DNA of 64,000 nucleotides from the NCBI GenBank assembly GCA_964019425.1, contig OZ025808.1, forward strand, positions 124,001-188,000, given 5' to 3'. Position 1 is the stretch's first letter, and every line of letters begins with the position of its first letter. Made by a program: the position numbers and the translations under genes. Below, one piece after another: positions 1-64,000 of this stretch. The notes beneath the pieces were generated by a model, which worked only from the letters and a program-made list of their open reading frames with translations, was not told the DNA's origin and made no database searches. Source of the DNA: Flectonema sp. DT1601. Lineage: Eukaryota > Euglenozoa > Diplonemea > Diplonemida > Diplonemidae.

Positions 1-198
1 TAGATCGTTTGTTGCCATATTACGCAACGCATCGTTTACAATCTTTTTCGTATCCTTATTAGGAAGTACGTCTTTCACTAACACGTTAGTCACTTGTTGC
101 ACCGGATCTTCCGCATCCGTCAGGGCAGTTGAGAATTTGTCAATGAGCCATCCTGCAGATTTGTGTTCCAACAGTTTACTTACAATCCCAATCGACAT
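1..198 (-). CDS. N-terminal part of an unrecognised protein (runs off the left edge)
   Basis: An open frame starts at an ATG at 198 and runs without a stop to base 1, giving 66 residues beginning MSIGIVSKLLEHKSAGWLID. The composition looks coding: mixed, helix-prone, with no homopolymer translation. A pyrimidine-containing TTCTACACAG lies about 30 bases upstream of the ATG, the same arrangement seen before other genes here. I recognise no domain in the visible part and the rest of the gene is outside the window. That it is a real gene is likely; its function is unknown. Confidence 0.6.
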   Translation of the reverse strand, partial: MSIGIVSKLLEHKSAGWLIDKFSTALTDAEDPVQQVTNVLVKDVLPNKDTKKIVNDALRNMATNDL

Positions 199-674
199 GG
201 TAAAGTCTTATTAAAGACCGACTGTGTAGAATAATTAGATTACACAACCATATGAGTCCCCGAGAAACAAGAAAGATACTTAACACCGGAAAAGAGCCAA
301 GTAAAGCCTGATTTAGTTTCACGAATTAATTTAACGTTCCTCCTCCTCCTCCTTTTTTTTTTTTTTTTTTAATTTTTCTTCTGGTATTTTTTTTTTTTTT
401 TTCCCCCTTAAAACATAAGATATACGAACAATATGTCTCACCAACAGTTGTTAGGTTGCACATTCCAACACGTAATTTATACATGTTTTATTTACTTATT
501 TATTTAGATCTACACACCACACATATGGTTGACGTGTCTAACAACCACACACACAAAAAAAATAGAAAATAATTAAAAATGATTACAACAAAAAATAAAA
601 AAAAGGAAGAACAAAAAAAAAAAATTTTTTTAGGAGGGGTAGCAAAGGCATGCCAATATAGACACGTGCCGCAG

Positions 675-705
<31 letters not shown>

Positions 706-1429
706 CCCGTTTTTGTGGTGTTCAAAAAAAAGCGAGGGTCAAGGGAAAACTCGGACCTCTCTGTGTTGAAACGATGAAACAGAATTTTTATATAAGAAAC
801 AAGAATTTTAAAATAAGTAGGGATGAGGATCACCACTGGCATAGTTACATATGAGCCACACATGAGCACTCAGAGTAACCACTATCAATGGACATCACGA
901 CAACACAAAGATATTATCTTGTTTTGCTAATCGTATAGAGGGAATTTACCCTTAAAATGGGAAAGTTATACATGTTGCTCATGACGTTAATACGTCATTC
1001 ACAAAACAAAAGCTGGTAGAATACATAACCGTTAATTAAACTTCTCACAGAGCAATAGAATTAACATCTTCCAAAAAAAAAAAAAATATAATAAAATAAT
1101 AATGCAACATCTCACAAAAGAGATATATTCGTTGTGACAATAGTGGGATGCTGAATAAGAAAGATGAACTGACCAAAGGAAGAATCTACGCACGCTGACT
1201 TACTAAAGAAGTAATTTCAGTAAGTACCAAACTGGTAACACAGCTGCCAACTATAACAGTTGAAAGTTCCAGGTTAGGGGATTAACTTAAAATTTCTGAC
1301 GACGGGGTTAAAGTGTCACCAGAGTACGGATTCACAACAAAACTAAATTTTTTTCAAACAAAAACTGATAATCACGAAATAACTCTAAGAAATAAATACA
1401 AAAAAGGAATCAGATAGCTGAGTAAACCT
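199..1429. other. Intergenic, homopolymer-rich
   Basis: No gene seen. It holds T-runs near 351-402 and 677-705 and A-rich stretches. Short open frames here only translate the homopolymers. It should contain the 5' end of the gene at 1-198 and the 3' untranslated region of the gene at 1430-2499. Confidence 0.6.
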
Positions 1430-2499
1430 TTACCTATAACGGTACAGACCATCAGTTGAACCTGGAACAGAAATATCAGAAAAATCACTTCGAGCTCTAC
1501 TAAGTCTGGGAAAGCTTCCTTCATCAGGGTTGCTTTCTAAATTACCAGCAGAAGTTGTTGTGTAATTGTGTGGTTCGGGTTCAACGTCGGGTTCAACGTC
1601 ATCGTCTTCGTCATCAGTAAGGCATAATATATCTTTCAGCCTGCGTGAGGAATTCAAAGTGCTCATGGGTGGTCGATCAATCTTTTCTTCACTCACTACC
1701 CTTGTTATCGTTACACTCTTTCCCCTTGAGATCCCAGTACTTTTCATCGAAAGTGATGGGGAGCGTCTGATAACACCTCCGACATTGGCAGAAACAGATC
1801 TTATTGAACGCTGGCTGACGACACTTATGTCAGTATGAGAGAAGTTTTTTATATCACTTCCATTCCACAAGTTTCCAATCGAGCCTCCAGCTACGAACGG
1901 AGAATGTGGTCCAGATTGTCTCATTTCACCATGTTTTTCACGTTCTTTTGCGACAAATGTTGCAGTTTTCGAGAGAACGTTGCTTGACGATGTAAACAAC
2001 CTTCTTGGAGGAGAAACCCTTCTCGGTGTTATTCTTCTCATTGCAGCGTAGTGGTCAAGAGCTGCAGCCGCAGCAAACTCCTCATCAGCAACCCTCCTCT
2101 TCTCCGCTTCTAAGTTTAGGAATCTCGGGGTCCTTCTGATAGTCCAACCCCTTCTGTTACTTCTTTGAGTGATAATAATTGGTGCCTTATTACGACTTTT
2201 ATACGATTGTCGCTGAACTGATGATGGTGCAGTTCCTATGAGCTGTGGACCATGGGTCCTGGGTGCTAATGCTGCAGGAACGTTTTTCTGTTTTGGTACA
2301 ATATTACGATTAATCCAAGAAAAAAGAAATAAAAAAAAATCAAGTTAAACAACCAAATCTGACGGATAGCGTAGGAAACAAAAATACAAACCAATCTAGG
2401 GACTATATCGGGACTGACTCCCCTGATCCTTCGAATGGGGGACGGGGATCGTGCCCGTGACAGAGCATAGGTCGGCTGAACTCGAGGAGAACCACCCAT
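1430..2499 (-). CDS. Ser/Arg-rich low-complexity protein, two exons
   Basis: Exon 1 is 2499-2388 and exon 2 is 2271-1430, joined over a 116-base intron (donor GTATTT, acceptor TGCAG) that keeps the frame and gives 317 residues. The N-terminus begins MGGSPRVQPTYALSRARSPS and carries several SP/RSP sites. The middle is basic, and the C-terminal third has an acidic run around DDEDDDVEPDVEPEP. There is no recognisable fold; it looks like a disordered, phosphorylatable protein. The donor choice rests on phase, because the stronger-looking GTTTGT four bases earlier would break the frame. A possible further donor (GGTAAAG) overlaps the stop codon, so a 3' exon cannot be excluded. Function unknown. 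Confidence 0.6.
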
Positions 2500-3098
2500 T
2501 TTATTGATTCCTGTTGGAAAAGTTTCTTATTAAGCTGCTTATTATCTACGAAGCATAACTCTCAGTGAATCAGATCATATTTATCTCATTTGAATTAATA
2601 AAAGAAATAATGTCCTCAACAACAGAATTCACTCAAAGGTACATAAAGAACGCAAATTCTGAAAAGACCCGCCCGGGGGAGGGATTGCTGGGGTTATTGT
2701 TTCTTTTCATTTTTTTATTATTTTTTTTTTTTTTTCCCCCCTTCAATTCCTTCTTCTTTGTATCTTTTTTTTGTTTTGTTTTTCTGCTGGTTCTTATGTT
2801 CGCTTGCCTGGTATTCTTTTATTCGGAAGTTGTGTGGAAGGGAATTTTTTTTTTAAAATTATCGGTCGGCGTACATAGAGAGAGAGAGAGAGGGGTCTTT
2901 TTTCGCACATTCTCAAAGTGGTTTTTTCAAGGGAGGCAACGTAAAGAGAACCTCCATTAATATTTCAATACAACATTGTAAGGATGGATTTTTATTTGTT
3001 TTTGTTTTTTTGCTTTTGCTTCCGGAGAGATTCTTCTGGTTTGGTTTGGTTTCTTTTTTTTTTTTTTTTTTTTCGTCCCCCCCCCTTATTCGAACGAT

Positions 3099-3132
<34 letters not shown>

Positions 3133-3520
3133 CCTCATTCAGTTTGGGGGTTCCAGACTTTTTTCGGCTGAACCAGACTACGTACACACTAGGCAGACAC
3201 TGGGGGGATAATCACTTAATTTCGTGTTTTTGCCATACATCTTCGTTTAAGGTTTCTTTTTCTCTCTTTTTTCTTTCTATTGAGGCAATGTGTTCGTAGA
3301 TACGATATTCTTATATCGATTGCAAATCATGAAAAAAGCGGTGTGTAATATGGTTCAGAAAAATAAGTATCAAAGTACCCGAATTGAATCATGTATGTAT
3401 TTTCTGTTTTTCTTTCTTGGTTTGTCTCGCACAAGGAAATTGTTTCTTTTCTTAGTTTATAATCGCAATTCTTTTTTTTTTTTTTTTTTTTGTCGGGGAG
3501 TTTTTTTTTTTTTTTTTCTG

Positions 3521-3568
3521 GACCGACAAAGTCGGAGAAGGAACTATTCAGATTAAGAGCGGTTATTT
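3521..3568 (+). repeat. Truncated copy C of the structured hairpin repeat
   Basis: It has the hairpin CCGAC-aaa-GTCGG at 3523-3535 followed by GAGAAGGAACTATTCAGATT, matching the start of the copies at 8367-8501 and 41444-41581, but here on the plus strand. Similarity stops after about 48 bases and a 38-base T-run follows at 3578-3615. The three-base loop differs from the other two copies while the stem is kept. Confidence 0.65.
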
Positions 3569-3575
3569 TATAAAA

Positions 3576-3577
<2 letters not shown>

Positions 3578-3615
<38 letters not shown>
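3578..3615 (+). repeat. Poly(T) tract, 38 bases
   Basis: An uninterrupted T-run. Such tracts recur across the window and are among its most distinctive base-composition features. Confidence 0.9.
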
Positions 3616-4141
3616 CTCTCTCAACAGAATCGAATTTCCTGACACAACTAGCAAACGCTGCCCCAGCTAGCTTTCAAGCAAAAAATACTGCTAAAGTGCA
3701 GATCATGTTTCGTTCTCAAAAGCTACCGGCTAAAAGTGAAAAAATATTTTGTTGTTTTTTTCCCCTTTTTATTATTTTTTTTTTTTTTTGCACTTGGAAA
3801 AAGAAATCCAAAAACAAAAAAAAAAAAACAAAAAAAAATTCTGAAAAAATAAGCAAGACAGATGCTAAACGGATGTATTTTGACAATCGTCGGGTAAAAA
3901 ACACGAAAGAAGAATCCGAAAGAGAAAAAGAGGGAGGGGGGGAAAAATAGTTTCAAAGGGAGGACAAGGAAACACCTTGCAAATACAATACATTGAAGGT
4001 CTCAAAACTTTTGTTTTGACTTGTTGTGTTCTGTTCTTTCACGCAAATCGCGAATCAACCTGCGAACACTAACAATTATCTTTATTAAATAAATACGAAG
4101 ACAGGATACGTTTACCAATCACGAATACTAAGTTAATCAAA

Positions 4142-7100
4142 TCATGCAGTGCTACGGGCTGGAGACACACCATGTGGTGGGGATGAGCAGATTGAAGCAT
4201 CAACACTTCTCGAAGGATGCTGTTTTAAATTTATTTTGTTTTGATTAATAACATAAGTTCATTCAGTTAATTAAAAACACAACATTTACATACCCTTCGA
4301 GTTCCCATGGCTCTACCAGGTGGTTCTGGTGTAGTACCTGGTCTAACAACAACCTTCAGACTTCTTTGTGTGACAGTGAAGAATGTGAGTGTGACAACAG
4401 GTGCGAAACCCTGTCTCGATAACATTCTGCAAATTCTCTTAAAGTCGTCCATTTGTCTAACAGCGCAGGTGTGAATGTATCCGTAAACATCCTCCCATTG
4501 AACTTCCTTTAATACATCTCCAGCTTGAACCTTTTGATTATCAGCACCACTATCAAGTGGACCACCTTCAAGGATATCAACAACCTTTGCACCATCAACA
4601 GGTTCCCACTGAGATCCGTACTGAACACCGTCTGAGAGTTGGACACCAAACAACAAATGCTGTGGTTGTTCTTCCTCCATTAGCGCGCTATTTTGCTGTT
4701 CTCTTTCTTCTTCCTTTTCGCGGAGGAGTTCTTCACGATCTGCGAGTTGTCTTTCCTTCTCTTCGAGGTCTCTTTGCTTTTCCTCAGTTGCTCTGACTAA
4801 GTCTCTGATTTTAATTTCTAATTCCTTCAAACGATCGACCTGAGAGTCGAATTCCTTCGTTACGTCAGCAGCAACAGTTGTGGATGCGGTGTAGGTCTGA
4901 CCCTCCATATCGACTTCAATACTTGCTGTTCCTAGAACGTTACCAAGTCTAATGTAACACTTCCAAACGTATCTAGCACCAGCTAATGCGATAACAGGTT
5001 TTGATATTTCACAGTTAAGAACTGGACGGACAACAGGTGGTCTGATGTTTGCTCTTCTTCTGTCTGTCGCAGGGTCGTCCTGATTGACAGAAATAATAAC
5101 TGGAAGTACTCCTGAAGGTGAAGCTGTTTCTCCACCAAACGCCACAGAGTACTTTGGTACAGTATCAATAGTTGATAGGGAAGGAGTGTTGTGAACAGGA
5201 ATGTCAGGACCTTCTCTTCCAACTCTAATCTTCTTTGAGAATGAAGCTCCATCGAAGTCAACAGCAACTCCAGCAGTTGTGTAACTGCTATTGACATCAG
5301 TTTCAATTGTTGAGACGTACCTACAGTCATCTCCCTCAACTCTACGCAATGGGAAGATTGTTGTTGAACCTGAGAGTGGTGTCAGTCTGAATGCAGTCGG
5401 CTCTGGTCCAGGAACACGTCTTCCCTTCGCATCCTTTGTAACAATCGTAATATGAAGTGGTTCACCCGCAGGGACAACAGCTGGGTCGATCTCAAGTGAT
5501 GTATTTACAGGATCAGGTCTATCAGCAGCATTTACCTGAACAGAAGCAGAACCGATATCAAGACCTCCCATCAATACTGAGATACCAGACCTTCCAGTGT
5601 TTGATGGAATGAACTTAGCAGCGTACACCTGAGAGTATCCTTGAACTTCTTGAGGTTGATGAATAAGCGTAGCAGATCCAAGAGCAGTAATTTGAGGTGT
5701 TGGTGCTGCAGTTGCTGATTTTGGAAGAGGTACCCAATAAGAGTTACGAGGAGTAACAACAACAGTAACTTCATCTCCAACAGTAGCTGGATCTGGGCTA
5801 CAAGAGATCAACGTTGCTGTTGGATCCCATTCAGTGTCGTGACGAGAGTCGGCAACTAATTTCGAAGACCCACGTGCAGCATCTGTTCCTCCCTGAATCA
5901 TTACTTCTAATCCAACATAGTCACGAGGAGTACCAGCAGCATGAATATCATCAATAGGTATAGTCATAGTATAAACACTAACTCCATTAACTTGTTTTAA
6001 TGGATTAACAAGTCTAATACCTGAAGCAGTAGTGTATGGTGAAATTCTAAATTGGTCTACTGGAGTAGTGCACATCTTTGCAGGTAGCCAAGAACCTTCC
6101 TCACGCATGCAGATGGTAACACTGAGTTCTTCTCCGACAGCTACTGTACTTGGGGAGCAGTGAACTGTAAAGACAGGTTTGCGGAGACTTTCAGCTTCGT
6201 TTGCGTCAGACATTGTTGGGCATGCTGCAGGGACATTAGCGGAAGTTAGGAATGTTTGTCCTCTGAAGGAAACTTTGTACCCACTTCTTCCTTCAGCTGT
6301 AGTACCAAATGAACTGTGAAATGTTGAACTTATTCTTCCATTATCAAGTACATCCTCAACGAAGATGTCATCACCAATTTGACATCCTCCAGTTGGTGGC
6401 ATCGTAACTCTCTGAACTTTAAACTCCGACTGATGAACACCTCTAATTGGAAGACCAGTACTATCACAAGTTGTTAACAACAAGTGAAGCTCTCTACCAA
6501 CAGGACAAGGGTCTGGGTAGCAACAAACAAGTGTTCTCTCAACACAAACATTTCCCACTGCAGTGTCATTCTCAGTCACAACATTGTCGAGGGAGTTTTC
6601 GATGCTGTTTTTTTAATAGAAATTCATCAACGCACTCTTATATTGAATATGTTTAAATAGCTCAACACATACCTCTTAAGACCGGCGATTCTTTCCATAG
6701 TCGCAGCTTCCTTGTCTTTGATTTCTTTTTCAAGTGATTGTTCGTCAGCACTCATGGTCGCAATAGCCTGTTTTTGATTATGCTTCCGACTTCCTTAAGC
6801 GAAATACGAGTAGATAAAAATATAAACGCATACCTGCTTCACACGATGAATTATTTCATCCTTGGTCTCAAGTTGAGTTACGAGTTCCTTGTGGTCAGGG
6901 CAGAGTTTTTCAAAGTTTTCCCATCTCTTGGTGTTTTCCATGATGACGTCTATTTCTGTTTTCAAGTGTGCGATTTCAGAATACAGGCGAGACTGCTCAG
7001 CCTGGTTTTCAGTGCTGTTTGCACCAATCTCATCTTGCAAACGAGAGTTGTCGCCATCCTTCTTTTGAATAACAGCGCCAGTGTTATCTAACTCTTCTTG

Positions 7101-7979
7101 GACGCGAGCGCATTTTAATTCCTCGACTTTAATTCTCTCTTCCCTGGCAGTAATACCATCCTGAAGGTTACCGATGGTAGTTTGCATGTCCTGCGTATTG
7201 TCATCTAAAGCCGCCTTTGCAAGCTCATGACCATGAACCTCATCAGTCAATTCTTTTATTCTTTTCTTAGTATCCTCAAGCCACGATTGAACTTCTTTGT
7301 AGTTGTCAGATGCGTGCTTTCTTTGAAGTTGCTCGTCTTGTAGCATATCAGCTGTTTCTGTGTGTGCAGTCTGTTCTTCTAATAAAGATGTTCTTACTCC
7401 CTGCATGGTTGCTGAATGACTGTCAATGAGTGCCTCAAACTCTTGTTTTCTTGTTGTTAATTCAGCTGCTTCTCTTCTCTTTAAGTTGAGCATGTTTTCT
7501 TCAATTAGCTTTGCTTCTTTTGAGTCATTCTTGTGTTTGAATCTTCCCTGACCTTTCGTCAGTAAGTCAATTTGTGACATCTGCATCACTGAGAGATCTG
7601 ATAACTTTTCGATTGCTTCCCAAAGACGGGATTCGCTGTCAAGGTTTCTAGGGACTCCTTTGATGCGGTTCATAATATTATGGTGCTGGTCTCTTATCTG
7701 AATGTGATCAGTGTGATCATCTTTTGTCTTCTCCGCGTGTCGTTGCTTTGACAACTCAGCTCTGTTCTTCTGTGGTGCTACTTTCTGTGGTGACAATACA
7801 CGGACTGGGCGTGATGGAGATGCAGGTGCTTTCCCCGCTCTCTTCTCCATTAATATCGATGAGAGCCTTCTCGCAATGTGCCCTCTAGCCAAAGCCTGAA
7901 TCTTAATAGCTGCTTCTAACACTTCCTCATCAGAAACTGCTTTTGGTACGAACTTCTTTTTCTTAGCCGCCTTAGGCAT
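4142..7979 (-). CDS. IQ / coiled-coil / Ig-like repeat / PDZ-like cytoskeletal candidate, four exons
   Basis: Exons 7979-6834, 6767-6673, 6604-4294 and 4219-4142 join in phase into 1209 residues. The introns are 66, 68 and 74 bases, with donors GTATGC, GTATGT, GTATGT, and all end AACAG. Read alone, the two big frames look like separate genes, but neither ends naturally: each runs into a donor site, and the downstream frame has no ATG at its start. The N-terminus is Lys-rich, followed by an IQ calmodulin-binding motif (AAIKIQALARGHIARR, about residues 24-39). Coiled coil follows from about 100 to 410. Then come about five repeats of roughly 110 residues, each starting like 'C-x-P-x-x-x-x-V-G-x-E-L', at about 437, 558, 676, 782 and 930, which I read as beta-sandwich, Ig- or filamin-like domains. 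A second coiled coil (about 1000-1060) and a PDZ-like domain (about 1067-1165, VVDILEGGPLDSGA, VQAGDVL) follow. A role at the flagellum or submembrane skeleton is inferred from the architecture only. Confidence 0.8.
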
Positions 7980-8587
7980 TTTGAAGTGCTATGGAACTGA
8001 TGTTTGAAAATTGATAATAATGTGCGACGGCAGTACTTGTTTATTGACTACGACTACTATACTCCTGTGTGACAGAACAATATATAAATAATTTTGATAC
8101 GTGGTTGTCATTATACAAGAGGTGAAACATTCACCATAGCAGTAAGATAAAAAGTACTTCTAAGGCAGAAGAATAGCACAAGTAGACATTGCTGGGAGTC
8201 AAAGGATCAAAGATTTACTGCACTGTAACAACGTGGCTGCTTAACGTCAAACAATGAAAGTAATCAATAACAGAACAAAAGATATCTACAAGAGAAAAAA
8301 AACAAGACAAGACAATATTAAAAGTAGATACAGTAACAGGGGGGAAAAAAAGAATTTAGGGGAAAGAAAAAAAAACCATTCAGAATAGCCTTATATTTCG
8401 TTGAACGCAGACAAAATCCTGTCGCACGGGGAAAATAAATCATGACCATAAGAAATATCGGCTTTCAATCTGAATAGTTTCTTCTCCGACTACGTCAGTA
8501 CAAAAAAGACGAAAAAAAACTTCAAATATGAGAATAGTAAGAACTAATATAATACAAATACAGTGCGCATGAAAAGGTGATAAAAGG
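7980..8587. other. Intergenic; carries repeat copy A
   Basis: No gene seen. The interval contains the structured inverted-repeat element at 8367-8501. The remainder is A-rich and presumably provides the 5' end of the gene at 4142-7979 and the 3' end of the gene at 8588-10711. Confidence 0.6.
8367..8501 (-). repeat. Structured element copy A; candidate T-terminated small RNA or MITE
   Basis: Read on the minus strand, it opens with a short hairpin (8486-8498, five pairs including one G-U). It then has ACTATTCAGA, about 90 bases of interior, and TCTGAATGGT pairing with the ACTATTCAGA arm, followed by nine T. AGCC and GGCT extend the closing stem inward. A second full copy at 41444-41581 shares the layout and most of the sequence, including CGTGCG- or TGTGCG-like, ATATAAGGCT and GGAGAAGAAACTATTCAG blocks. 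A T-run after a closing stem suits a polymerase III transcript, but a small DNA transposon with inverted ends would look similar. I see no A or B box. Confidence 0.6.
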
Positions 8588-10711
8588 TTAGTACATCAAA
8601 CCGTTATCTTGAGAGCCAGATCTCGCTTTTAAACGTTGCTGGAATACTTCAACAGCATTCGGATCATGAATGATATCATTTGTTCCAAATGAGGCGCACA
8701 TCTCTGCCCATTCATCAACAAAACTTCTCCAGTATTTACGTTTACTTTGTTGTTTGTGTTGTTCGTAGCTTTGAGGGTGAGGAAGTACTTCGATACTATC
8801 GAGATCTACTTCTGATTCGTTATCTGAATCATCATAATAGGAGACTCGATTACCATCTTTAGGTTTATAAACTTGATCACCTAAAGGATTGTTTTCAGGA
8901 GTAGGTGGAGGGAATCTATCAAACGACATGTTTCTATTCTTTTTGGGAGATCTCTTGGGTATTTCCACTTGAACACTAACAGGAGCAATTGGTCTTTCTG
9001 GAACTTGTTTAATATTAATCTGTTGAGGGGGTGTTCTAACCATTTCTGATTTTTTAAAGGAAACAGGAGTACCAGCCCAAATAGGTGAATCATCACTCTG
9101 CAATAGAGGAATTGATCTTACAGGTGACATTGGTAATAAAGTTGTTACCCCAGCAATGGGTTCGTAGTCTTTATTTGGGATGTGTGAGGGAGCTGGTGCT
9201 GAAAATTGCTTTCTTTCAGTCCTTTCGGTCCTTTCAGTCCAAATTTCCTTCGGAGCGTTTGTAGCCTCGTCGGAAGCACTAGCGACGGAAAAACTGGTTC
9301 GGAGAGCTTTTCTTTCCGATGATTGCCTCCAATTCCTGTTGGTTTGGGCAGCTGATGTCCGAATGGCTTTTGCCTGGGCGAGGTCTGCTTGTTGTCGTTC
9401 CTCCTGCTGAGATAACTTCTTAGCGCGTTCGACAGCTCGTTGCTCACGCGCTTCTAGCTCTTGCTCAGCGAAGGAGTTTTCGGTTTGTTTTCGAACTGTC
9501 TGACGACGAAGAACCACCAGATCATTAACAGCTTTCATATCAACTACTAATTCAGGTGAAGGTGGTGTAGAAGGAGCTTTAACAACAGGTTTACTAATTG
9601 GAGTATCCCAAGTGATACCAACTGATGGATGAGTATTTGGTGACATTACTGGTGTCGGTAGTCTAAACCAGTCAAATGAATTACGTGATTCGAAATTATT
9701 TGAAGGTGATGTTGGTTTTCCTACGGGAGTAAAGGAGCTCTGCAAAGACCTCCGTGAAAGTCTCTTCACTTGTTTTTCCAACTCGCGGCTGCGTCGTTTC
9801 TCCTGTTCAAGGCTTTCTCGGACACTGGAATCGGCATCTGTTTTTGCGGTTTCAGCGACTTGACGAGCTTCATCAGCTTCACGGCGGGCGGCTTCGATCT
9901 CTTCATGAAGACGATTTGATTCAATTCTGAGTTCCTCGATAACTTCATCACGTTGTTGGCCATCTGGTAGAACCATACCGAACGATGTTCCTCCATGAGT
10001 CTGTCCCATAATGTCAGGTTGTCTACTGCTGCTTGAAGAATCGTTTCTCTCAACTGCAGGACGTGGCGGAGGTGGTGGTGGCGGTTCAGCACTCACACTT
10101 GGCGTTCCAAACGGTACAGAGTTCAACCACTGATGCATTTTTTCCTTTGGTTCAGTGTATCCTGCCTTTTTTTTTAAATTTCGAAATGACCCAAAATTGC
10201 TCGGTTCCTGTTCCCTCCGATCTTCAACAGCCAAATTACTCCCTACAATTAGTTTCCTCGCAGCATTTATTACTCTAATAACAAATTCACCGTCAGAAAG
10301 TCCAGCTGGAGGGGCGATATTACGTTTGTTCTGTACGAGGTTTAATAACTGTGCGGGTTCTCTGCTGTCTCTCATTTCTAGATATAGCTGTTCTGTCATT
10401 GCCATGCCAGACATGGCACGAGCTTTGTAGTTAGTCAGCAAGTGTTCGATCGATATTTTTATTATATCTTCCAGTCTGACTGCTCTGCTAATGTTTTTAG
10501 TTTTCATGTCAACGAGGAATAGGGCTGAGGCGGTGACGACAAGGGCTTTTTTCGTCCTATTCTCGCTGTGTCCTATTTTGTGGACCACCCTACACAAAAA
10601 CATTCTATTTGATATTGTTGCAGGAAGGGTTCCAAGTATGTCTTTCGGAGGATGGATGGCTGCGAGAGTAGTCAACGCACATGGTTTCGTGTAACCCTCC
10701 CAGGCATCCAT
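8588..10711 (-). CDS. PH/TH1-like domain protein with coiled coil and disordered tail
   Basis: A single exon of 707 residues starts at MDAWEGYTKP. Residues about 30-170 read as one globular domain with alternating strands (NRMFLCRVVHKIG, KKALVVTASALFLVD, AVRLEDIIKISIEHL, EQLYLEMRD), the pattern of PH-like or myosin TH1-like lipid-binding folds. A Pro-rich stretch (PPPPPPRPAVE, near 212), a charged coiled coil (about 255-320) and a long Ser/Pro-rich disordered region follow. A compact C-terminal block, YWRSFVDEWAEMCASFGTND, sits at about 655-675. A membrane-skeleton adaptor is a reasonable guess; I have no named orthologue. A pyrimidine tract plus CACAG lies about 50 bases before the ATG. Confidence 0.7.
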   Translation of the reverse strand: MDAWEGYTKPCALTTLAAIHPPKDILGTLPATISNRMFLCRVVHKIGHSENRTKKALVVTASALFLVDMKTKNISRAVRLEDIIKISIEHLLTNYKARAMSGMAMTEQLYLEMRDSREPAQLLNLVQNKRNIAPPAGLSDGEFVIRVINAARKLIVGSNLAVEDRREQEPSNFGSFRNLKKKAGYTEPKEKMHQWLNSVPFGTPSVSAEPPPPPPPRPAVERNDSSSSSRQPDIMGQTHGGTSFGMVLPDGQQRDEVIEELRIESNRLHEEIEAARREADEARQVAETAKTDADSSVRESLEQEKRRSRELEKQVKRLSRRSLQSSFTPVGKPTSPSNNFESRNSFDWFRLPTPVMSPNTHPSVGITWDTPISKPVVKAPSTPPSPELVVDMKAVNDLVVLRRQTVRKQTENSFAEQELEAREQRAVERAKKLSQQEERQQADLAQAKAIRTSAAQTNRNWRQSSERKALRTSFSVASASDEATNAPKEIWTERTERTERKQFSAPAPSHIPNKDYEPIAGVTTLLPMSPVRSIPLLQSDDSPIWAGTPVSFKKSEMVRTPPQQINIKQVPERPIAPVSVQVEIPKRSPKKNRNMSFDRFPPPTPENNPLGDQVYKPKDGNRVSYYDDSDNESEVDLDSIEVLPHPQSYEQHKQQSKRKYWRSFVDEWAEMCASFGTNDIIHDPNAVEVFQQRLKARSGSQDNGLMY

Positions 10712-12686
10712 ACGGACGCCTTGGGTGGCGGTGGTGTACCGCTAGGCTACAGGGTGATCTTCTGTGTAGGGGAAAAAAAATAATAATAAAATGCAAGCTT
10801 GAAAAAATAATACGAATGTATAATTGTCGTCACAATACCAAAATGAGCCTCTACTCGCCCTCCCCCCTAATAAATAAAAAAGCAGTACTAGGATCGAAGA
10901 AAGAACGAGCAAGAAGCTGACTCCAAGCAACTATCAAGGAAGTGTATTGTAAACTATTTATTCTCAACAACTAAACAGCTAAGGTAGTTATAAACATATG
11001 TGAGAATTGTGTTTTTTCTTTCCTTTTTTCCATTCGTTTTCTCGATCATTTTTTAGATTCTCGACGATGTTTTTTTTTTTTTTTTTTTCCCTTTTTTTTT
11101 TTTTCTCTTGACGTATGGCTGCGTTGTTTTAACTTTCACACCGAGTCAACTTTTCACAAGCAACTTATTGTAGAAAACATTCTGAGCACCACAAAAATAT
11201 TGCACAAAAAAAAAAACGAAAAAAAGGAGAGGGGGAAAAGAAAAAAAAGACAACCTTACTCTTTGTATTAAAAACTGATCCCTCGCTCCTAAGAGAGCTG
11301 CAGTGTCTCAAATTAAAGTTGTTCAGATAGATGTCCAACATATTAATTTAAAGACACAAGTGCTAACGGGTCAGAGTGATTCTCACAACAAAAAAGAAGG
11401 GGGGAAAAAAAAAGGATTTTCAAACAATTACAATACAGGGCAATTTGCCACCCTGCCTGTTTTTTCTTCATTAATGAAGGCAAGAAGATAAAACCTCAAA
11501 ATATTCAACGCTAAATCTACATCTGCAGGTTCAGAGAATCACAACGAATTCTGTGCTTCATGTGATTGCTATTTCAAAAAACAACAATAAATAAATAAAG
11601 AAAACGAAATAAACGCACAAGAGACCAGGTTCCGCGTTAGTCAAATAAATGACATCGGTCGGTCAAAGAGAGAAACACAACAGCGCTTTACTGCCTTTTG
11701 AAAGAAAATGACCGAAATCATCAAAACCAGTTAACTCTTATTTTTTATTTTATTTTTTTTCTGTAGCAGTTTCTTTATTACCGACAATTCAATAAGTAAG
11801 AAACGAGAAAAATATCGAATAGAGTCGGTAGCGGCAATCTGATGTGAGGAATATAATAATTATTTTTTGTAACAGAAAGTTACTAAAGAAACAAAAAAAA
11901 AAAAAAAAAAAAAGAGGGAAAAAAAAAAGGACAGTTTTTGGGATAGTATTCAGGAGATCATCCCGAACCTTAAAATAAAATAATTTGCTTCTGTTGTTGT
12001 TTTTTTTTTTTTTTTTTTTTTTTGCAAAAGAGCTTTAGTCGCAAGTAAACACTTTTCAGCCACAGGAATGAACCTTGGCAGAAAGCACAGTGCTACGCTT
12101 CGCACGAACCGACTCAACGGACTCACACATAAGTGCTTGTTTATATGGGTCGACGACAAAATCAAAGAGAAACCTGTTAATCACTCTTAGAGATTAGGAT
12201 TCTTTCATTGAATATTACCACAACACCTTTTTTAAAAAATAAAATTATTAATACTTCAGTGATATTAACAAAACTCCTAAGAGGGTCAAGAAATAATTGA
12301 GAATAATCAAAATTGCAAGCGGTCAGCAGTACATGGGAATGTGCTCCGAAAAGACAACAAAATAATATGATAAAATGGACCATATTGTTAAGTGGCACAA
12401 AAACTGAAATATATCGACAGTGAGGAGGAGTTAGTTGGGTGTTTATTTTCTTCCACCAATTGTTTCACAGCAGAGAAAGGTTCGTTTTTCTTTTCTGTTC
12501 TTTTCTCGTATAAGGTTATGGTTTGTCGTGCACAAACAAACAAACAAACAAAAAAACAAACAAATTCACTTTAATTATCATTAGTTTTTTTTTTTTTTTT
12601 TTTGCAGATTTACGGTCAAAAGCTAACTCCTTTTCATTTTATTTTTGTTTCCAGTTCAAGAAGGAAAAAAAAACTAAAGAAAGTTG
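10712..12686. other. Gene-free interval, 2 kb
   Basis: No gene seen on either strand. It contains A- and T-tracts (about 11071-11105, 11889-11912, 12001-12023). Open frames here are short and of low complexity. It probably holds the long 3' or 5' flanks of the two adjacent genes. Confidence 0.55.
10762..10780 (-). promoter_or_regulatory. Pyrimidine tract plus acceptor before the gene at 8588-10711
   Basis: On the minus strand TTTTTTTTCCCCTACACAG ends about 50 bases before the start codon. It fits a 3' splice site of either a 5'-UTR intron or a trans-splicing acceptor. It differs from the A-rich acceptors of the short coding introns in this window. Confidence 0.4.
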
Positions 12687-14654
12687 TTATGGGTTGTCAT
12701 CGTTCGCAATGGAAACAACAGATTCGTCCCCTGAACTTTCTCCGTCATCAGAACCCAAGAGGTCAACAAATATTAATGTCCCAGTCATAATATCATAATT
12801 ACTACACATTAACGTTTCGTCTTCTATCTCATCACCAGCACGAGTTGTTAATATCTGCATTCCCACTGCAATATTCCATTTTTTTGAAATATTTTCCTTC
12901 AGAGTCCTCACACTAACCTTACTCCAGTCTGCTTTTAATTTCATTCTGCTGTAGTCACTGGTACGGAGAATTGTTATTTTTTGATCTCGAGGGTCTCGGG
13001 CGGCGTGGGCATACTTTGCCTCAAGCCTTCTGTACAAAGAAACATATTCCACTCCAGAAGTCTCACAATAGTTTAGAATCGCTGCGATGTTTGAAAGCTT
13101 ACTCGGGTTGTGCATTGAGAAGAAATGTTCAAGTTTCTCACGAGCTGCTTCCCGAGCTTGTTCCTTATCAGGATTTTCTAACACAGCAGCTGGTGATGAT
13201 GGCTGAGGAATAACAGTTCCTCCTCCAAGTGCACAAAGTAGTAATCCAACTCTCATAGAGATACTATTCGACCATGAGACAGGATGTATTTTTATATACC
13301 TCGCTCTTATCGGTCTCATGAATGATGTCGTAGCATTAGAGTCGTGTTCATCACATGCAGAGAATACAGCTTTATCATCAACATGTCTCCATGCGACACC
13401 ATCAGTTGATGATGTTACTGTAAAGGCTGAAACCCATGAATTAGTCTGAGGACTAGATTTCATAACAACACCACAAACAACTCTAATACTACCTGCATCC
13501 ATACAATACCAAGGATTTGATTGTGACATGTCTGCGTGCCAAGCTGTTGAAGAATTCAGTCTGCCATCACCAGGAGTACATCCAGAACATGATGTAGCAG
13601 TTCTTCTCATAGATCCAACGTTTACTACTATTCTCTTTACTCTTGAATTCACCTTTGATCCTCCATAGATACTATTGCCTTGAGTTCTATCTCCTCTTCC
13701 CTTCTTCTTCTTACACCGATTACATGTTGTTCTTGCTGCCCAATTCACATTACCGCATGAGGTACATTCCCAATCGTCAGGATCAGGAACATGACCAGCA
13801 TGAATAGAAGCCTTACCCTTTGGTCCACCAGTAACTCCACTACCATCAGTGCCGTACCCTAAAAGTAACTTTCCCTTTACGGTAGCGAACTCCGTTTCAT
13901 CGAGGACACCCTTTTGTTTTAGGACTCCAAGTCTTTCTAATTCCCCAGCTATTGAAGACTCTTGAGTATGAGTGGACTTAGCTCCGTAAGAAGAGACTGA
14001 AAGAGTATTTCCAAATGAAGAAACAGAAGCAGTGTCATCCATCACATGTTGGTGCATTAGTTGTGTTGGAGAATGGGGATGATGGTGGTGAGCAGGTTGC
14101 GTTTGATGAGGTTGGTGGTATTGATGTTGTTGTGTAAGTTGCTGTTGATGTTGTAACTGCTGAGGGTGAACTTGTTGCTGAGCAGGTGTTTGTTGATAAG
14201 GAGCTTGTTGATAAGGTTGCTGTAGTTGTGACGAGTAGCCTTGATGTTGCTGGGGCTGTTGTTGTTGTTGTTGTTGTTGTTGTTGCTGTTGCTGGGGTAG
14301 TTGTTGCTGAGGTAGCTGTTGTTGCTGCTGTTGTTGTTGAGGCTGTTGACCAGAATAGTTTTCATGATATCCTCCCATCGATTGCTGGGGTGGTTGATGA
14401 TGCTGGTGTGGTTGCTGTTGCTGAGGTTGCTGTTGCTGGTGTGGTTGCTGTTGGTGCATGCTCAGCCCCTGTTGCTGATTTGAAACACCCCCTGTTGCAT
14501 TCATTGCTTGACCTCCATACGCTTTCTGACCTCCCTGAACCTGCTGTGGATAAGTCATTTGATTACTATTAGGAAGACTTGGTGCTGCTACTACTCTTGT
14601 TGGCATTGAAGAAGTATTTCCTTGTTGAGGATTCCCAGTTCCATCGTATAACAT
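12687..14654 (-). CDS. Poly-Q protein with SHOCT, RanBP2 zinc finger, discoidin and ubiquitin-like domains
   Basis: A single exon of 655 residues. Residues 1-205 are Gln/Pro/His-rich, with Q-runs from CAG/CAA codons. About 240-270 (IAGELERLGVLKQKGVLDET) matches the SHOCT pattern, usually a small oligomerisation or targeting motif. About 292-318 is a RanBP2-type zinc finger, W-x-C-x2-C-x10-C-x2-C (DWECTSCGNVNWAARTTCNR), a fold known to bind RNA or ubiquitin. About 345-485 resembles an F5/8 type C (discoidin) domain (TAWHADMSQSNPWYCMD, FMRPIRARYIKIHPVSW). The last 80 residues form a ubiquitin-like fold (MKLKADWSKVSVRTLKENIS) that does not end in Gly-Gly, so it is not a conjugation tag. No signal peptide is visible, so the discoidin domain should be cytosolic or nuclear. 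A link to ubiquitin or RNA regulation is inferred. Confidence 0.75.
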   Translation of the reverse strand: MLYDGTGNPQQGNTSSMPTRVVAAPSLPNSNQMTYPQQVQGGQKAYGGQAMNATGGVSNQQQGLSMHQQQPHQQQQPQQQQPHQHHQPPQQSMGGYHENYSGQQPQQQQQQQQLPQQQLPQQQQQQQQQQQQQPQQHQGYSSQLQQPYQQAPYQQTPAQQQVHPQQLQHQQQLTQQHQYHQPHQTQPAHHHHPHSPTQLMHQHVMDDTASVSSFGNTLSVSSYGAKSTHTQESSIAGELERLGVLKQKGVLDETEFATVKGKLLLGYGTDGSGVTGGPKGKASIHAGHVPDPDDWECTSCGNVNWAARTTCNRCKKKKGRGDRTQGNSIYGGSKVNSRVKRIVVNVGSMRRTATSCSGCTPGDGRLNSSTAWHADMSQSNPWYCMDAGSIRVVCGVVMKSSPQTNSWVSAFTVTSSTDGVAWRHVDDKAVFSACDEHDSNATTSFMRPIRARYIKIHPVSWSNSISMRVGLLLCALGGGTVIPQPSSPAAVLENPDKEQAREAAREKLEHFFSMHNPSKLSNIAAILNYCETSGVEYVSLYRRLEAKYAHAARDPRDQKITILRTSDYSRMKLKADWSKVSVRTLKENISKKWNIAVGMQILTTRAGDEIEDETLMCSNYDIMTGTLIFVDLLGSDDGESSGDESVVSIANDDNP

Positions 14655-14895
14655 ATTGTGGGAACGATCTCTGATATTTATTAATTAATAATTCCCTTAA
14701 GAAGTAGTTTTAGACTACAGAAACTTATCAAATTTGTGTTCTCCTGTATGAGTAATGTTATTAAGTAAAGTACAATATATTGGTTCTCCCTTTTCCAAAC
14801 GGACGTTTTGCATGTGTTCACAGGCTAGGACGCTTTAATATGTTGTCCGCAACAATATCACAAGGGAAGGTGCGACTTATTTTGCTTTCTCTCTG

Positions 14896-14930
<35 letters not shown>

Positions 14931-15203
14931 GTAATTCCCAACGGAGCCTTTAGACTCAAAAATAATTTCTTTCAATAAACCACGTGGTCGGTCGGGCTCA
15001 GGTCGGTACATATCAGGAAGAACAGAAAAAAAAAAAAAAAAAAAAAAAAAAGTCAGATTTGCGTTTCATATGGCTAGAATGAGAGTAACGCATTTTAAGA
15101 TTTCACACCACTAAGCGGAGAGACTTAAAAAAAAAACATCCGAGAGCCAAGACGAAGAGTTTTACTCCATTTTCTGTGCTGCATAAAGAGAGGTTGTCCG
15201 CAA
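14655..15203. other. Intergenic, homopolymer-rich
   Basis: No gene seen. There is a T-run at about 14899-14924 and an A-run at about 15027-15051. The interval separates two ubiquitin-related genes. Confidence 0.6.
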
Positions 15204-18200
15204 CTACGCGCCTAGCAAAATATTTGCGGCCTGTTTTTTTTTTTTTTTTTTTTTAAAAGTTTTTTTCAAAATACATCGAGGTACTCATAAACGTTGCAAT
15301 AGTTTCTCCGCTTCAATTACTAAAATAAAATAAAATATCATACCGCGGTAACACTGAGACAACTGGAGAGGATTTCACGCGCCGTTTCTCGGTCGACGTG
15401 GGGACAGAGTGCGACAAGGCTATCAAGCTCGTCTTCGTCAACGTGGTTGCCAGCTACCGGAGGAGGTAACGGTGCAGCAGGGGGTGGAGGAGGAACAACT
15501 CTTGGAGGTGGTGCCGGTGGTCGTAAATCACTTAAACTCGAATCATAAGATTCGTCATCACTGTCGTCATCATCATCATCATCATCATCATCTCTGACTT
15601 TATTATTTAAGTTATCACTTATACTATCGCTATCACTGCTGTCACTATCATCGTCTTTTCCAAATATATAACCCTGTACCTTACTGGGTGCTTGTTTTAT
15701 TATTGTTTCACTCTGATGTGAATATTTATCAGCTGCTACTAAAGCAAACAATCCCTTTCCCAGTTTTGGATTATTGTCTGAGTGATCTATTGAAGAAGTG
15801 ATTAAGGCTTCCAACCCAACTCTTGTAATTTCTGTGACGGTGTTGTTTCGAATATGAAATTCATGTCCACAGTGAGATACTTTTAAGAAATTAGGTCTTC
15901 GATCGATAACGTGAAGTATTTCAAATGGAATAACACGAGACGCTATTGGTCGTTCTTTGTAATCCTTATCAGTGAGACCATTCATATTGACAACACACAG
16001 AGATGATTCTTCTGAAGTAGTATTCGCTGATCCGATTAATTTCATTGCAGTGGTCGCAATAATGACATCTTCCTGATTGTTTATTACTTCCTCTTCCGTA
16101 ACGATACTAAACAGTCGACTTCCCAAACTAGTGAGCGTATCAAGTCTTTCGAGTCCTTCTTTTTCATTACCTTCTGAAGCAGCTACTAAGGCTCTGTGTA
16201 TTGAACTATTTATTACTCCGACTTCTATTATTTTCTTTGGAAACGTCGTAGCCAACTCCATCTGATGAGGTAATAAGAATTTTTCTTTTGCCCACTTGCT
16301 GTTGCATGCTACGAATGCGTACATCATTCTAGTGTCTTCTCCTTCAGGAAATCTTCCCCGAAGTGTTTCTCCATCAGGCATTTTAAACGACACTTCAATG
16401 TTACCTTCCTTAAGAAGGTCAGTGAATCCCTTGATCATTTTTTCATAAACTTGTTTCCTTTTTGCAGCTGCACGCTCAGCTTCTTCTCTTTCTTTCTGTT
16501 GCATGTGTTGGAATCGTTTAGCCTGCTCACGCATGCGAGTTGTTCGGTCTTCAGATTCCTCGTGATCTGGTGCTGCTGTAAAGTCAACTTTAAACTCAAT
16601 TTCTTCATTCGGATCTTCACAAATGAGTCGAACTGCAGCTGCTGGTTCGATTTTTACAACTTCGAATTGATGAGGTCTGTCTCCCTGAGAAGTTTTTAAT
16701 GTAATTGAAACAGTTGTATCTTCAGTCAGTGCTGCCATTCCCTTCAGTCCACTCTGTAAAGCACTTTGAGTAGACTCACAAAGAGCAGCATCCTGGTAAA
16801 ATGTTTTACTATGTGGTTGTAGTTTGACGAAGCTAATAGCAGGAACTTCTACACATCGAATCCTAACTGAGGATTTATCTGATAGGAATAAATCTCGAAA
16901 CACCCATTCTGGAAGGATCACATGTCCTGAAGGCAAGAACTGCTCAAACCCATTGGACGGTGACGTTCCGCAGTGACGTTTGCGACCATTCTCTGTGGTG
17001 ATCTCGAATATCAAGGGAAGGGAAACAGCATTTCCTCCGTAAATTCGATTTGCTTCATCACCAGGGAGGACGATTCTGTCGAAATCAGAATCAAGAAAGA
17101 TACCAAACTCCTCCATGGAAGTGGCTGAAGAGTGACAAATATACTTCCCGTCAAAGTCATTTTCAGTCGGCCATTCCATAGTTTCAAGTCGCTGGAGGAG
17201 GTTTGGTGCTTCGTTTGATTCGTAGCCTCGTATGTGACTGCTGTCTTTACATACCTCTGCAGTGCTACGTTCAAACATTGAGTGAATATCCTCTATAACT
17301 ACTGATAGCTCACAGTCAGGGTTCCACTTACCAGGTGTTAACATCCCATGAGCTATTCGTCCACCAAATGAAACCGGAGCTGATAAATATTTTAACCTAG
17401 GATTACGCAACGTAAACTCAGGAGGTACATTCGGATACCCACATCCAAAACGACAGTTCACTACAAGACAATCTCTAGACTCATCTTGAATACTACGAGC
17501 ATATTCAGTGAGCTGTAACTGCAATGGTGAATTAGCATCGAATTTCATTTTTATGGTCCAATCAGCAGCATTGTTTTCAGGTGTCATAGAGAGGTATGTG
17601 ATGTCACCCTTTGGATCAACTTTAGACTTTAAAGTGTAGTACTGATTTAGTATTAACCTGGCTACGTATTTTCTAGTAACTAAGTGTTGAGCATCTCGTT
17701 GTCTACTTTGTGTTGGAGGTCTGCGTTTTCGGCGGGTGACAGGGCCGTAGTTTTCAGGATCGAAATGGGTTTCGAATTCTGTACCTGCAACTTGTTCTGC
17801 TTGTGCTGCAGGTGTGTTTCCAGATCCTTCTGCGTATTCAAAATAAAATGACATCGCCAATTCTAAATTATAACGATTATCTTTTAGTCTCCTTTCAGAC
17901 TCTTCTGGTGACAATCCAGTGAATTGTACGAACTGAGTCACTCTATCAACACGATCAAGATAAAAGACGAATCCCTTACTGAGGTCTACTACTGTTGGAA
18001 TGTTGTTTGTTACTTCTTCAGTTGCTAATATAGTTTTTAAACTTCCAAGGATATACCCAAGTTTATCATGAGGTAGGATCACCTCATGTCCACTGTTAAT
18101 TGTTATCGTATCGATTCCGTTGTATTGGAGATCGTCACACGTCATTATTAGTTTATCATTTTGGACTACTTCAACAAAAGTACTGCTGTCTGTCACTCTT

Positions 18201-18529
18201 ATTTTAATATTTTCATTTGGACTTGGGTCTTCTATGACAATCTCTGTCGTGTCAGTTGGAACAGGGTGAACTAACACAACCGCTTCCGCTGCTTCAACAT
18301 TTCCTAACAAAAACTGAACGTCGCTTTTAAACTCGTTCTCATCATTCTCAATTGTGTACAACATTTTTCCTAATGATTGAAAACCTTCCCAATTATTATT
18401 TTTCATTGCTGTTAATGTTTCAGGTCTGGTGTTCGTGTCTCTGAGGAGTCGTGTTAGAGCAACGATGTCGACCTGTTTCGCATCTCCCTTTATTAAAGTT
18501 TCAACTATCTGTGTAGGAGTGTCGCTCAT
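15204..18529 (-). CDS. Multidomain Cdc48/p97-type ubiquitin adaptor: UBA, inactive E2, UFD1, UBX, CUE
   Basis: Exon 1 (18529-15344) and a 27-base exon 2 (15230-15204) are joined over a 113-base intron (donor GTATGA, acceptor ACAG), giving 1070 residues. The splice restores a complete CUE/UBA-like end, 'SVTA' plus 'AANILLGA'. Domains in order: an unrecognised N-terminal region; UBA at about 193-235 (VTQFVQFTGLSPEESERRLK); an E2/RWD fold at about 290-425 most like UBE2Q; the UFD1 N-terminal domain at about 505-660 (RKRHCGTS, ILPEWVFRDLFL, VSITLKTSQGDRPHQFEVVK); a charged helix at about 675-705; UBX at about 710-790 (EVSFKMPDGETLRGRF); an unassigned region; an acidic Asp run; Pro-rich linker; and CUE at about 1035-1070. 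At the E2 catalytic position the usual Cys is Ala393 (GGRIAHGMLT), so it should act as a ubiquitin-binding variant. Known UFD1 and UBX proteins recruit Cdc48/p97 to ubiquitylated clients; one chain holding both plus several ubiquitin binders is unfamiliar to me. Confidence 0.85.
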
Positions 18530-19070
18530 TTCTAGAAATTTAGATTACATTCACTGTTTTAAAAGAGAATGAGAAAATCAAAATATAACTCCGCCACAAC
18601 AATTCGAGGGTGCTAACAGATAAGTTTCGAGAACCTATCTCCGTAAAGAGAAATTACTAACACAGTTTAGGCTAACGAATTCATGCATTTTTTTTTTTTT
18701 TTTTTTTGTTTGTTTGTTCAATTATTTCTCTCTTTTTAATATTTTTTTTTTCCCCTTCCCTCTTTCATTTCAGTTCAGGTATGCCTTTTTTTTGTGTGTA
18801 AATGAAATTATTATTTCCTTTTTTTTTTTTTTTTTAAAGATATGAGAAATGAAAAAAAGGCTCGGTAGACGGTTACTTAAATGTGTAGATTTTGATAATT
18901 AAAAGAAATGAAGAGAAAAACGTGTAAATAAAAATAATCTTCGAAAACCATTCACCGCCTCAGAAGAAGGAGAAATGGCTGACTTCAAAGTTGAGAGGAG
19001 GATATTGATTTGTATCAAACGACGGGGGATTTTATTTATTTTTTTTTCACCTAAAATTTGCAGGATAAAT
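18530..19070. other. Intergenic, T-rich on the plus strand
   Basis: No gene seen. T-runs occur at about 18689-18708 and 18817-18836. This is the space between the channel gene's 3' end and the start of the UFD1-type gene; a CTTTTAAAACAG acceptor-like site lies about 25 bases upstream of the latter's ATG. Confidence 0.55.
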
Positions 19071-22000
19071 TTACTTTGGAGGTTGTAAGGCATCAGCACT
19101 ATTCCAAGGGTATTTTCTTGGCTTTCTACGCAAAGCAGGAGCAGCAACCGGTCGGCTAGCGATCGATCGACTTGACGTGACTGATGCTGCTCCATGAGCA
19201 ATACCAACAGAGCTCCTCACACTCGTATTTTGATAATACGGAGAAATTATAAACGGATCTCTGACTATTCTCCTTCGATAAGTACCATCAATCTGAGACG
19301 ATTGATGAACTGGAGAACTACCTGAACTCCATGAAATATCATCAGCTGGTGAAATAACTTTACTCAAACTGACAACACTGTCAGAGAACTCTGGAGATGA
19401 GTTCCGTAGAATACCAGCGTAGTTATTATTTGATTGGTGTTGTTGATCTCCACCAACAGAACTATCGTCATAGTCGGTAGTAAATAAATCTGTGACATTT
19501 AATGAAAAGCAATCGTCTTCTTCGTTGTCAGAGTTAGTTTTATAAGTGTCCTCCAGTTTTGAACTAATCGCTCGTGACTTTCTTATCGGAGGATCTCTTT
19601 TATGAATTTCAGTTACGTTGTTGTTGTTATTGGATTCGATGTTATCATACTTTTCATTTGATCTTTTAGTGAAATCGGTCCGATCGCAATGCCTCTTAAC
19701 TTTGTCTACAAAAGACTTATGACGTTGCTGAGTCTTATTGAGTGTGGCAACCAATTTCTTTTCTCTGGTTATATACTGTTGACTAACAGATTTCTTTATC
19801 CGACGAGCGCTGTATGAAACGTATGCGTCACTAATGATAGCGGCTGCGTAGTAGTGGGGAAGTGCAAATTCAGTTCGAAGGTACTGCACTGGAATAGCAG
19901 ACCCAACACGGTCGCTGACAGAGAAGCCGTCCTCAATCTTTAGATTAAATATTTTCAACACTAAGGATGACAATGTGTCATTATAACTTATCTCCCTGTC
20001 GATATTTAAAGGTATATGCATCTTACCCAATTCATTTAGTGTATGAACAACAGGAGATATATTACCAATTCCAATTGCGCTCCTCCAAAGCGGAGGCGGC
20101 AATGATCGAAGCAGTTTTATCCCGTCGCTAGCCTTTAGCAATCGAGACGCGTCAGGATCAAGGCGCAACCATCTGCTTTTAAATAGGTTAAAACCTTCTA
20201 GTTTTTCTGCAAGAATGAGTCCCCTACTCGTCTCGATGAATGACTCCAACAATATTGTTATAAACAAGTTGAGTGTGATAAAGGAACCGAGGAACATAAA
20301 AAGAACAAAGTAGAGCTTTGCCCAATGAGTGCCGCAGTTGTTATTATTTGGAGAACAATTAGGTGGCTGAACAGAACAACCTTCCATCATACTAACCCAT
20401 CCTTCAGCTGTTGAAGCTTGGTAGAGAGACACTAATGCGTAAGCGAGATTATCAAAATTTGTGTATTCATTAATTCCTTCGTTTTTTATAACATTTCCAA
20501 ATGCCGATACGCCAAACACTCCAAAGACAAAGAAAATAACAAACAAAAGCGTTCCTACATTTAAACACCCAGGAAGACACGCTATAAGAGTTTGAAATAG
20601 GAGTTCAACTCCCTTAGCGTTGCTAAACAGTCTGATCACCTTAGCACAACGAACAGCTCTGAGAGCTGCAATTGATGATTTATTAAAAAGAAATATGCAC
20701 ATCCAAGTTGCTATTGTCGTTGCAATGTCAAGACGATTCCAAGGATCGTGTAAGTATGTCCCTGGGTCAGTCGCCATGATCTTTAAAATTGCTTCAAGAG
20801 TAAAGTAAGACACAATAATATGAGAAACGACATGGACAGCTTTCTCGTGATCGTCTCCCATGTTGTAATAAGACGACGATAAGAATCCTAAATTCACTAA
20901 CACAATACTTATCGCAAAGTATTCATAATATCGATGACTAACTATTTGAAAGCAGAACTGTCTGGACTGATTCTTAGGAGGTTTTGGCTCAGCAACAAGT
21001 GGAAGTCTCAGAAGTACTTTCTGAGCTTGAATCCAACTACGTTGCTGATTTGAAATTAGTTGAAACCCCTGATTGCGTTCCTTAACGGTGTGAAATTGAT
21101 CGAATAAGACTCCAATAAATAAATTTGATATAAACAGCTGGCCAATCACAACAAATGATAAAAAGAACATCGCAAGAGGCCAGGAAGTATTTTCACCCGG
21201 CTTAACGGAATGATCGATTCCCGATGAATCCATCGCTCTGTACATTTGATCAGACCAGCCATCACCCAAAGCAATCTGCCAAAGAGATAGCATAGCATCC
21301 CCAACGTTGTCGTATCCCGTTGGTGGTAGTAACCATTTTCTTTCGAGAGTCACATTAGCTATTCCGAATGCGTTAGTGATGTTGGTTTCGTAAGTTCCAA
21401 CACACTCGTTTTTGTATTCCACATCGAGATCGTCACACATCCCAAGACGACCTTTCAATAACTGAACTCCAAGAACAGCGAACACAAACCAAACAAACAC
21501 ACAAAAACATAAAATATTCATCATTTGAGGTAAAGACATTAACAACGCCGTTACCGTCGCTCTCACTGTTGGAACAATAAGCAAAAGCCTTATAGCACGT
21601 AGGGATCGAAATGCCCTCAAAATCTCAACATCGGTCCATATTAGGGAAGTAGCTGATGATACGACAACAAAGAAATCAATTCTATTCCAGGAACACCTAA
21701 AGTATGCATCCTGTCCTAAATCATTTGTTGGAAAGACACCATAGGCGATCATGTACATCATCATTTCAATGGCGAATAGGACTGTAAATATATAATCTGC
21801 AACTAATAGGCCAATCTCTGCATCGTGGCTTTCTCTTGTGGCGGGGCAATCTAACGAATTTATAGCGCAGTCTAAAGCGATAAGTGCTGTTACTGCATGT
21901 TTGAATCTGTAGTCCTCTACTATTTTATAAACGGTGCCTCTGAATGGATCTAACGGTTCAAAGAAACACAAACTCTTACCATGAAGAACTGGAAGACCTG

Positions 22001-25000
22001 TTCTCTTTTGTTGTTCTAATTTTCTCAAATCTGCAGCTACTTGTAATTCCGATGCAGTTGATCCAAACCTATCAGACAAGACACACGCTAATAGAGCAGA
22101 ACCATGTTTTTGTCGTCTTATGAGTACCTCTCGTTGCCATTGTTTTAGTGAACGACGAGCTTGCATTCGGTATTGAGAATCGGCATCACCGGAGATGCCA
22201 GAGGGTGATGATGAACTACTATCTTGATTATTAGATTCAAAGAAAACAACACGAATTGATTTATTACTGTCACTACTCTTACTGCTGTTGGCTTCCATGT
22301 TTCCAATTTGAGAATCTGGTTGGCTGTAGGCATCACAGTTTATGTGATCTGGTTGTGAATACGCAGTTGAGTCAGAATGGCTATTCCATTGTGAATTCGA
22401 GCTATTGCTATCAATAGTTTCCATGTCCGGTTGATTTTCGAATGATTGCTGTGCGGTACTTGTTAATGATGATAAATTTAAAACAGGAATGTGATTTATG
22501 GCTTTAGTAACATCCATATTATCCTGTGAGTGAATAATCTTTGCTTCAAACAACTCGCCATCCGTAATAGTTTCAAGTGCGATCGGTACGTCTAATTCAT
22601 CACCAATCTTTTTATAAAAGAATACCTCAACAGTATCCAAGAGACCAAGAGCATTTCGAATTCTTCCCTTTGGAACTTCCTCAGATTCCCATTCTTTAAC
22701 ATAAATAGGAATTGTATTACCAAAGGTTTTAACAAATACTCGTTTAGGTTCTGTTAAATCACTGCTATTGTCATTGTATTCCGCATCAATGGATTCTAGG
22801 TGTGTTCGTGCTGCTGCGAGGATTGCTATCAATTGTTTTGTTTTAGTTGTTACTACTTCGTATTGCTTTATTCGAGAATTAGCTAGTAATGAAGTATACT
22901 GTAATTCATTTATGTTGTGGGGGATGCATCCCAAGTCACAGACTGATCTAATCCAAGAGAGAGTTTGAAGAAGTGAGTCTGTTGGTAATTGAATTGGCGG
23001 GTCGTTATCTACAAAAGTTGGACTCAAGTACTGCTCAACGTCTAGTGCGATTGAACCACAGTCAGTTATATAAACTTCGTTAAGAGTAAAGACTTGACCA
23101 CGTGTTTGAATAGTTAAATTAGCATGATGGTTTCCCATACTTCCTGAACTCGGTCTGAGTGACGACCTCAAAATAGAAAATCTCCTCGGTATTTCTTCAA
23201 GCATTATCTCTATGGTGCTATTTCTTTGAATGCATTGCGTCTTCAAAGTTTTCCCACCTTCTGGTTCCGGAAGATGAATTTTCACATCCAGATCGATTCC
23301 CGCCGAGAGTAATAATTCATGCTGTTTTGATAACATAGTTCTCCGTTCACGGACTAACGATGTTGTGGTGTTGGTGTCAAGAGTGTCGCAGTCTGACGAT
23401 TCGATTTCACTGTTTCTGTCGACATTATCTAAACAGTCTTGCACTGCTGATGATAAGATGCTACTAATTTGCTCAAGATCTCTCAGTAATTTCAGTTTAT
23501 GAGGAAACGTAGCGATATCAATATACAATCCAGTATCGGCACTGCGATCACCATCGAATGCTTCTATGTCATTGTATAATGATAACAGAGGATGAACTTT
23601 TTGCAACGTAATAGAAATCTTATGGCTATAGTCATTTATCTGACTTGAAGAGAAACCGATACCGGATTCGTTCTTATCGAGTAGTAAAGAAGCTGTGTGT
23701 TCATCGAACGATGTATTTGATGAAGTAGAGATGCTATCGGAGTCTACATCATCGTTATGTTCTTCACTGATTCCCGCTGGGTTATATATTGCGAAGGATT
23801 CTATCAATAGAGCTACCATAAGGTTGATTACAATACAATTTCCGATAACAAATATCACGAAAAAGAAGAAAGCAGATGCCCCTCCATGCTTATTCATCGT
23901 CGCAGTCGCAATAGCCATCCAATTATCTCCAGTTAGAATGATGAAGATTGTTAAAGCAGAGTTCCCAATACCGTGAAAATTCGATCGAAGACCTTCTAAT
24001 CGTCCTTCACCAGAACCAAACGCAGCAACACCAAACGTCGCAGCGACCAGTATCAAAATCATTAAAATGAGGACTAAGTTTAGCACCCCAGAAAAGGCAT
24101 GCAAGATTGCGTCTAAAAGAACTCTTAACACACTCCATCTGTTAACAATTCTTATAACCCGAGCAGTTCTAAAGACACTGAAAGTGAAGGCACCTGCGCC
24201 TGTTGCCATTTCTGGTATTGATAACAACACCAATATCAAGTCCAGAATGTTATACGGGTCATGTAAGTATTCTATCTGTAAGGCTGCTATCTTAAGTGTT
24301 GCTTCAATGATAAATATCCAAGCACATGTTAAGTTAATTATTGAAACAGTTGTTTCTGTAGTAGTGTCAATGCCGTAGTGATCGATTCCAAGAGCTGCGA
24401 CGTTAACTAATGTCACAAATAACATTATAGCTGTAAATATAAAGTGTTTTACTAAGCCTTGAAGGTGCCATTTTAAACGAACGCACAGTGCGGAAGGTGT
24501 GTCTTGTTCAGCGGCAACTGAACGGATTCTTCGTTCTGGTTCAATAGCGTCGTCATCAGTTGGAATATTGTCTTCTGATTGCTCGTCGCTAGTGTTGTCT
24601 GGTTCTGTTGTTGCTGTTGTTGGTTTTTTCTTGTCTTTTTCTACTTCAGAAGCTTCCACTCGATGTTGCTGTTCCTTCTGATCATCACCCTTTATTACGT
24701 CCCTTCGAATTTCAGCAACAGCATCCACCACTAGACTATGAATTTCAAACTGATCATCATTCACTGTGTCGTCATTTATTTTACTTTTTTTCTTAACTTC
24801 AAATTTCATTCCCGTTCCAAGCAAGAGTCTCCTATGAGGGAATAAGACAGCCAGTGGTCCGTGCATTAGACTACTTAAGAAAATGTTACAGACTCCATAG
24901 TGTTTGATATTCATTGATTCAGGTCTGATTTGAGTGTTGTCACGTGCAGTTCGAACTTTAGCAACGAGAACAGCGATTACTAAATTAAAGAATATCTGAG

Positions 25001-26042
25001 ATCCTAAGAAAGTTATTATCACAAAGAAGATCCAGGCTCCCCATCCAGAGACTTGTTGTGCTTTGAGCATGTCCTGATGCCACTCATCGAGTGTTACTAA
25101 CTTAAATATTACTAACAAAGCGTGGGCGACGTTATCATAATTTAAATATACTCCACCAAACTGATCAGTATCAACTCCACAATATTGAGATACGAAAACT
25201 CCATTTGTCTCAATCGTGCAGCTTCGACCAGCAACAGCACTGTTGCTGCAGTGATTCGTATCATTTTGGATTAGAACGCTTTTTGTTGCATTTGAACCAT
25301 TGATGGGATCAGACAGAAAGGCAAAGCAACGTTGATGCATTGAACCTTTCCATATTTCAACACTTATAAGAGCGAGTATCCACATAAAAACTACTAAAAC
25401 AAAGAAGAAATCAACCATAGTAGTCATGCACTCCACGAGAGCTGAAATGACAACGGCGACGCTGCGTAAGCTGCGCATTGATCGAAGGGGTCGTAGGAAT
25501 CTTATCAAGCGAATAGTACCCAATTTAGCTCCTCCATGAAAGAGTTCAACAACACGAGCTACAACAACAGAGAAGTCGAGGATATTCCATGGGTCTCTAA
25601 AGTATGAATGTTTATGAAATACGATTCCTAATGCGGTAAACTTTAATCCGATTTCCACAATGAAGAATGCTGTCGCAATGTAGTCGATGATATCAAACAC
25701 TCCACTCACAGAACTGTTAGTAATTGTTTCATCAGTCATCACGAGTGCTACAGAGCTAAGAAATATCCAAAACAACACCGTAAACCTAAACACGTTACTA
25801 TCGACTAATTTAACACACCAACAACGTACGTGAGATTTCGGATCTACACAACCTCCTATCTGACTTGTGTAGGTATAGTCAAATGTTATTTGCTCGACAT
25901 CACAAACTCTTGCAATCAAACTCCGTCGTACTTCACTAAGACCAACCCTCCGTATTACCAATTGATTTGTGTCAAAGTGAGGGTCTTCTCTAGCAGGGGC
26001 ATCCTGCAGTGTTACAAGTGCTGCAGCCCTTCCGATAGGCAT
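19071..26042 (-). CDS. Four-domain voltage-gated cation channel alpha subunit
   Basis: A single exon of 2323 residues, typical of Cav/Nav-type channels in length and layout. Four six-helix domains are visible. Voltage-sensor S4 helices are RLIRFLRPLRSMRSLRSV (DI), FRTARVIRIVNRWSVLR (DII), LRAFRSLRAIRLLLIV (DIII) and LRAVRCAKVIRLF (DIV, fewer charges). The pore loops read TLDEW, TGDNW, LGDGW and TAEGW, so the selectivity ring is Asp319/Asp706/Asp1594/Glu1880. By family knowledge an all-acidic ring means calcium selectivity (EEEE in high-voltage-activated Cav, EEDD in T-type, DDDD in CatSper), and this combination matches none of those. The DII-DIII linker is very long (about 600 residues, Ser-rich). 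The C-terminal tail (about 370 residues) has an IQ-like basic helix (AYVSYSARRIKK). It is probably a plasma or ciliary membrane calcium channel. Confidence 0.93.
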   Translation of the reverse strand: MPIGRAAALVTLQDAPAREDPHFDTNQLVIRRVGLSEVRRSLIARVCDVEQITFDYTYTSQIGGCVDPKSHVRCWCVKLVDSNVFRFTVLFWIFLSSVALVMTDETITNSSVSGVFDIIDYIATAFFIVEIGLKFTALGIVFHKHSYFRDPWNILDFSVVVARVVELFHGGAKLGTIRLIRFLRPLRSMRSLRSVAVVISALVECMTTMVDFFFVLVVFMWILALISVEIWKGSMHQRCFAFLSDPINGSNATKSVLIQNDTNHCSNSAVAGRSCTIETNGVFVSQYCGVDTDQFGGVYLNYDNVAHALLVIFKLVTLDEWHQDMLKAQQVSGWGAWIFFVIITFLGSQIFFNLVIAVLVAKVRTARDNTQIRPESMNIKHYGVCNIFLSSLMHGPLAVLFPHRRLLLGTGMKFEVKKKSKINDDTVNDDQFEIHSLVVDAVAEIRRDVIKGDDQKEQQHRVEASEVEKDKKKPTTATTEPDNTSDEQSEDNIPTDDDAIEPERRIRSVAAEQDTPSALCVRLKWHLQGLVKHFIFTAIMLFVTLVNVAALGIDHYGIDTTTETTVSIINLTCAWIFIIEATLKIAALQIEYLHDPYNILDLILVLLSIPEMATGAGAFTFSVFRTARVIRIVNRWSVLRVLLDAILHAFSGVLNLVLILMILILVAATFGVAAFGSGEGRLEGLRSNFHGIGNSALTIFIILTGDNWMAIATATMNKHGGASAFFFFVIFVIGNCIVINLMVALLIESFAIYNPAGISEEHNDDVDSDSISTSSNTSFDEHTASLLLDKNESGIGFSSSQINDYSHKISITLQKVHPLLSLYNDIEAFDGDRSADTGLYIDIATFPHKLKLLRDLEQISSILSSAVQDCLDNVDRNSEIESSDCDTLDTNTTTSLVRERRTMLSKQHELLLSAGIDLDVKIHLPEPEGGKTLKTQCIQRNSTIEIMLEEIPRRFSILRSSLRPSSGSMGNHHANLTIQTRGQVFTLNEVYITDCGSIALDVEQYLSPTFVDNDPPIQLPTDSLLQTLSWIRSVCDLGCIPHNINELQYTSLLANSRIKQYEVVTTKTKQLIAILAAARTHLESIDAEYNDNSSDLTEPKRVFVKTFGNTIPIYVKEWESEEVPKGRIRNALGLLDTVEVFFYKKIGDELDVPIALETITDGELFEAKIIHSQDNMDVTKAINHIPVLNLSSLTSTAQQSFENQPDMETIDSNSSNSQWNSHSDSTAYSQPDHINCDAYSQPDSQIGNMEANSSKSSDSNKSIRVVFFESNNQDSSSSSPSGISGDADSQYRMQARRSLKQWQREVLIRRQKHGSALLACVLSDRFGSTASELQVAADLRKLEQQKRTGLPVLHGKSLCFFEPLDPFRGTVYKIVEDYRFKHAVTALIALDCAINSLDCPATRESHDAEIGLLVADYIFTVLFAIEMMMYMIAYGVFPTNDLGQDAYFRCSWNRIDFFVVVSSATSLIWTDVEILRAFRSLRAIRLLLIVPTVRATVTALLMSLPQMMNILCFCVFVWFVFAVLGVQLLKGRLGMCDDLDVEYKNECVGTYETNITNAFGIANVTLERKWLLPPTGYDNVGDAMLSLWQIALGDGWSDQMYRAMDSSGIDHSVKPGENTSWPLAMFFLSFVVIGQLFISNLFIGVLFDQFHTVKERNQGFQLISNQQRSWIQAQKVLLRLPLVAEPKPPKNQSRQFCFQIVSHRYYEYFAISIVLVNLGFLSSSYYNMGDDHEKAVHVVSHIIVSYFTLEAILKIMATDPGTYLHDPWNRLDIATTIATWMCIFLFNKSSIAALRAVRCAKVIRLFSNAKGVELLFQTLIACLPGCLNVGTLLFVIFFVFGVFGVSAFGNVIKNEGINEYTNFDNLAYALVSLYQASTAEGWVSMMEGCSVQPPNCSPNNNNCGTHWAKLYFVLFMFLGSFITLNLFITILLESFIETSRGLILAEKLEGFNLFKSRWLRLDPDASRLLKASDGIKLLRSLPPPLWRSAIGIGNISPVVHTLNELGKMHIPLNIDREISYNDTLSSLVLKIFNLKIEDGFSVSDRVGSAIPVQYLRTEFALPHYYAAAIISDAYVSYSARRIKKSVSQQYITREKKLVATLNKTQQRHKSFVDKVKRHCDRTDFTKRSNEKYDNIESNNNNNVTEIHKRDPPIRKSRAISSKLEDTYKTNSDNEEDDCFSLNVTDLFTTDYDDSSVGGDQQHQSNNNYAGILRNSSPEFSDSVVSLSKVISPADDISWSSGSSPVHQSSQIDGTYRRRIVRDPFIISPYYQNTSVRSSVGIAHGAASVTSSRSIASRPVAAPALRRKPRKYPWNSADALQPPK

Positions 26043-26369
26043 CTCATCAAAGAAATTTTATAATAACGATTGACGAAGTATGATGAATACCCTGGAAGTG
26101 ATAAGTAAATATAACAAAGAAAAAGACTTCTAACAAAATACGACAACTAACTAATTAAAACAATAAAACATCCATCAATTCTGATCTGTAACAAGAAAAC
26201 ATAATTTAACATTCCGACAGCAATCAGTTAACAGTTCTACGAAGTGTAAGGTAATCGCGTACAAATAGCAACTGGCATAAAATATTAACTTTTGCTAACC
26301 CTTATAGGTAGCAATTAGGTTTTCGAGGGTATACAGTAATTAAAACATATCGAGTGAATTGAGAACGAA
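26043..26369. other. Short intergenic region
   Basis: 327 bases between the channel start and the upstream gene's stop. It is AT-rich and I see no gene or repeat in it. Confidence 0.6.
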
Positions 26370-27032
26370 TCAGAGATAGAAAGAAGAAGCATCAGACATG
26401 CCCCTCAACTTAGCGACTGTTGTGGATTCTTGGTATCTGAAACCTTCTAAGATATCGATTCGATAACAATTATAACCGGTAGCCGCTATGGTTGAATCTT
26501 TATTCATAAGTTGTGGTTGAGATCCGTCTTTCAGATCTACAGAAGGAGCAGCAAGAAACCATCGGCTACCTGAACGTAAAGACAACAACAGACATCCTTC
26601 AATCTCTTCTACCTCAGGTGGTACTTTTGATCTCCATTTTCTTGGAGGATAAACACAAATTTCACTTTCATCCTTAACTGTGATTAGATGAATCGCATTA
26701 TTAGTTTCCGTATTGAATTCATCTTCTGATCGAAATCGAAAACCAGCTTCCCTATCAATCCGTTGACAAGTCCAACCTATTTGTACTTCAGTTTTGTCAT
26801 AATTATCTGAGGCTGTATACCGTCTAGGTTTATAAATATGTTTACCATCAGTGTAAGTGATATCCCTCCACATACTTTTGTAACAGTGATAGGTTGCTGT
26901 TTCATTTTCATTTTGTACTACTAATATTATGTCTCCGATACGCATTCGCTCGTGCATTCGCTCGCGCTCTCTGCCTGTGAGATTTTTTGACCATTCGCAT
27001 AGGTTGACAGTCGAAATAGTTTGTAAAGTCAT
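26370..27032 (-). CDS. Unrecognised 220-residue protein
   Basis: A single exon starting MTLQTISTVNLCEWSKNLTG. The sequence is rich in aromatic and charged residues and in predicted strands, and has two similar stretches, 'WTCQRIDREAGFRFRSEDEF' and 'YNCYRIDILEGFRYQESTTV'. This suggests an internal duplication of a beta-rich unit. There is no signal peptide, membrane segment or known catalytic motif. It lies immediately upstream of the channel gene on the same strand; that alone does not establish a functional link. Coding status is supported by length and even composition. Confidence 0.65.
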   Translation of the reverse strand: MTLQTISTVNLCEWSKNLTGRERERMHERMRIGDIILVVQNENETATYHCYKSMWRDITYTDGKHIYKPRRYTASDNYDKTEVQIGWTCQRIDREAGFRFRSEDEFNTETNNAIHLITVKDESEICVYPPRKWRSKVPPEVEEIEGCLLLSLRSGSRWFLAAPSVDLKDGSQPQLMNKDSTIAATGYNCYRIDILEGFRYQESTTVAKLRGMSDASSFYL

Positions 27033-27231
27033 TTAATGTTTATTGTTATATCTGTGTTATGTATATAAGGTAATCAGGTAAACAGGCTGATTGTAATTTC
27101 GTAATATGGACTGTTCTCTCATTTTCTGACGCTGTTAATTAAAATAATAACATTCTGTTAAATAACAAATCCTTTCTAAAAGAAATATTTTTCGTAGAGC
27201 AGCCATCTGCAACACTCGAGTGTTCAAATTC

Positions 27232-27276
<45 letters not shown>

Positions 27277-28156
27277 TCTCTCCTCCTTTTAGGTATTTCT
27301 TTTGTTTTGTTTTCTGTGCTTCAGTTGTTGTTTTTGTTTTGTTTTTTTGTAACTTCGTCTTATGCTCTCTCCCTCTCACTCATTTTTTTTTCTTTTTTCC
27401 CTCTCAGTCAGGTTCGTCACATCGCACTACTATTTTCTACCTTTCTTGTGAGATAAACACAAAAGCAATTAAACTGCACGTTTATTTCAACGCATAGATC
27501 GCGAGAGTTGAACGTCGAGATACAACTCGCGTTAGATTATAACGGAACCTGTCAACAGACCTCTCAACATGATTACCCAAAAGTAAATACCTCCTTTATT
27601 CTGAATTCCAATATTGTATTGAAAGGGGAAAAAAAAAAAAAAAAGAAAAAAAAAAAGAAAAAAAAGAAACATGTGCATAGAGGAAAGAATAAAAGAAAAA
27701 AAAAGAAAAGCTTCCACAATTTCTGGTTTTTTTTATTTATTTATTTTTTTTTTTTTTTCGTTCGCGTTTCCTTGTTCTTTATACAACTTAAGATTTTCCG
27801 ACCTTTCTTTTTTTTTTCTTTTTCTGTTTTTTTCTTTCAACATAAGGGGGTTGGGAAATTCACTTTTCAAGATGTAGTATGGACCATTCATTCTTATCAT
27901 GATGCGTGAATACACTCGCTATCGTAAGAAATGCTACTCTGCAAGTCCCTTACATTGTACGCGACTAATAAAAACCGAAGGGAAGGAAAAAAAAAAAGAT
28001 CAGATGTACGAGTAACACTATTCTGCTTTGTTTGTGCACTGAAACTGTAACCTGGATAGACTTAAGTGCTAGTAAGAATTACATGTGCATTATTTTCTCT
28101 TTTTTTTTTAACCCATCTGCAGGGTTTGTGTGTTCGGTACAAAAGAAAAATGAATC

Positions 28157-28189
<33 letters not shown>

Positions 28190-29401
28190 CATCATCATCT
28201 CATGATATCGAGCAAATATCACTAAGCTACCAAAGTACTTGCACCAATGGAGCGAGATCTCAATCCCTGCAGCAGCTCAACGTCATGGGGCTAGATTTAG
28301 GCAGGAACAACAATAATTATTTTGACTAACAAACAAGAAAATCAAATCAGCACAACAGAAGGCATTCGCCAACCGAGTTGTCTACTCGCACAAAAAAGAT
28401 ATATACGTGGAGTTGAAAGCGTTCTTATTCTTTATATTTCCTTCCTGATGCATAAAGCAGATAGTGTACTCTTGCTAGTTCACTTTTGGATTAAACGCCC
28501 CTCTATGAGCCTGAGCCACAACCCATTGACCATAGAGCTTGTTTCCATACTGGCACTACCTATCCCGACTAACGGTATAAGGGGATGATAAAAACAAATA
28601 AAAGAATGAAGAAGATCACTTGCGGGTTGCAAAAACTGCAAAAGAAAAAATCAGGTAGACCCCAGCTCAAAAGCAAGGGTAAACTTTTTGTCGTGTCGTG
28701 AAAAATAAGAAGAAAGAAAAAAAGGGCAACACTAGTGTGGTGGCGGGATGTACGAGACGATGGAAAACTGTTCATCAGATGAAGAAATCAACTGTTTTAA
28801 AAAAAAGTGAAAACGGGCATTGGGAAACATGCATGGAAAAAAAGACGACCAAACTTATTTATGTTTTTTTCTTTTTTTTTTTTTTTCTTTTTGGGACACA
28901 CAACATTTGAAATTGCGGAAAGTATTTAAATACATCCGATCCGCCCTACTCACGTTTTTTTTTTTTTTTTTTTTTCTCCCCCCCCATTCTTTTTTTTCTG
29001 TTTTCCTTTCATTGAATCACACTTTCTAAATATCCATCTTGCATTGCATTAAAGTTAGCTCGACTGCATTAAAAAAAAGAACAAAGAAACCAACTCACCT
29101 TCCATGACATGTAGCTAGACTTTTGAATAAGCAATCCTTTCCATTTTTGTATTTATTGGGGGTGGTTACTTGATATTGTTATTAAATATAAAGCAACTTT
29201 TGGGGGTTTATTTCTTATTCTGTTTTCTTTCGGTTTTCGTTCTATTTCTTCCTAATTGCATTTTTTTTTTTTCTTTTTTTTTTTCTTTTTCCTCCATCGT
29301 CGTGGAGAAGAAAAAGATTTTGGCATTAAAAAAATATAACAAGCATTAAATCCGAACAGAGGAGAGCACGCAATAAGTCAAAGTAACAGGCCGCAATAAT
29401 T
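27033..29401. other. Gene-free interval, 2.4 kb, homopolymer-rich
   Basis: No gene seen. It contains a 36-base T-run at 27235-27270, A-runs around 27629-27669 and 28157-28185, and T-rich blocks near 28950-29005. Open frames on both strands are translations of these tracts. No further coding exon for the NOT1-type gene was recognised here. Confidence 0.55.
27235..27270 (+). repeat. Poly(T) tract, 36 bases
   Basis: An uninterrupted T-run in intergenic DNA. Confidence 0.9.
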
Positions 29402-32264
29402 TTACGTAGATGTGTCTGCAGCTGGAGCTTTCTCTGGCTCTGGTGCTGGCTCTTCTTGACTTGGAGCAGCAACAGGAGTCTCCACAACAGGGGGTTGCTC
29501 CTTCACTTCAACAGGTGTTTCCTTTGGTGTTTCTACTAATGGTGGTGCCTCACTGACAGGTTCTTCTTCAACAGCTGGTTTTGTTTCCTTCTTCTCACTC
29601 TCCACTGGTTTTTCAACAGGCTTTGGTTCCTCGGCAACGACAGCAGCAGGCTGTCCCTCAGCAGGCTGAGATGACTGCGGCTGTGGCTGTTGCACCTTCT
29701 GCTGTCTCTTACTGCGCTCACTTCCCTTTTTAGCAATCGCCTGCAGAGCATCTAACGTGTTTCTCAAGTCCTTCTGAGATGTTAGTTTTTCATCGACGAG
29801 GCATTTCTGTACGATGCTGCCTGCGAATTCAACAACAGTTCGTTCGTTGCTCTCCTGTTTGTTATTTTATAGATCCCTCCTTCAGTTGTTGTAAAGTTCC
29901 TAATTCAAATTATGAACGAAAGTCATACCCGAAGAGCTTCAGTGAGCTGAGCGTCAAATTTCTGAACATCAATAAGACGGAGGCGGATGAAATTAACCGC
30001 AATGTCTTTGTTTTTCCTGTTTTTTTTTGTTAAATATAATGAATGAAGATTATTGTTTTCCTAACAGTTTTTAAGAAAATAAAGTGTACAAACCATTTCA
30101 TTGGAGATGCCAGAAACAAAGATGTTAACTCAGCAGTAATTTTCTCGGAATTCTTCTCGCGAACAGACTGAAGTATGAAGAGACAAATTTCATTGAGAAG
30201 CATAGCAACGTGAAGACCATGCTGATCTTTGTTTTTCTGATGTACAGAAATATCTTCACCCAATTGATAAACTCTTTGGAACGTATACTTGGCAAAGGCA
30301 ACAGCTGTGTCTTCCTTAATAAGTTGAGGAATGCAACAAAGTGATTTACGAATATTTTCATGATGCGTCGACTGAGTCCCCTTCGTAAAGTTTGGATGAG
30401 TCAAACTGAGAACATGATCTTCTGGAGGGTTCTTCTCACGGTAGTGTTTATCAGTTTCTGATTCTATCGCTTTGAGTACAGTTGTCAACTTTTCAACAGC
30501 CTTGTGTTGTTCAGGTAATGAAGTAGTACTCATTTTTGAGAATTCTTTGTACACATTTAAGTGTTTTGATGTTAATCCAGTTTTTGGTCGATGGTTTGCA
30601 GGAAGCGTTCTTACGAAGTCAGATTTCTCAGTTGGATCCCAAGATTTTCCCTCACGACGGTCTCTGAAGTGAATTTCCAGTATTTTATCCATTTCACGGG
30701 AGGCTTCTTCAACAGCAACCTTTTCGATGATTGAAACACCAAAATCTAAGTTTTCCCTGACCAAGGTATCAATTGGACCTGCAGGAACTTGTGGCATTGC
30801 CTTCGTCAAATTACCTTTCATTGTAACCTTCAACATCTCCTTACAAGTTGCTATTGCTAAGTGTGCTGCCAAACACTTCACCATTTGCTGTGCTGCAGTC
30901 TTCATCTTAGAAGTGTCTTGTTCAGTAGCAAAGTCCTTGATGACCTGTTTTTTATTATGTTTAGATAAGTAAACGTTTTCTTCAATGTCACTCTCTTTAA
31001 CTAAAATATATAACAAGAAGCATACCAATTCCTTAGTAGTCGTCTTCGCTATAAAGATACTGCGTTCTGCAACAGCGTCAATCAGTTCTCCAAGAGACTT
31101 GTCAACTGCATCGACAACAAATTGTTTCATTTCACGTGTAGCGCGGATGTTGTCAGCAAAGCTGTCGGACTTGTAACGTTCCTATTTTTGTTTTTTGAAG
31201 TTAAGAGAAATGAATGAAAATTATTTATATTGTGTTTTTCTTATTTTTTCATTTAAATTTTTAAAAATGCATACCCTCCAGTTCTCTCTTCCCGGGGTGG
31301 ATGATGTCCACTTTGGGTCTTCACCTTCGTTACTGGCCTGCCATTTGCCGGAATCACTCTTCGGTTTGGTGGCAGCTGCAGGAGATGATTTTATTGACTG
31401 CTGCTGAGTCTGCTTTACTTGTTGCTGCTGTTGTCCGAGAGTAGGTCCTGCTGGACGTTGTTCCCTATCAGTTCTCTCAACCTGAGGACCACCTTGAGAT
31501 TGTTTATAAAGAGCGACTACTAATTGTTTCTGTTCTGGTGATGAGACTCTTAGATTCTCAATTGGGACGTTCATATTCTTACATAAGACTTCAACTTCAA
31601 ATTTAAGAGACAATTTGATATCTTGTAACTCATAGTAAATATCACCCATCACGTAGAGTAGCTTCATAGTCCAAGGATTTGGTGGTTTGAATACTGGACT
31701 GGTAGTACAATGCTCCAACACCTTAGAAACAAATGGCATAACGTATCTCATATTACCGTCACCAATAGAAGTTAGTAGCATATCTCTGATGTCGAGAATT
31801 CTACTCATGATTGGTTTGTTCCTTCCGATAGTTTGAATTCCAAGCCAAGATGCTAAATTCTTAAATAAAGACTTTTCTGATGCCTCCTTTGCTTTGCTGG
31901 TATTCAACAACGCCTTCACTGCTGCAACAGTAGCTTCAAGAACTGATGTGTCAAGGTCCCTGCTTCGAAGCTGCTCCATCATTTTGACGTATAACTTGTG
32001 AAAGTTTGGTTCCAAACTAGTTCTCTTTGTTACTAAATAATTAGCAAAGAAAGGATAGTATTTCGGGTCAAGTGTCTTCTGTAACTCACCACACAGGTGA
32101 ACCAAGTTAGAAGAGTCCAAGTTATTTAGAATAAATGCAACTGAGTCCTGAACCTTTACATCTGGTTGAGGGAACTGTGATCCGTAACCTTCTAAAGTTG
32201 AGATATCGTAAATGTGAGATGAGCCAATGTCCCTGTCCTTCATTGCTTGGGCTTTTTGAGCGGC

Positions 32265-32297
<33 letters not shown>

Positions 32298-34850
32298 CTG
32301 CTGCTGTGCTTGCTGTTGTTGTTGCTGTTGTTGTTGCTGCTGTGCCTGCTGTTGTTGAAGCTTCTGTTGCTGGAGACGCTGAGCTGCTTGTTGAGCTTTT
32401 TCATCCTTAGGAATGAGATATTGCTCTATACCGGGTATCCTAACTGTGATGTCTTTAACTTTCTCTCTTAACATTCCACAGTACTGAGGCCATTCCTGAA
32501 GTCTAAACATGTATTTCTCAAGAGCCCATTGAGAGAACTTTACTAGATTCTCATGAGCATCAGGACTACCTAAGTTTATAACAACAAAACCAAGTGCGTC
32601 AAGAAGTCTTCTGTCCTCAAGAGCTTTGTGGGCGACAATTCCTCCAAACAGCTCTGCAGTAATTTTAAGCTCAGCAGGAGGATATCTGCTCAGAAATTTG
32701 AACTCTTCAAACAGATTTTGAACCATACACAAATAAACTTGATGCTCATTACTGTTTGGTTTCGCCTTCTTGTATCTCTTTAGCATTTCAATCAGATCTT
32801 TGAGTTGCATTTTCCCGCTGTAGATCTTAGCGAAGTTATTATTCGCTTCCTCTTCAACCTTCTCAGGGAATTCAACTTGTGAGAACTGTTTAAGGATTGC
32901 CTCCGGGTAGGGATCTTTACATTTCAAACAAGAGATGTTGGTCTTTTTCCCGTCGAGTTCAGTCTTTATGTATCCAGACAAACAGGTAGTGCATGTAAAG
33001 CAGGGTTGTTCTTCACTGCCAGCTGCCTGTCGGCACACATGTCCGTTGGATTCTTTGTTTGGGGTTTCAAAACAAAGAATACAAAGTTGCTGTGGCTGTG
33101 CTGCAGCTACTGCCGGTGTTGGCTGGGCCGGGGCTGGTGTTGGCTGGGCTGGGGCTGGCGAAGGTGTTGGTGTAGGTGCTGGCTGCTGTGGAGTTGCAAC
33201 TTCTGCCGCCACCGGAAGCGGAAATGGCTCTTCTGGTCCGTCATCAGTGTTGTCTACTTCCGCCTCTAAGATTTCCATCACCTGTTCGATTGTTGGACGT
33301 TTGCTTGTCTCTTCTTTGCACCTTTCTGCTGCAGAAGTTAGCGCATCTACTTTTTGTCCCTGATTTTCATCACTAATTCTCATGTCAGGTAACTGCAAAT
33401 TCATATCCATCGTGACCTCATCATGAAGACTAGAAATGGAACCGGTGATAATCTCCTGGAAGATTGTACCTAAGGCGTATAACTCAGTCTTTGGTCCAAA
33501 CACTTTTGTTTTCCTGTATTCAGGACACATGTACATTGGGCAACCGAAAGCTTCTTCCTCACCATCGAAATCAATGAAACGAGAAACGCTACCCCACATT
33601 AACTTTGGAGACAAAGCTCTTCCACGAAGGATAATACTTGAACAAGCTAAGTCACGGTGATATGTGGGCGTCTCAAAGGAATGCAGGTAGTGAACAGCAC
33701 GTGAAATTCCAAGGGCAATACTTATTCTGGTTGGCCAAGAAAGATTCTTCGCTAACTCATCCTGAATTAAGTGAGTGTCAAGACATTTTTCCGATGGGGG
33801 AGTGTGGTAGAGAATAAATAATTTGTTGTTTGCTAATTCACTGCAGGCGATTGCCTTGAGGACGTGCTTGTGTTGGTAGTCACCCAAGAGACGTACCTCG
33901 CCAGACATCTTTGGATGAGTTGCAACGGCGACTGTGTAGTTGTTTGGTGGGTGTGAACGTCTGCAAATACCAAAAGAAGATTTACAAAACACATCATCAT
34001 CGTTCATAATTTTAGCAAAGTACGATTCTGGTACTGTTGCTAAGCTACCGTCAGCGCATGCTTTCTTAATCTGCTGATCTGGGTCTACAGACGGTGCTTG
34101 GGTGGGAGATGCATCACGGCTGGGGCCGTCATTCTGACTACTGTCGAAATCTTTTAAAGTTTTAACCAAATCACTTAATGATTGCCTTGTAGCAACTTCT
34201 CCAGTACTGTTTGTTATAATTTCTGATAGAAACTCCGAATGAGCGGCGTCTTCCGGCAGACGACCATCATTTGCCTTCTTAATCTCAGAAACAATATTTC
34301 CAAACGCAAGAACTTCATCATCCGCAGCATAGTCAGCTTTTGGCTCAAACAAAGAAGAGAATCCACCCCACAATAGCATAGGAGTTCCCCCGCTAATAAT
34401 AATATTCTTAGTGGTCAAGTCTCCATGAAGTGCAGACAAGCTGTGAAGGTATTCAATACCCTGAGCAATACCAGTTAGTAGGTCAACACTCTTACTCCAG
34501 GTAAGCTCATTTAAAAGGCTAGGAGTAGTAAGGTGAGCGTCAAGTGTTAAATCATTTTCACAGCTCATGGAGTATGCTACCAGACAGTTGTTGTCTTTTA
34601 ATTCACTGCATGCTGCGGGCCGTAAAACATTAGGATGGTTTATCTTTGATAAAATGGAGAGTTCAGCATCAGTCTTTGTTGCAGTCAGTTTTGCTACTGC
34701 GCAGTCTCCTTCCTTTCCTTTGCATAGGCTTGTAAAAACACCAGCGACAAGAACATCCTCTGAGGTCTGACTCTCAAGAAATTCAGATCCGATCGTGGCA
34801 GTAGGCGTGTCTTTCTTCAAGGCCTCCTTCCATGCCTCTTCGTCAGACAT
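29402..34850 (-). CDS. NOT1 (CCR4-NOT scaffold) fused to tandem pseudokinases and a RING-like module, five exons
   Basis: Exons 34850-31275, 31181-31026, 30944-30094, 30016-29929 and 29854-29402 join in phase into 1707 residues. The start is the ATG of MSDEEAWKEALKK; an in-frame ATG 66 bases upstream precedes a likely acceptor. Residues about 30-270 and 300-560 are two kinase-like domains: HGDLTTKNIII and HRDLACSSIIL replace HRDLKxxN, and 'WGG' or 'WGS' stands where DFG belongs, so both look inactive. About 587-655 is a Cys-rich RING-like module (CILCFE ... CFTCTTC ... CLKCKDPYPE). From about 665 the protein follows CNOT1: the HEAT domain that binds TTP in animals (LFEEFKFLSRYPPAELKITA), a Q-rich spacer (about 820-865), the MIF4G domain that binds CAF1 (about 882-1105, YYPFFANYLVTKRTSLEPNF, FKPPNPWTMKLLYVMG), DUF3819 that binds CAF40 (about 1195-1345) and the connector (RLIDVQKFDAQLTEAL). 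It then ends in a Pro/Glu-rich tail without the NOT2/NOT3-binding domain. Cytoplasmic mRNA deadenylation is the expected setting. Confidence 0.9.
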
Positions 34851-35140
34851 ATTGTGTGTCTGTACCTCAACTCCCCAGTTTGGTACCTGATTAATGAAAT
34901 TATATGTGATTACCATACTAAATACATCACATCACAAGAGCTGCATCACACGATAGATTTCAATAATAAGTTAATAATTGTCATGTCGAACATGATTAAA
35001 TTAAAACACTTCACAAATCAGTATAGTTAGTTTGGAGGAAAGTCAAACATATGAAATAATATCGAAAACATACTCACACGACATACTTTGCGGGCTAGGT
35101 AATTGAAGCAATAAAAGGAAAAATAAATAAATTTTTTTTT

Positions 35141-36938
35141 TTAGTCTTGCTTGCTGTCAGTGGGTGACTCAGAAGAAGCATTTTGTTCGATTTTTTCATC
35201 ATCAGAATCGGGCGTCTCCTTGTCATCAACGTCTGTTTCTTTGTATGATGATATACCTAATAAAACAGCCTCAGGATCATTGACCATCTGTTCGATATTT
35301 TCCGGATCTGGTAGTTTACTCAAAAAATTCTGAGGTTCAAAATCGACTGCCCACTCTTCTGCTTCAACTTCAACTTCGTTCTTTGTTTTATCGGGTGCTT
35401 CACCTGTTGTATTATTATGTAATATGATTATACTTTTTTTTATAAATAGGAAGAAAGAATTAACACAAACCTCTTAATTGAACTTCCACAGCCATAATTT
35501 CGTGAAACATCTTCTCAGCCCTGACCATCGCAATGTCTACATCAGAGGTACGAGTTGCTGGACATCTCCAAATTGTATTACTTTCAGTAGATGTAGATTT
35601 GATGTTTGGTTGATGGACAGATGGAGTCAAAAAGAACGATCTGTGATATAAAGAAACGTCTTTTGACGTTTGAAGTTTTCCGCTTTCGTCATCAATGAAA
35701 TGATTTATTATTACTGACTGCAACTCCTCAAGAGGAATCTGTGATGAGAAGTGAATAGTAATAACTCCTTTAGGACAGCTGTTTGTTTCAGAAGTTAGTT
35801 CAAATATTGTAATAGCCTTACTTGGTATACACTTCTCTTCAGAGATAGAATGCGGTGCGATCACCGCAGTGATAGTATGTGGATACCAACTCTCATCAGG
35901 CTCTCCATCATTTGACTCTTCAGTTTGCTGTTTCTTAAACAAAGATCCGTCGGCTATTAAAACACAACGAGATTCAGAAATAGCTTCCTTTGATTGATTG
36001 TTTATCTTAGCTGAGTCAGAAGTAATAAAATGCTTGCAATTAAATTGCTGTCCAACACAACACGTGACACCTGAAACACTACCAGAATCTGTAAGGTGAA
36101 CCTCACTTATGAACCTTCGAAGAATGCAAGAAATACCTTTATATATAGCACACACTCTAGACATTGCTTGTGGGAGTTCACTAAGACCGTAACTGCTGTA
36201 TATCATGTCTGTTGGACCATATCGACCAACTGACTCTGCTGTTTTCTGAAGTGATAAAACAGCTTCCTCAGTCGTCATTGGATCGTCAATTGTCTGCATC
36301 CGAAGAATCGAATACTTCACTAAATCAGAAACCTTTTTATTCATCTTAAGCTGTTCAGTAAGGTATTGACTAATAGGTTTTTGTTTGAACTCTTCAGGTG
36401 CTCCAGATTCCAATAACTGAAATAACTGCATCAGACGACGTTTTTCCATCGGAGCTAAATCCTTACTTTTAAATATACCAGACTTACCTGATGGGAGGTC
36501 TACGAATGATGACTTCTCGTGATGAAAGACAAGTGATCGATCAATAAATTTGAATTCGAGATACTTTCCAACAGAACTTTCGATAAGAGTGTCAACATAC
36601 TTTCCTCCTGAGAGGAGTCCTTTGGGACTGAGATCGATATTCCATCCACGTTCTGTTGGGATGTCGATGTATTTCTTAGTATCTGCGCCTTCAGCAGTGA
36701 TGAATCGACTGTATTGTTGCCAAGTAAGAGAGGCACACTCACCTCCGTAAAACTCATTCTCATCAATATGAAGAACTCTCATTCCACTGCGTGCTAATGA
36801 TCCAGCCAGGATCGATTCGACTAAACCAGAACCATCAACAACAACATCGAAATCCTTTTCATCAATCTCTACATCATTAATGGGGGTTCCAAATCTGTTG
36901 AATTCTTCCTCTACTTTCTCTTTCTTACTTTCCGTCAT
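35141..36938 (-). CDS. Rab escort protein / GDI family, two exons
   Basis: Exon 1 (36938-35471) and exon 2 (35403-35141) are joined over a 67-base intron (donor GTTTGT, acceptor ACAG), giving 576 residues. The start MTESKKEKVEEEF is chosen over an upstream in-frame ATG, which lies before a pyrimidine-rich acceptor. The FAD-like N-terminal signature of the REP/GDI family is present: DVVVDGSGLVESILAGSLAR, RVLHIDENEFYGGECASLTW, then GWNIDLSPKGLLSGG. The conserved SYGLSELPQAMSRVCAIYKG block of the Rab-binding platform follows. The length (GDI is about 450 residues) and the YILR-like helical region favour REP, which presents new Rab proteins to geranylgeranyl transferase II. The C-terminus is acidic (about 520-576). 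GDI cannot be fully excluded. Confidence 0.85.
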
Positions 36939-37326
36939 AGTTGTTATTAGAATGCTGTTGGGGAAAAAAAAATACAAAATAAAATAAATTATTATTTTAA
37001 ATACAAAAATATTCCTTGCTATGCGTCCTCTAGCCTTGTTCAATAAGAAGAAGCTAATATGAGGTGTGCACTTGACAAGCTAAAGCCACCCCTTAGGTCT
37101 GGCAAACGTTTTTGATACTTTGCGTGGCTGTCGGTACATCAACAAAAAAAAAAAAAAAAAAAAAAAAAACAGATTTTTATTTTTCATGAGACAGAAACAG
37201 CAAACATCTTTTTTTTTTTTTTTTTTTTTTTTTTTCTTTATCTAATGCCAGTGATGACCCAATAAGCACGTGAACAAAGTTGATAAGAGACGTTGATCTA
37301 CTCATATGCTCGCGAATGATACTGAT
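36939..37326. other. Intergenic with an A-run and a T-run
   Basis: No gene. It holds the pyrimidine tract and acceptor of the Rab escort gene, an A-run at about 37143-37169 and a T-run at about 37209-37235. Confidence 0.6.
36955..36975 (-). promoter_or_regulatory. Pyrimidine tract plus acceptor before the Rab escort gene
   Basis: Minus strand TTTTTTTTTCCCCAACAG ends 17 bases before the chosen ATG. It decides that start over the longer frame and fits a 5'-UTR intron or a trans-splice acceptor. Confidence 0.45.
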
Positions 37327-37800
37327 TTATAATTTTAAATGACCAACATACTTGCACATTAATCCGGGTGTACCTGCGGCACCAGCAACAGTTTTGATTT
37401 CAGCAGCAGTGTGGTATAGCTCGAATTCTTCAGTTGCATCTGGTATTGGACTTCCGTCGTTTGCTTCTACCCACTCATCTAAGTATTCAGATTGATCAGT
37501 AATGACGTCTACGCCGCCAGGATGTTCTGGTAGATAGTCAGTAACGTCGATTATTATGTTGTAGATGTTCATCCAACATCTCTTTCCGTTCTTTATGTCC
37601 TCAGCATTTTTAGGGAAGTCGTGCATCTTTAAATCTTCCATTGTGATTTCTCTGTAGCTCGCGTCCCCCTCTTGTGGTAGAGATTTCAAAAACTTCTTCT
37701 CCATAATGTTATCGTCCTTCCCTCCTCCCACGATTATCTTGTAAAGACAAAATAGTCCGGCAACTCCACCTGCTCCTCCAACAATAATTAACGGTAACAT
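37327..37800 (-). CDS. Membrane-anchored cytochrome b5-like haem protein
   Basis: 157 residues from MLPLIIVGGAGGVAGLFCLY; an in-frame ATG 105 bases upstream is less likely because a splice-like TTGTCAG lies between. An N-terminal hydrophobic helix (about 2-22) anchors the protein. The b5 core follows (about 45-150), with the first haem-ligand motif HPGG (LPEHPGGVDVITD) and a second His in FELYHTAAEIK, matching the FxDxxHS position of b5. The two His lie 37 residues apart, against 24 in classical b5, because of an inserted acidic stretch (DEWVEANDGSPIP). One-electron transfer at an organelle or ER membrane is likely; the partner is unknown. Confidence 0.8.
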   Translation of the reverse strand: MLPLIIVGGAGGVAGLFCLYKIIVGGGKDDNIMEKKFLKSLPQEGDASYREITMEDLKMHDFPKNAEDIKNGKRCWMNIYNIIIDVTDYLPEHPGGVDVITDQSEYLDEWVEANDGSPIPDATEEFELYHTAAEIKTVAGAAGTPGLMCKYVGHLKL

Positions 37801-38213
37801 TCGTATTTTTATTTTTATTTGTTTTTTACTGACAAGTAAAATATTATATAAAAGTAAACACCAACACGTAACATGTTTGTAATCTCTGTCTAACATATCA
37901 TGCATTTGGTTTAACTGGTGAGAGGAGAGTAGGTATCGTTATTTATAATAATAATAGTAACTAACATACTATCAACATACAATAAGGAGGGGTGGGGAGT
38001 AATCAGGATAATTCTATTTATTTAAAACAAGAAGCAATTCTGCCCGAAAGAAAACATAGATAGCTACTACAAAGTCTAAGTACAGGGCTGTTGATTATTT
38101 CTCAACTAATAGTACATAGTGAGATAGTATAATCGAAATTTATAAATAAATTGAAATCAATTCAAATTGAAGTAAGCACAAATAGCCATAAACAATATGT
38201 AAACGACTTATTA
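37801..38213. other. Intergenic
   Basis: 413 AT-rich bases, no gene or repeat seen. Confidence 0.6.
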
Positions 38214-39228
38214 TTATTTTTGAGGCCTTTCAGCAGGAGGAGATACGAATGTCGGGTGTTTTGGAGGTTTTCCAATTTTAGCATCGTGTTCGTCATTCTT
38301 ACGACCACCTTCTTTGACTAATTCGAAGAGTCTTTTCTCACCTTTTACCATCAAAGTCCCCTTGATCTCACCACTGTTACTGTGTAATTTTCCTGTAAAG
38401 ACGCTTAAGCCATCTTCAATATGGATCTTATCACCAGTTACGGTCAGTATGCAAGATATGTATGTTTGGGCAATGCTGGGTATACAGTGACTGGCTTTGT
38501 AGCTGTTTGTTTCGCTACTAAAAGAATCAACGACAAGCGAATAAGGTGTGTTAGGTGCTTTAATATAACCCTCCCATCTACCGGTGATAGGGAATTGAAC
38601 TGGAAGGATTCTAAGTCCTGTGGAATCCCATTCTTGATCGTCTGAATCAGAGTCTAGTCCACAAACAATCTTCTCATACAGATCCATTGATTCTGCAGCG
38701 CTATGAGCTCGAGGAGGAGTTCTGTTGAAGGCGTCTATATCCAATAGTGGTTGATGTTTTATTACAACAGGTGGTGCTGTTGTATTAGCTGTATCCGATA
38801 AAGTACTACTACACGTACTACCACCAAGTTTAAAGCCGCCCATTACATTAGATGACGAACGAGAACCCTCCATACCGCCGGAAAATATCGGCAATTCTGA
38901 AAGGGAAAAAAAGATGTATAAAAAACGTTAACACAAAAATTGATCTTAGTTCAAAAATAATCTATTAATTTGCTTGCATTTTTTGGTTGATTTATTTTCT
39001 GTGATATTATTATCGTTGATGTGACGGAATGTGTGCAATACAAGGAACAGGAGCTAGTCTTCCAGCATATAATAACATTCATTGTTCGAAAATAGAACGA
39101 GCAGTGTTGCTTTTTCCCGCTATAGTTGGAGCGAATAATTTCGAAAAAAAAAAAATAAGCAAAAAATAAAGGGGGAGGAGGAGAACTCCGTTCTTGCAAG
39201 ACGTACCCATTTCTGAAACTTCTTCCAT
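38214..39228 (-). CDS. Unrecognised protein with a beta-rich C-terminal domain, two exons
   Basis: A 22-base exon 1 (39228-39207) encodes MEEVSEM and the first base of the next codon. It is joined over a 310-base intron (donor GTACGT, acceptor TTTCAG after a CT-rich tract) to exon 2 (38896-38214), giving 234 residues. Without exon 1 the frame lacks a start near its 5' end. The first third is Ser/Gly-rich. About 105-205 reads as alternating strands: GRWEGYIKAPNTPYSLVVDS, YISCILTVTGDKIHIEDGLS, GEIKGTLMVKGEKRLFELVK. This is a small barrel-like fold with no catalytic motif that I recognise. The intron is by far the longest found and has a different acceptor type. Function unknown. Confidence 0.65.
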
Positions 39229-39476
39229 AAAGATGAAGTGACAGATGAAACGATTAGGGCAAGAAAACGAAAAATAAAATTGGAATTTTTCAATACACTT
39301 GTTATGAGAATCTGCGAATTAGTTCGCTCTCAAGTCGTCGCCTATCAGGGCTGCGATAATACTCTGGTCTCCGCTCACAGTATGTTATGGTATTCTTTTT
39401 TATTTCTTATTTTCCAGTTTTTTTTTTTTTTTTTTTTTTTTTTTCTAAGTTTCCAAGTAAACACAAGAAGGTATTA

Positions 39477-39973
39477 TTACTTGTTCTCAGCCTGCATCTG
39501 CTGGATCATGGAGGAAAGCTCAGCAATTCTGGCCTCTAAACGGGCAATCGAGGCAGCGTTCTTGTTCTGGTGGTTCTGTATTGTTTAATTATTAGTTAGT
39601 AACATAAATATTTATTAAGGCTTGTCAATATCCGTATGTAAGATTGTGGTATACAAACCTCCAAGTGATCTCTCGTCTTCTTGTGCTCGGCTTCGTGCTG
39701 AGCGTTAATCTTCTCAGCATGCGATCTAAGGATTTCCTGCTGCTTGGCGTATGCGTATTTCTCTTCTGGGGTTTTAATGGCATCAGCCTCTGCCCAGTCG
39801 GTGTCATCCGCACCTTTCTGCTGCGACTGTTTAATTTATATTTTTTAGCTAATCACAGCATTGTTTGAGTTGAAAGATTAATAAGGGTCACTACACACCT
39901 GGTGGATGTTGGTTCTAATTGCACTTCTCAATGGCTTTGAAACAACGCCAGCGGTGAATCTTCTCATCATCAT
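39477..39973 (-). CDS. Mitochondrial ATP synthase inhibitor, IF1-like, three exons
   Basis: Exons 39973-39899, 39826-39659 and 39575-39477 (introns of 72 and 83 bases, donors GTGTGT and GTTTGT, both acceptors ACAG) give 113 residues. The N-terminus MMMRRFTAGVVSKPLRSAIR is a typical mitochondrial presequence. The mature part has the IF1 plan: a short polar N-terminal segment leading into KTPEEKYAYAKQQEILRSHA, which resembles the conserved FGKREKAEEDRYF inhibitory helix. A long helix capable of antiparallel coiled-coil dimerisation follows (IARLEARIAELSSMIQQM). IF1 blocks ATP hydrolysis by F1 when matrix pH falls. The gene is short and split, so it is easy to miss. Other small coiled-coil mitochondrial proteins are possible. 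Confidence 0.65.
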
Positions 39974-40912
39974 TTTTGAAAGTTGTTGGAGGTTGAAACT
40001 TTGACAATGTAAACAAAAGTTAATATAAAGTACTTGACCCTTCTTTCGTTTCGTGTTACATAAATACCACTTAATATCTGTACTGTAAAATAATCAACCT
40101 AACAACAATAAACTGAAGTATTCACCACACAAGAGAACCATATCGTCTTATCCTTTTTTGTTTTTCTTTGTTTTTTTTTAAAACAGATTAACCTAACAAG
40201 TACCAATGTAGGTCGATAGAGAAATAAAATAACAATACCGAGTGATAACAAACCGTGGTAGTTGTACAAGCAAGACAGAGATAATTTACGTAAACCGAAA
40301 GTACAAGAAGAGCTCTGGGATAGAGAATTCGCTTGAAAAAGATGAGTAATCAAAATTCAGGAGACCACAACCACATAAAAAGACAAAAAAAAAATAAAAA
40401 GAAGAAGAAGAATTATTTTGTTTCTACACCCATGCAAGCATCAAAGAATAAAAGACAAAAAAAAAATGACAGCTCAGGCGACTTCTATACACGTTTCCGA
40501 AAAGAAGAAAAAACAACCAAAATAACCACTTCCACACAAAAGAAGAAAATAAAAAAATTCAGAAAATAGTTCAATACCTGCCTCGGTTATTATTATTATT
40601 ATTATTATTATTGTTTTTTTTTTTTTAAAAAAAAAACCCCCTTCAAAGGATAAACGGCGTGTTTATTCTTAACAATCGACGGCATTTATTTATAAATAAA
40701 AAGGGAAAGACGTACTAATCATTACTACCGATTGCAGACACATCTAAAATAGTTTTAAATGTGAGGCGTCACTCCCGACTGGAATAAACAATAACACGTT
40801 ATTATGATTGAAGAGATGACAATAAAAATAAAAAAAATAATAATTAAAAACACTTAAATAAGATGTCAAACTTATCGTAGAGGAGGGGATTGAACTTGAA
40901 TACTGTTAAGAA

Positions 40913-41125
40913 GAAATAAATATCTGAATTGTATCAAAAAATTAACTAATAAACCGTTAGTCGTGATACAGTTGTTTTAAAAGGTAACGCAGATGACTTT
41001 ACATTCTCTTTTCTGTGTTGTCATTCAATGCAGTTGAGAATCGAGTTATTTAATTTAGGAAAACAAAAACCAGGGGAGAGAGGTTTTTCACCTAATTAAT
41101 TACTTTTTTTTTTTGTCAATAAAAT
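40913..41125 (+). repeat. Dispersed repeat with GTATCA...TGATAC hairpin, copy 1
   Basis: AAATAAATATCTG is followed by an imperfect palindrome (40930-40970) whose arms read TGTATCA and TGATACA, with inner arms ACTAA and TTAGT. Downstream, TTTTAAAAGGTAA, GTTGAGAA and CACCTAATTAATTAC blocks also appear in the copy at 46951-47185 in the same order. Confidence 0.6.
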
Positions 41126-41330
41126 AAATAAATATTAGTTTATATTGCTAGTTCGTAGCAGACTACTAACGGAGAGCACTCACCCTAACTAACTTAAGGT
41201 AGTGTTATCCAGAATTCAGAAAAAGGTGAAAGAGAGATTTAATAATGTTAAATTTGTAAAAATACAACCGTATTGGCTAACCAATTGAAAGGGAGTTAAC
41301 ATTGTTTTGTTTTCAAATTTATTTATGAAG

Positions 41331-41400
41331 AAATAAGTATCTGTATTTTTGTACCAAAAAGCTAACTAAAATAAACATTAGTTATGATACATTTGACTAT
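41331..41400 (+). repeat. GTATCA...TGATAC hairpin repeat, copy 2
   Basis: GAAGAAATAAGTATCTG leads into a palindrome at 41351-41390 (GTACCA ... TGATAC, inner CTAACTAA/TTAGTTA). It shares the leader and both arms with copy 1 about 415 bases away. Confidence 0.55.
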
Positions 41401-41443
41401 AAAGGTCTCGCGTACGTCGTTAGAAGTGCAACAACAAAAAAAG

Positions 41444-41581
41444 AAAAAAAACCATTCAGATAAGCAGCCTTATATTTTGTTAATCGCAGCTAGTTTTACT
41501 GGCGCACAGGGAAATAGATAACATGACATAATAAATTACGGCTCTTAATCTGAATAGTTTCTTCTCCGACTTCGTCGGTGC
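41444..41581 (-). repeat. Structured element copy B; candidate T-terminated small RNA or MITE
   Basis: On the minus strand: hairpin CCGAC-gaa-GTCGG (41566-41578), then GAGAAGAAACTATTCAGATT. The closing arm ATCTGAATGGT pairs with ACTATTCAGAT, and AAG/AGCC pairs with GGCT/CTT further in, before a run of eight T. The stem is longer than in copy A, and the hairpin keeps its pairing although one base differs between copies (C-G here, U-G in A), which is weak evidence for selection on structure. Confidence 0.6.
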
Positions 41582-41690
41582 AAAAAAAAAAAAAAAAAAG
41601 AAGGTTATAAAAACACTGTCAGTGTTAGGTAAGGTATTAGCTAACAAAATCAAAGAGGCGATAGTTTTGACAATGTAAAAAAAAAAAAAA

Positions 41691-41728
41691 AACAGTAATA
41701 AACTTTATTATACTAAAATAAGCAATAA
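41691..41728 (+). repeat. Dispersed AGTAATAAACTTTA repeat, copy 1
   Basis: ACAGTAATAAACTTTATTAT followed by ACTAAAATAAGCAATAA recurs with few differences at 49111-49155 and 54250-54294. Copies 1 and 2 are also preceded by a similar CAATGTA motif. Confidence 0.5.
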
Positions 41729-41770
41729 AACAGGTAAGTTTCGTCGTTTGACCATAAACTATAAAGAAAA

Positions 41771-41845
41771 TAAACATCTGTACTTTTATCATAATCTTAA
41801 CTAATTCAAAAAAAAAAAAAACAATAATTAATTTTATGATAACGG
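41771..41845 (+). repeat. GTATCA-type hairpin repeat, copy 3 (diverged)
   Basis: AAATAAACATCTG leads into TTATCATAATCTTAACTAA, a poly(A) insertion and TTAATTTTATGATAA. The arms are recognisable but the loop is expanded by the A-run. Confidence 0.45.
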
Positions 41846-43382
41846 GCAATCGAATGGGGGGGGTAATAAAACTGAATGAAACAGCAAGGCTAACGACTTA
41901 TCTATATGGCTTTCCACACCTGCCCAAGATCTAATTGTCCGAACTACGTGAGAAGAGGCATCCAACAGAAAGAAGCAATAATCAGTTCCGAAAAAAGAAA
42001 AAAGACATTAAATTACCTGCTGCAGCATGTACGCATAATTTTATAACCATGCGAAAATTGTATTGTATTGCGCTTGTGAATGATGAAAGTCAGTTAGTGC
42101 TAAGCAGTTAGTCTATCAGATTAACTTGAATATCTCACCGGTAAGAAGAACCGAAGATGAAAAGCGTTTCACCGTTTATCGCTCGGTATGTTGGCAGTCA
42201 CTTTTTTGTGTTGCACTGCTAAAAAAGTATTTATCGACCTACTTATAGCACCTAAAGGACTCCCCTCAACTAAAAAAAAGAAATATATAGGGCAAGAAAA
42301 AAAAGTATTGGAAGAAGAAAAAAAAAGGGGGGGGAGAAAAAAGATAAAACAACTTTTTCTTAAATTGCAAATAGAATCAAAATGTTGTTTCAGATTTTAA
42401 AAAAAAGCTTTGCGTTTTTTTTTTTTGTTTTTTCCCCTTTTTTTTTTTTTTTTTCTACAAAATCAAAACATCACCACATTTGAAAACACGTTATGCAACA
42501 CAACCCGATATAAGCAACATTTTAGTGAAATCAAGAAAAATGCGAATCAAATTACGAGTGACCTATCCGTGAAAATAAGAACAGGTCTTTACCTGATCCA
42601 TCTACAGGGAGTTGATGTAAACCTCTCGTGAATCAATCAACACATAGTTGAATTCTTTTTTTTTTTTTTTCCCATTTTCTTTTGCACAAATTAAACCCAA
42701 TACACATGGGATGGTGCTAAGAGTCGCAGTGCACACAACAAGTTGATTTATCATTTTCAGTCTCACAATATCAAATCAAAAAAAAAAACGGGATAGTTCC
42801 ACGTGTAGTGAATAGGAAACTAAATGCAAAAGCATGTTTTTTGTTTTTTTTTTTGTTCATTCACTAACAGTCTGTATTATGTTATAGCACATTCTGGCCA
42901 AGACTAACCAAAGACAAAGGATGGCGCTATAAAGGTGACTAAAACAAGTTTTCGGTAACTTATTATTGCACCGTTACCTAAATATTGGGCATCAGCACAT
43001 CCAACTGTAATAACCAGTTGAAGGATAAAAAATAAATAATAAAAAAAATAAAAATAAAAAAACGAGTCTTTTATACAGCCTTGGTTGTTCAGACTATAAA
43101 CATCGCAAACCCAAACCATACAAAAACCCAATGCTTTCTTTTAATTATAAAAAGAAAAATTTTAAAAATAATAAAAAAAAGGATCCATAAATGTAAAAAC
43201 CCCCACTGAGACAGTTCCCCAATAAGTAGTATTTGGGAACTAGATACTTTGTAAAGAAGAGAAGTAGTAATTTCAAGTGCTGGATGATATATAATTTTGA
43301 TCAGTTAGTATAAATTGGTTTTGGCAATGGAAGAGTCCTATTTTTTTTTCCAAAACAATATTATGGTTAATTTTGGCATCTG

Positions 43383-43421
<39 letters not shown>
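43383..43421 (+). repeat. Poly(A) tract, 39 bases
   Basis: The longest uninterrupted homopolymer I noticed in the window. Confidence 0.9.
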
Positions 43422-43425
<4 letters not shown>

Positions 43426-43882
43426 GAAAACTGTCCGAAAGTGCCACAACATGAATCCAAAAGAAACAAAAGGCTATGGAACTCTTTCAAGGCGAGAATG
43501 AAGTCAAGAAGAAAAAAAAGAGTCTGTCGTGCAACGAAGATTATTAAATATATGACATCCTCGGCTGTCAAGTGCCTGTTACAGTATTTCAGCAGAAGGG
43601 AAAGAGTTATGTTTCAAGAATAAGAAACGATGAATATACCTTTTTTATCTAATCACAAAAGCTCACGATGGAACTTACTGATAAAGACCAGGAAACAACC
43701 AAGAAAATGATTATTTAATATAATATTATGTTACTCATTTTTGAAAGAAAGAAATGCCGTCAAGCACGAAAACAAAAAAAAAAAAAAAAAAAAAAAAAGA
43801 TAATATAAAAACCCTTCTCAACTAATAAGAAGGAAAAAGAAAATAAATCTAGCATTTTATACCTTATTATTTTGATCTAGAT

Positions 43883-43917
<35 letters not shown>

Positions 43918-44371
43918 GAAGGAAAAAAAAGGGGGGAAAAACCCCGTTGAATGAACAACGGAGAATCCACACTCAAGGGAAGAAGAAAGGAAAGAATTAA
44001 AGAGCACAACACCGATCAAAAAAAACAGGATAAGAAGGAAATAACCAAAAACAAGTATTGCATACTACGTAAGATGTCTTTAAGTAAGTAGTAAGGAAAT
44101 AAATAAATTAAAAAAGAATCCAAAGAAAGGAAAGAAAAGAATCTAGGTGTTTTTTTATTTATTTATTTATTTACATACCTAATAACCTATATTATGAAAG
44201 TGGAAAAAGAAGAGAAAAAAAGTAACAAATCGCTGGTGTATAAAATGGATACATAAGAATCATTTTACTAACTCAGTCGGAATAAAAGGGGGAAAAAAGA
44301 CTTTTTCAAGAAAGATAAAAACCACCTGAATGGGTCAGAAATTCGGAAAGAAGAAAAGAGTGAAACGTGGA

Positions 44372-44404
<33 letters not shown>

Positions 44405-46713
44405 CCCTGAAGCTAAACCAACTTGAAACGAATCAACGTGTCCTGGCTAGCGAAAATAGAGAAATGGGCGTTGATACTAAGTTGTGTGACATTATGGTGG
44501 GGTCACTGCGAAAGTGACGTGTTGGGGATTTCGGTAGTTCGCGTATCATAGATAAAAAGGCAACAACAGATGGGGCACAAGACTTCTGAAATTCAGCAGA
44601 GAAGGTACAGTAACCAACTCCTCGAAACAGAGGAATGAGTCTCGTTAATCCAGATAAGAAAATATTTCTTTTTTTTTTTAAAAACAATTTTTTGATAAGA
44701 AACTTGCGCAGCACACAGGAAGATAACCGTTATCGCTTGCAAACTCGCACTACTATCTGTGCAACAACTGACTGTAATAGAGAAATAAACAAAAAATAAA
44801 CAATTCAACAATAAATTTACTCCTTTGAAATTATCTTTTTATATTTACCACAACTTCAAAGGTACTAATCATTTTTTTTTTTTTTTGTTAAAATTACTCG
44901 CGCGAAAAGGGGAAAAAAAAAAAAATAATAATAAACTAATTTACCAAAAGGGACATAACACTTTTAAAAATAAAGGTTTTGCTATTGTTGTTGTTCTTAT
45001 TCCTTAACGAGGTTTGAATCGGATTACACTATAGCCAATTACCCATTTTCATTAAAAATATGAGATTAAAATAGTTTTTTTTTTTTTTTTTTCAAAATCG
45101 CAAACAAAAAAAACAAAAACATAAAAGGGGGTTGTATGTAACAAAGACTGACATCTTTTCATCGTTGATGTCATACGAAGTAACGAATATGAAAAGAAAG
45201 ATCTTTTTTTATTATTTTTTTTCTTGTTTCCCAGCTATTTTTTTGAGAGGCGGTTTGGCTGGATTAGCAGGGTTGATAAAGTACGTTAGCAGTGCAAACC
45301 ACTAGCTTGCAAAATTTTCAACATACTTATTTATACAAAAATTTAAAAACTAACTCGCAAAAAAATTCATTGAAACTGTTCTCGTTAATAATGTACAGTA
45401 TTTTCTTTTTTTTTCTTTCTTTTTTTTTCATATTCTTTATCATCAAGTTTTATGGAAGAAGAAAAAAAAAGGCGTAGCACACTACACGCTCGGATCCCCA
45501 TATTTATTTATTTTTTTTTTTTTTTAAAAAACTTCAGAACAGCATGCTGCCTGTTACAAACGAAAAAACGAAACTACTAATAGCTAACACCAGAGTGAGT
45601 AAATAGAACTCAATTAAGTGTTGCCTAACAAACCTTAGGAAAGGTTTAATAAGTGAGTGAAATCAGACAATCCTAAGAATATCAATAGAGGCCCGTGACC
45701 ACTAAAAATACATACGATTATGATTAAAAGGTTTTGGGGGAGATGCTAACTCTGAAACTGTCCCACTGACCTGAGCAGGGAGGAGGGAACGAGAATAGTA
45801 AGAGTTTGCCAACTAAGGCAATATCAACAACGAGGAGGAACGAGCGAATAGAAAACAATAAATTAAAAGGGGAAACACAACCGAACATCTGCTACAGTCA
45901 GTCATATTTAAGACGTTAAATACACAAAAAACAGAATGTAACTGCAAGAAAAGGAAGTAGTACCGACAGTCATCTCTGAGACCAGCATACCTACTTAACA
46001 ATAACGTCGACAAAAAAGGAAAGGGGGAAAGAAAAAAAAGGGTGGAAGGAGAAAAGCGAAACTTAGATAGAGATTTTCACTCCAGAAACGATACCACAAC
46101 CTAAGCAGAGTGCAACAGTAAATTTTCCATAAACTAATTCTCCCTTGCAAGGTTTGTCAGGGAAAAAAGAAAAAAAAAAAAGGGGGTCGTTTCATTAACT
46201 AGCCTATCCACATCAGTTGATTACACTATATCGAAGAGGATAGATATGGTGGAAACTGAACATGAGAATAGCAGCAAACAAAAAAAAAAGAATATATTTA
46301 GTATGTCGGAAAGTGTGTTTGTCAATGCGCTGCTGATATTTACCTTGTAGCTGTCGATTTATGAGAGGCAATAGATATCTAAACAGAAATCCCGACATCA
46401 TTTTTAAACAAACAAACATATAAATAAAATATATATAATTAAAAAAAAAAAAGCGGGGGAGGGGGAAACAAAAACTTGTGACCATTATTAATATTCAAGC
46501 TTAGAGCCAATAACCCCCCCGACTACCTCTGGCGGTTCAAGCGCAAGAAGGGAGTCTTGATGAGGGAGGCATTTTGAGAAGCCGTTGGCATAAGCACACC
46601 CGATAGGTATGTACATCAGGTTCTTGGTCAAAAAAAATAGCATAATGTGAAGAAGAATAGAAATACCAATTGTAACTTCGAGTTAAAAACATTCTTTTCC
46701 ATTCCTTTCTCGT

Positions 46714-46748
<35 letters not shown>

Positions 46749-46856
46749 CCTTTTTCTGAAAAAAAAGTCAAATCGGTCTACAAAAATGCTTCTCACCAGA
46801 TGACCATACATTTTTTCTTACAAAGGAGCAAAGTTAATTTCTGGACGGGGAGAATC

Positions 46857-46887
<31 letters not shown>

Positions 46888-46950
46888 TTAAAAAGCGAAA
46901 GAAAACTCCTCAATATATATATAGGGGAAAAAATAGTTTGAACACATGAT

Positions 46951-47185
46951 GAAAAATAAATATCTGCGTATCAAAAGTTGACTAATATAAGCAATTAGTA
47001 ATTTATGATACGGGGGGTTGACTTAAAAGGTAAGATTCGTAAAGGAAAAACACACTGCGAATGTCGTTGAGAACTCTAAATATTTCTAACCTGTATGCAT
47101 GTATGTCTCTCATTGTATTTGATCCCCAAAGGAATCAAAACACTGCAGAGTGTAAGTTTCACCTATTAATTACCTGTCAAAAATA
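46951..47185 (+). repeat. GTATCA-type hairpin repeat, copy 4, extended match to copy 1
   Basis: AAATAAATATCTG, palindrome 46968-47011 (GTATCA ... TGATAC, inner GACTAAT/ATTAGT), then TTAAAAGGTAA, GTTGAGAA, CACCTATTAATTACCTGTCA in the same order and roughly the same spacing as 40913-41125. Both ends of the similarity are vague. Confidence 0.55.
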
Positions 47186-47630
47186 ATATAAAAAGGAGGA
47201 ACACCAGATAAATTACTGGGCCGGGTTGGTTTAGACGGAAGCAGCAACTGAATGCAGTCTACCCCAAGTTAGTATTGCGTCGGTTGTGGTAAAAAGATAA
47301 ATAAATCCTTACGAAGAAGACTTTTGAACTGTCGACCTTGTAAACGCAACATACAAACTCACATGTTGTCAAACAGTAACACTGTTATAGTCAGGTCATT
47401 GTCCGATCACGTCGCCTCACATAACAGCTTGTACCATGTCAACCACAGGTCTCACAGCACACTTCTTTCCATTCTAAAAAAAAAATCAGGTGGATGACGT
47501 ACAAACAGTAAGAAATATTAACTAACCATACTGTCAAGCTTAACAAGCACATTGTGTGTTAATAAGCTTTGAAGCAAGGCAACCTTACATTTGAGTTCCA
47601 TAACTGAATCAATTGTAAGGATTTTGTGTT

Positions 47631-48201
47631 ATGTCAGTCATTTTTTGAAAAACGTTTTAAAAAAACCCGCGAAAACCGATTTTACACAGCGTGGTCGAGA
47701 ATTTGTTTTTTTTTTTTGACAATTTCTTCTTGGAATGTTTCGGATGAGTCAGATTCAACAACTGTTGTTCGGTCCCGCAGAGGTCCTGATAAACCCACCA
47801 CCAGGATATAAACTTAGCATTTCAGGCACCATTGAGCACCCAGAGTGCAGTCTGTGCCGCAATGTCGTTGCCGATGACATCTGCAAGCCCATCTGAAGCT
47901 TCTCTCTTGCAACAGCTTATGTAAGCGACGGGATCTAGCAGCATTCCTAACTGTGGTACCCGACTTCGTGCACTGTATTCCTTTGTAACATGCAGCAGCA
48001 GCTACTATTGTGCTTCTGCGGAGTGTTCACCTGCAGTGTAGTTCAGCGAAGCTCTTCCCCCGCTTGTTCTGTATGCAAGAAACAGGTTTGGAAGGGGAAA
48101 ATTTGGTCGTGATTTGCGTCGAAAAACCAACGGTTCAATTTTTTTCCACAAAATTTCGAGAAAACCCAAAACGTTTTTCAAAAAAATGACTGATGTGACA
48201 T
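47631..48201. mobile_element. Non-autonomous DNA transposon relic with terminal inverted repeats
   Basis: The left end has CAGTCATTTTTTGAAAAACG beginning at about 47635. The right end has the reverse complement (CGTTTTTCAAAAAAATGACTG) ending at about 48192, and both ends continue outward with ATGTCA/TGACAT. The inverted repeats are about 30 bases with one small gap, enclosing about 570 bases. The interior has a higher GC content than its surroundings but no open frame that I can assign to a transposase. No clear target-site duplication is visible. The TIR sequence loosely recalls Tc1/mariner ends; the family is uncertain. Confidence 0.6.
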
Positions 48202-49110
48202 GAACAATAACTTAGTTGAGCGGGACCATAATGAAATAACTTTCGCGTCAACAATTTAAAAATAACAAGAAAAAAAAAAATTTTAAAAAAAAACTTGAGA
48301 GAGAAGAAGGAAAGACGGATACGGGAAAATAAAAGAAAAACCTTGAAATGATTTAAAAAAAAAAAGATTAATTGGTCTTTGCACAAAAATAAATACTGGA
48401 ATTTGTTCGTGTTCGCTCACAACAATATATGGCTGCAATAATATATTAATTAAAGAGGAAACATCGAACAGTATGATCAACGAATGTGCCTTCTCACCAA
48501 AAAAAAGATTCAAACGACAAAAGAAAACCTATAAAAGCGATCTGCTGACTTGTTGTTGCTGAGATTCTCCCTCAAGGAAGGGAACACAAACAACAACTTT
48601 AAAAAAGAAAAAAAAATGAAAAGACGAAAGACGAAAAAAACAAAAAAAAAAAGAAACGGACGACAGGCTCTTAAATAAAAAAAGAAGCAAAGGAGCTATT
48701 TTTAGTTTTTTTTTTTTTTACCTTGCTGCATTTTTTCAAAAGAGGGGGGAAAAAAAAAAACTGTTCGGAATTCGGATATTGTCGAAGGAAAAAGACGAAT
48801 AAAAAATAATAATAAATAGCAACGAAAGGGAAAAGAGTAATAAAGGAACAAAAATATATGTAACCAGCGGTACCAGAAGCATCAGAAAAAAAAGAATGAA
48901 AAAAAAAAAAGAAGCAGAAAAAAAAAAAGTAAACCTCGATTCGCATAGCTCTTATATGGAAGCTCAATGAAATCTTTTTTCTTTCTTTCCTTTTTTTTTT
49001 TTTTTTTTTTTTTTTTTGTACACAAAAACCATAGTTCAACAGAAAGGCTGTTTTTTTTTCACCTCTTATAAGGATTGCTCGGTTAAGGGGGTAGTTTCAC
49101 AATGTAGAAA

Positions 49111-49155
49111 ACTGTAATAAGCTTTATACTAAAATAGGAAATAAGATTTAACTGA
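49111..49155 (+). repeat. Dispersed AGTAATAAACTTTA repeat, copy 2
   Basis: CTGTAATAAGCTTTATACTA followed by AAATAGGAAATAAGATTTAA, similar to 41691-41728 and 54250-54294. Confidence 0.45.
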
Positions 49156-49550
49156 AAAAACGACAGAAGATTAAGCTTCACTCTAGAAAAGCAGCTACCA
49201 TAACTACGTAATTGATAATACCCGTACATAACTAAAATAATGTTAGTATAAGTATCCAGATAGTTTGAGGGCCACATACTAATAGTTGAGCGCCCCATGC
49301 CTTGCAGTCCGTTACAGCGGATGTAAATTTCGTTTCTTTTTTTTGTTTTCGGTTATCATATTTTTTTTTAAAAAAATAAAAATAAAAAGTTTGTATTTGT
49401 TAGTTAAGCCCACTACATTTCTGTCGAAACAGAATACTGATACTATGAGGCTGAAGGTCATACTTGTTCTTGAAGCGCCCTAGTAGATTGATCGGACAAG
49501 GGGAAACAAAAAAAAAAAAAAAAAAAAAAAAAAATTCTCTGTTTGGATTT

Positions 49551-49584
<34 letters not shown>

Positions 49585-49707
49585 TCAGTCGGTTAGGAAT
49601 TGCGGCTCCCTCGGGGGCCACATTAACAACAAGACTATAAAGTATCTAACACGTAGTATCCGGGTGATGCGTTTTAGCTTGGATATACATATCGTGCTCG
49701 ACTAGAT

Positions 49708-49732
49708 TCTGAATAGTTTTCTGAATAGTTTT
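49708..49732 (-). repeat. Tandem ACTATTCAGA
   Basis: On the minus strand ACTATTCAGA occurs twice in a row separated by two bases, with a third partial ATTTCAGA. The same ten-mer is the closing-stem arm of the structured element, so this may be a remnant of it, or chance. Confidence 0.3.
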
Positions 49733-50058
49733 CTGAAATATTTCCGAACAGTAGACTGACTGGGAATTCGGGAGGGAAACCTATACTACTTTTTTTTTTT
49801 TTAATTCCATTTTTTTATATTTTTCTATTTTGTTTTTTTTTGTTTTTTTAATTAAACCATCACTGTCATTACTTGTGTCCGAGCAAAGTACCCACGACTT
49901 GATTCCAAGTAGTCCCTTTGAAGATCTGTGTGGCTATTGATATTTATATTAAACAACGAGTGAATTCTGAATCATTGAGGACCTTCTTTCCCAACCTAGT
50001 GTACCAACGTCTAGAACAAACCTGTTAAAGTAGAATCGTCCAAACAACACTAAAATTA

Positions 50059-51378
50059 CTATCTGGGTGTAGCCATAGGGCTAGTAGTAGTGTAGATAGG
50101 ATTCGTATTACTTCGAGGTAACGTTCCTCCAATCGAGTCATTTCTAGGTAATCGCTTTAGAGCACTTGGAGGAGATCCATTCGGTTCATAAATCGAAACT
50201 CTTTTAACGATCCCTATTGGAGTCTTAATTGAATTAGATGTTAACATCTCTGACATCGGAGAATCATTTACAGCTCCGTAAACTCCAACAGATGCACTCA
50301 AATGTCTACTTAACATTGTTGGAGTACTTGATGTACTTAAGTCTAATTCACCAGTACTCTGAACCATGACTGTTTGCATCTCTTCAATTAAAAGAGGTGC
50401 TCTCATAAGACCTGTTGATTTACGACGGTAGAATGAACTGCTACTGTTGCTCATCACGTCTTCTTGTTGTTGTTTTTTCTTGCCGCTCAGCCAGTATCGG
50501 ACTCCTAGAACTCCGAATAGTAATGTACAGCAACCAAATACTAAAACTAAAACCACAATCATAAAGAACGTCCTTGGCTGTTCGTACGTCCCTGGAACTT
50601 CCATAACATCAAGTTCACAGCAACTATCATGAGTGCAGTTACCATTAACACATAAGTTTTTCAAATTATGATATCCCGGCTGACACTGAGACGCTTGACA
50701 CGTTGGTTGACACTGAGGTGTTAATGTGCTGCAATTTTGCATGCAGACATAACCCGCCGAACAGCCTTTTGGAAGCACCTTAATTCTGTGACAATAATCA
50801 ACAATATCATCACTTATGTAGCAGAATGAGAATAGCCCTGACTCAGTGCAAAACCATTCGAACTCAGCAGTGTGATTGTTGTTTGTCACTAAGGGTTTCT
50901 CATAACAGGTAGCTGTAGAATCTGGACGCTCCATGTAAGGAGTGCTGTCTAAGTAATGACCAGTGTTGTTAAATAATGTTCTAAATGGTGATCCTACTGT
51001 CACAACTCTGGGAGGCTGAACAGTTTCAGTGCTGCGCTTGTCCCATAAGAACACTGGCTGGACTACTATGGTACAGTTGCTTGGGTTGTATACTTTAACT
51101 GACCAGTCCGTTTCAGTTGCACATGCTACGCGTTTAAAAGGAAGTTGTTCGCGTACCTTTCCATCACAGCCTTCTATTTTCACATCGATTTGCGAATTTT
51201 CTTTTTCCAGACATAATTTTCCTGCTTTTATTTTAACACCTACCTCATCGCCCAATATTGTTCTCGCATCGGACGTAATGTTCCAAAAACTTTCCCCCGA
51301 AGGATTAATTTCTACACCCTCTCCCTTCAGAGGCAACATGACCAACACTAATACTCCGAAAATACAGTTCATTTTCAT
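50059..51378 (-). CDS. Single-pass surface glycoprotein, type I
   Basis: A single exon of 439 residues. The N-terminal signal peptide is MKMNCIFGVLVLVMLPLKGE. An ectodomain of about 250 residues carries many Cys and several N-glycosylation sequons (NITSD, NCTIV, NNTGH, NHTAE, NCSTL, NCTHD). Its membrane-proximal part (CQPTCQASQCQPGYHNLKNL) is EGF- or disulfide-knot-like. A transmembrane helix lies at about 272-296 (FFMIVVLVLVFGCCTLLFGV), followed by a basic stop-transfer (SGKKKQQQ) and a cytoplasmic tail of about 140 residues rich in Ser/Thr with possible phosphorylation sites. The orientation is inferred from the signal peptide and the KKK after the helix. I recognise no family; a surface receptor or adhesion role is only a guess. 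Confidence 0.75.
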   Translation of the reverse strand: MKMNCIFGVLVLVMLPLKGEGVEINPSGESFWNITSDARTILGDEVGVKIKAGKLCLEKENSQIDVKIEGCDGKVREQLPFKRVACATETDWSVKVYNPSNCTIVVQPVFLWDKRSTETVQPPRVVTVGSPFRTLFNNTGHYLDSTPYMERPDSTATCYEKPLVTNNNHTAEFEWFCTESGLFSFCYISDDIVDYCHRIKVLPKGCSAGYVCMQNCSTLTPQCQPTCQASQCQPGYHNLKNLCVNGNCTHDSCCELDVMEVPGTYEQPRTFFMIVVLVLVFGCCTLLFGVLGVRYWLSGKKKQQQEDVMSNSSSSFYRRKSTGLMRAPLLIEEMQTVMVQSTGELDLSTSSTPTMLSRHLSASVGVYGAVNDSPMSEMLTSNSIKTPIGIVKRVSIYEPNGSPPSALKRLPRNDSIGGTLPRSNTNPIYTTTSPMATPR

Positions 51379-51592
51379 TGTTGGTTTTTCGGTTGTGTTT
51401 TTTTTTTTTTTTTTTTTGGTGAAACGGTTCCGGCGGGGACGCCCCCCACCGTATCGCCCGTTCGGTCACCTACGATGAAAAAAAATAATATTAATTAAAA
51501 GACACAAAACGACTTTTAAGATAACGTGGCAGAACAGAGCCTACCTGTAAAGGCAGACACACACCCTGCGCGATAATACGATAGTGTAAAGA

Positions 51593-53521
51593 TTAAGTAG
51601 AATTCGCAATGTTTTTGCGGTTGTAAGGAATGAATTTTGTGGTTAGTAATTTCTTAGTAAAATGATTAGCGTTTATCGATTCGTAAATATCGAAGGAAGC
51701 CGTTGGGTTTTCATGAACCCAAACAGCAGACAGAACATCATCAACAACGTATGCTGGAATTACGTATGGCGTAGCATTTGATAATATCAAGTTTCTAATT
51801 TCAAACATCGATAGTTTCCCGTCGGGTGATCCAGCAACAAGCTGATGACAAGCTGAAGATATACTTTGCCAAGCACTGAGACTTGCAAAGACAATAGCTG
51901 ATTTTATTGTTTCGCATAACTTCGGATAGATAGTCAAATCGATGTCAATATCATCACTTGTCTTCTCTAATAGCATAACGTATAGTAATCGTGAATGAAA
52001 TACTGCTGAATCATCTCCAACGTGACTTTTTATAATAGCAACGATGACATCCATGGGTAGCTTGTGGGCTTGGCGAGATGTCTTTTTCGTGTCCTTGTCT
52101 AGTTGGGTAGCCTCAGCTATGATATTTTTAATGGTTCTATTAACTTGAATTATCAGTTGTTCAGAAGAATCTCCTTCCAAAACTTTCAATAACAGTTGGC
52201 AATCAATATTTGTTGTCTTCCATCTGTCACAACAATAAAGAATGCTATAAGCGAATTCTGATCCACCTCTAAATCTCTTACAGTAGTCGCTGAATGCTTG
52301 TTGCACTGAACGTTCATTATTCCACTTGGAAACATCTTCAATTTCGACTTCTCTTTCAGTAAAGAAGTCTTTAATATGTTGTAAAACTGTTATTTTTGGA
52401 AAGTGTTTATTCTTAACTTTAGCTGATTTGCAAACATAGTATGGAGGGACATCCGGACCTGTTCCTCTACTCATGAAAAAGTTTGGCATCTTTTCAGGAG
52501 GACGGGTATTGTTCTCTCTTTTATCGACGTAATATGTAACTAGTTCGCGTAGTTGTTCTAACTCAGGTTTTATAACTCTCTCTGTTAGCTGTCGATACCA
52601 ATAATTTTCTGTCTTATCAATTCGATATTGAACTGCTTCACACTCATATCTTTTATTATCTTCATTTAATTTTTGAATATTCTGATTAGCAGAACCCAAA
52701 AGCTCTTTATAATTTGAAACAATCTGAGCCAGTTCATTACAACGTGAAAGCGATACATTTGATTCCTGTTGCTGTCCGTTATAATCAGTCATGTGATCTT
52801 GAATGCGTAATAACGATTCTTTATATTGAGCTCGTAGGGTTACAATTTCAACTGATAACCTTCTTAAATACGATATAAACATCGGATCAGGTCGTAAGGC
52901 AGCATTTATTTGATCATCTAGTGACTTACTTGAACCAAAATCACTTGAACTTCCTTCAGGAGCATCATCTTTGTTCATTATAAATAGATTGTGACATGCT
53001 GAGAAGACCTCTTGCTGTAGTATTGAAACTTGTCTTTCAAGAGCGTGTTTTTCAACTTGCAATCCTTTATTTAATGAAGACAGACGCTTGTTGAACTCCA
53101 GTAAGCTATCATTGTATGTGAGTAGCTTTTTTTTTTCATCTTCAGTTTTTTGAAGTTTTTTTTGAAGTGATTTTATAGTTTCGGACAACACTGAAACAGA
53201 AGCCGTGTCAAGCTCCGACTGCTGTTTGTTTACAATCCGATCGTATTCGTGTATAATTTGTTTTACGAGTGTCGACAGCTCAGGTGAAGCAGCTGCAAGA
53301 TCTAAAGCACTTTCTTTATAAGCCTGTAAGAACCCAAGAGGTTGATATCTGTTAGCATCGTCGCTCAGTCCAGGGATCGTTTTCATTCGGCGACTCCCTC
53401 GACAAAGGCTTTCAACACAAGAACCTTTACCAGTTCTTTTTAGTTTGTTAAATCTTTCTTCTCCGAAATACCTTTCATGGAATTCCTCTTTCCACATGTC
53501 GAAGTTGAGTTCCGTCAGCAT
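51593..53521 (-). CDS. TSNAXIP1-like coiled-coil protein, probable axonemal
   Basis: A single exon of 642 residues. Residues about 1-100 (RYQPLGFLQAYKESALDLAA, VKQIIHEYDRIV) resemble the N-terminal domain of translin-associated factor X-interacting protein 1, a cilium-associated family. A coiled coil runs at about 100-175 (LSETIKSLQKKLQKTEDEKK) and another at about 235-330. A helical C-terminal half contains an EF-hand-like loop (SPDGKLSMFEIRNL, about 575-588) lacking a full set of calcium ligands. The assignment rests on remembered similarity of the first domain and the overall plan, so it is moderate. A role in the flagellum is inferred from the family. Confidence 0.6.
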   Translation of the reverse strand: MLTELNFDMWKEEFHERYFGEERFNKLKRTGKGSCVESLCRGSRRMKTIPGLSDDANRYQPLGFLQAYKESALDLAAASPELSTLVKQIIHEYDRIVNKQQSELDTASVSVLSETIKSLQKKLQKTEDEKKKLLTYNDSLLEFNKRLSSLNKGLQVEKHALERQVSILQQEVFSACHNLFIMNKDDAPEGSSSDFGSSKSLDDQINAALRPDPMFISYLRRLSVEIVTLRAQYKESLLRIQDHMTDYNGQQQESNVSLSRCNELAQIVSNYKELLGSANQNIQKLNEDNKRYECEAVQYRIDKTENYWYRQLTERVIKPELEQLRELVTYYVDKRENNTRPPEKMPNFFMSRGTGPDVPPYYVCKSAKVKNKHFPKITVLQHIKDFFTEREVEIEDVSKWNNERSVQQAFSDYCKRFRGGSEFAYSILYCCDRWKTTNIDCQLLLKVLEGDSSEQLIIQVNRTIKNIIAEATQLDKDTKKTSRQAHKLPMDVIVAIIKSHVGDDSAVFHSRLLYVMLLEKTSDDIDIDLTIYPKLCETIKSAIVFASLSAWQSISSACHQLVAGSPDGKLSMFEIRNLILSNATPYVIPAYVVDDVLSAVWVHENPTASFDIYESINANHFTKKLLTTKFIPYNRKNIANST

Positions 53522-54249
53522 TAGTGAAGTAGTAATCTGTCAAACTAAAATAGTAAAAAACGTATTGCAATCCGTATGCGAACCTTTGTTGGGTTTTTAC
53601 CAACTTATAGTCAGCGATGGTACTTAACACGCGGCAGTTTTATGCCAGCAGCAACAAAGACGAAGACGTTACCCTCGTTTCTTAAAAAGAAAATCTATGG
53701 AAAAAAGTTCATCCGCTAGGAGAAATATCACTCGTGCTATTTTATTGTTCTCAAATACTTTGGGAGATATCCCTGTTTTGTGAACCTAATGACCGATGCC
53801 GAAAAGTTTACAATAAAAAAAAAAAAATATAAAAAAAAAATAAAAATAACGGTAATATGATAACCTGTATCTGGTTGGTATCAACACGCCTCAAAAAAAA
53901 AAAAGGGGGGGAAAAAAAGAAAAAAAATCAACCACCACAGCTATCGTTTGTGAATTAAATATTTAAATTCGCAAAGGTGTCGTAGAAAACATAACACATT
54001 CCTTGACATCTTTTTTTTTTTTTTTTAATATTAATCACATTACAGCATAGTTCGTGAAGTGCTTGACTAATAATAACAAATAACAGATAACAAAGCCAAA
54101 AAAAGAAAAAACTTTCTAACAGGAAATACAGTCGCACGAATTCTTATTTAGATGATCCTCCCAAACAGAATCTTTTCACACGGAGGGGGTTAGATGTTTG
54201 ATTTTGTACGTAAAAATACAAATGTATTAGTTTATAGATACAGCGAAAA

Positions 54250-54294
54250 ATAGTAATAAACTTTATAATACAATAAGCAATAAGGTTAAATTGA
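54250..54294 (+). repeat. Dispersed AGTAATAAACTTTA repeat, copy 3
   Basis: ATAGTAATAAACTTTATAAT followed by ACAATAAGCAATAAGGTTAA, similar to 41691-41728 and 49111-49155. Confidence 0.5.
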
Positions 54295-54406
54295 AAAAAA
54301 AAAAATTTTGATTTACTGTTCGTGAAGATTAAGCGTTTACACGGGGAGTTGTATGTACGATTTTGTAAAAATTACGATTACGGTTTCGAGAGTAATCCAT
54401 ATACCT

Positions 54407-54453
54407 AGGGGGTGAATTGATACTGTATTATCAAGCTTAAAGGAACAATAATT
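54407..54453 (+). repeat. Dispersed GGGGGT...GATACTGTATT repeat, copy 1
   Basis: GATACTGTATTATCAAGCTT followed by AAAGGAACAATAATT matches 58500-58546 with about five differences over 45 bases. A TGATACAGTTATC just downstream forms inverted arms with GATACTGTAT. Confidence 0.6.
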
Positions 54454-54507
54454 GATACAGTTATCTTACCCAAGTCGTATCAAGCCGCCATAGGACTGGA
54501 TTATTAT

Positions 54508-55257
54508 TTATTTTTTCCTAATTTTGTCAACAATCTGCTTTTGGTGTTGGGAAAGAGTTTGCATATTATAATCATTTTTATCATTTTCCGCAGGTAACAT
54601 ACTCTGAAGGGTCAAGTAAGTTGTACGAAACACGTCGTCAGACGGTGCCTCAAGAACGAGAGGATAATAATTTACCGACTTCCTAAAATGAATAGTGATT
54701 GTTCTCCAACAACAGGGAAAGTGACTAGGACCAGAAGGTTGTATGGCAGTGATATCGGACCAAAGACGTCGAATGGGATTCTTACCTTTTCTTGAAAGAA
54801 CAATACAATCATTCGGAAATATCTCAACAAGATACTTTATACCTTGAGATCCTTTTCTATGATGTGCAATGAACTCTGCCCCGTCAACAAGCCTTCGGAT
54901 AGAAGACAAGGCGACTGTTGGCGGATGTACTGGCTGCGGTTCATTTACACTGCTTTCTGTTATCTGACGTTCCGTTGGTTTACTTTCTTTTGTTTGTATC
55001 GGTTGTTGTTGTGGTTCTCTCCTTCTTTCAAGGATTCGAACTTTGTTTATTCGTCCTTTGTTGTGGGTATTTTTTAATATTTCATTTTCCTTTAAGTGTG
55101 TGGATCTCAATCTGAGCTCATCCCGCAGCCTTCTTTCAAGTTGCTGTAGTTTTTGATATTCATCAGAAATTCCTTTCATCGCTACTAAGTCATGGATACT
55201 CACAGATTGGATCATTTCTGAGGCACTTGAAAAAGTACATTCGGATACTGTTGTCAT
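54508..55257 (-). CDS. Small PH-like domain protein
   Basis: A single exon of 249 residues starting MTTVSECTFSSASEMIQSVS. The N-terminal half has a charged helix (YQKLQQLERRLRDELRLRST) and a basic, Gln/Pro-rich linker. The C-terminal half (about 118-225) reads as a PH-like fold: LVDGAEFIAHHRKGSQGIKY, LVEIFPNDCIVLSRKGK, IRRLWSDITAIQPSG, WRTITIHFRKSVNYYPLVLE, then a capping helix DDVFRTTYLTLQSML. This is the canonical order of seven strands and a C-terminal helix. Membrane or protein binding is likely; the ligand is unknown. Its fold is comparable to that inferred for 8588-10711, but I see no close sequence similarity. Confidence 0.7.
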   Translation of the reverse strand: MTTVSECTFSSASEMIQSVSIHDLVAMKGISDEYQKLQQLERRLRDELRLRSTHLKENEILKNTHNKGRINKVRILERRREPQQQPIQTKESKPTERQITESSVNEPQPVHPPTVALSSIRRLVDGAEFIAHHRKGSQGIKYLVEIFPNDCIVLSRKGKNPIRRLWSDITAIQPSGPSHFPCCWRTITIHFRKSVNYYPLVLEAPSDDVFRTTYLTLQSMLPAENDKNDYNMQTLSQHQKQIVDKIRKK

Positions 55258-56157
55258 CGTCTATGGATGCATGTTGTTGTTTCTTTGTGTGTATTTCTGG
55301 AAGCTGATTTTAATATTTTATATTCACCAATGCACATGAAGACCATCAGACATTTGATGACGTGAAGCTAACGTTTTGTTTTTTTTGTTTTTTTGTTTTT
55401 TGTGGCTACTCTTGATACCGGGCACAGCGCTGCGTTTAAGCCGCTTGCATTACAACGTCTCGTTTTTTTTTTTTTGTTTTTTTTTTTCTTCTTCTTCTTC
55501 TTTTTCTTTTCGTTTTTCTTTTTTTTATTTTCCTCCCTTCTTTTTTTTTTTTTTTTCTTTTGAAACTAACAAAGTTCAGGCAGTCTGCAACAAGAATGTT
55601 GGCAAGCGCATCCCCTCAGCAAAAAAACTGATTTACGGTTCGTGCGCTAGTGCTGTAACTTTTACTAAACATCTAAAAAGGAAGAGGATTTGGTATATTT
55701 GAATTCTGGCAGCTATCTAAAAGATTATTCATTGCGAGAATATAACAGATGAGCATAACTTTTGCTGTTAATTTTCTACCGTGGAAAATAACGGTGAAGA
55801 CCCCCTTTGAATTCGTATTTGATATTCTTCTCTCACAAGCTAGAAAAGACTTTATTTATTTTTTATTTTTTGTTTTTGTTTTATTTTCCGAATGACCGTT
55901 CAGCATTAGCTGAAAAAGTAATCTCGTGAACAAACCAAATCAAAATATGACAACCAACGTAGAAGGGTAACAGGACTCCACTACCACTAATTAAAGAACG
56001 AGGCGGTAATTTACTTATAGAAAAAGTGTTTGCTAACTCTATCAATAACAATTTCCCTCAATTAAAATATTTGACATTAGAGCCTTACTCGAAAGGTGAG
56101 GTTAGGTCCCGTGTAATTGGGTTTGTAATAGTACGCACTAATCAGAATTATCGAAGC
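55258..56157. other. Intergenic, T-rich
   Basis: No gene seen. T-rich blocks lie at about 55378-55402, 55462-55560 and 55851-55890; open frames across them are Phe-rich artefacts. Confidence 0.6.
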
Positions 56158-57240
56158 TTATGCACCAGCAGCAAGTTTTCTATTCCGTAAAATATTAGTT
56201 ATGTAGTATTCACCTGCTTTGTAGGAGCTGCGAACCATAGGACCAGAAGCAGCGTAGAGGAATCCCATTTTTTCAGCCTCAACTCTCCAGGCGTCAAACT
56301 CATCCGGGTGGACATAGCGAGCGACTTTCATTCGGGTGCGGAGTGGTTGTAAGTATTGTCCTAGAGTAACGCAGTCAACTCCCGCAGTTCTCAAATCTGT
56401 GAGTGTTTGTCTTATTTCATCATCACGTTCACCAAAACCTAACATGATACTTGACTTGGTTAGAACCTTACCAGTTTCCTTTGCCATTTCTAATACTTTC
56501 AGTGACTGGCGGTAGTTTGCACGTCTATCTCTTACTATCGGTGAAGCCCTTTCAACGGCTTCAATGTTGTGAGCAAATACTTCCAGTCCACTTTCTGCGA
56601 CCTTTACGATGTCATCTTTTCTTCCTGAGAAATCACCTGTTAAGCATTCAACAAGGACTTTACCTTCAGTGTGCTTTTTAATTTCAGATATGCATGAAGC
56701 AACATGTTGAGCACCTCCATCTGGTAGATCATCTCTGTCAACCATTGTAAGAACAACGTAATCAACACCTAAACTTTTAACAGATATTGCAGTGCTTACT
56801 GGTTCGTCTACGTCAAGTGGTGGAGGTGCTCTTGATGTTTTTACAGCACAGAATCGACATCCTCTCGTACAGGTGTCACCCATTAACATTATCGTTGCTG
56901 TGGCAGTTTCACTCTCACCACCTCCCCAGCAGTCACCAATATTAGGACACCTTGCTTCCTCGCATACTGTGGCTAGTTTCGAAGCTCTGACGTTACGCTT
57001 TATGTCTTGGTAGTTCTTATTCTCAAGCTTGCCTTTAGCCATTGACAGTTTCAACCATGGAGGAAGACGCTCCTTTCTGAATGGTTTTTTCTTCCTCGCG
57101 ACAAGTGGTTTACCTGTCGCTTCACTCTCCATGAAGTCTTCCAGATCTGGACCTTTTGACACATTAGTTTTGAAAGACTCAAGGTTAAACTTACCGTCTA
57201 CAGCTACGCTGCACCAACGGGCACACTGCTTTCGCAACAT
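56158..57240 (-). CDS. LIAS: Lipoyl synthase, mitochondrial
   Basis: A single exon of 360 residues, the usual length for LipA/LIAS. The enzyme is a radical SAM protein that inserts two sulfurs into octanoyl groups on H protein and 2-oxoacid dehydrogenase E2 subunits. Both iron-sulfur motifs are intact: the auxiliary-cluster [13 protein letters not shown] (CX4CX5C type) and the radical [13 protein letters not shown] (CX3CX2C). The conserved C-terminal [10 protein letters not shown] supplies the Ser that ligates the auxiliary cluster. The N-terminus ([19 protein letters not shown]) looks like a mitochondrial presequence. TATA-like or other promoter signals are not evident; CTAACTTAACCAG lies about 20 bases before the ATG. 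This is the most secure assignment in the window. Confidence 0.97.
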
Positions 57241-57584
57241 TTTACTTGTGTTGGAGATCTGGTTAAGTTAGACTTTAGGACAACATAAACAACTAAATGA
57301 TAATAACAGATACAGGACAGAGCTCTAGTAAAACACAGAGGAGGTTGTGTTATTCAAACCTCGAAAGAAAACAGTAAAGTATGTTTTGCATACTTACAAC
57401 AATCAAATCAGAACAGTAACTTAAATAAACGAAGATGTACAGTCTCAGTACAGTCTCAATTGTGGTTGTATTGCCAACAGACTCGTCTCAGTCTGTGTAG
57501 TGTATTCAGGTTCAGATGTCAAAGTCTTGTTAGGCTTTCCGAATCGACCGTCTACATAAACCACACTGTGATCAACCTGACATG
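57241..57584. other. Short intergenic region
   Basis: 344 bases; no gene or repeat recognised. Confidence 0.6.
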
Positions 57585-58466
57585 TTACGTGTATCGCATC
57601 TGTCGGGGTGGCATTTTAGCAAGTTGATTGAGCCTTCGGGATAGTACCTCCTCGTGATTACTTTTAGCTTGCAGTTCAGCTTTTAGTCGACGAATTTCAG
57701 AATGCAGAGACGAGTCACTCGTAGTTGGAGGAATAGGAGAAGGTGATTTTGATACAACTTTCTTCTTTGATGGGTCTCGTGAGGGGGACTTTGATCCTCT
57801 TCGACCCGCCCCGGATTGCTTAACTACCAACTCAGCAATTTCTTTCATCTTTTCTTCAATGGCAGTATGAAATTGAGGATCTGGTGATCCTTCTCTCGCT
57901 GTATCGAGTAGCCGATCAATTTGCTTTTGCATGGCAGACTTGACTCTTTCATCCTCAGCTTTGATTGATTGGTGTCGAGTTATTTCTTGTTGAAGAAGTT
58001 TAATTTCTTCGTAAGCATCAGATAATTCCCTTCTAAGATGTTCTACCTGTCCAACAGGTGAAGGTAATGAATGATGAGCTGCATAGTTCGGATGTGGAGA
58101 AGGCTGCATATGGTTTGGTACAGAAACATGAACTGGTTGTATTCCACTAGTAATGTGATAATTATTACCTGGAGAAGTTGGTAATGAACTTCCAATCAAT
58201 TCCTTTAAGGAATCCTGCTGTTGTTGAAACATCAGTTCCATCGCTTTGATATTCGAAGTATGCGTCGCAGCTATTCCTCCCAAGTCTCTTCTAACTCTTG
58301 AATTTTGCAACTCGGAAAGTTGTTTTTTTAGTCTTCGGTTACGCTCGACTTCTTCTTCCTCAATTCCAGTAATTTGATCGATCATTTCATCATTTGATGC
58401 TGTTGTGTGCCCTCCGGTAGCAAGTGATGCCAGTTGTTTGCGACTTTGTTCCCAACTTTGAACCAT
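57585..58466 (-). CDS. Coiled-coil protein of unknown function
   Basis: 293 residues from MVQSWEQSRKQLASLATGGH. Four helical segments separated by linkers: about 38-62 (EEEEVERNRRLKKQLSELQN), 70-92, 145-190 (HLRRELSDAYEEIKLLQQEI) and 262-288 (LHSEIRRLKAELQAKSNHEE). A basic Ser/Pro-rich region lies between the last two (SKSPSRDPSKKKVVSKSPSP). It is probably a microtubule- or centrosome-type structural protein by composition only. A CT-rich acceptor (TTTTCTTTCCCTATCAG) ends about 10 bases before the ATG. A GTAAGT donor-like site sits about 180 bases further upstream, so a 5'-UTR intron containing a repeat copy (58500-58546) is plausible. Confidence 0.65.
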   Translation of the reverse strand: MVQSWEQSRKQLASLATGGHTTASNDEMIDQITGIEEEEVERNRRLKKQLSELQNSRVRRDLGGIAATHTSNIKAMELMFQQQQDSLKELIGSSLPTSPGNNYHITSGIQPVHVSVPNHMQPSPHPNYAAHHSLPSPVGQVEHLRRELSDAYEEIKLLQQEITRHQSIKAEDERVKSAMQKQIDRLLDTAREGSPDPQFHTAIEEKMKEIAELVVKQSGAGRRGSKSPSRDPSKKKVVSKSPSPIPPTTSDSSLHSEIRRLKAELQAKSNHEEVLSRRLNQLAKMPPRQMRYT

Positions 58467-58710
58467 AACAGGTATTGCTGATAGGGAAAGAAAATGAGAA
58501 GGGGGTAATTTGATACTGTATTTTCAAGCTCAAAGGAACAACAATTTCTCCGACAATCTTGACTGTCTAAGGGGGTAACTTGATGGGGGAAAAAAAAAAA
58601 AAATAGCTCACCCTTCCAAGTATCTTTGTTGACCCCCACTTACATATTTCTGCTGATGTCAAAGAGGCTGCTATAAATAAAAAACAATCATCAGAAACAA
58701 TAAAGAGATT

Positions 58711-58742
<32 letters not shown>

Positions 58743-59577
58743 CCGTGTTGCAATACAACAACAGAAAAAACCGCATGGAGAGCCGACACAACAAGATTAA
58801 GAACTGCTAGACGTGTTGTAAGAAAACAAAGAGCACTACAACAGCGGCACCCGTAAACACAAGTTCAAAAGGGACTTATTATTTTTATTTTATTTTTTTC
58901 TTGCTTATAATAATAATACTACACCAAGAACCTCACGGCATGCAAAGATATGATATTGAAATTTAAATCAAAATAAGTATCATTGCAATTTCAACGGGGT
59001 TCGTGGGAATTAAATTTTAACTTTCAAATGTACCTCTAAGGAACATGCAAAGAATGGATAGCAATTAAATCCAGCGGGGATGGCGGGTGGTGTAAAAAAT
59101 AAAAAAAATAAAAAATCGGACTTTCACCAACAAAAAGATCTGAAGAAGCGCTCCGCTATTTTTTTCTATTAATTTTTTTTTTGTTTTTGTTGAACAAGAT
59201 TTATTAGCGATCGAGAATATTTGTTCAGCGACAACGACGATTCCTTTTATGGTAGTCCACGGTGAGAAAGGAAAGGGACAAAACTGAAAAGAAAAACAAT
59301 AAATAAAGTCCTCAAGCGATGTGCTTTGAGGGGACAACGCTACACCTCATAAAGTAGACTCCAACAGACAGGCACCGCACAGTGCCTGGAACTGTTTTCA
59401 CCAAGACAATATGTTCGGTAACGCCATTGAGTGAAATTAAAATGAAGAAAAAAAAATAGAAATTGGCAGCAAAAAAGAGGAACGATAAAATGGGGAATTG
59501 ATGGAGGGAGATTTTGATAATTCTTTTCTTCTGTTTAACTCACTCTCACACAGTTTCAACTTAGATTATGGTATCTT
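58467..59577. other. Intergenic; 5' leader and repeat copy
   Basis: No gene seen. It contains the dispersed repeat at 58500-58546, a second AAGGGGGTAACTTGAT at about 58568, a T-run at about 58711-58742 and A/T-rich DNA. Confidence 0.55.
58500..58546 (+). repeat. Dispersed GGGGGT...GATACTGTATT repeat, copy 2
   Basis: GATACTGTATTTTCAAGCTC followed by AAAGGAACAACAATT matches 54407-54453. It lies just upstream of the coding start at 58466, within a likely 5'-UTR intron. The head motif AAGGGGGTAA-TTGAT is repeated directly 67 bases on. Confidence 0.6.
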
Positions 59578-62521
59578 CTATGGGTGGTGGGGGTTGACGA
59601 ACTTACACTCAGAGCTGTCCTCAATGCATTTAACAAAGAGGTGCGAGTTGTCTGGGGTGATCATAGCAGCGTCGAACGATGGTGGCATAGTTCCATCAAG
59701 CTCACTCCACGCCATAGTGATTCCAAGCATCATGTTTAAGTTTGTCTTTTGGTACATAACCTGCATCGATTTTCCATTACCTACTCCACTTACAATGTCG
59801 AACTTCATGTACACACCTCCGTATGTCTGAACGTGAGCGCTCCAGATCTGAGTTCCGTTCTGGTACATGAATGTAACACTTGGAGTGAAGAAGATATCCC
59901 ATTCACCAGCTACGTAGTCGTTTCTGATTTGGAATCCTCTCCAGTATCCGAGAAGCTCATTTGGTGGAGTTGGATGAGGGTTGATACAGAAGGCTTCACA
60001 ATCCTTCATGGTTTGCTTTCCACCAACAACACATTTGAGAGAAGTAAAGTTGCACTGGTACTTGTACTCAACTGGTGGACTTGGAGGGCTTGGTGGTGAA
60101 GGAGGGGAAGGTGGGGAAGGTGGAGTTGGTGGCACAGGTGGACCTGGAGGTGTTGGAGGACCAGGTGGAGTAGGAGGTCCAGGTGGGGTTGGTGGCCCAG
60201 GTGGGGTTGGTCCTGGGCAACTTGCAGTAGAGTACGAACCATCACAAACGAATGGTTCAATTCCAAGAGCTGTTCCGGCACAGTTAGTACCCTCAGTACC
60301 GTCCTGTTTAGTTTACATTTGTTTTATTAAGTTCGATACTACCACAGTGACTAATGCTAATCAAAGAAAGAAGAAATCATAACATACCTGGTAACGGACC
60401 TTGCTGCTGCACCATCCGCAGATCTTGCTGGAAGCAAGACAAGCCTGTTTGTTTGTTTGATAATTGATATTCTAAAAGATTAACCAGATTGATGAGAGAA
60501 TCTATAGAACATACCTGACAACTGGTTCCGTGTTGCATACAAGGATCGTAGACGAGTTCGTGGACAGAACGAGGTGCTCCAAAGTGTGGAAGAATATCGG
60601 TTCTGCCACCCAAAGCAGAGAGAGACTGCATCTTGAAGTGGCATGCCTGACTCAAACACTTGGCCAAAACGAAAACGGTCTGTCCGGCAGTAGTCATAGC
60701 AGTGCTTACCGAAATAGGAGCTGCGCCACCTGGTGCACTCAGTGCGAACTCTCCGAAGGTAGTTTCCGCACCAACACCCTCTTGCTGGAAGATAGCCTTC
60801 ACCATCTGACCCTTTCCTTTACCAACAGTGACAATAATCTCAACGGTGTTATCTGGTGAGGTCTTAACATTTCCCTGAAGGAGGATTCCAACCTTCGATG
60901 TGATGGTGACGTTAGTGTTTCCGAACAACACATCGTACTCGCCAACTGTGTAGTTGTTTTGAATGTACAAACCTCTCCAGAGACCCTTCAAGTTTGATGG
61001 AGGTCCAGGAGTTGGTGGAGGCATCACACATTTCTTCTCACAGTCGTTCTTCGTTGGAACTGCTGGTGGTGGGGAACCAGCAGGAACTTCAACACACTTG
61101 TAGGTGTCATCACACTTCCAGTAAGGTGCTGGCTTCTGACAGTTCGTTTCACAAGAAGTCTTGTTTCTGTAACCCTGACCTGGAGGGACAGCAACACACT
61201 GCCAGTCACTGTTACAGAAGTAGTTAGTAACACATCCTAATTCACATCTATCTTTTGATGTTCCTTTACTTGGAGGGACTGGGTTACACTTTAAGTTAGT
61301 TGCGTTACATTGCCAAGCTGGAACACAAAGCTCCTTGCAAAGGGTTTCGTTTGCAATTCCGTGACCCGGTGGACCAGCCTTGCAAGTTAAATCATCCTGA
61401 CAGGTGTATGAAGTACGGCAGAAAGCATCACATGTTGCCTTTGTGGTTCCGTTCTTAGCACCAGGGTTACACTTCAAAGTGTGGATGTCACATGCCCAGT
61501 TGGCCTGACAGTTTTCTTCGCACTTCTCCAGACTGGTGGCACCTGGAGTGCTTGCGTTTGCTGCAATGCAAGTCAGGTTTTTGTTGCAGACGTAGAATCC
61601 GAGACAGGCAGCATCACAAGCGGTCTTGTTTAAGTCACCTCCCGGAATACATTTAAATGTTGAGAGGTTACATTTGAATCCAGTAGGTGGACTTGGTGGT
61701 GGAGGAGCGATGTGACAGGTTTGGTTACAAACCAAAAGGGAACCGGATCCTGGAGTACCTGGAGGAACCTGATGGCAAACACCAGTGTCGGTGTCACACT
61801 TGTAAACCTTAGCAGCTGGTGGTGGTGGTGGAAGTGGTGGTGCAGGTGGTGCTGGTGGAGCAGGTGGAGATGGATGTGGAGGAGGAGTTGGAGCTGGCGG
61901 AGGAGTTGGTGGACCAGGTGGTGGAGGAACCTTGCACATCGATTCACAAATTTCCTTTGAGGTAGCACCAGAAGTACCTGGTGGTACGACCTTACACTTG
62001 TAGTTTGCCTCGCATTTGTACACCTGACCAGTTGGAGTTGGTGCTGGTGGAGCAGGTGGCGGAGGAAGAACACATCCAGCAATACAGGCTTCTTTTGGTA
62101 CTCCCTTACCAATTCCAGCAGGCTTACAAGTTCCAGTCGCTACTTCACACTCCCATCCAGAACCAGCTGGCGCTGGAGGACCTGGTGGTGCAGGTGCAGT
62201 GCATTGAGCGAGACACTCAGCGAGAGTAGCTCCAGACCCAGGGGTGGTTTTTTCACACTTGTAGGTATCCTTGTCACAAACGTATCCAGCAATGCATTCT
62301 TCCGTTGAGTAAATTCCACTGCAGGTGAATGGAATTCCAGACTTTGGTCCAACACACTGCGTACCAATGTGACCACCACTGTAAATAACCTTCGTAGAGC
62401 ACCAACCACAGTCATGTGGAGAATCAACACAGGACAAACAATCTCCAATAGGCGTACATGGATCAGTATTGTTGCTTAGAGCCATGGCCGATGTGGCCAT
62501 AGCGAATAAAAGATACTTCAT
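59578..62521 (-). CDS. Secreted PSI-domain / Cys-repeat / Pro-rich protein with internal duplication, three exons
   Basis: Exons 62521-60515, 60444-60388 and 60303-59578 (introns of 70 and 84 bases, donors GTATGT, acceptors ACAG) give 929 residues. The signal peptide is MKYLLFAMATSAMALSNN. A PSI domain follows (CTPIGDCLSCVDSPHDCGWC), then about 11 units of the pattern Y/W-x-C-x5-C-x-P-P-G-x(n)-C-x3-C, each about 30 residues with Pro-rich spacers. The first unique domain is LKGLWRGLYIQNNYTVGEYD (about 545-655). The second half repeats the plan: a PSI domain rebuilt exactly by the 57-base exon (ACLASSKICGWCSSKVRYQ), a long PPTPPGPP/PPSPPSPP stalk, one Cys unit, and LLGYWRGFQIRNDYVAGEWD. So this is an ancient two-fold duplication. 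Many N-glycosylation sequons are present and no membrane anchor is visible. It is likely a cell-surface or extracellular matrix protein. Confidence 0.85.
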
Positions 62522-64000
62522 CTTATTTGACCTGAGGGGGGTGTAATTTAGTAGGTTATAACAAGACAGAGGAATAGTTTTTTATAATTGAACTCTTGCT
62601 GTGTCACATTGTTCATGATTTGATTACTGATTTGAGATAAAAGTGAGACAACAAATACATAATTCAACATCTAATAGTCATTCTTATGAAATCAAGTTAC
62701 TGAAACACGATAATCGTTATTTTAATTTTTTTTTTTTACCTCTTTCGTCTATAAAATGACGAACTTAAAGTTGTAAAAAAACATTTTTTTAAAAAAAAAA
62801 AAAATAAAAAATGTTTGTAACTTTATAAGCTAGTTATGGGAAAAGGAAAAAATGGATGCTAAGACAAAAACAAAAACAAAAAAAGAGAAGGGAAAGGGGG
62901 AGGAGGAATGGGTAACACAGATCCATCATTTATTTTGTTTTATTCGTTGATTTGTAATTTGAGTTGGAAATATACGAATCAAATCAATTTTCCAACATAT
63001 TTCTTGCGTGAATTTGAAATCAAAAAAAAGAACTACATCAGTCAAAATTATTTTTTACGACCAAAAAAAAACACTGCCTGAGCAAGGTTGCACAATGTGT
63101 TACTTTTGCTCGATTCTTTTTTTTTTTTTGAAACTGGGACCGAATGGTTCTCAAAGCAAGTCCAAAAAGACTGGTAGTAACAACCTTGTGTCTCTTTTTT
63201 TCCGCAGTTCTGATAGAGGGAGTCACCACCAAGCCTTTCGGTCAGCAGCAGCTTCTCTATAGAACTTGTGATGGTTTTCACCATCGTGCCTTCTAGAATA
63301 CATTGGCATGTGTGTAGCTCAGACGAGTCTGATAACTACTGTCAAGGTAGAACCTCCGATTAGTTTTTTAGTTTTAGTACTTGTCAACAGCTGAGCTGAT
63401 TTAGTGAACTGCAAAATCTCTTTTCTCGATTTAGGTGACAAGTATGTGATGCCAACCTCCCGATTTCGGACGAAAATGTACCGAACGATGTGGAGCATTA
63501 AAATGCCGCTTCGATCGAAATTTGTACTATTTTTGTTTTTGAAAAAACATTTTATTGTCCAGAATTCGGTCGCAAATATAATTTTTACTGATATACGAAA
63601 TGAAATGAAACAATGGAGGGGCTGAAACTGTAACAAAACCCATCTGCCTTGAGTTCAAGACAGAAGGGTTCCCCTAGTGACAATACGAGCAAAGTGAGCA
63701 AAAGCAAAAGCAAAAAGAGAAAAAAAAAGAAGAAAAAAAAAGGCTAAGAACGCTTTCGCGTAATGGAGATAGATATCAGTTTGTTATAAAATAGAGCCAA
63801 GACAAGATGTTTAAAAAAGAAAATTATAAAAACAAAAAAAATTAAAAAAAAGAAAAAATTTAAACAAAAAAAACAAAAACAAAAAACACATTGTTGTAGT
63901 TTCCATTTAACATCGTGTAATAAGTAGTTTTAGGCCTCCAATTTGGGCCTTCGCAGTTAGGGATATTAATTTCAATAGAACGTGAGGGGGGGAAAAAAAA
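62522..64000. other. Right-edge non-coding region
   Basis: No gene supported. A block at about 63150-63500 is less AT-rich than its surroundings and has short minus-strand frames, but I could not assemble a convincing exon set. The remainder is A-rich with runs at about 62790-62803 and 63720-63740. Confidence 0.5.
62532..62560 (-). promoter_or_regulatory. Acceptor-like site before the secreted PSI protein
   Basis: Minus strand CTACTAAATTACACCCCCCTCAG ends about 10 bases before the ATG. A branch-site-like CTACTAA, a C-run and CAG make it the best-formed 3' splice site near any start codon here. Confidence 0.45.

Follow-up and report, generated by a model that had tools for sequence, protein, structure and literature searches.

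A Diplonemid NOT1 Paralog with Tandem Pseudokinases and an Eight-Cysteine Module in Place of Its N-Terminal Arm

Gene Structure and Reading Frame of NOT1-K

The window, i.e., the whole 64,000-nucleotide stretch of contig OZ025808.1 that was analyzed, contains on its minus strand the gene described here, and all features given below lie on that strand. A frame that is open without a stop codon from position 34931 to 31221 (1236 amino acids from stop to stop) includes a single 3.6-kb exon (31275–34850; 1192 codons, with ATG 34850 assumed as the start), which ends at the first splice site and encodes two pseudokinases, a zinc module, and the TTP-binding and CAF1-binding domains of NOT1. Another ATG in the same frame, 66 bases upstream at 34916, may be an alternative start. 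Splicing of four GT-AG introns of 74–93 bp, at sites inferred from the DNA rather than read from cDNA, yields a protein of 1707 amino acids with its stop codon at 29402, designated NOT1-K. Exon 2 (31026–31181, 52 codons) encodes the beginning of DUF3819, which is interrupted by an intron (30945–31025), while exon 3 (30094–30944) encodes the rest of this domain and the beginning of the connector. Exon 4 (29929–30016) is flanked by introns at 30017–30093 and 29855–29928, and the gene ends with a Pro/Glu-rich tail and the stop codon (29402–29719), after which there is no Not1 C-terminal domain. The original prediction was that kinase and NOT1 parts are joined in a single frame within one unbroken exon. 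The absence of a stop from the 1236 codons and the presence of Pfam domains on both sides bear this out, and NOT1-K is confirmed as a genuine in-frame fusion. Chance is excluded because of the Pfam E-values and two relatives of identical domain order.

NOT1 Domains of the Fusion Protein

NOT1, the scaffold of the CCR4-NOT machinery by which mRNA tails are shortened, is as a rule a single large protein whose domain order is fixed. NOT1-K resembles CNOT1/NOT1 in that its TTP-binding domain, CAF1-binding MIF4G domain, DUF3819, and connector occur in the usual order. It differs in having pseudokinases and a zinc module for the N-terminal arm and in lacking the C-terminal Not1 domain. The Pfam searches proposed at the outset matched CNOT1_TTP_bind, CNOT1_CAF1_bind, DUF3819, and kinase models in this protein. 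The TTP-binding domain (residues 657–811; 32418–32882) matches PF16417 (CNOT1_TTP_bind) with an E-value of 2.1e-37 and is 58% identical over 154 positions to that of NOT1-A from the same genome. A Gln-rich linker, seen in the translation (residues 816–871; 32238–32405), separates it from the MIF4G domain (residues 893–1103; 31542–32174), which matches PF16415 (CNOT1_CAF1_bind) with an E-value of 4.2e-73, scoring 245.8 bits where the cut-off is 33.4. Six residues of human NOT1 have been mutated at the CAF1 contact, K1208, P1209, H1212, K1218, V1251, and P1257 (PMC3510486), and were located on the human sequence by counting. Four of the six (K1208, P1209, V1251, and P1257) are identical in NOT1-K, with H1212 replaced by Ser and K1218 by Arg; the same columns read K, P, G, K, V, P in P0001, a related protein described below.

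The later exons supply DUF3819 and the ARM_Cnot1/NOT1_connector region, as anticipated, and both were found by Pfam on the spliced C-terminal part. DUF3819 (residues 1209–1342; 30651–31133, spanning the intron at 30945–31025) matches PF12842 with an E-value of 1.6e-36 and is presumably the NOT9-binding region. The ARM/connector region (residues 1429–1602; 29720–30392, spanning the introns at 30017–30093 and 29855–29928) matches PF25097 (ARM_Cnot1; E 8.2e-19) and PF23590 (NOT1_connector; E 2.1e-10), and most of the connector is present. The Pfam search found no Not1 C-terminal domain (PF04054), the dock for NOT2/NOT3, in the NOT1-K protein; in the genome this domain occurs at two places, on contigs C3 and C42, and none was found on C29. 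CNOT1_HEAT, the N-terminal arm to which NOT10/NOT11 dock, had no match in exon 1. Since this profile is weak in the diplonemid lineage (E 0.047 for NOT1-A, entry P0002, and 2.7e-5 for P0003, below the cut-off), the absence of the arm was judged by position, which is occupied by the kinases and zinc module. The proposed replacement of the N-terminal half of NOT1 by kinase folds and a zinc module is upheld by these results.

Tandem Pseudokinases

Pseudokinase 1 (about residues 38–235; 34146–34739) retains the Asp of its HGD motif and the catalytic-loop Asn, has WGG for DFG, and is missing most of its activation segment, a loss that could represent decay. It matches Pfam PK_Tyr_Ser-Thr with an E-value of 1.4e-11 over residues 59–153 and was aligned to Nod-factor receptor 5 (NFR5). 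Pseudokinase 2 (about residues 290–531; 33258–33983), which was matched by Pfam with an E-value of 5.7e-14 and aligned to SymRK, retains the Asp of HRD, with Ser in place of Asn, WGS for DFG, and CPEY for APE. The motifs are as first described, neither kinase having DFG. The position of the β3 Lys aligns with Ala in both kinases of NOT1-K (VAVA in kinase 2 and CAVA in kinase 1, versus VAVK in NFR5), while another register would bring a Lys next to this position in kinase 1; kinase 2 of P0043, a second relative, is ambiguous at this position. Alignment of the three fusion proteins, with two kinase domains each, showed that none of the six has the DFG Asp, the motif reading WGG and WGS in NOT1-K, WGG and WGG in P0001, and FAG and WAG in P0043, and that the catalytic-loop Asp is kept in every one. 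Among 21 other kinase loci of the genome, each inspected around its match on a single strand, the catalytic loop was seen by pattern in nine, and the Asp was kept in all of these (eight DFG, one DLG) after one extra chance match in locus L054 was dropped.

The nearest PDB chains for the fusion kinases are the plant receptor-like kinases SymRK (6m0u) and NFR5 (8s79) and IRAK4 (RLK/IRAK type), with SymRK reaching an E-value of 2.6e-28 in a search with a profile of four of the six domains. Unlike these kinases, those of NOT1-K lack the DFG Asp and a receptor part and are joined to NOT1. A protein search with the kinase module, in which 8000 candidates were scored, gave 22 matches, 19 of them with plant names and none with a NOT1 domain. 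Kinases 1 and 2 of P0001 are 73% identical. The kinase tree (10 rows, with long branches meeting) did not resolve the order of the kinase 1/2 duplication and the species split.

Eight-Cysteine Zinc Module

Between kinase 2 and the TTP-binding domain lies a RING-like zinc module (residues 590–651; 32898–33083) with the pattern C-x2-C-x12-C-x10-C-x2-C-x2-C-x17-C-x2-C, its eight cysteines falling at residues 590–644. All eight are invariant in the three species and follow the RING ligand order, and in NOT1-K, P0001, and P0043 the last Cys is separated by 23–26 residues from EANN, a motif in the TTP domain. The loop between the third and fourth Cys is 8–10 residues in length; in RING domains it is usually 1–3. 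Searched against Pfam at E-values up to 10, the NOT1-K module matched no RING family and only NCD3G (E 0.0095), which matches two of the three members. A zf-RING_4 match is marginal in two of the three (best E 0.0031), and no RING model reaches the cut-off in any member. The best matches among solved structures in the PDB were LIM, MDM2, or RNF144A (E 0.03–0.06). Of the RING-like module that had been proposed, the eight conserved cysteines in RING order stand, while no RING family match was obtained and the name is owed to the order of the cysteines. An RBR ligase was rejected: exon 1 has no IBR or second RING match, and the TTP domain comes directly after the module. NOT1-K may possibly have ubiquitin-ligase activity. 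A search of the genome with the single module sequence returned the window locus and three places on contig C70 (E 0.0016–0.017), which fall on a Pro/Thr-rich linker, and a second single-sequence search (one candidate scored) returned the window locus alone.

Relatives and Origin of the Fusion

The recommended search for the same fusion in related protists found two proteins with the order kinase, kinase, eight-cysteine module, TTP-binding domain. P0001, a EukProt transcript, is 38% identical to NOT1-K across 98% of exon 1, and P0043 is a partial protein of Diplonema papillatum that was named a receptor-like kinase. Because P0043 ends after the TTP domain, MIF4G and DUF3819 are established in the fusion for two species. 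P0001 diverges from NOT1-K at intron 3 and ends soon after, so that what stands at its C-terminus may be unspliced intron. Its N-terminal ~110 residues were sought in the window DNA and not found (best E 2.0).

A tree of TTP domains (15 rows, chosen by hand) united NOT1-K, P0001, and P0043 in a clade with support of 100/99, and a tree of TTP plus MIF4G domains (19 rows), which left out P0002 (wholly contained in NOT1-A), P0011, P0019, and P0020, joined NOT1-K with P0001 at 100/99. In these trees NOT1-K groups with the NOT1 proteins of its own lineage, and NOT1-A is placed differently by the two. Exon shuffling at the present introns is unsupported, as the kinase, zinc, and NOT1 junctions are all inside one exon. 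Taken together, sequence comparison has shown NOT1-K to be a NOT1 duplicate whose N-terminal arm was swapped for RLK/IRAK-like pseudokinases and an eight-cysteine module and whose C-terminal NOT domain was lost.

Other CCR4-NOT Genes in the Genome

Two full-length NOT1 genes reside on contigs other than that of the window, so NOT1-K is not the sole NOT1 of the organism. It is an extra NOT1 paralog, shortened at the C-terminus too, and the full-length genes could make it dispensable. A separate NOT4-type gene on C56 (zf-RING_4, 70.4 bits), whose translation on visual inspection includes an RRM-like part, discounts NOT1-K as a NOT4 replacement; Pfam found no RRM match in exon 1 of the fusion. 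Also encoded are a CAF1-type ORF (C73), NOT9 (C51), NOT11 (C10), and NOT2/3/5 C-termini at three places.

Proposed Function and Alternative Explanations

The open-access literature searches listed no paper on a protein of pseudokinase–zinc–NOT1 architecture, in line with the original remark that none was known. The zinc module can be compared with NOT4, a RING E3 of CCR4-NOT. RNF219 is another such RING E3 (PMC8660800). NOT1-K, with its possibly RING-type module, shares with them a zinc module physically tied to the NOT1/NOT9 core. Both are separate proteins, whereas the module of NOT1-K, a putative RING, is built into the scaffold. PAN3, the pseudokinase adaptor of the PAN2 deadenylase, offers another likeness, a pseudokinase and zinc finger serving a deadenylase (PMC4158885). 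It is a separate protein in the PAN2 complex, whereas NOT1-K carries NOT1 domains and kinases closest to RLK/IRAK, and exon 1 gave no Pfam match to Pan3_PK (PF18101). When genomes were searched for this domain, no control genome gave a match, and PAN3 may still be encoded in the genome. Plasmodium NOT1-G is also a duplicated NOT1 beside the original, with a specialized role; foreign N-terminal domains such as those of NOT1-K are not mentioned in the abstract of that report (PMC8562791).

NOT1-K probably serves as an alternative mid-scaffold. Judging from conserved domains and contact residues, its MIF4G and DUF3819 would remain docking sites for the CAF1 deadenylase and NOT9, and RNA-binding adaptors would still find a place on its TTP-type domain, while the absent domains would make the usual NOT10/NOT11 or NOT2/NOT3 assembly impossible. 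The pseudokinases may be non-catalytic interaction or nucleotide-switch modules that direct the deadenylase to chosen mRNAs or respond to a signal, as the PAN3 pseudokinase does for PAN2. The reading that we favor, which we consider about evenly poised between right and wrong, is a reduced scaffold docking CAF1/NOT9, with a PAN3-like pseudokinase/zinc head that recruits or senses.

NOT1-K might instead be foremost a ubiquitin ligase, comparable to NOT4 or RNF219, with a working RING, a NOT1 part that targets CAF1/NOT9 complexes or mRNPs, and pseudokinases that bind a substrate or regulator. The invariant potential zinc ligands in RING order, the marginal zf-RING_4 matches, and the existence of CCR4-NOT-bound RING E3s such as RNF219 (PMC8660800) speak for this possibility, which is nevertheless rather doubtful given the lack of a RING family match by the module of NOT1-K or of any member above a RING cut-off, the equal frequency of NCD3G matches, the modest PDB E-values, the long third-to-fourth Cys loop, and the separate NOT4-type gene. 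That signal sensing and ubiquitin ligation are tied to deadenylation through NOT1-K, as originally suggested, is an inference. As a competitor or decoy, NOT1-K would draw CAF1 and NOT9 off the two full-length scaffolds and stabilize mRNAs. Such a role would suit a protein that kept these docks and shed both the N-terminal arm and the C-terminal NOT domain, and Plasmodium NOT1-G provides an example of an mRNA-preserving NOT1 paralog (PMC8562791); the decoy reading leaves the retention of two pseudokinases and a zinc module in three species unexplained, and we regard it as unlikely.

The kinase part could also be a decaying passenger of the gene fusion, with only the NOT1 part of importance. Kinase domains are less similar between species (25–45% identity) than the TTP domain (62–68%), and kinase 1 of NOT1-K has lost its activation segment, but the kinase and zinc parts occur in the same order in all three proteins, and the eight cysteines and catalytic-loop Asp are kept throughout, making this explanation quite improbable. 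Finally, neighboring genes might have been joined in frame by assembly or prediction, or the gene might be split by an internal trans-splice site. Diplonemid genes undergo polycistronic transcription and trans-splicing (PMC10161547), so that a NOT1-only mRNA is conceivable if the gene contained an acceptor site for the leader. An assembly error, one of the refuting circumstances originally envisaged, is ruled out by the open frame across the junction and by the EukProt transcript and D. papillatum protein that carry the same junction, and the explanation as a whole is scarcely credible.

A broader version of the favored scaffold, tentative and rather improbable in its entirety, would be a second type of diplonemid CCR4-NOT, whose NOT1 core binds CAF1/NOT9 and bears, within one polypeptide, a switch of tandem RLK/IRAK-type pseudokinases together with an integral RING E3; this complex would lack the NOT2/3 and NOT10/11 arms and wire signaling directly into mRNA decay. 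From a conserved paralog that keeps just the deadenylase-binding middle and carries a swapped head, it would follow that CCR4-NOT can be remodeled as a distinct complex addressed by signals. Diplonemids, with their polycistronic transcription and trans-splicing, likely control many genes posttranscriptionally, and NOT1-K offers a testable case for a pseudokinase role in deadenylation. The deposited Diplonema protein P0043 also gains a better reading.

Structure and domain order of NOT1-K

NOT1-K, the protein of the fusion gene on the minus strand (29402..34850), is conserved, keeps the middle of NOT1 and is missing the NOT1 ends. As originally predicted, its kinase, zinc and NOT1 domains share one frame of a single exon: a minus-strand open frame from 34931 to 31221 runs for 1236 aa without a stop, and exon 1, from the ATG at 34850 to a GT at 31274, encodes 1192 aa in which Pfam matched two protein-kinase stretches, CNOT1_TTP_bind (E 2.1e-37) and CNOT1_CAF1_bind (E 4.2e-73). 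Translation could also start at an alternative codon 66 bases upstream of this ATG. Four short GT-AG introns are predicted (93, 81, 77 and 74 bp), and the spliced later exons bring, as had been expected, DUF3819 (E 1.6e-36) and the NOT1_connector (2.1e-10), along with ARM_Cnot1 (8.2e-19). A Pro/Glu-rich tail follows the connector exons up to the stop at 29402, yielding 1707 aa after predicted splicing. Third-position GC varies little across exon 1 (0.31–0.44 in eight bins), so that no seam is visible by composition.

The same fusion in related protists

The same fusion was found in two further proteins. P0001, a EukProt Trinity protein of 1657 aa marked complete, aligns with exon 1 at 38% identity over 98% in an identical domain order; none of the other 19 among 20 matches (8000 candidates scored) combined kinase with NOT1 domains. 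A search with NOT1-K residues 586-815 gave nine matches from 397 candidates, two of which combined kinase and TTP domains: P0001 and P0043, a Diplonema papillatum (class Diplonemea, Euglenozoa) protein deposited as “Cysteine-rich receptor-like protein kinase 40, partial.” P0043 stops past the TTP domain, so any MIF4G domain would lie outside the available sequence. P0001 diverges from NOT1-K at the third intron of the window gene and ends ~35 residues further on, which suggests a retained intron or an alternative end. A search of the window DNA for the extra N-terminal stretch of ~110 residues in P0001 (residues 1-110) was negative (best E 2.0). Within P0001, the kinase domains (residues 115-672) share 73% identity, unlike the divergent pairs of the window and P0043; the likeness could reflect a later duplication, a conversion event or an effect of assembly.

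Kinase domains and zinc module

Both window kinases had been read as lacking DFG, and the Asp of this motif is indeed absent from all six fusion domains of the three species (WGG and WGS in NOT1-K, WGG and WGG in P0001, FAG and WAG in P0043). The catalytic-loop Asp is kept in six of six domains and the Asn five residues past it in three; Ala is aligned, in uncertain register, at the beta-3 Lys position of both window kinases, and most of the activation segment is missing from window kinase 1. Judged by sequence, all six domains are pseudokinases. Elsewhere in the host genome 21 kinase loci were read, nine with a catalytic loop matching the search pattern; these carry DFG (eight) or DLG (one), so loss of the DFG Asp seems to characterise the fusion rather than the host's kinases in general. 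By profile, the nearest relatives are plant receptor-like kinases and IRAK4: a profile built from four of the six fusion domains matched SymRK at E 2.6e-28, window kinase 2 alone gave E 7.9e-16, and the best match of window kinase 1 alone was NFR5 (8.4e-12). In a kinase tree, the six fusion domains group apart from four plant kinases (100/99), with their internal order unresolved.

The zinc module lies 23-26 residues ahead of the EANN motif of the TTP domain. Its proposed RING-like character was upheld in part: eight Cys are invariant across the three species in a pattern that fits a C4C4 RING having a long loop, but even with E relaxed to 10 the window module matched none of the Pfam RING families, the sole Pfam match being NCD3G (0.0095). 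Two of the three members matched zf-RING_4 (best E 0.0031) and two matched NCD3G, all below the cut-off, and solved-structure matches were marginal (RNF144A, 0.056; PINCH LIM, 0.031; MDM2, 0.048). The module may be described as RING-like and might have E3 activity. Single-sequence searches of the host genome found no second copy of it.

NOT1 copies and origin of the fusion

A search of the host genome (89.5 Mb, 92 contigs) with exon 1 located NOT1 domains at two further places, contigs C3 (NOT1-A) and C42 (NOT1-B), both full-length genes having long open reading frames with the N-terminal arm. The only two Not1 C-terminal domains found in the genome belong to these genes (437.9 and 264.2 bits), and none occurs in NOT1-K, which is an extra NOT1 beside two full-length copies. 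NOT1-B (L011 and L012) is a divergent paralogue, so that this diplonemid has three NOT1 genes.

The TTP domain of NOT1-K is 58% identical to that of NOT1-A and 32% to that of NOT1-B. In a tree of TTP and MIF4G columns (19 rows), NOT1-K paired with P0001 (100/99), and both formed a group of four with NOT1-A and the NOT1-A-like P0003 (97/97), which NOT1-B joined next with weak support (81/67). A shorter tree of TTP alone (15 rows) recovered a clade of the three fusion proteins (100/99) and placed NOT1-A outside a group of the fusions with P0003, P0044 and P0046, all NOT1-A-like (93/94, not starred). The fusion therefore derives from a NOT1 duplication within this lineage, older than the split of the carrier species; the two trees differ in where they place NOT1-A relative to it.

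CCR4-NOT partners and proposed mechanism

The host encodes NOT9 (C51, 375 bits), NOT11 (C10, 60 bits), NOT2/3/5 C-termini at three places and a CAF1-type open reading frame on C73, whose two pieces scored 51.3 and 31.9 bits, with YPYVAMDTEFPGVVARP recognised by eye. CAF1-family matches on C5, C61, C83 and C22 score above C73 and look PARN- or TOE1-like by eye. Human NOT1 V1251R, and likewise P1209Y+P1257Y, abolished CAF1 binding in human cells, whereas the triple K1208A-H1212A-K1218A did not (PMC3510486). CAF1 docking in NOT1-K looks intact: the residues at the positions of K1208, P1209, V1251 and P1257 are retained, with Arg in place of K1218 and Ser in place of H1212.

NOT1-K probably binds CAF1 and NOT9 and forms a smaller complex that lacks the NOT10/11 and NOT2/3 arms; the pseudokinases and zinc module would recruit or regulate this complex. 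Parallels are reported for RNF219, a RING E3 that binds through NOT9 and inhibits deadenylation (PMC8660800), and for Plasmodium NOT1-G, a duplicated NOT1 with its own essential role (PMC8562791). The trypanosome CAF1-NOT complex is described as missing NOT4 and CCR4 homologues (PMC3877767), whereas this diplonemid has a NOT4-type RING protein on C56, in which an RRM-like part was recognised by eye. For D. papillatum, the genome paper describes an expansion of signalling families, including numerous predicted protein kinases, and its main text holds no occurrence of NOT1 or deadenyl- (PMC10161547). Among the open-access matches listed on NOT1-fusion and diplonemid topics, no protein of such architecture is described; the wider literature may differ.

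Host genome and window surroundings

A 23-base query representing part of the diplonemid spliced leader matched the host genome 717 times, against 0 for its reversed control. Tandem arrays on C20 (610-bp spacing; leader then GT donor, with a 5S rRNA gene in each repeat read) and C16 (623-bp spacing; leader sequence and 5S rRNA genes), exemplified by L043 and L044, identify the host as a diplonemid. Dispersed leader copies that run straight into transcript-like sequence (L038 and L042; ...TTATTGGGACCACACAAAATG...) look like retrocopied mRNAs. In D. papillatum, transcription is reported to be polycistronic and essentially every mRNA to carry a spliced leader (PMC10161547). All 14 window open reading frames of at least 260 aa lie on the minus strand. 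Domain matches there indicate a p97-cofactor-like combination of UBA-like, UFD1-type and UBX domains in one frame (15338-18529, minus strand), a 2323-aa frame with four Ion_trans stretches, like a four-repeat voltage-gated channel (19071-26042, minus strand), and, upstream of NOT1-K on the same strand, a Rab GDP-dissociation-inhibitor-type gene (35460-37043, minus strand; PF00996, E 4.5e-47).
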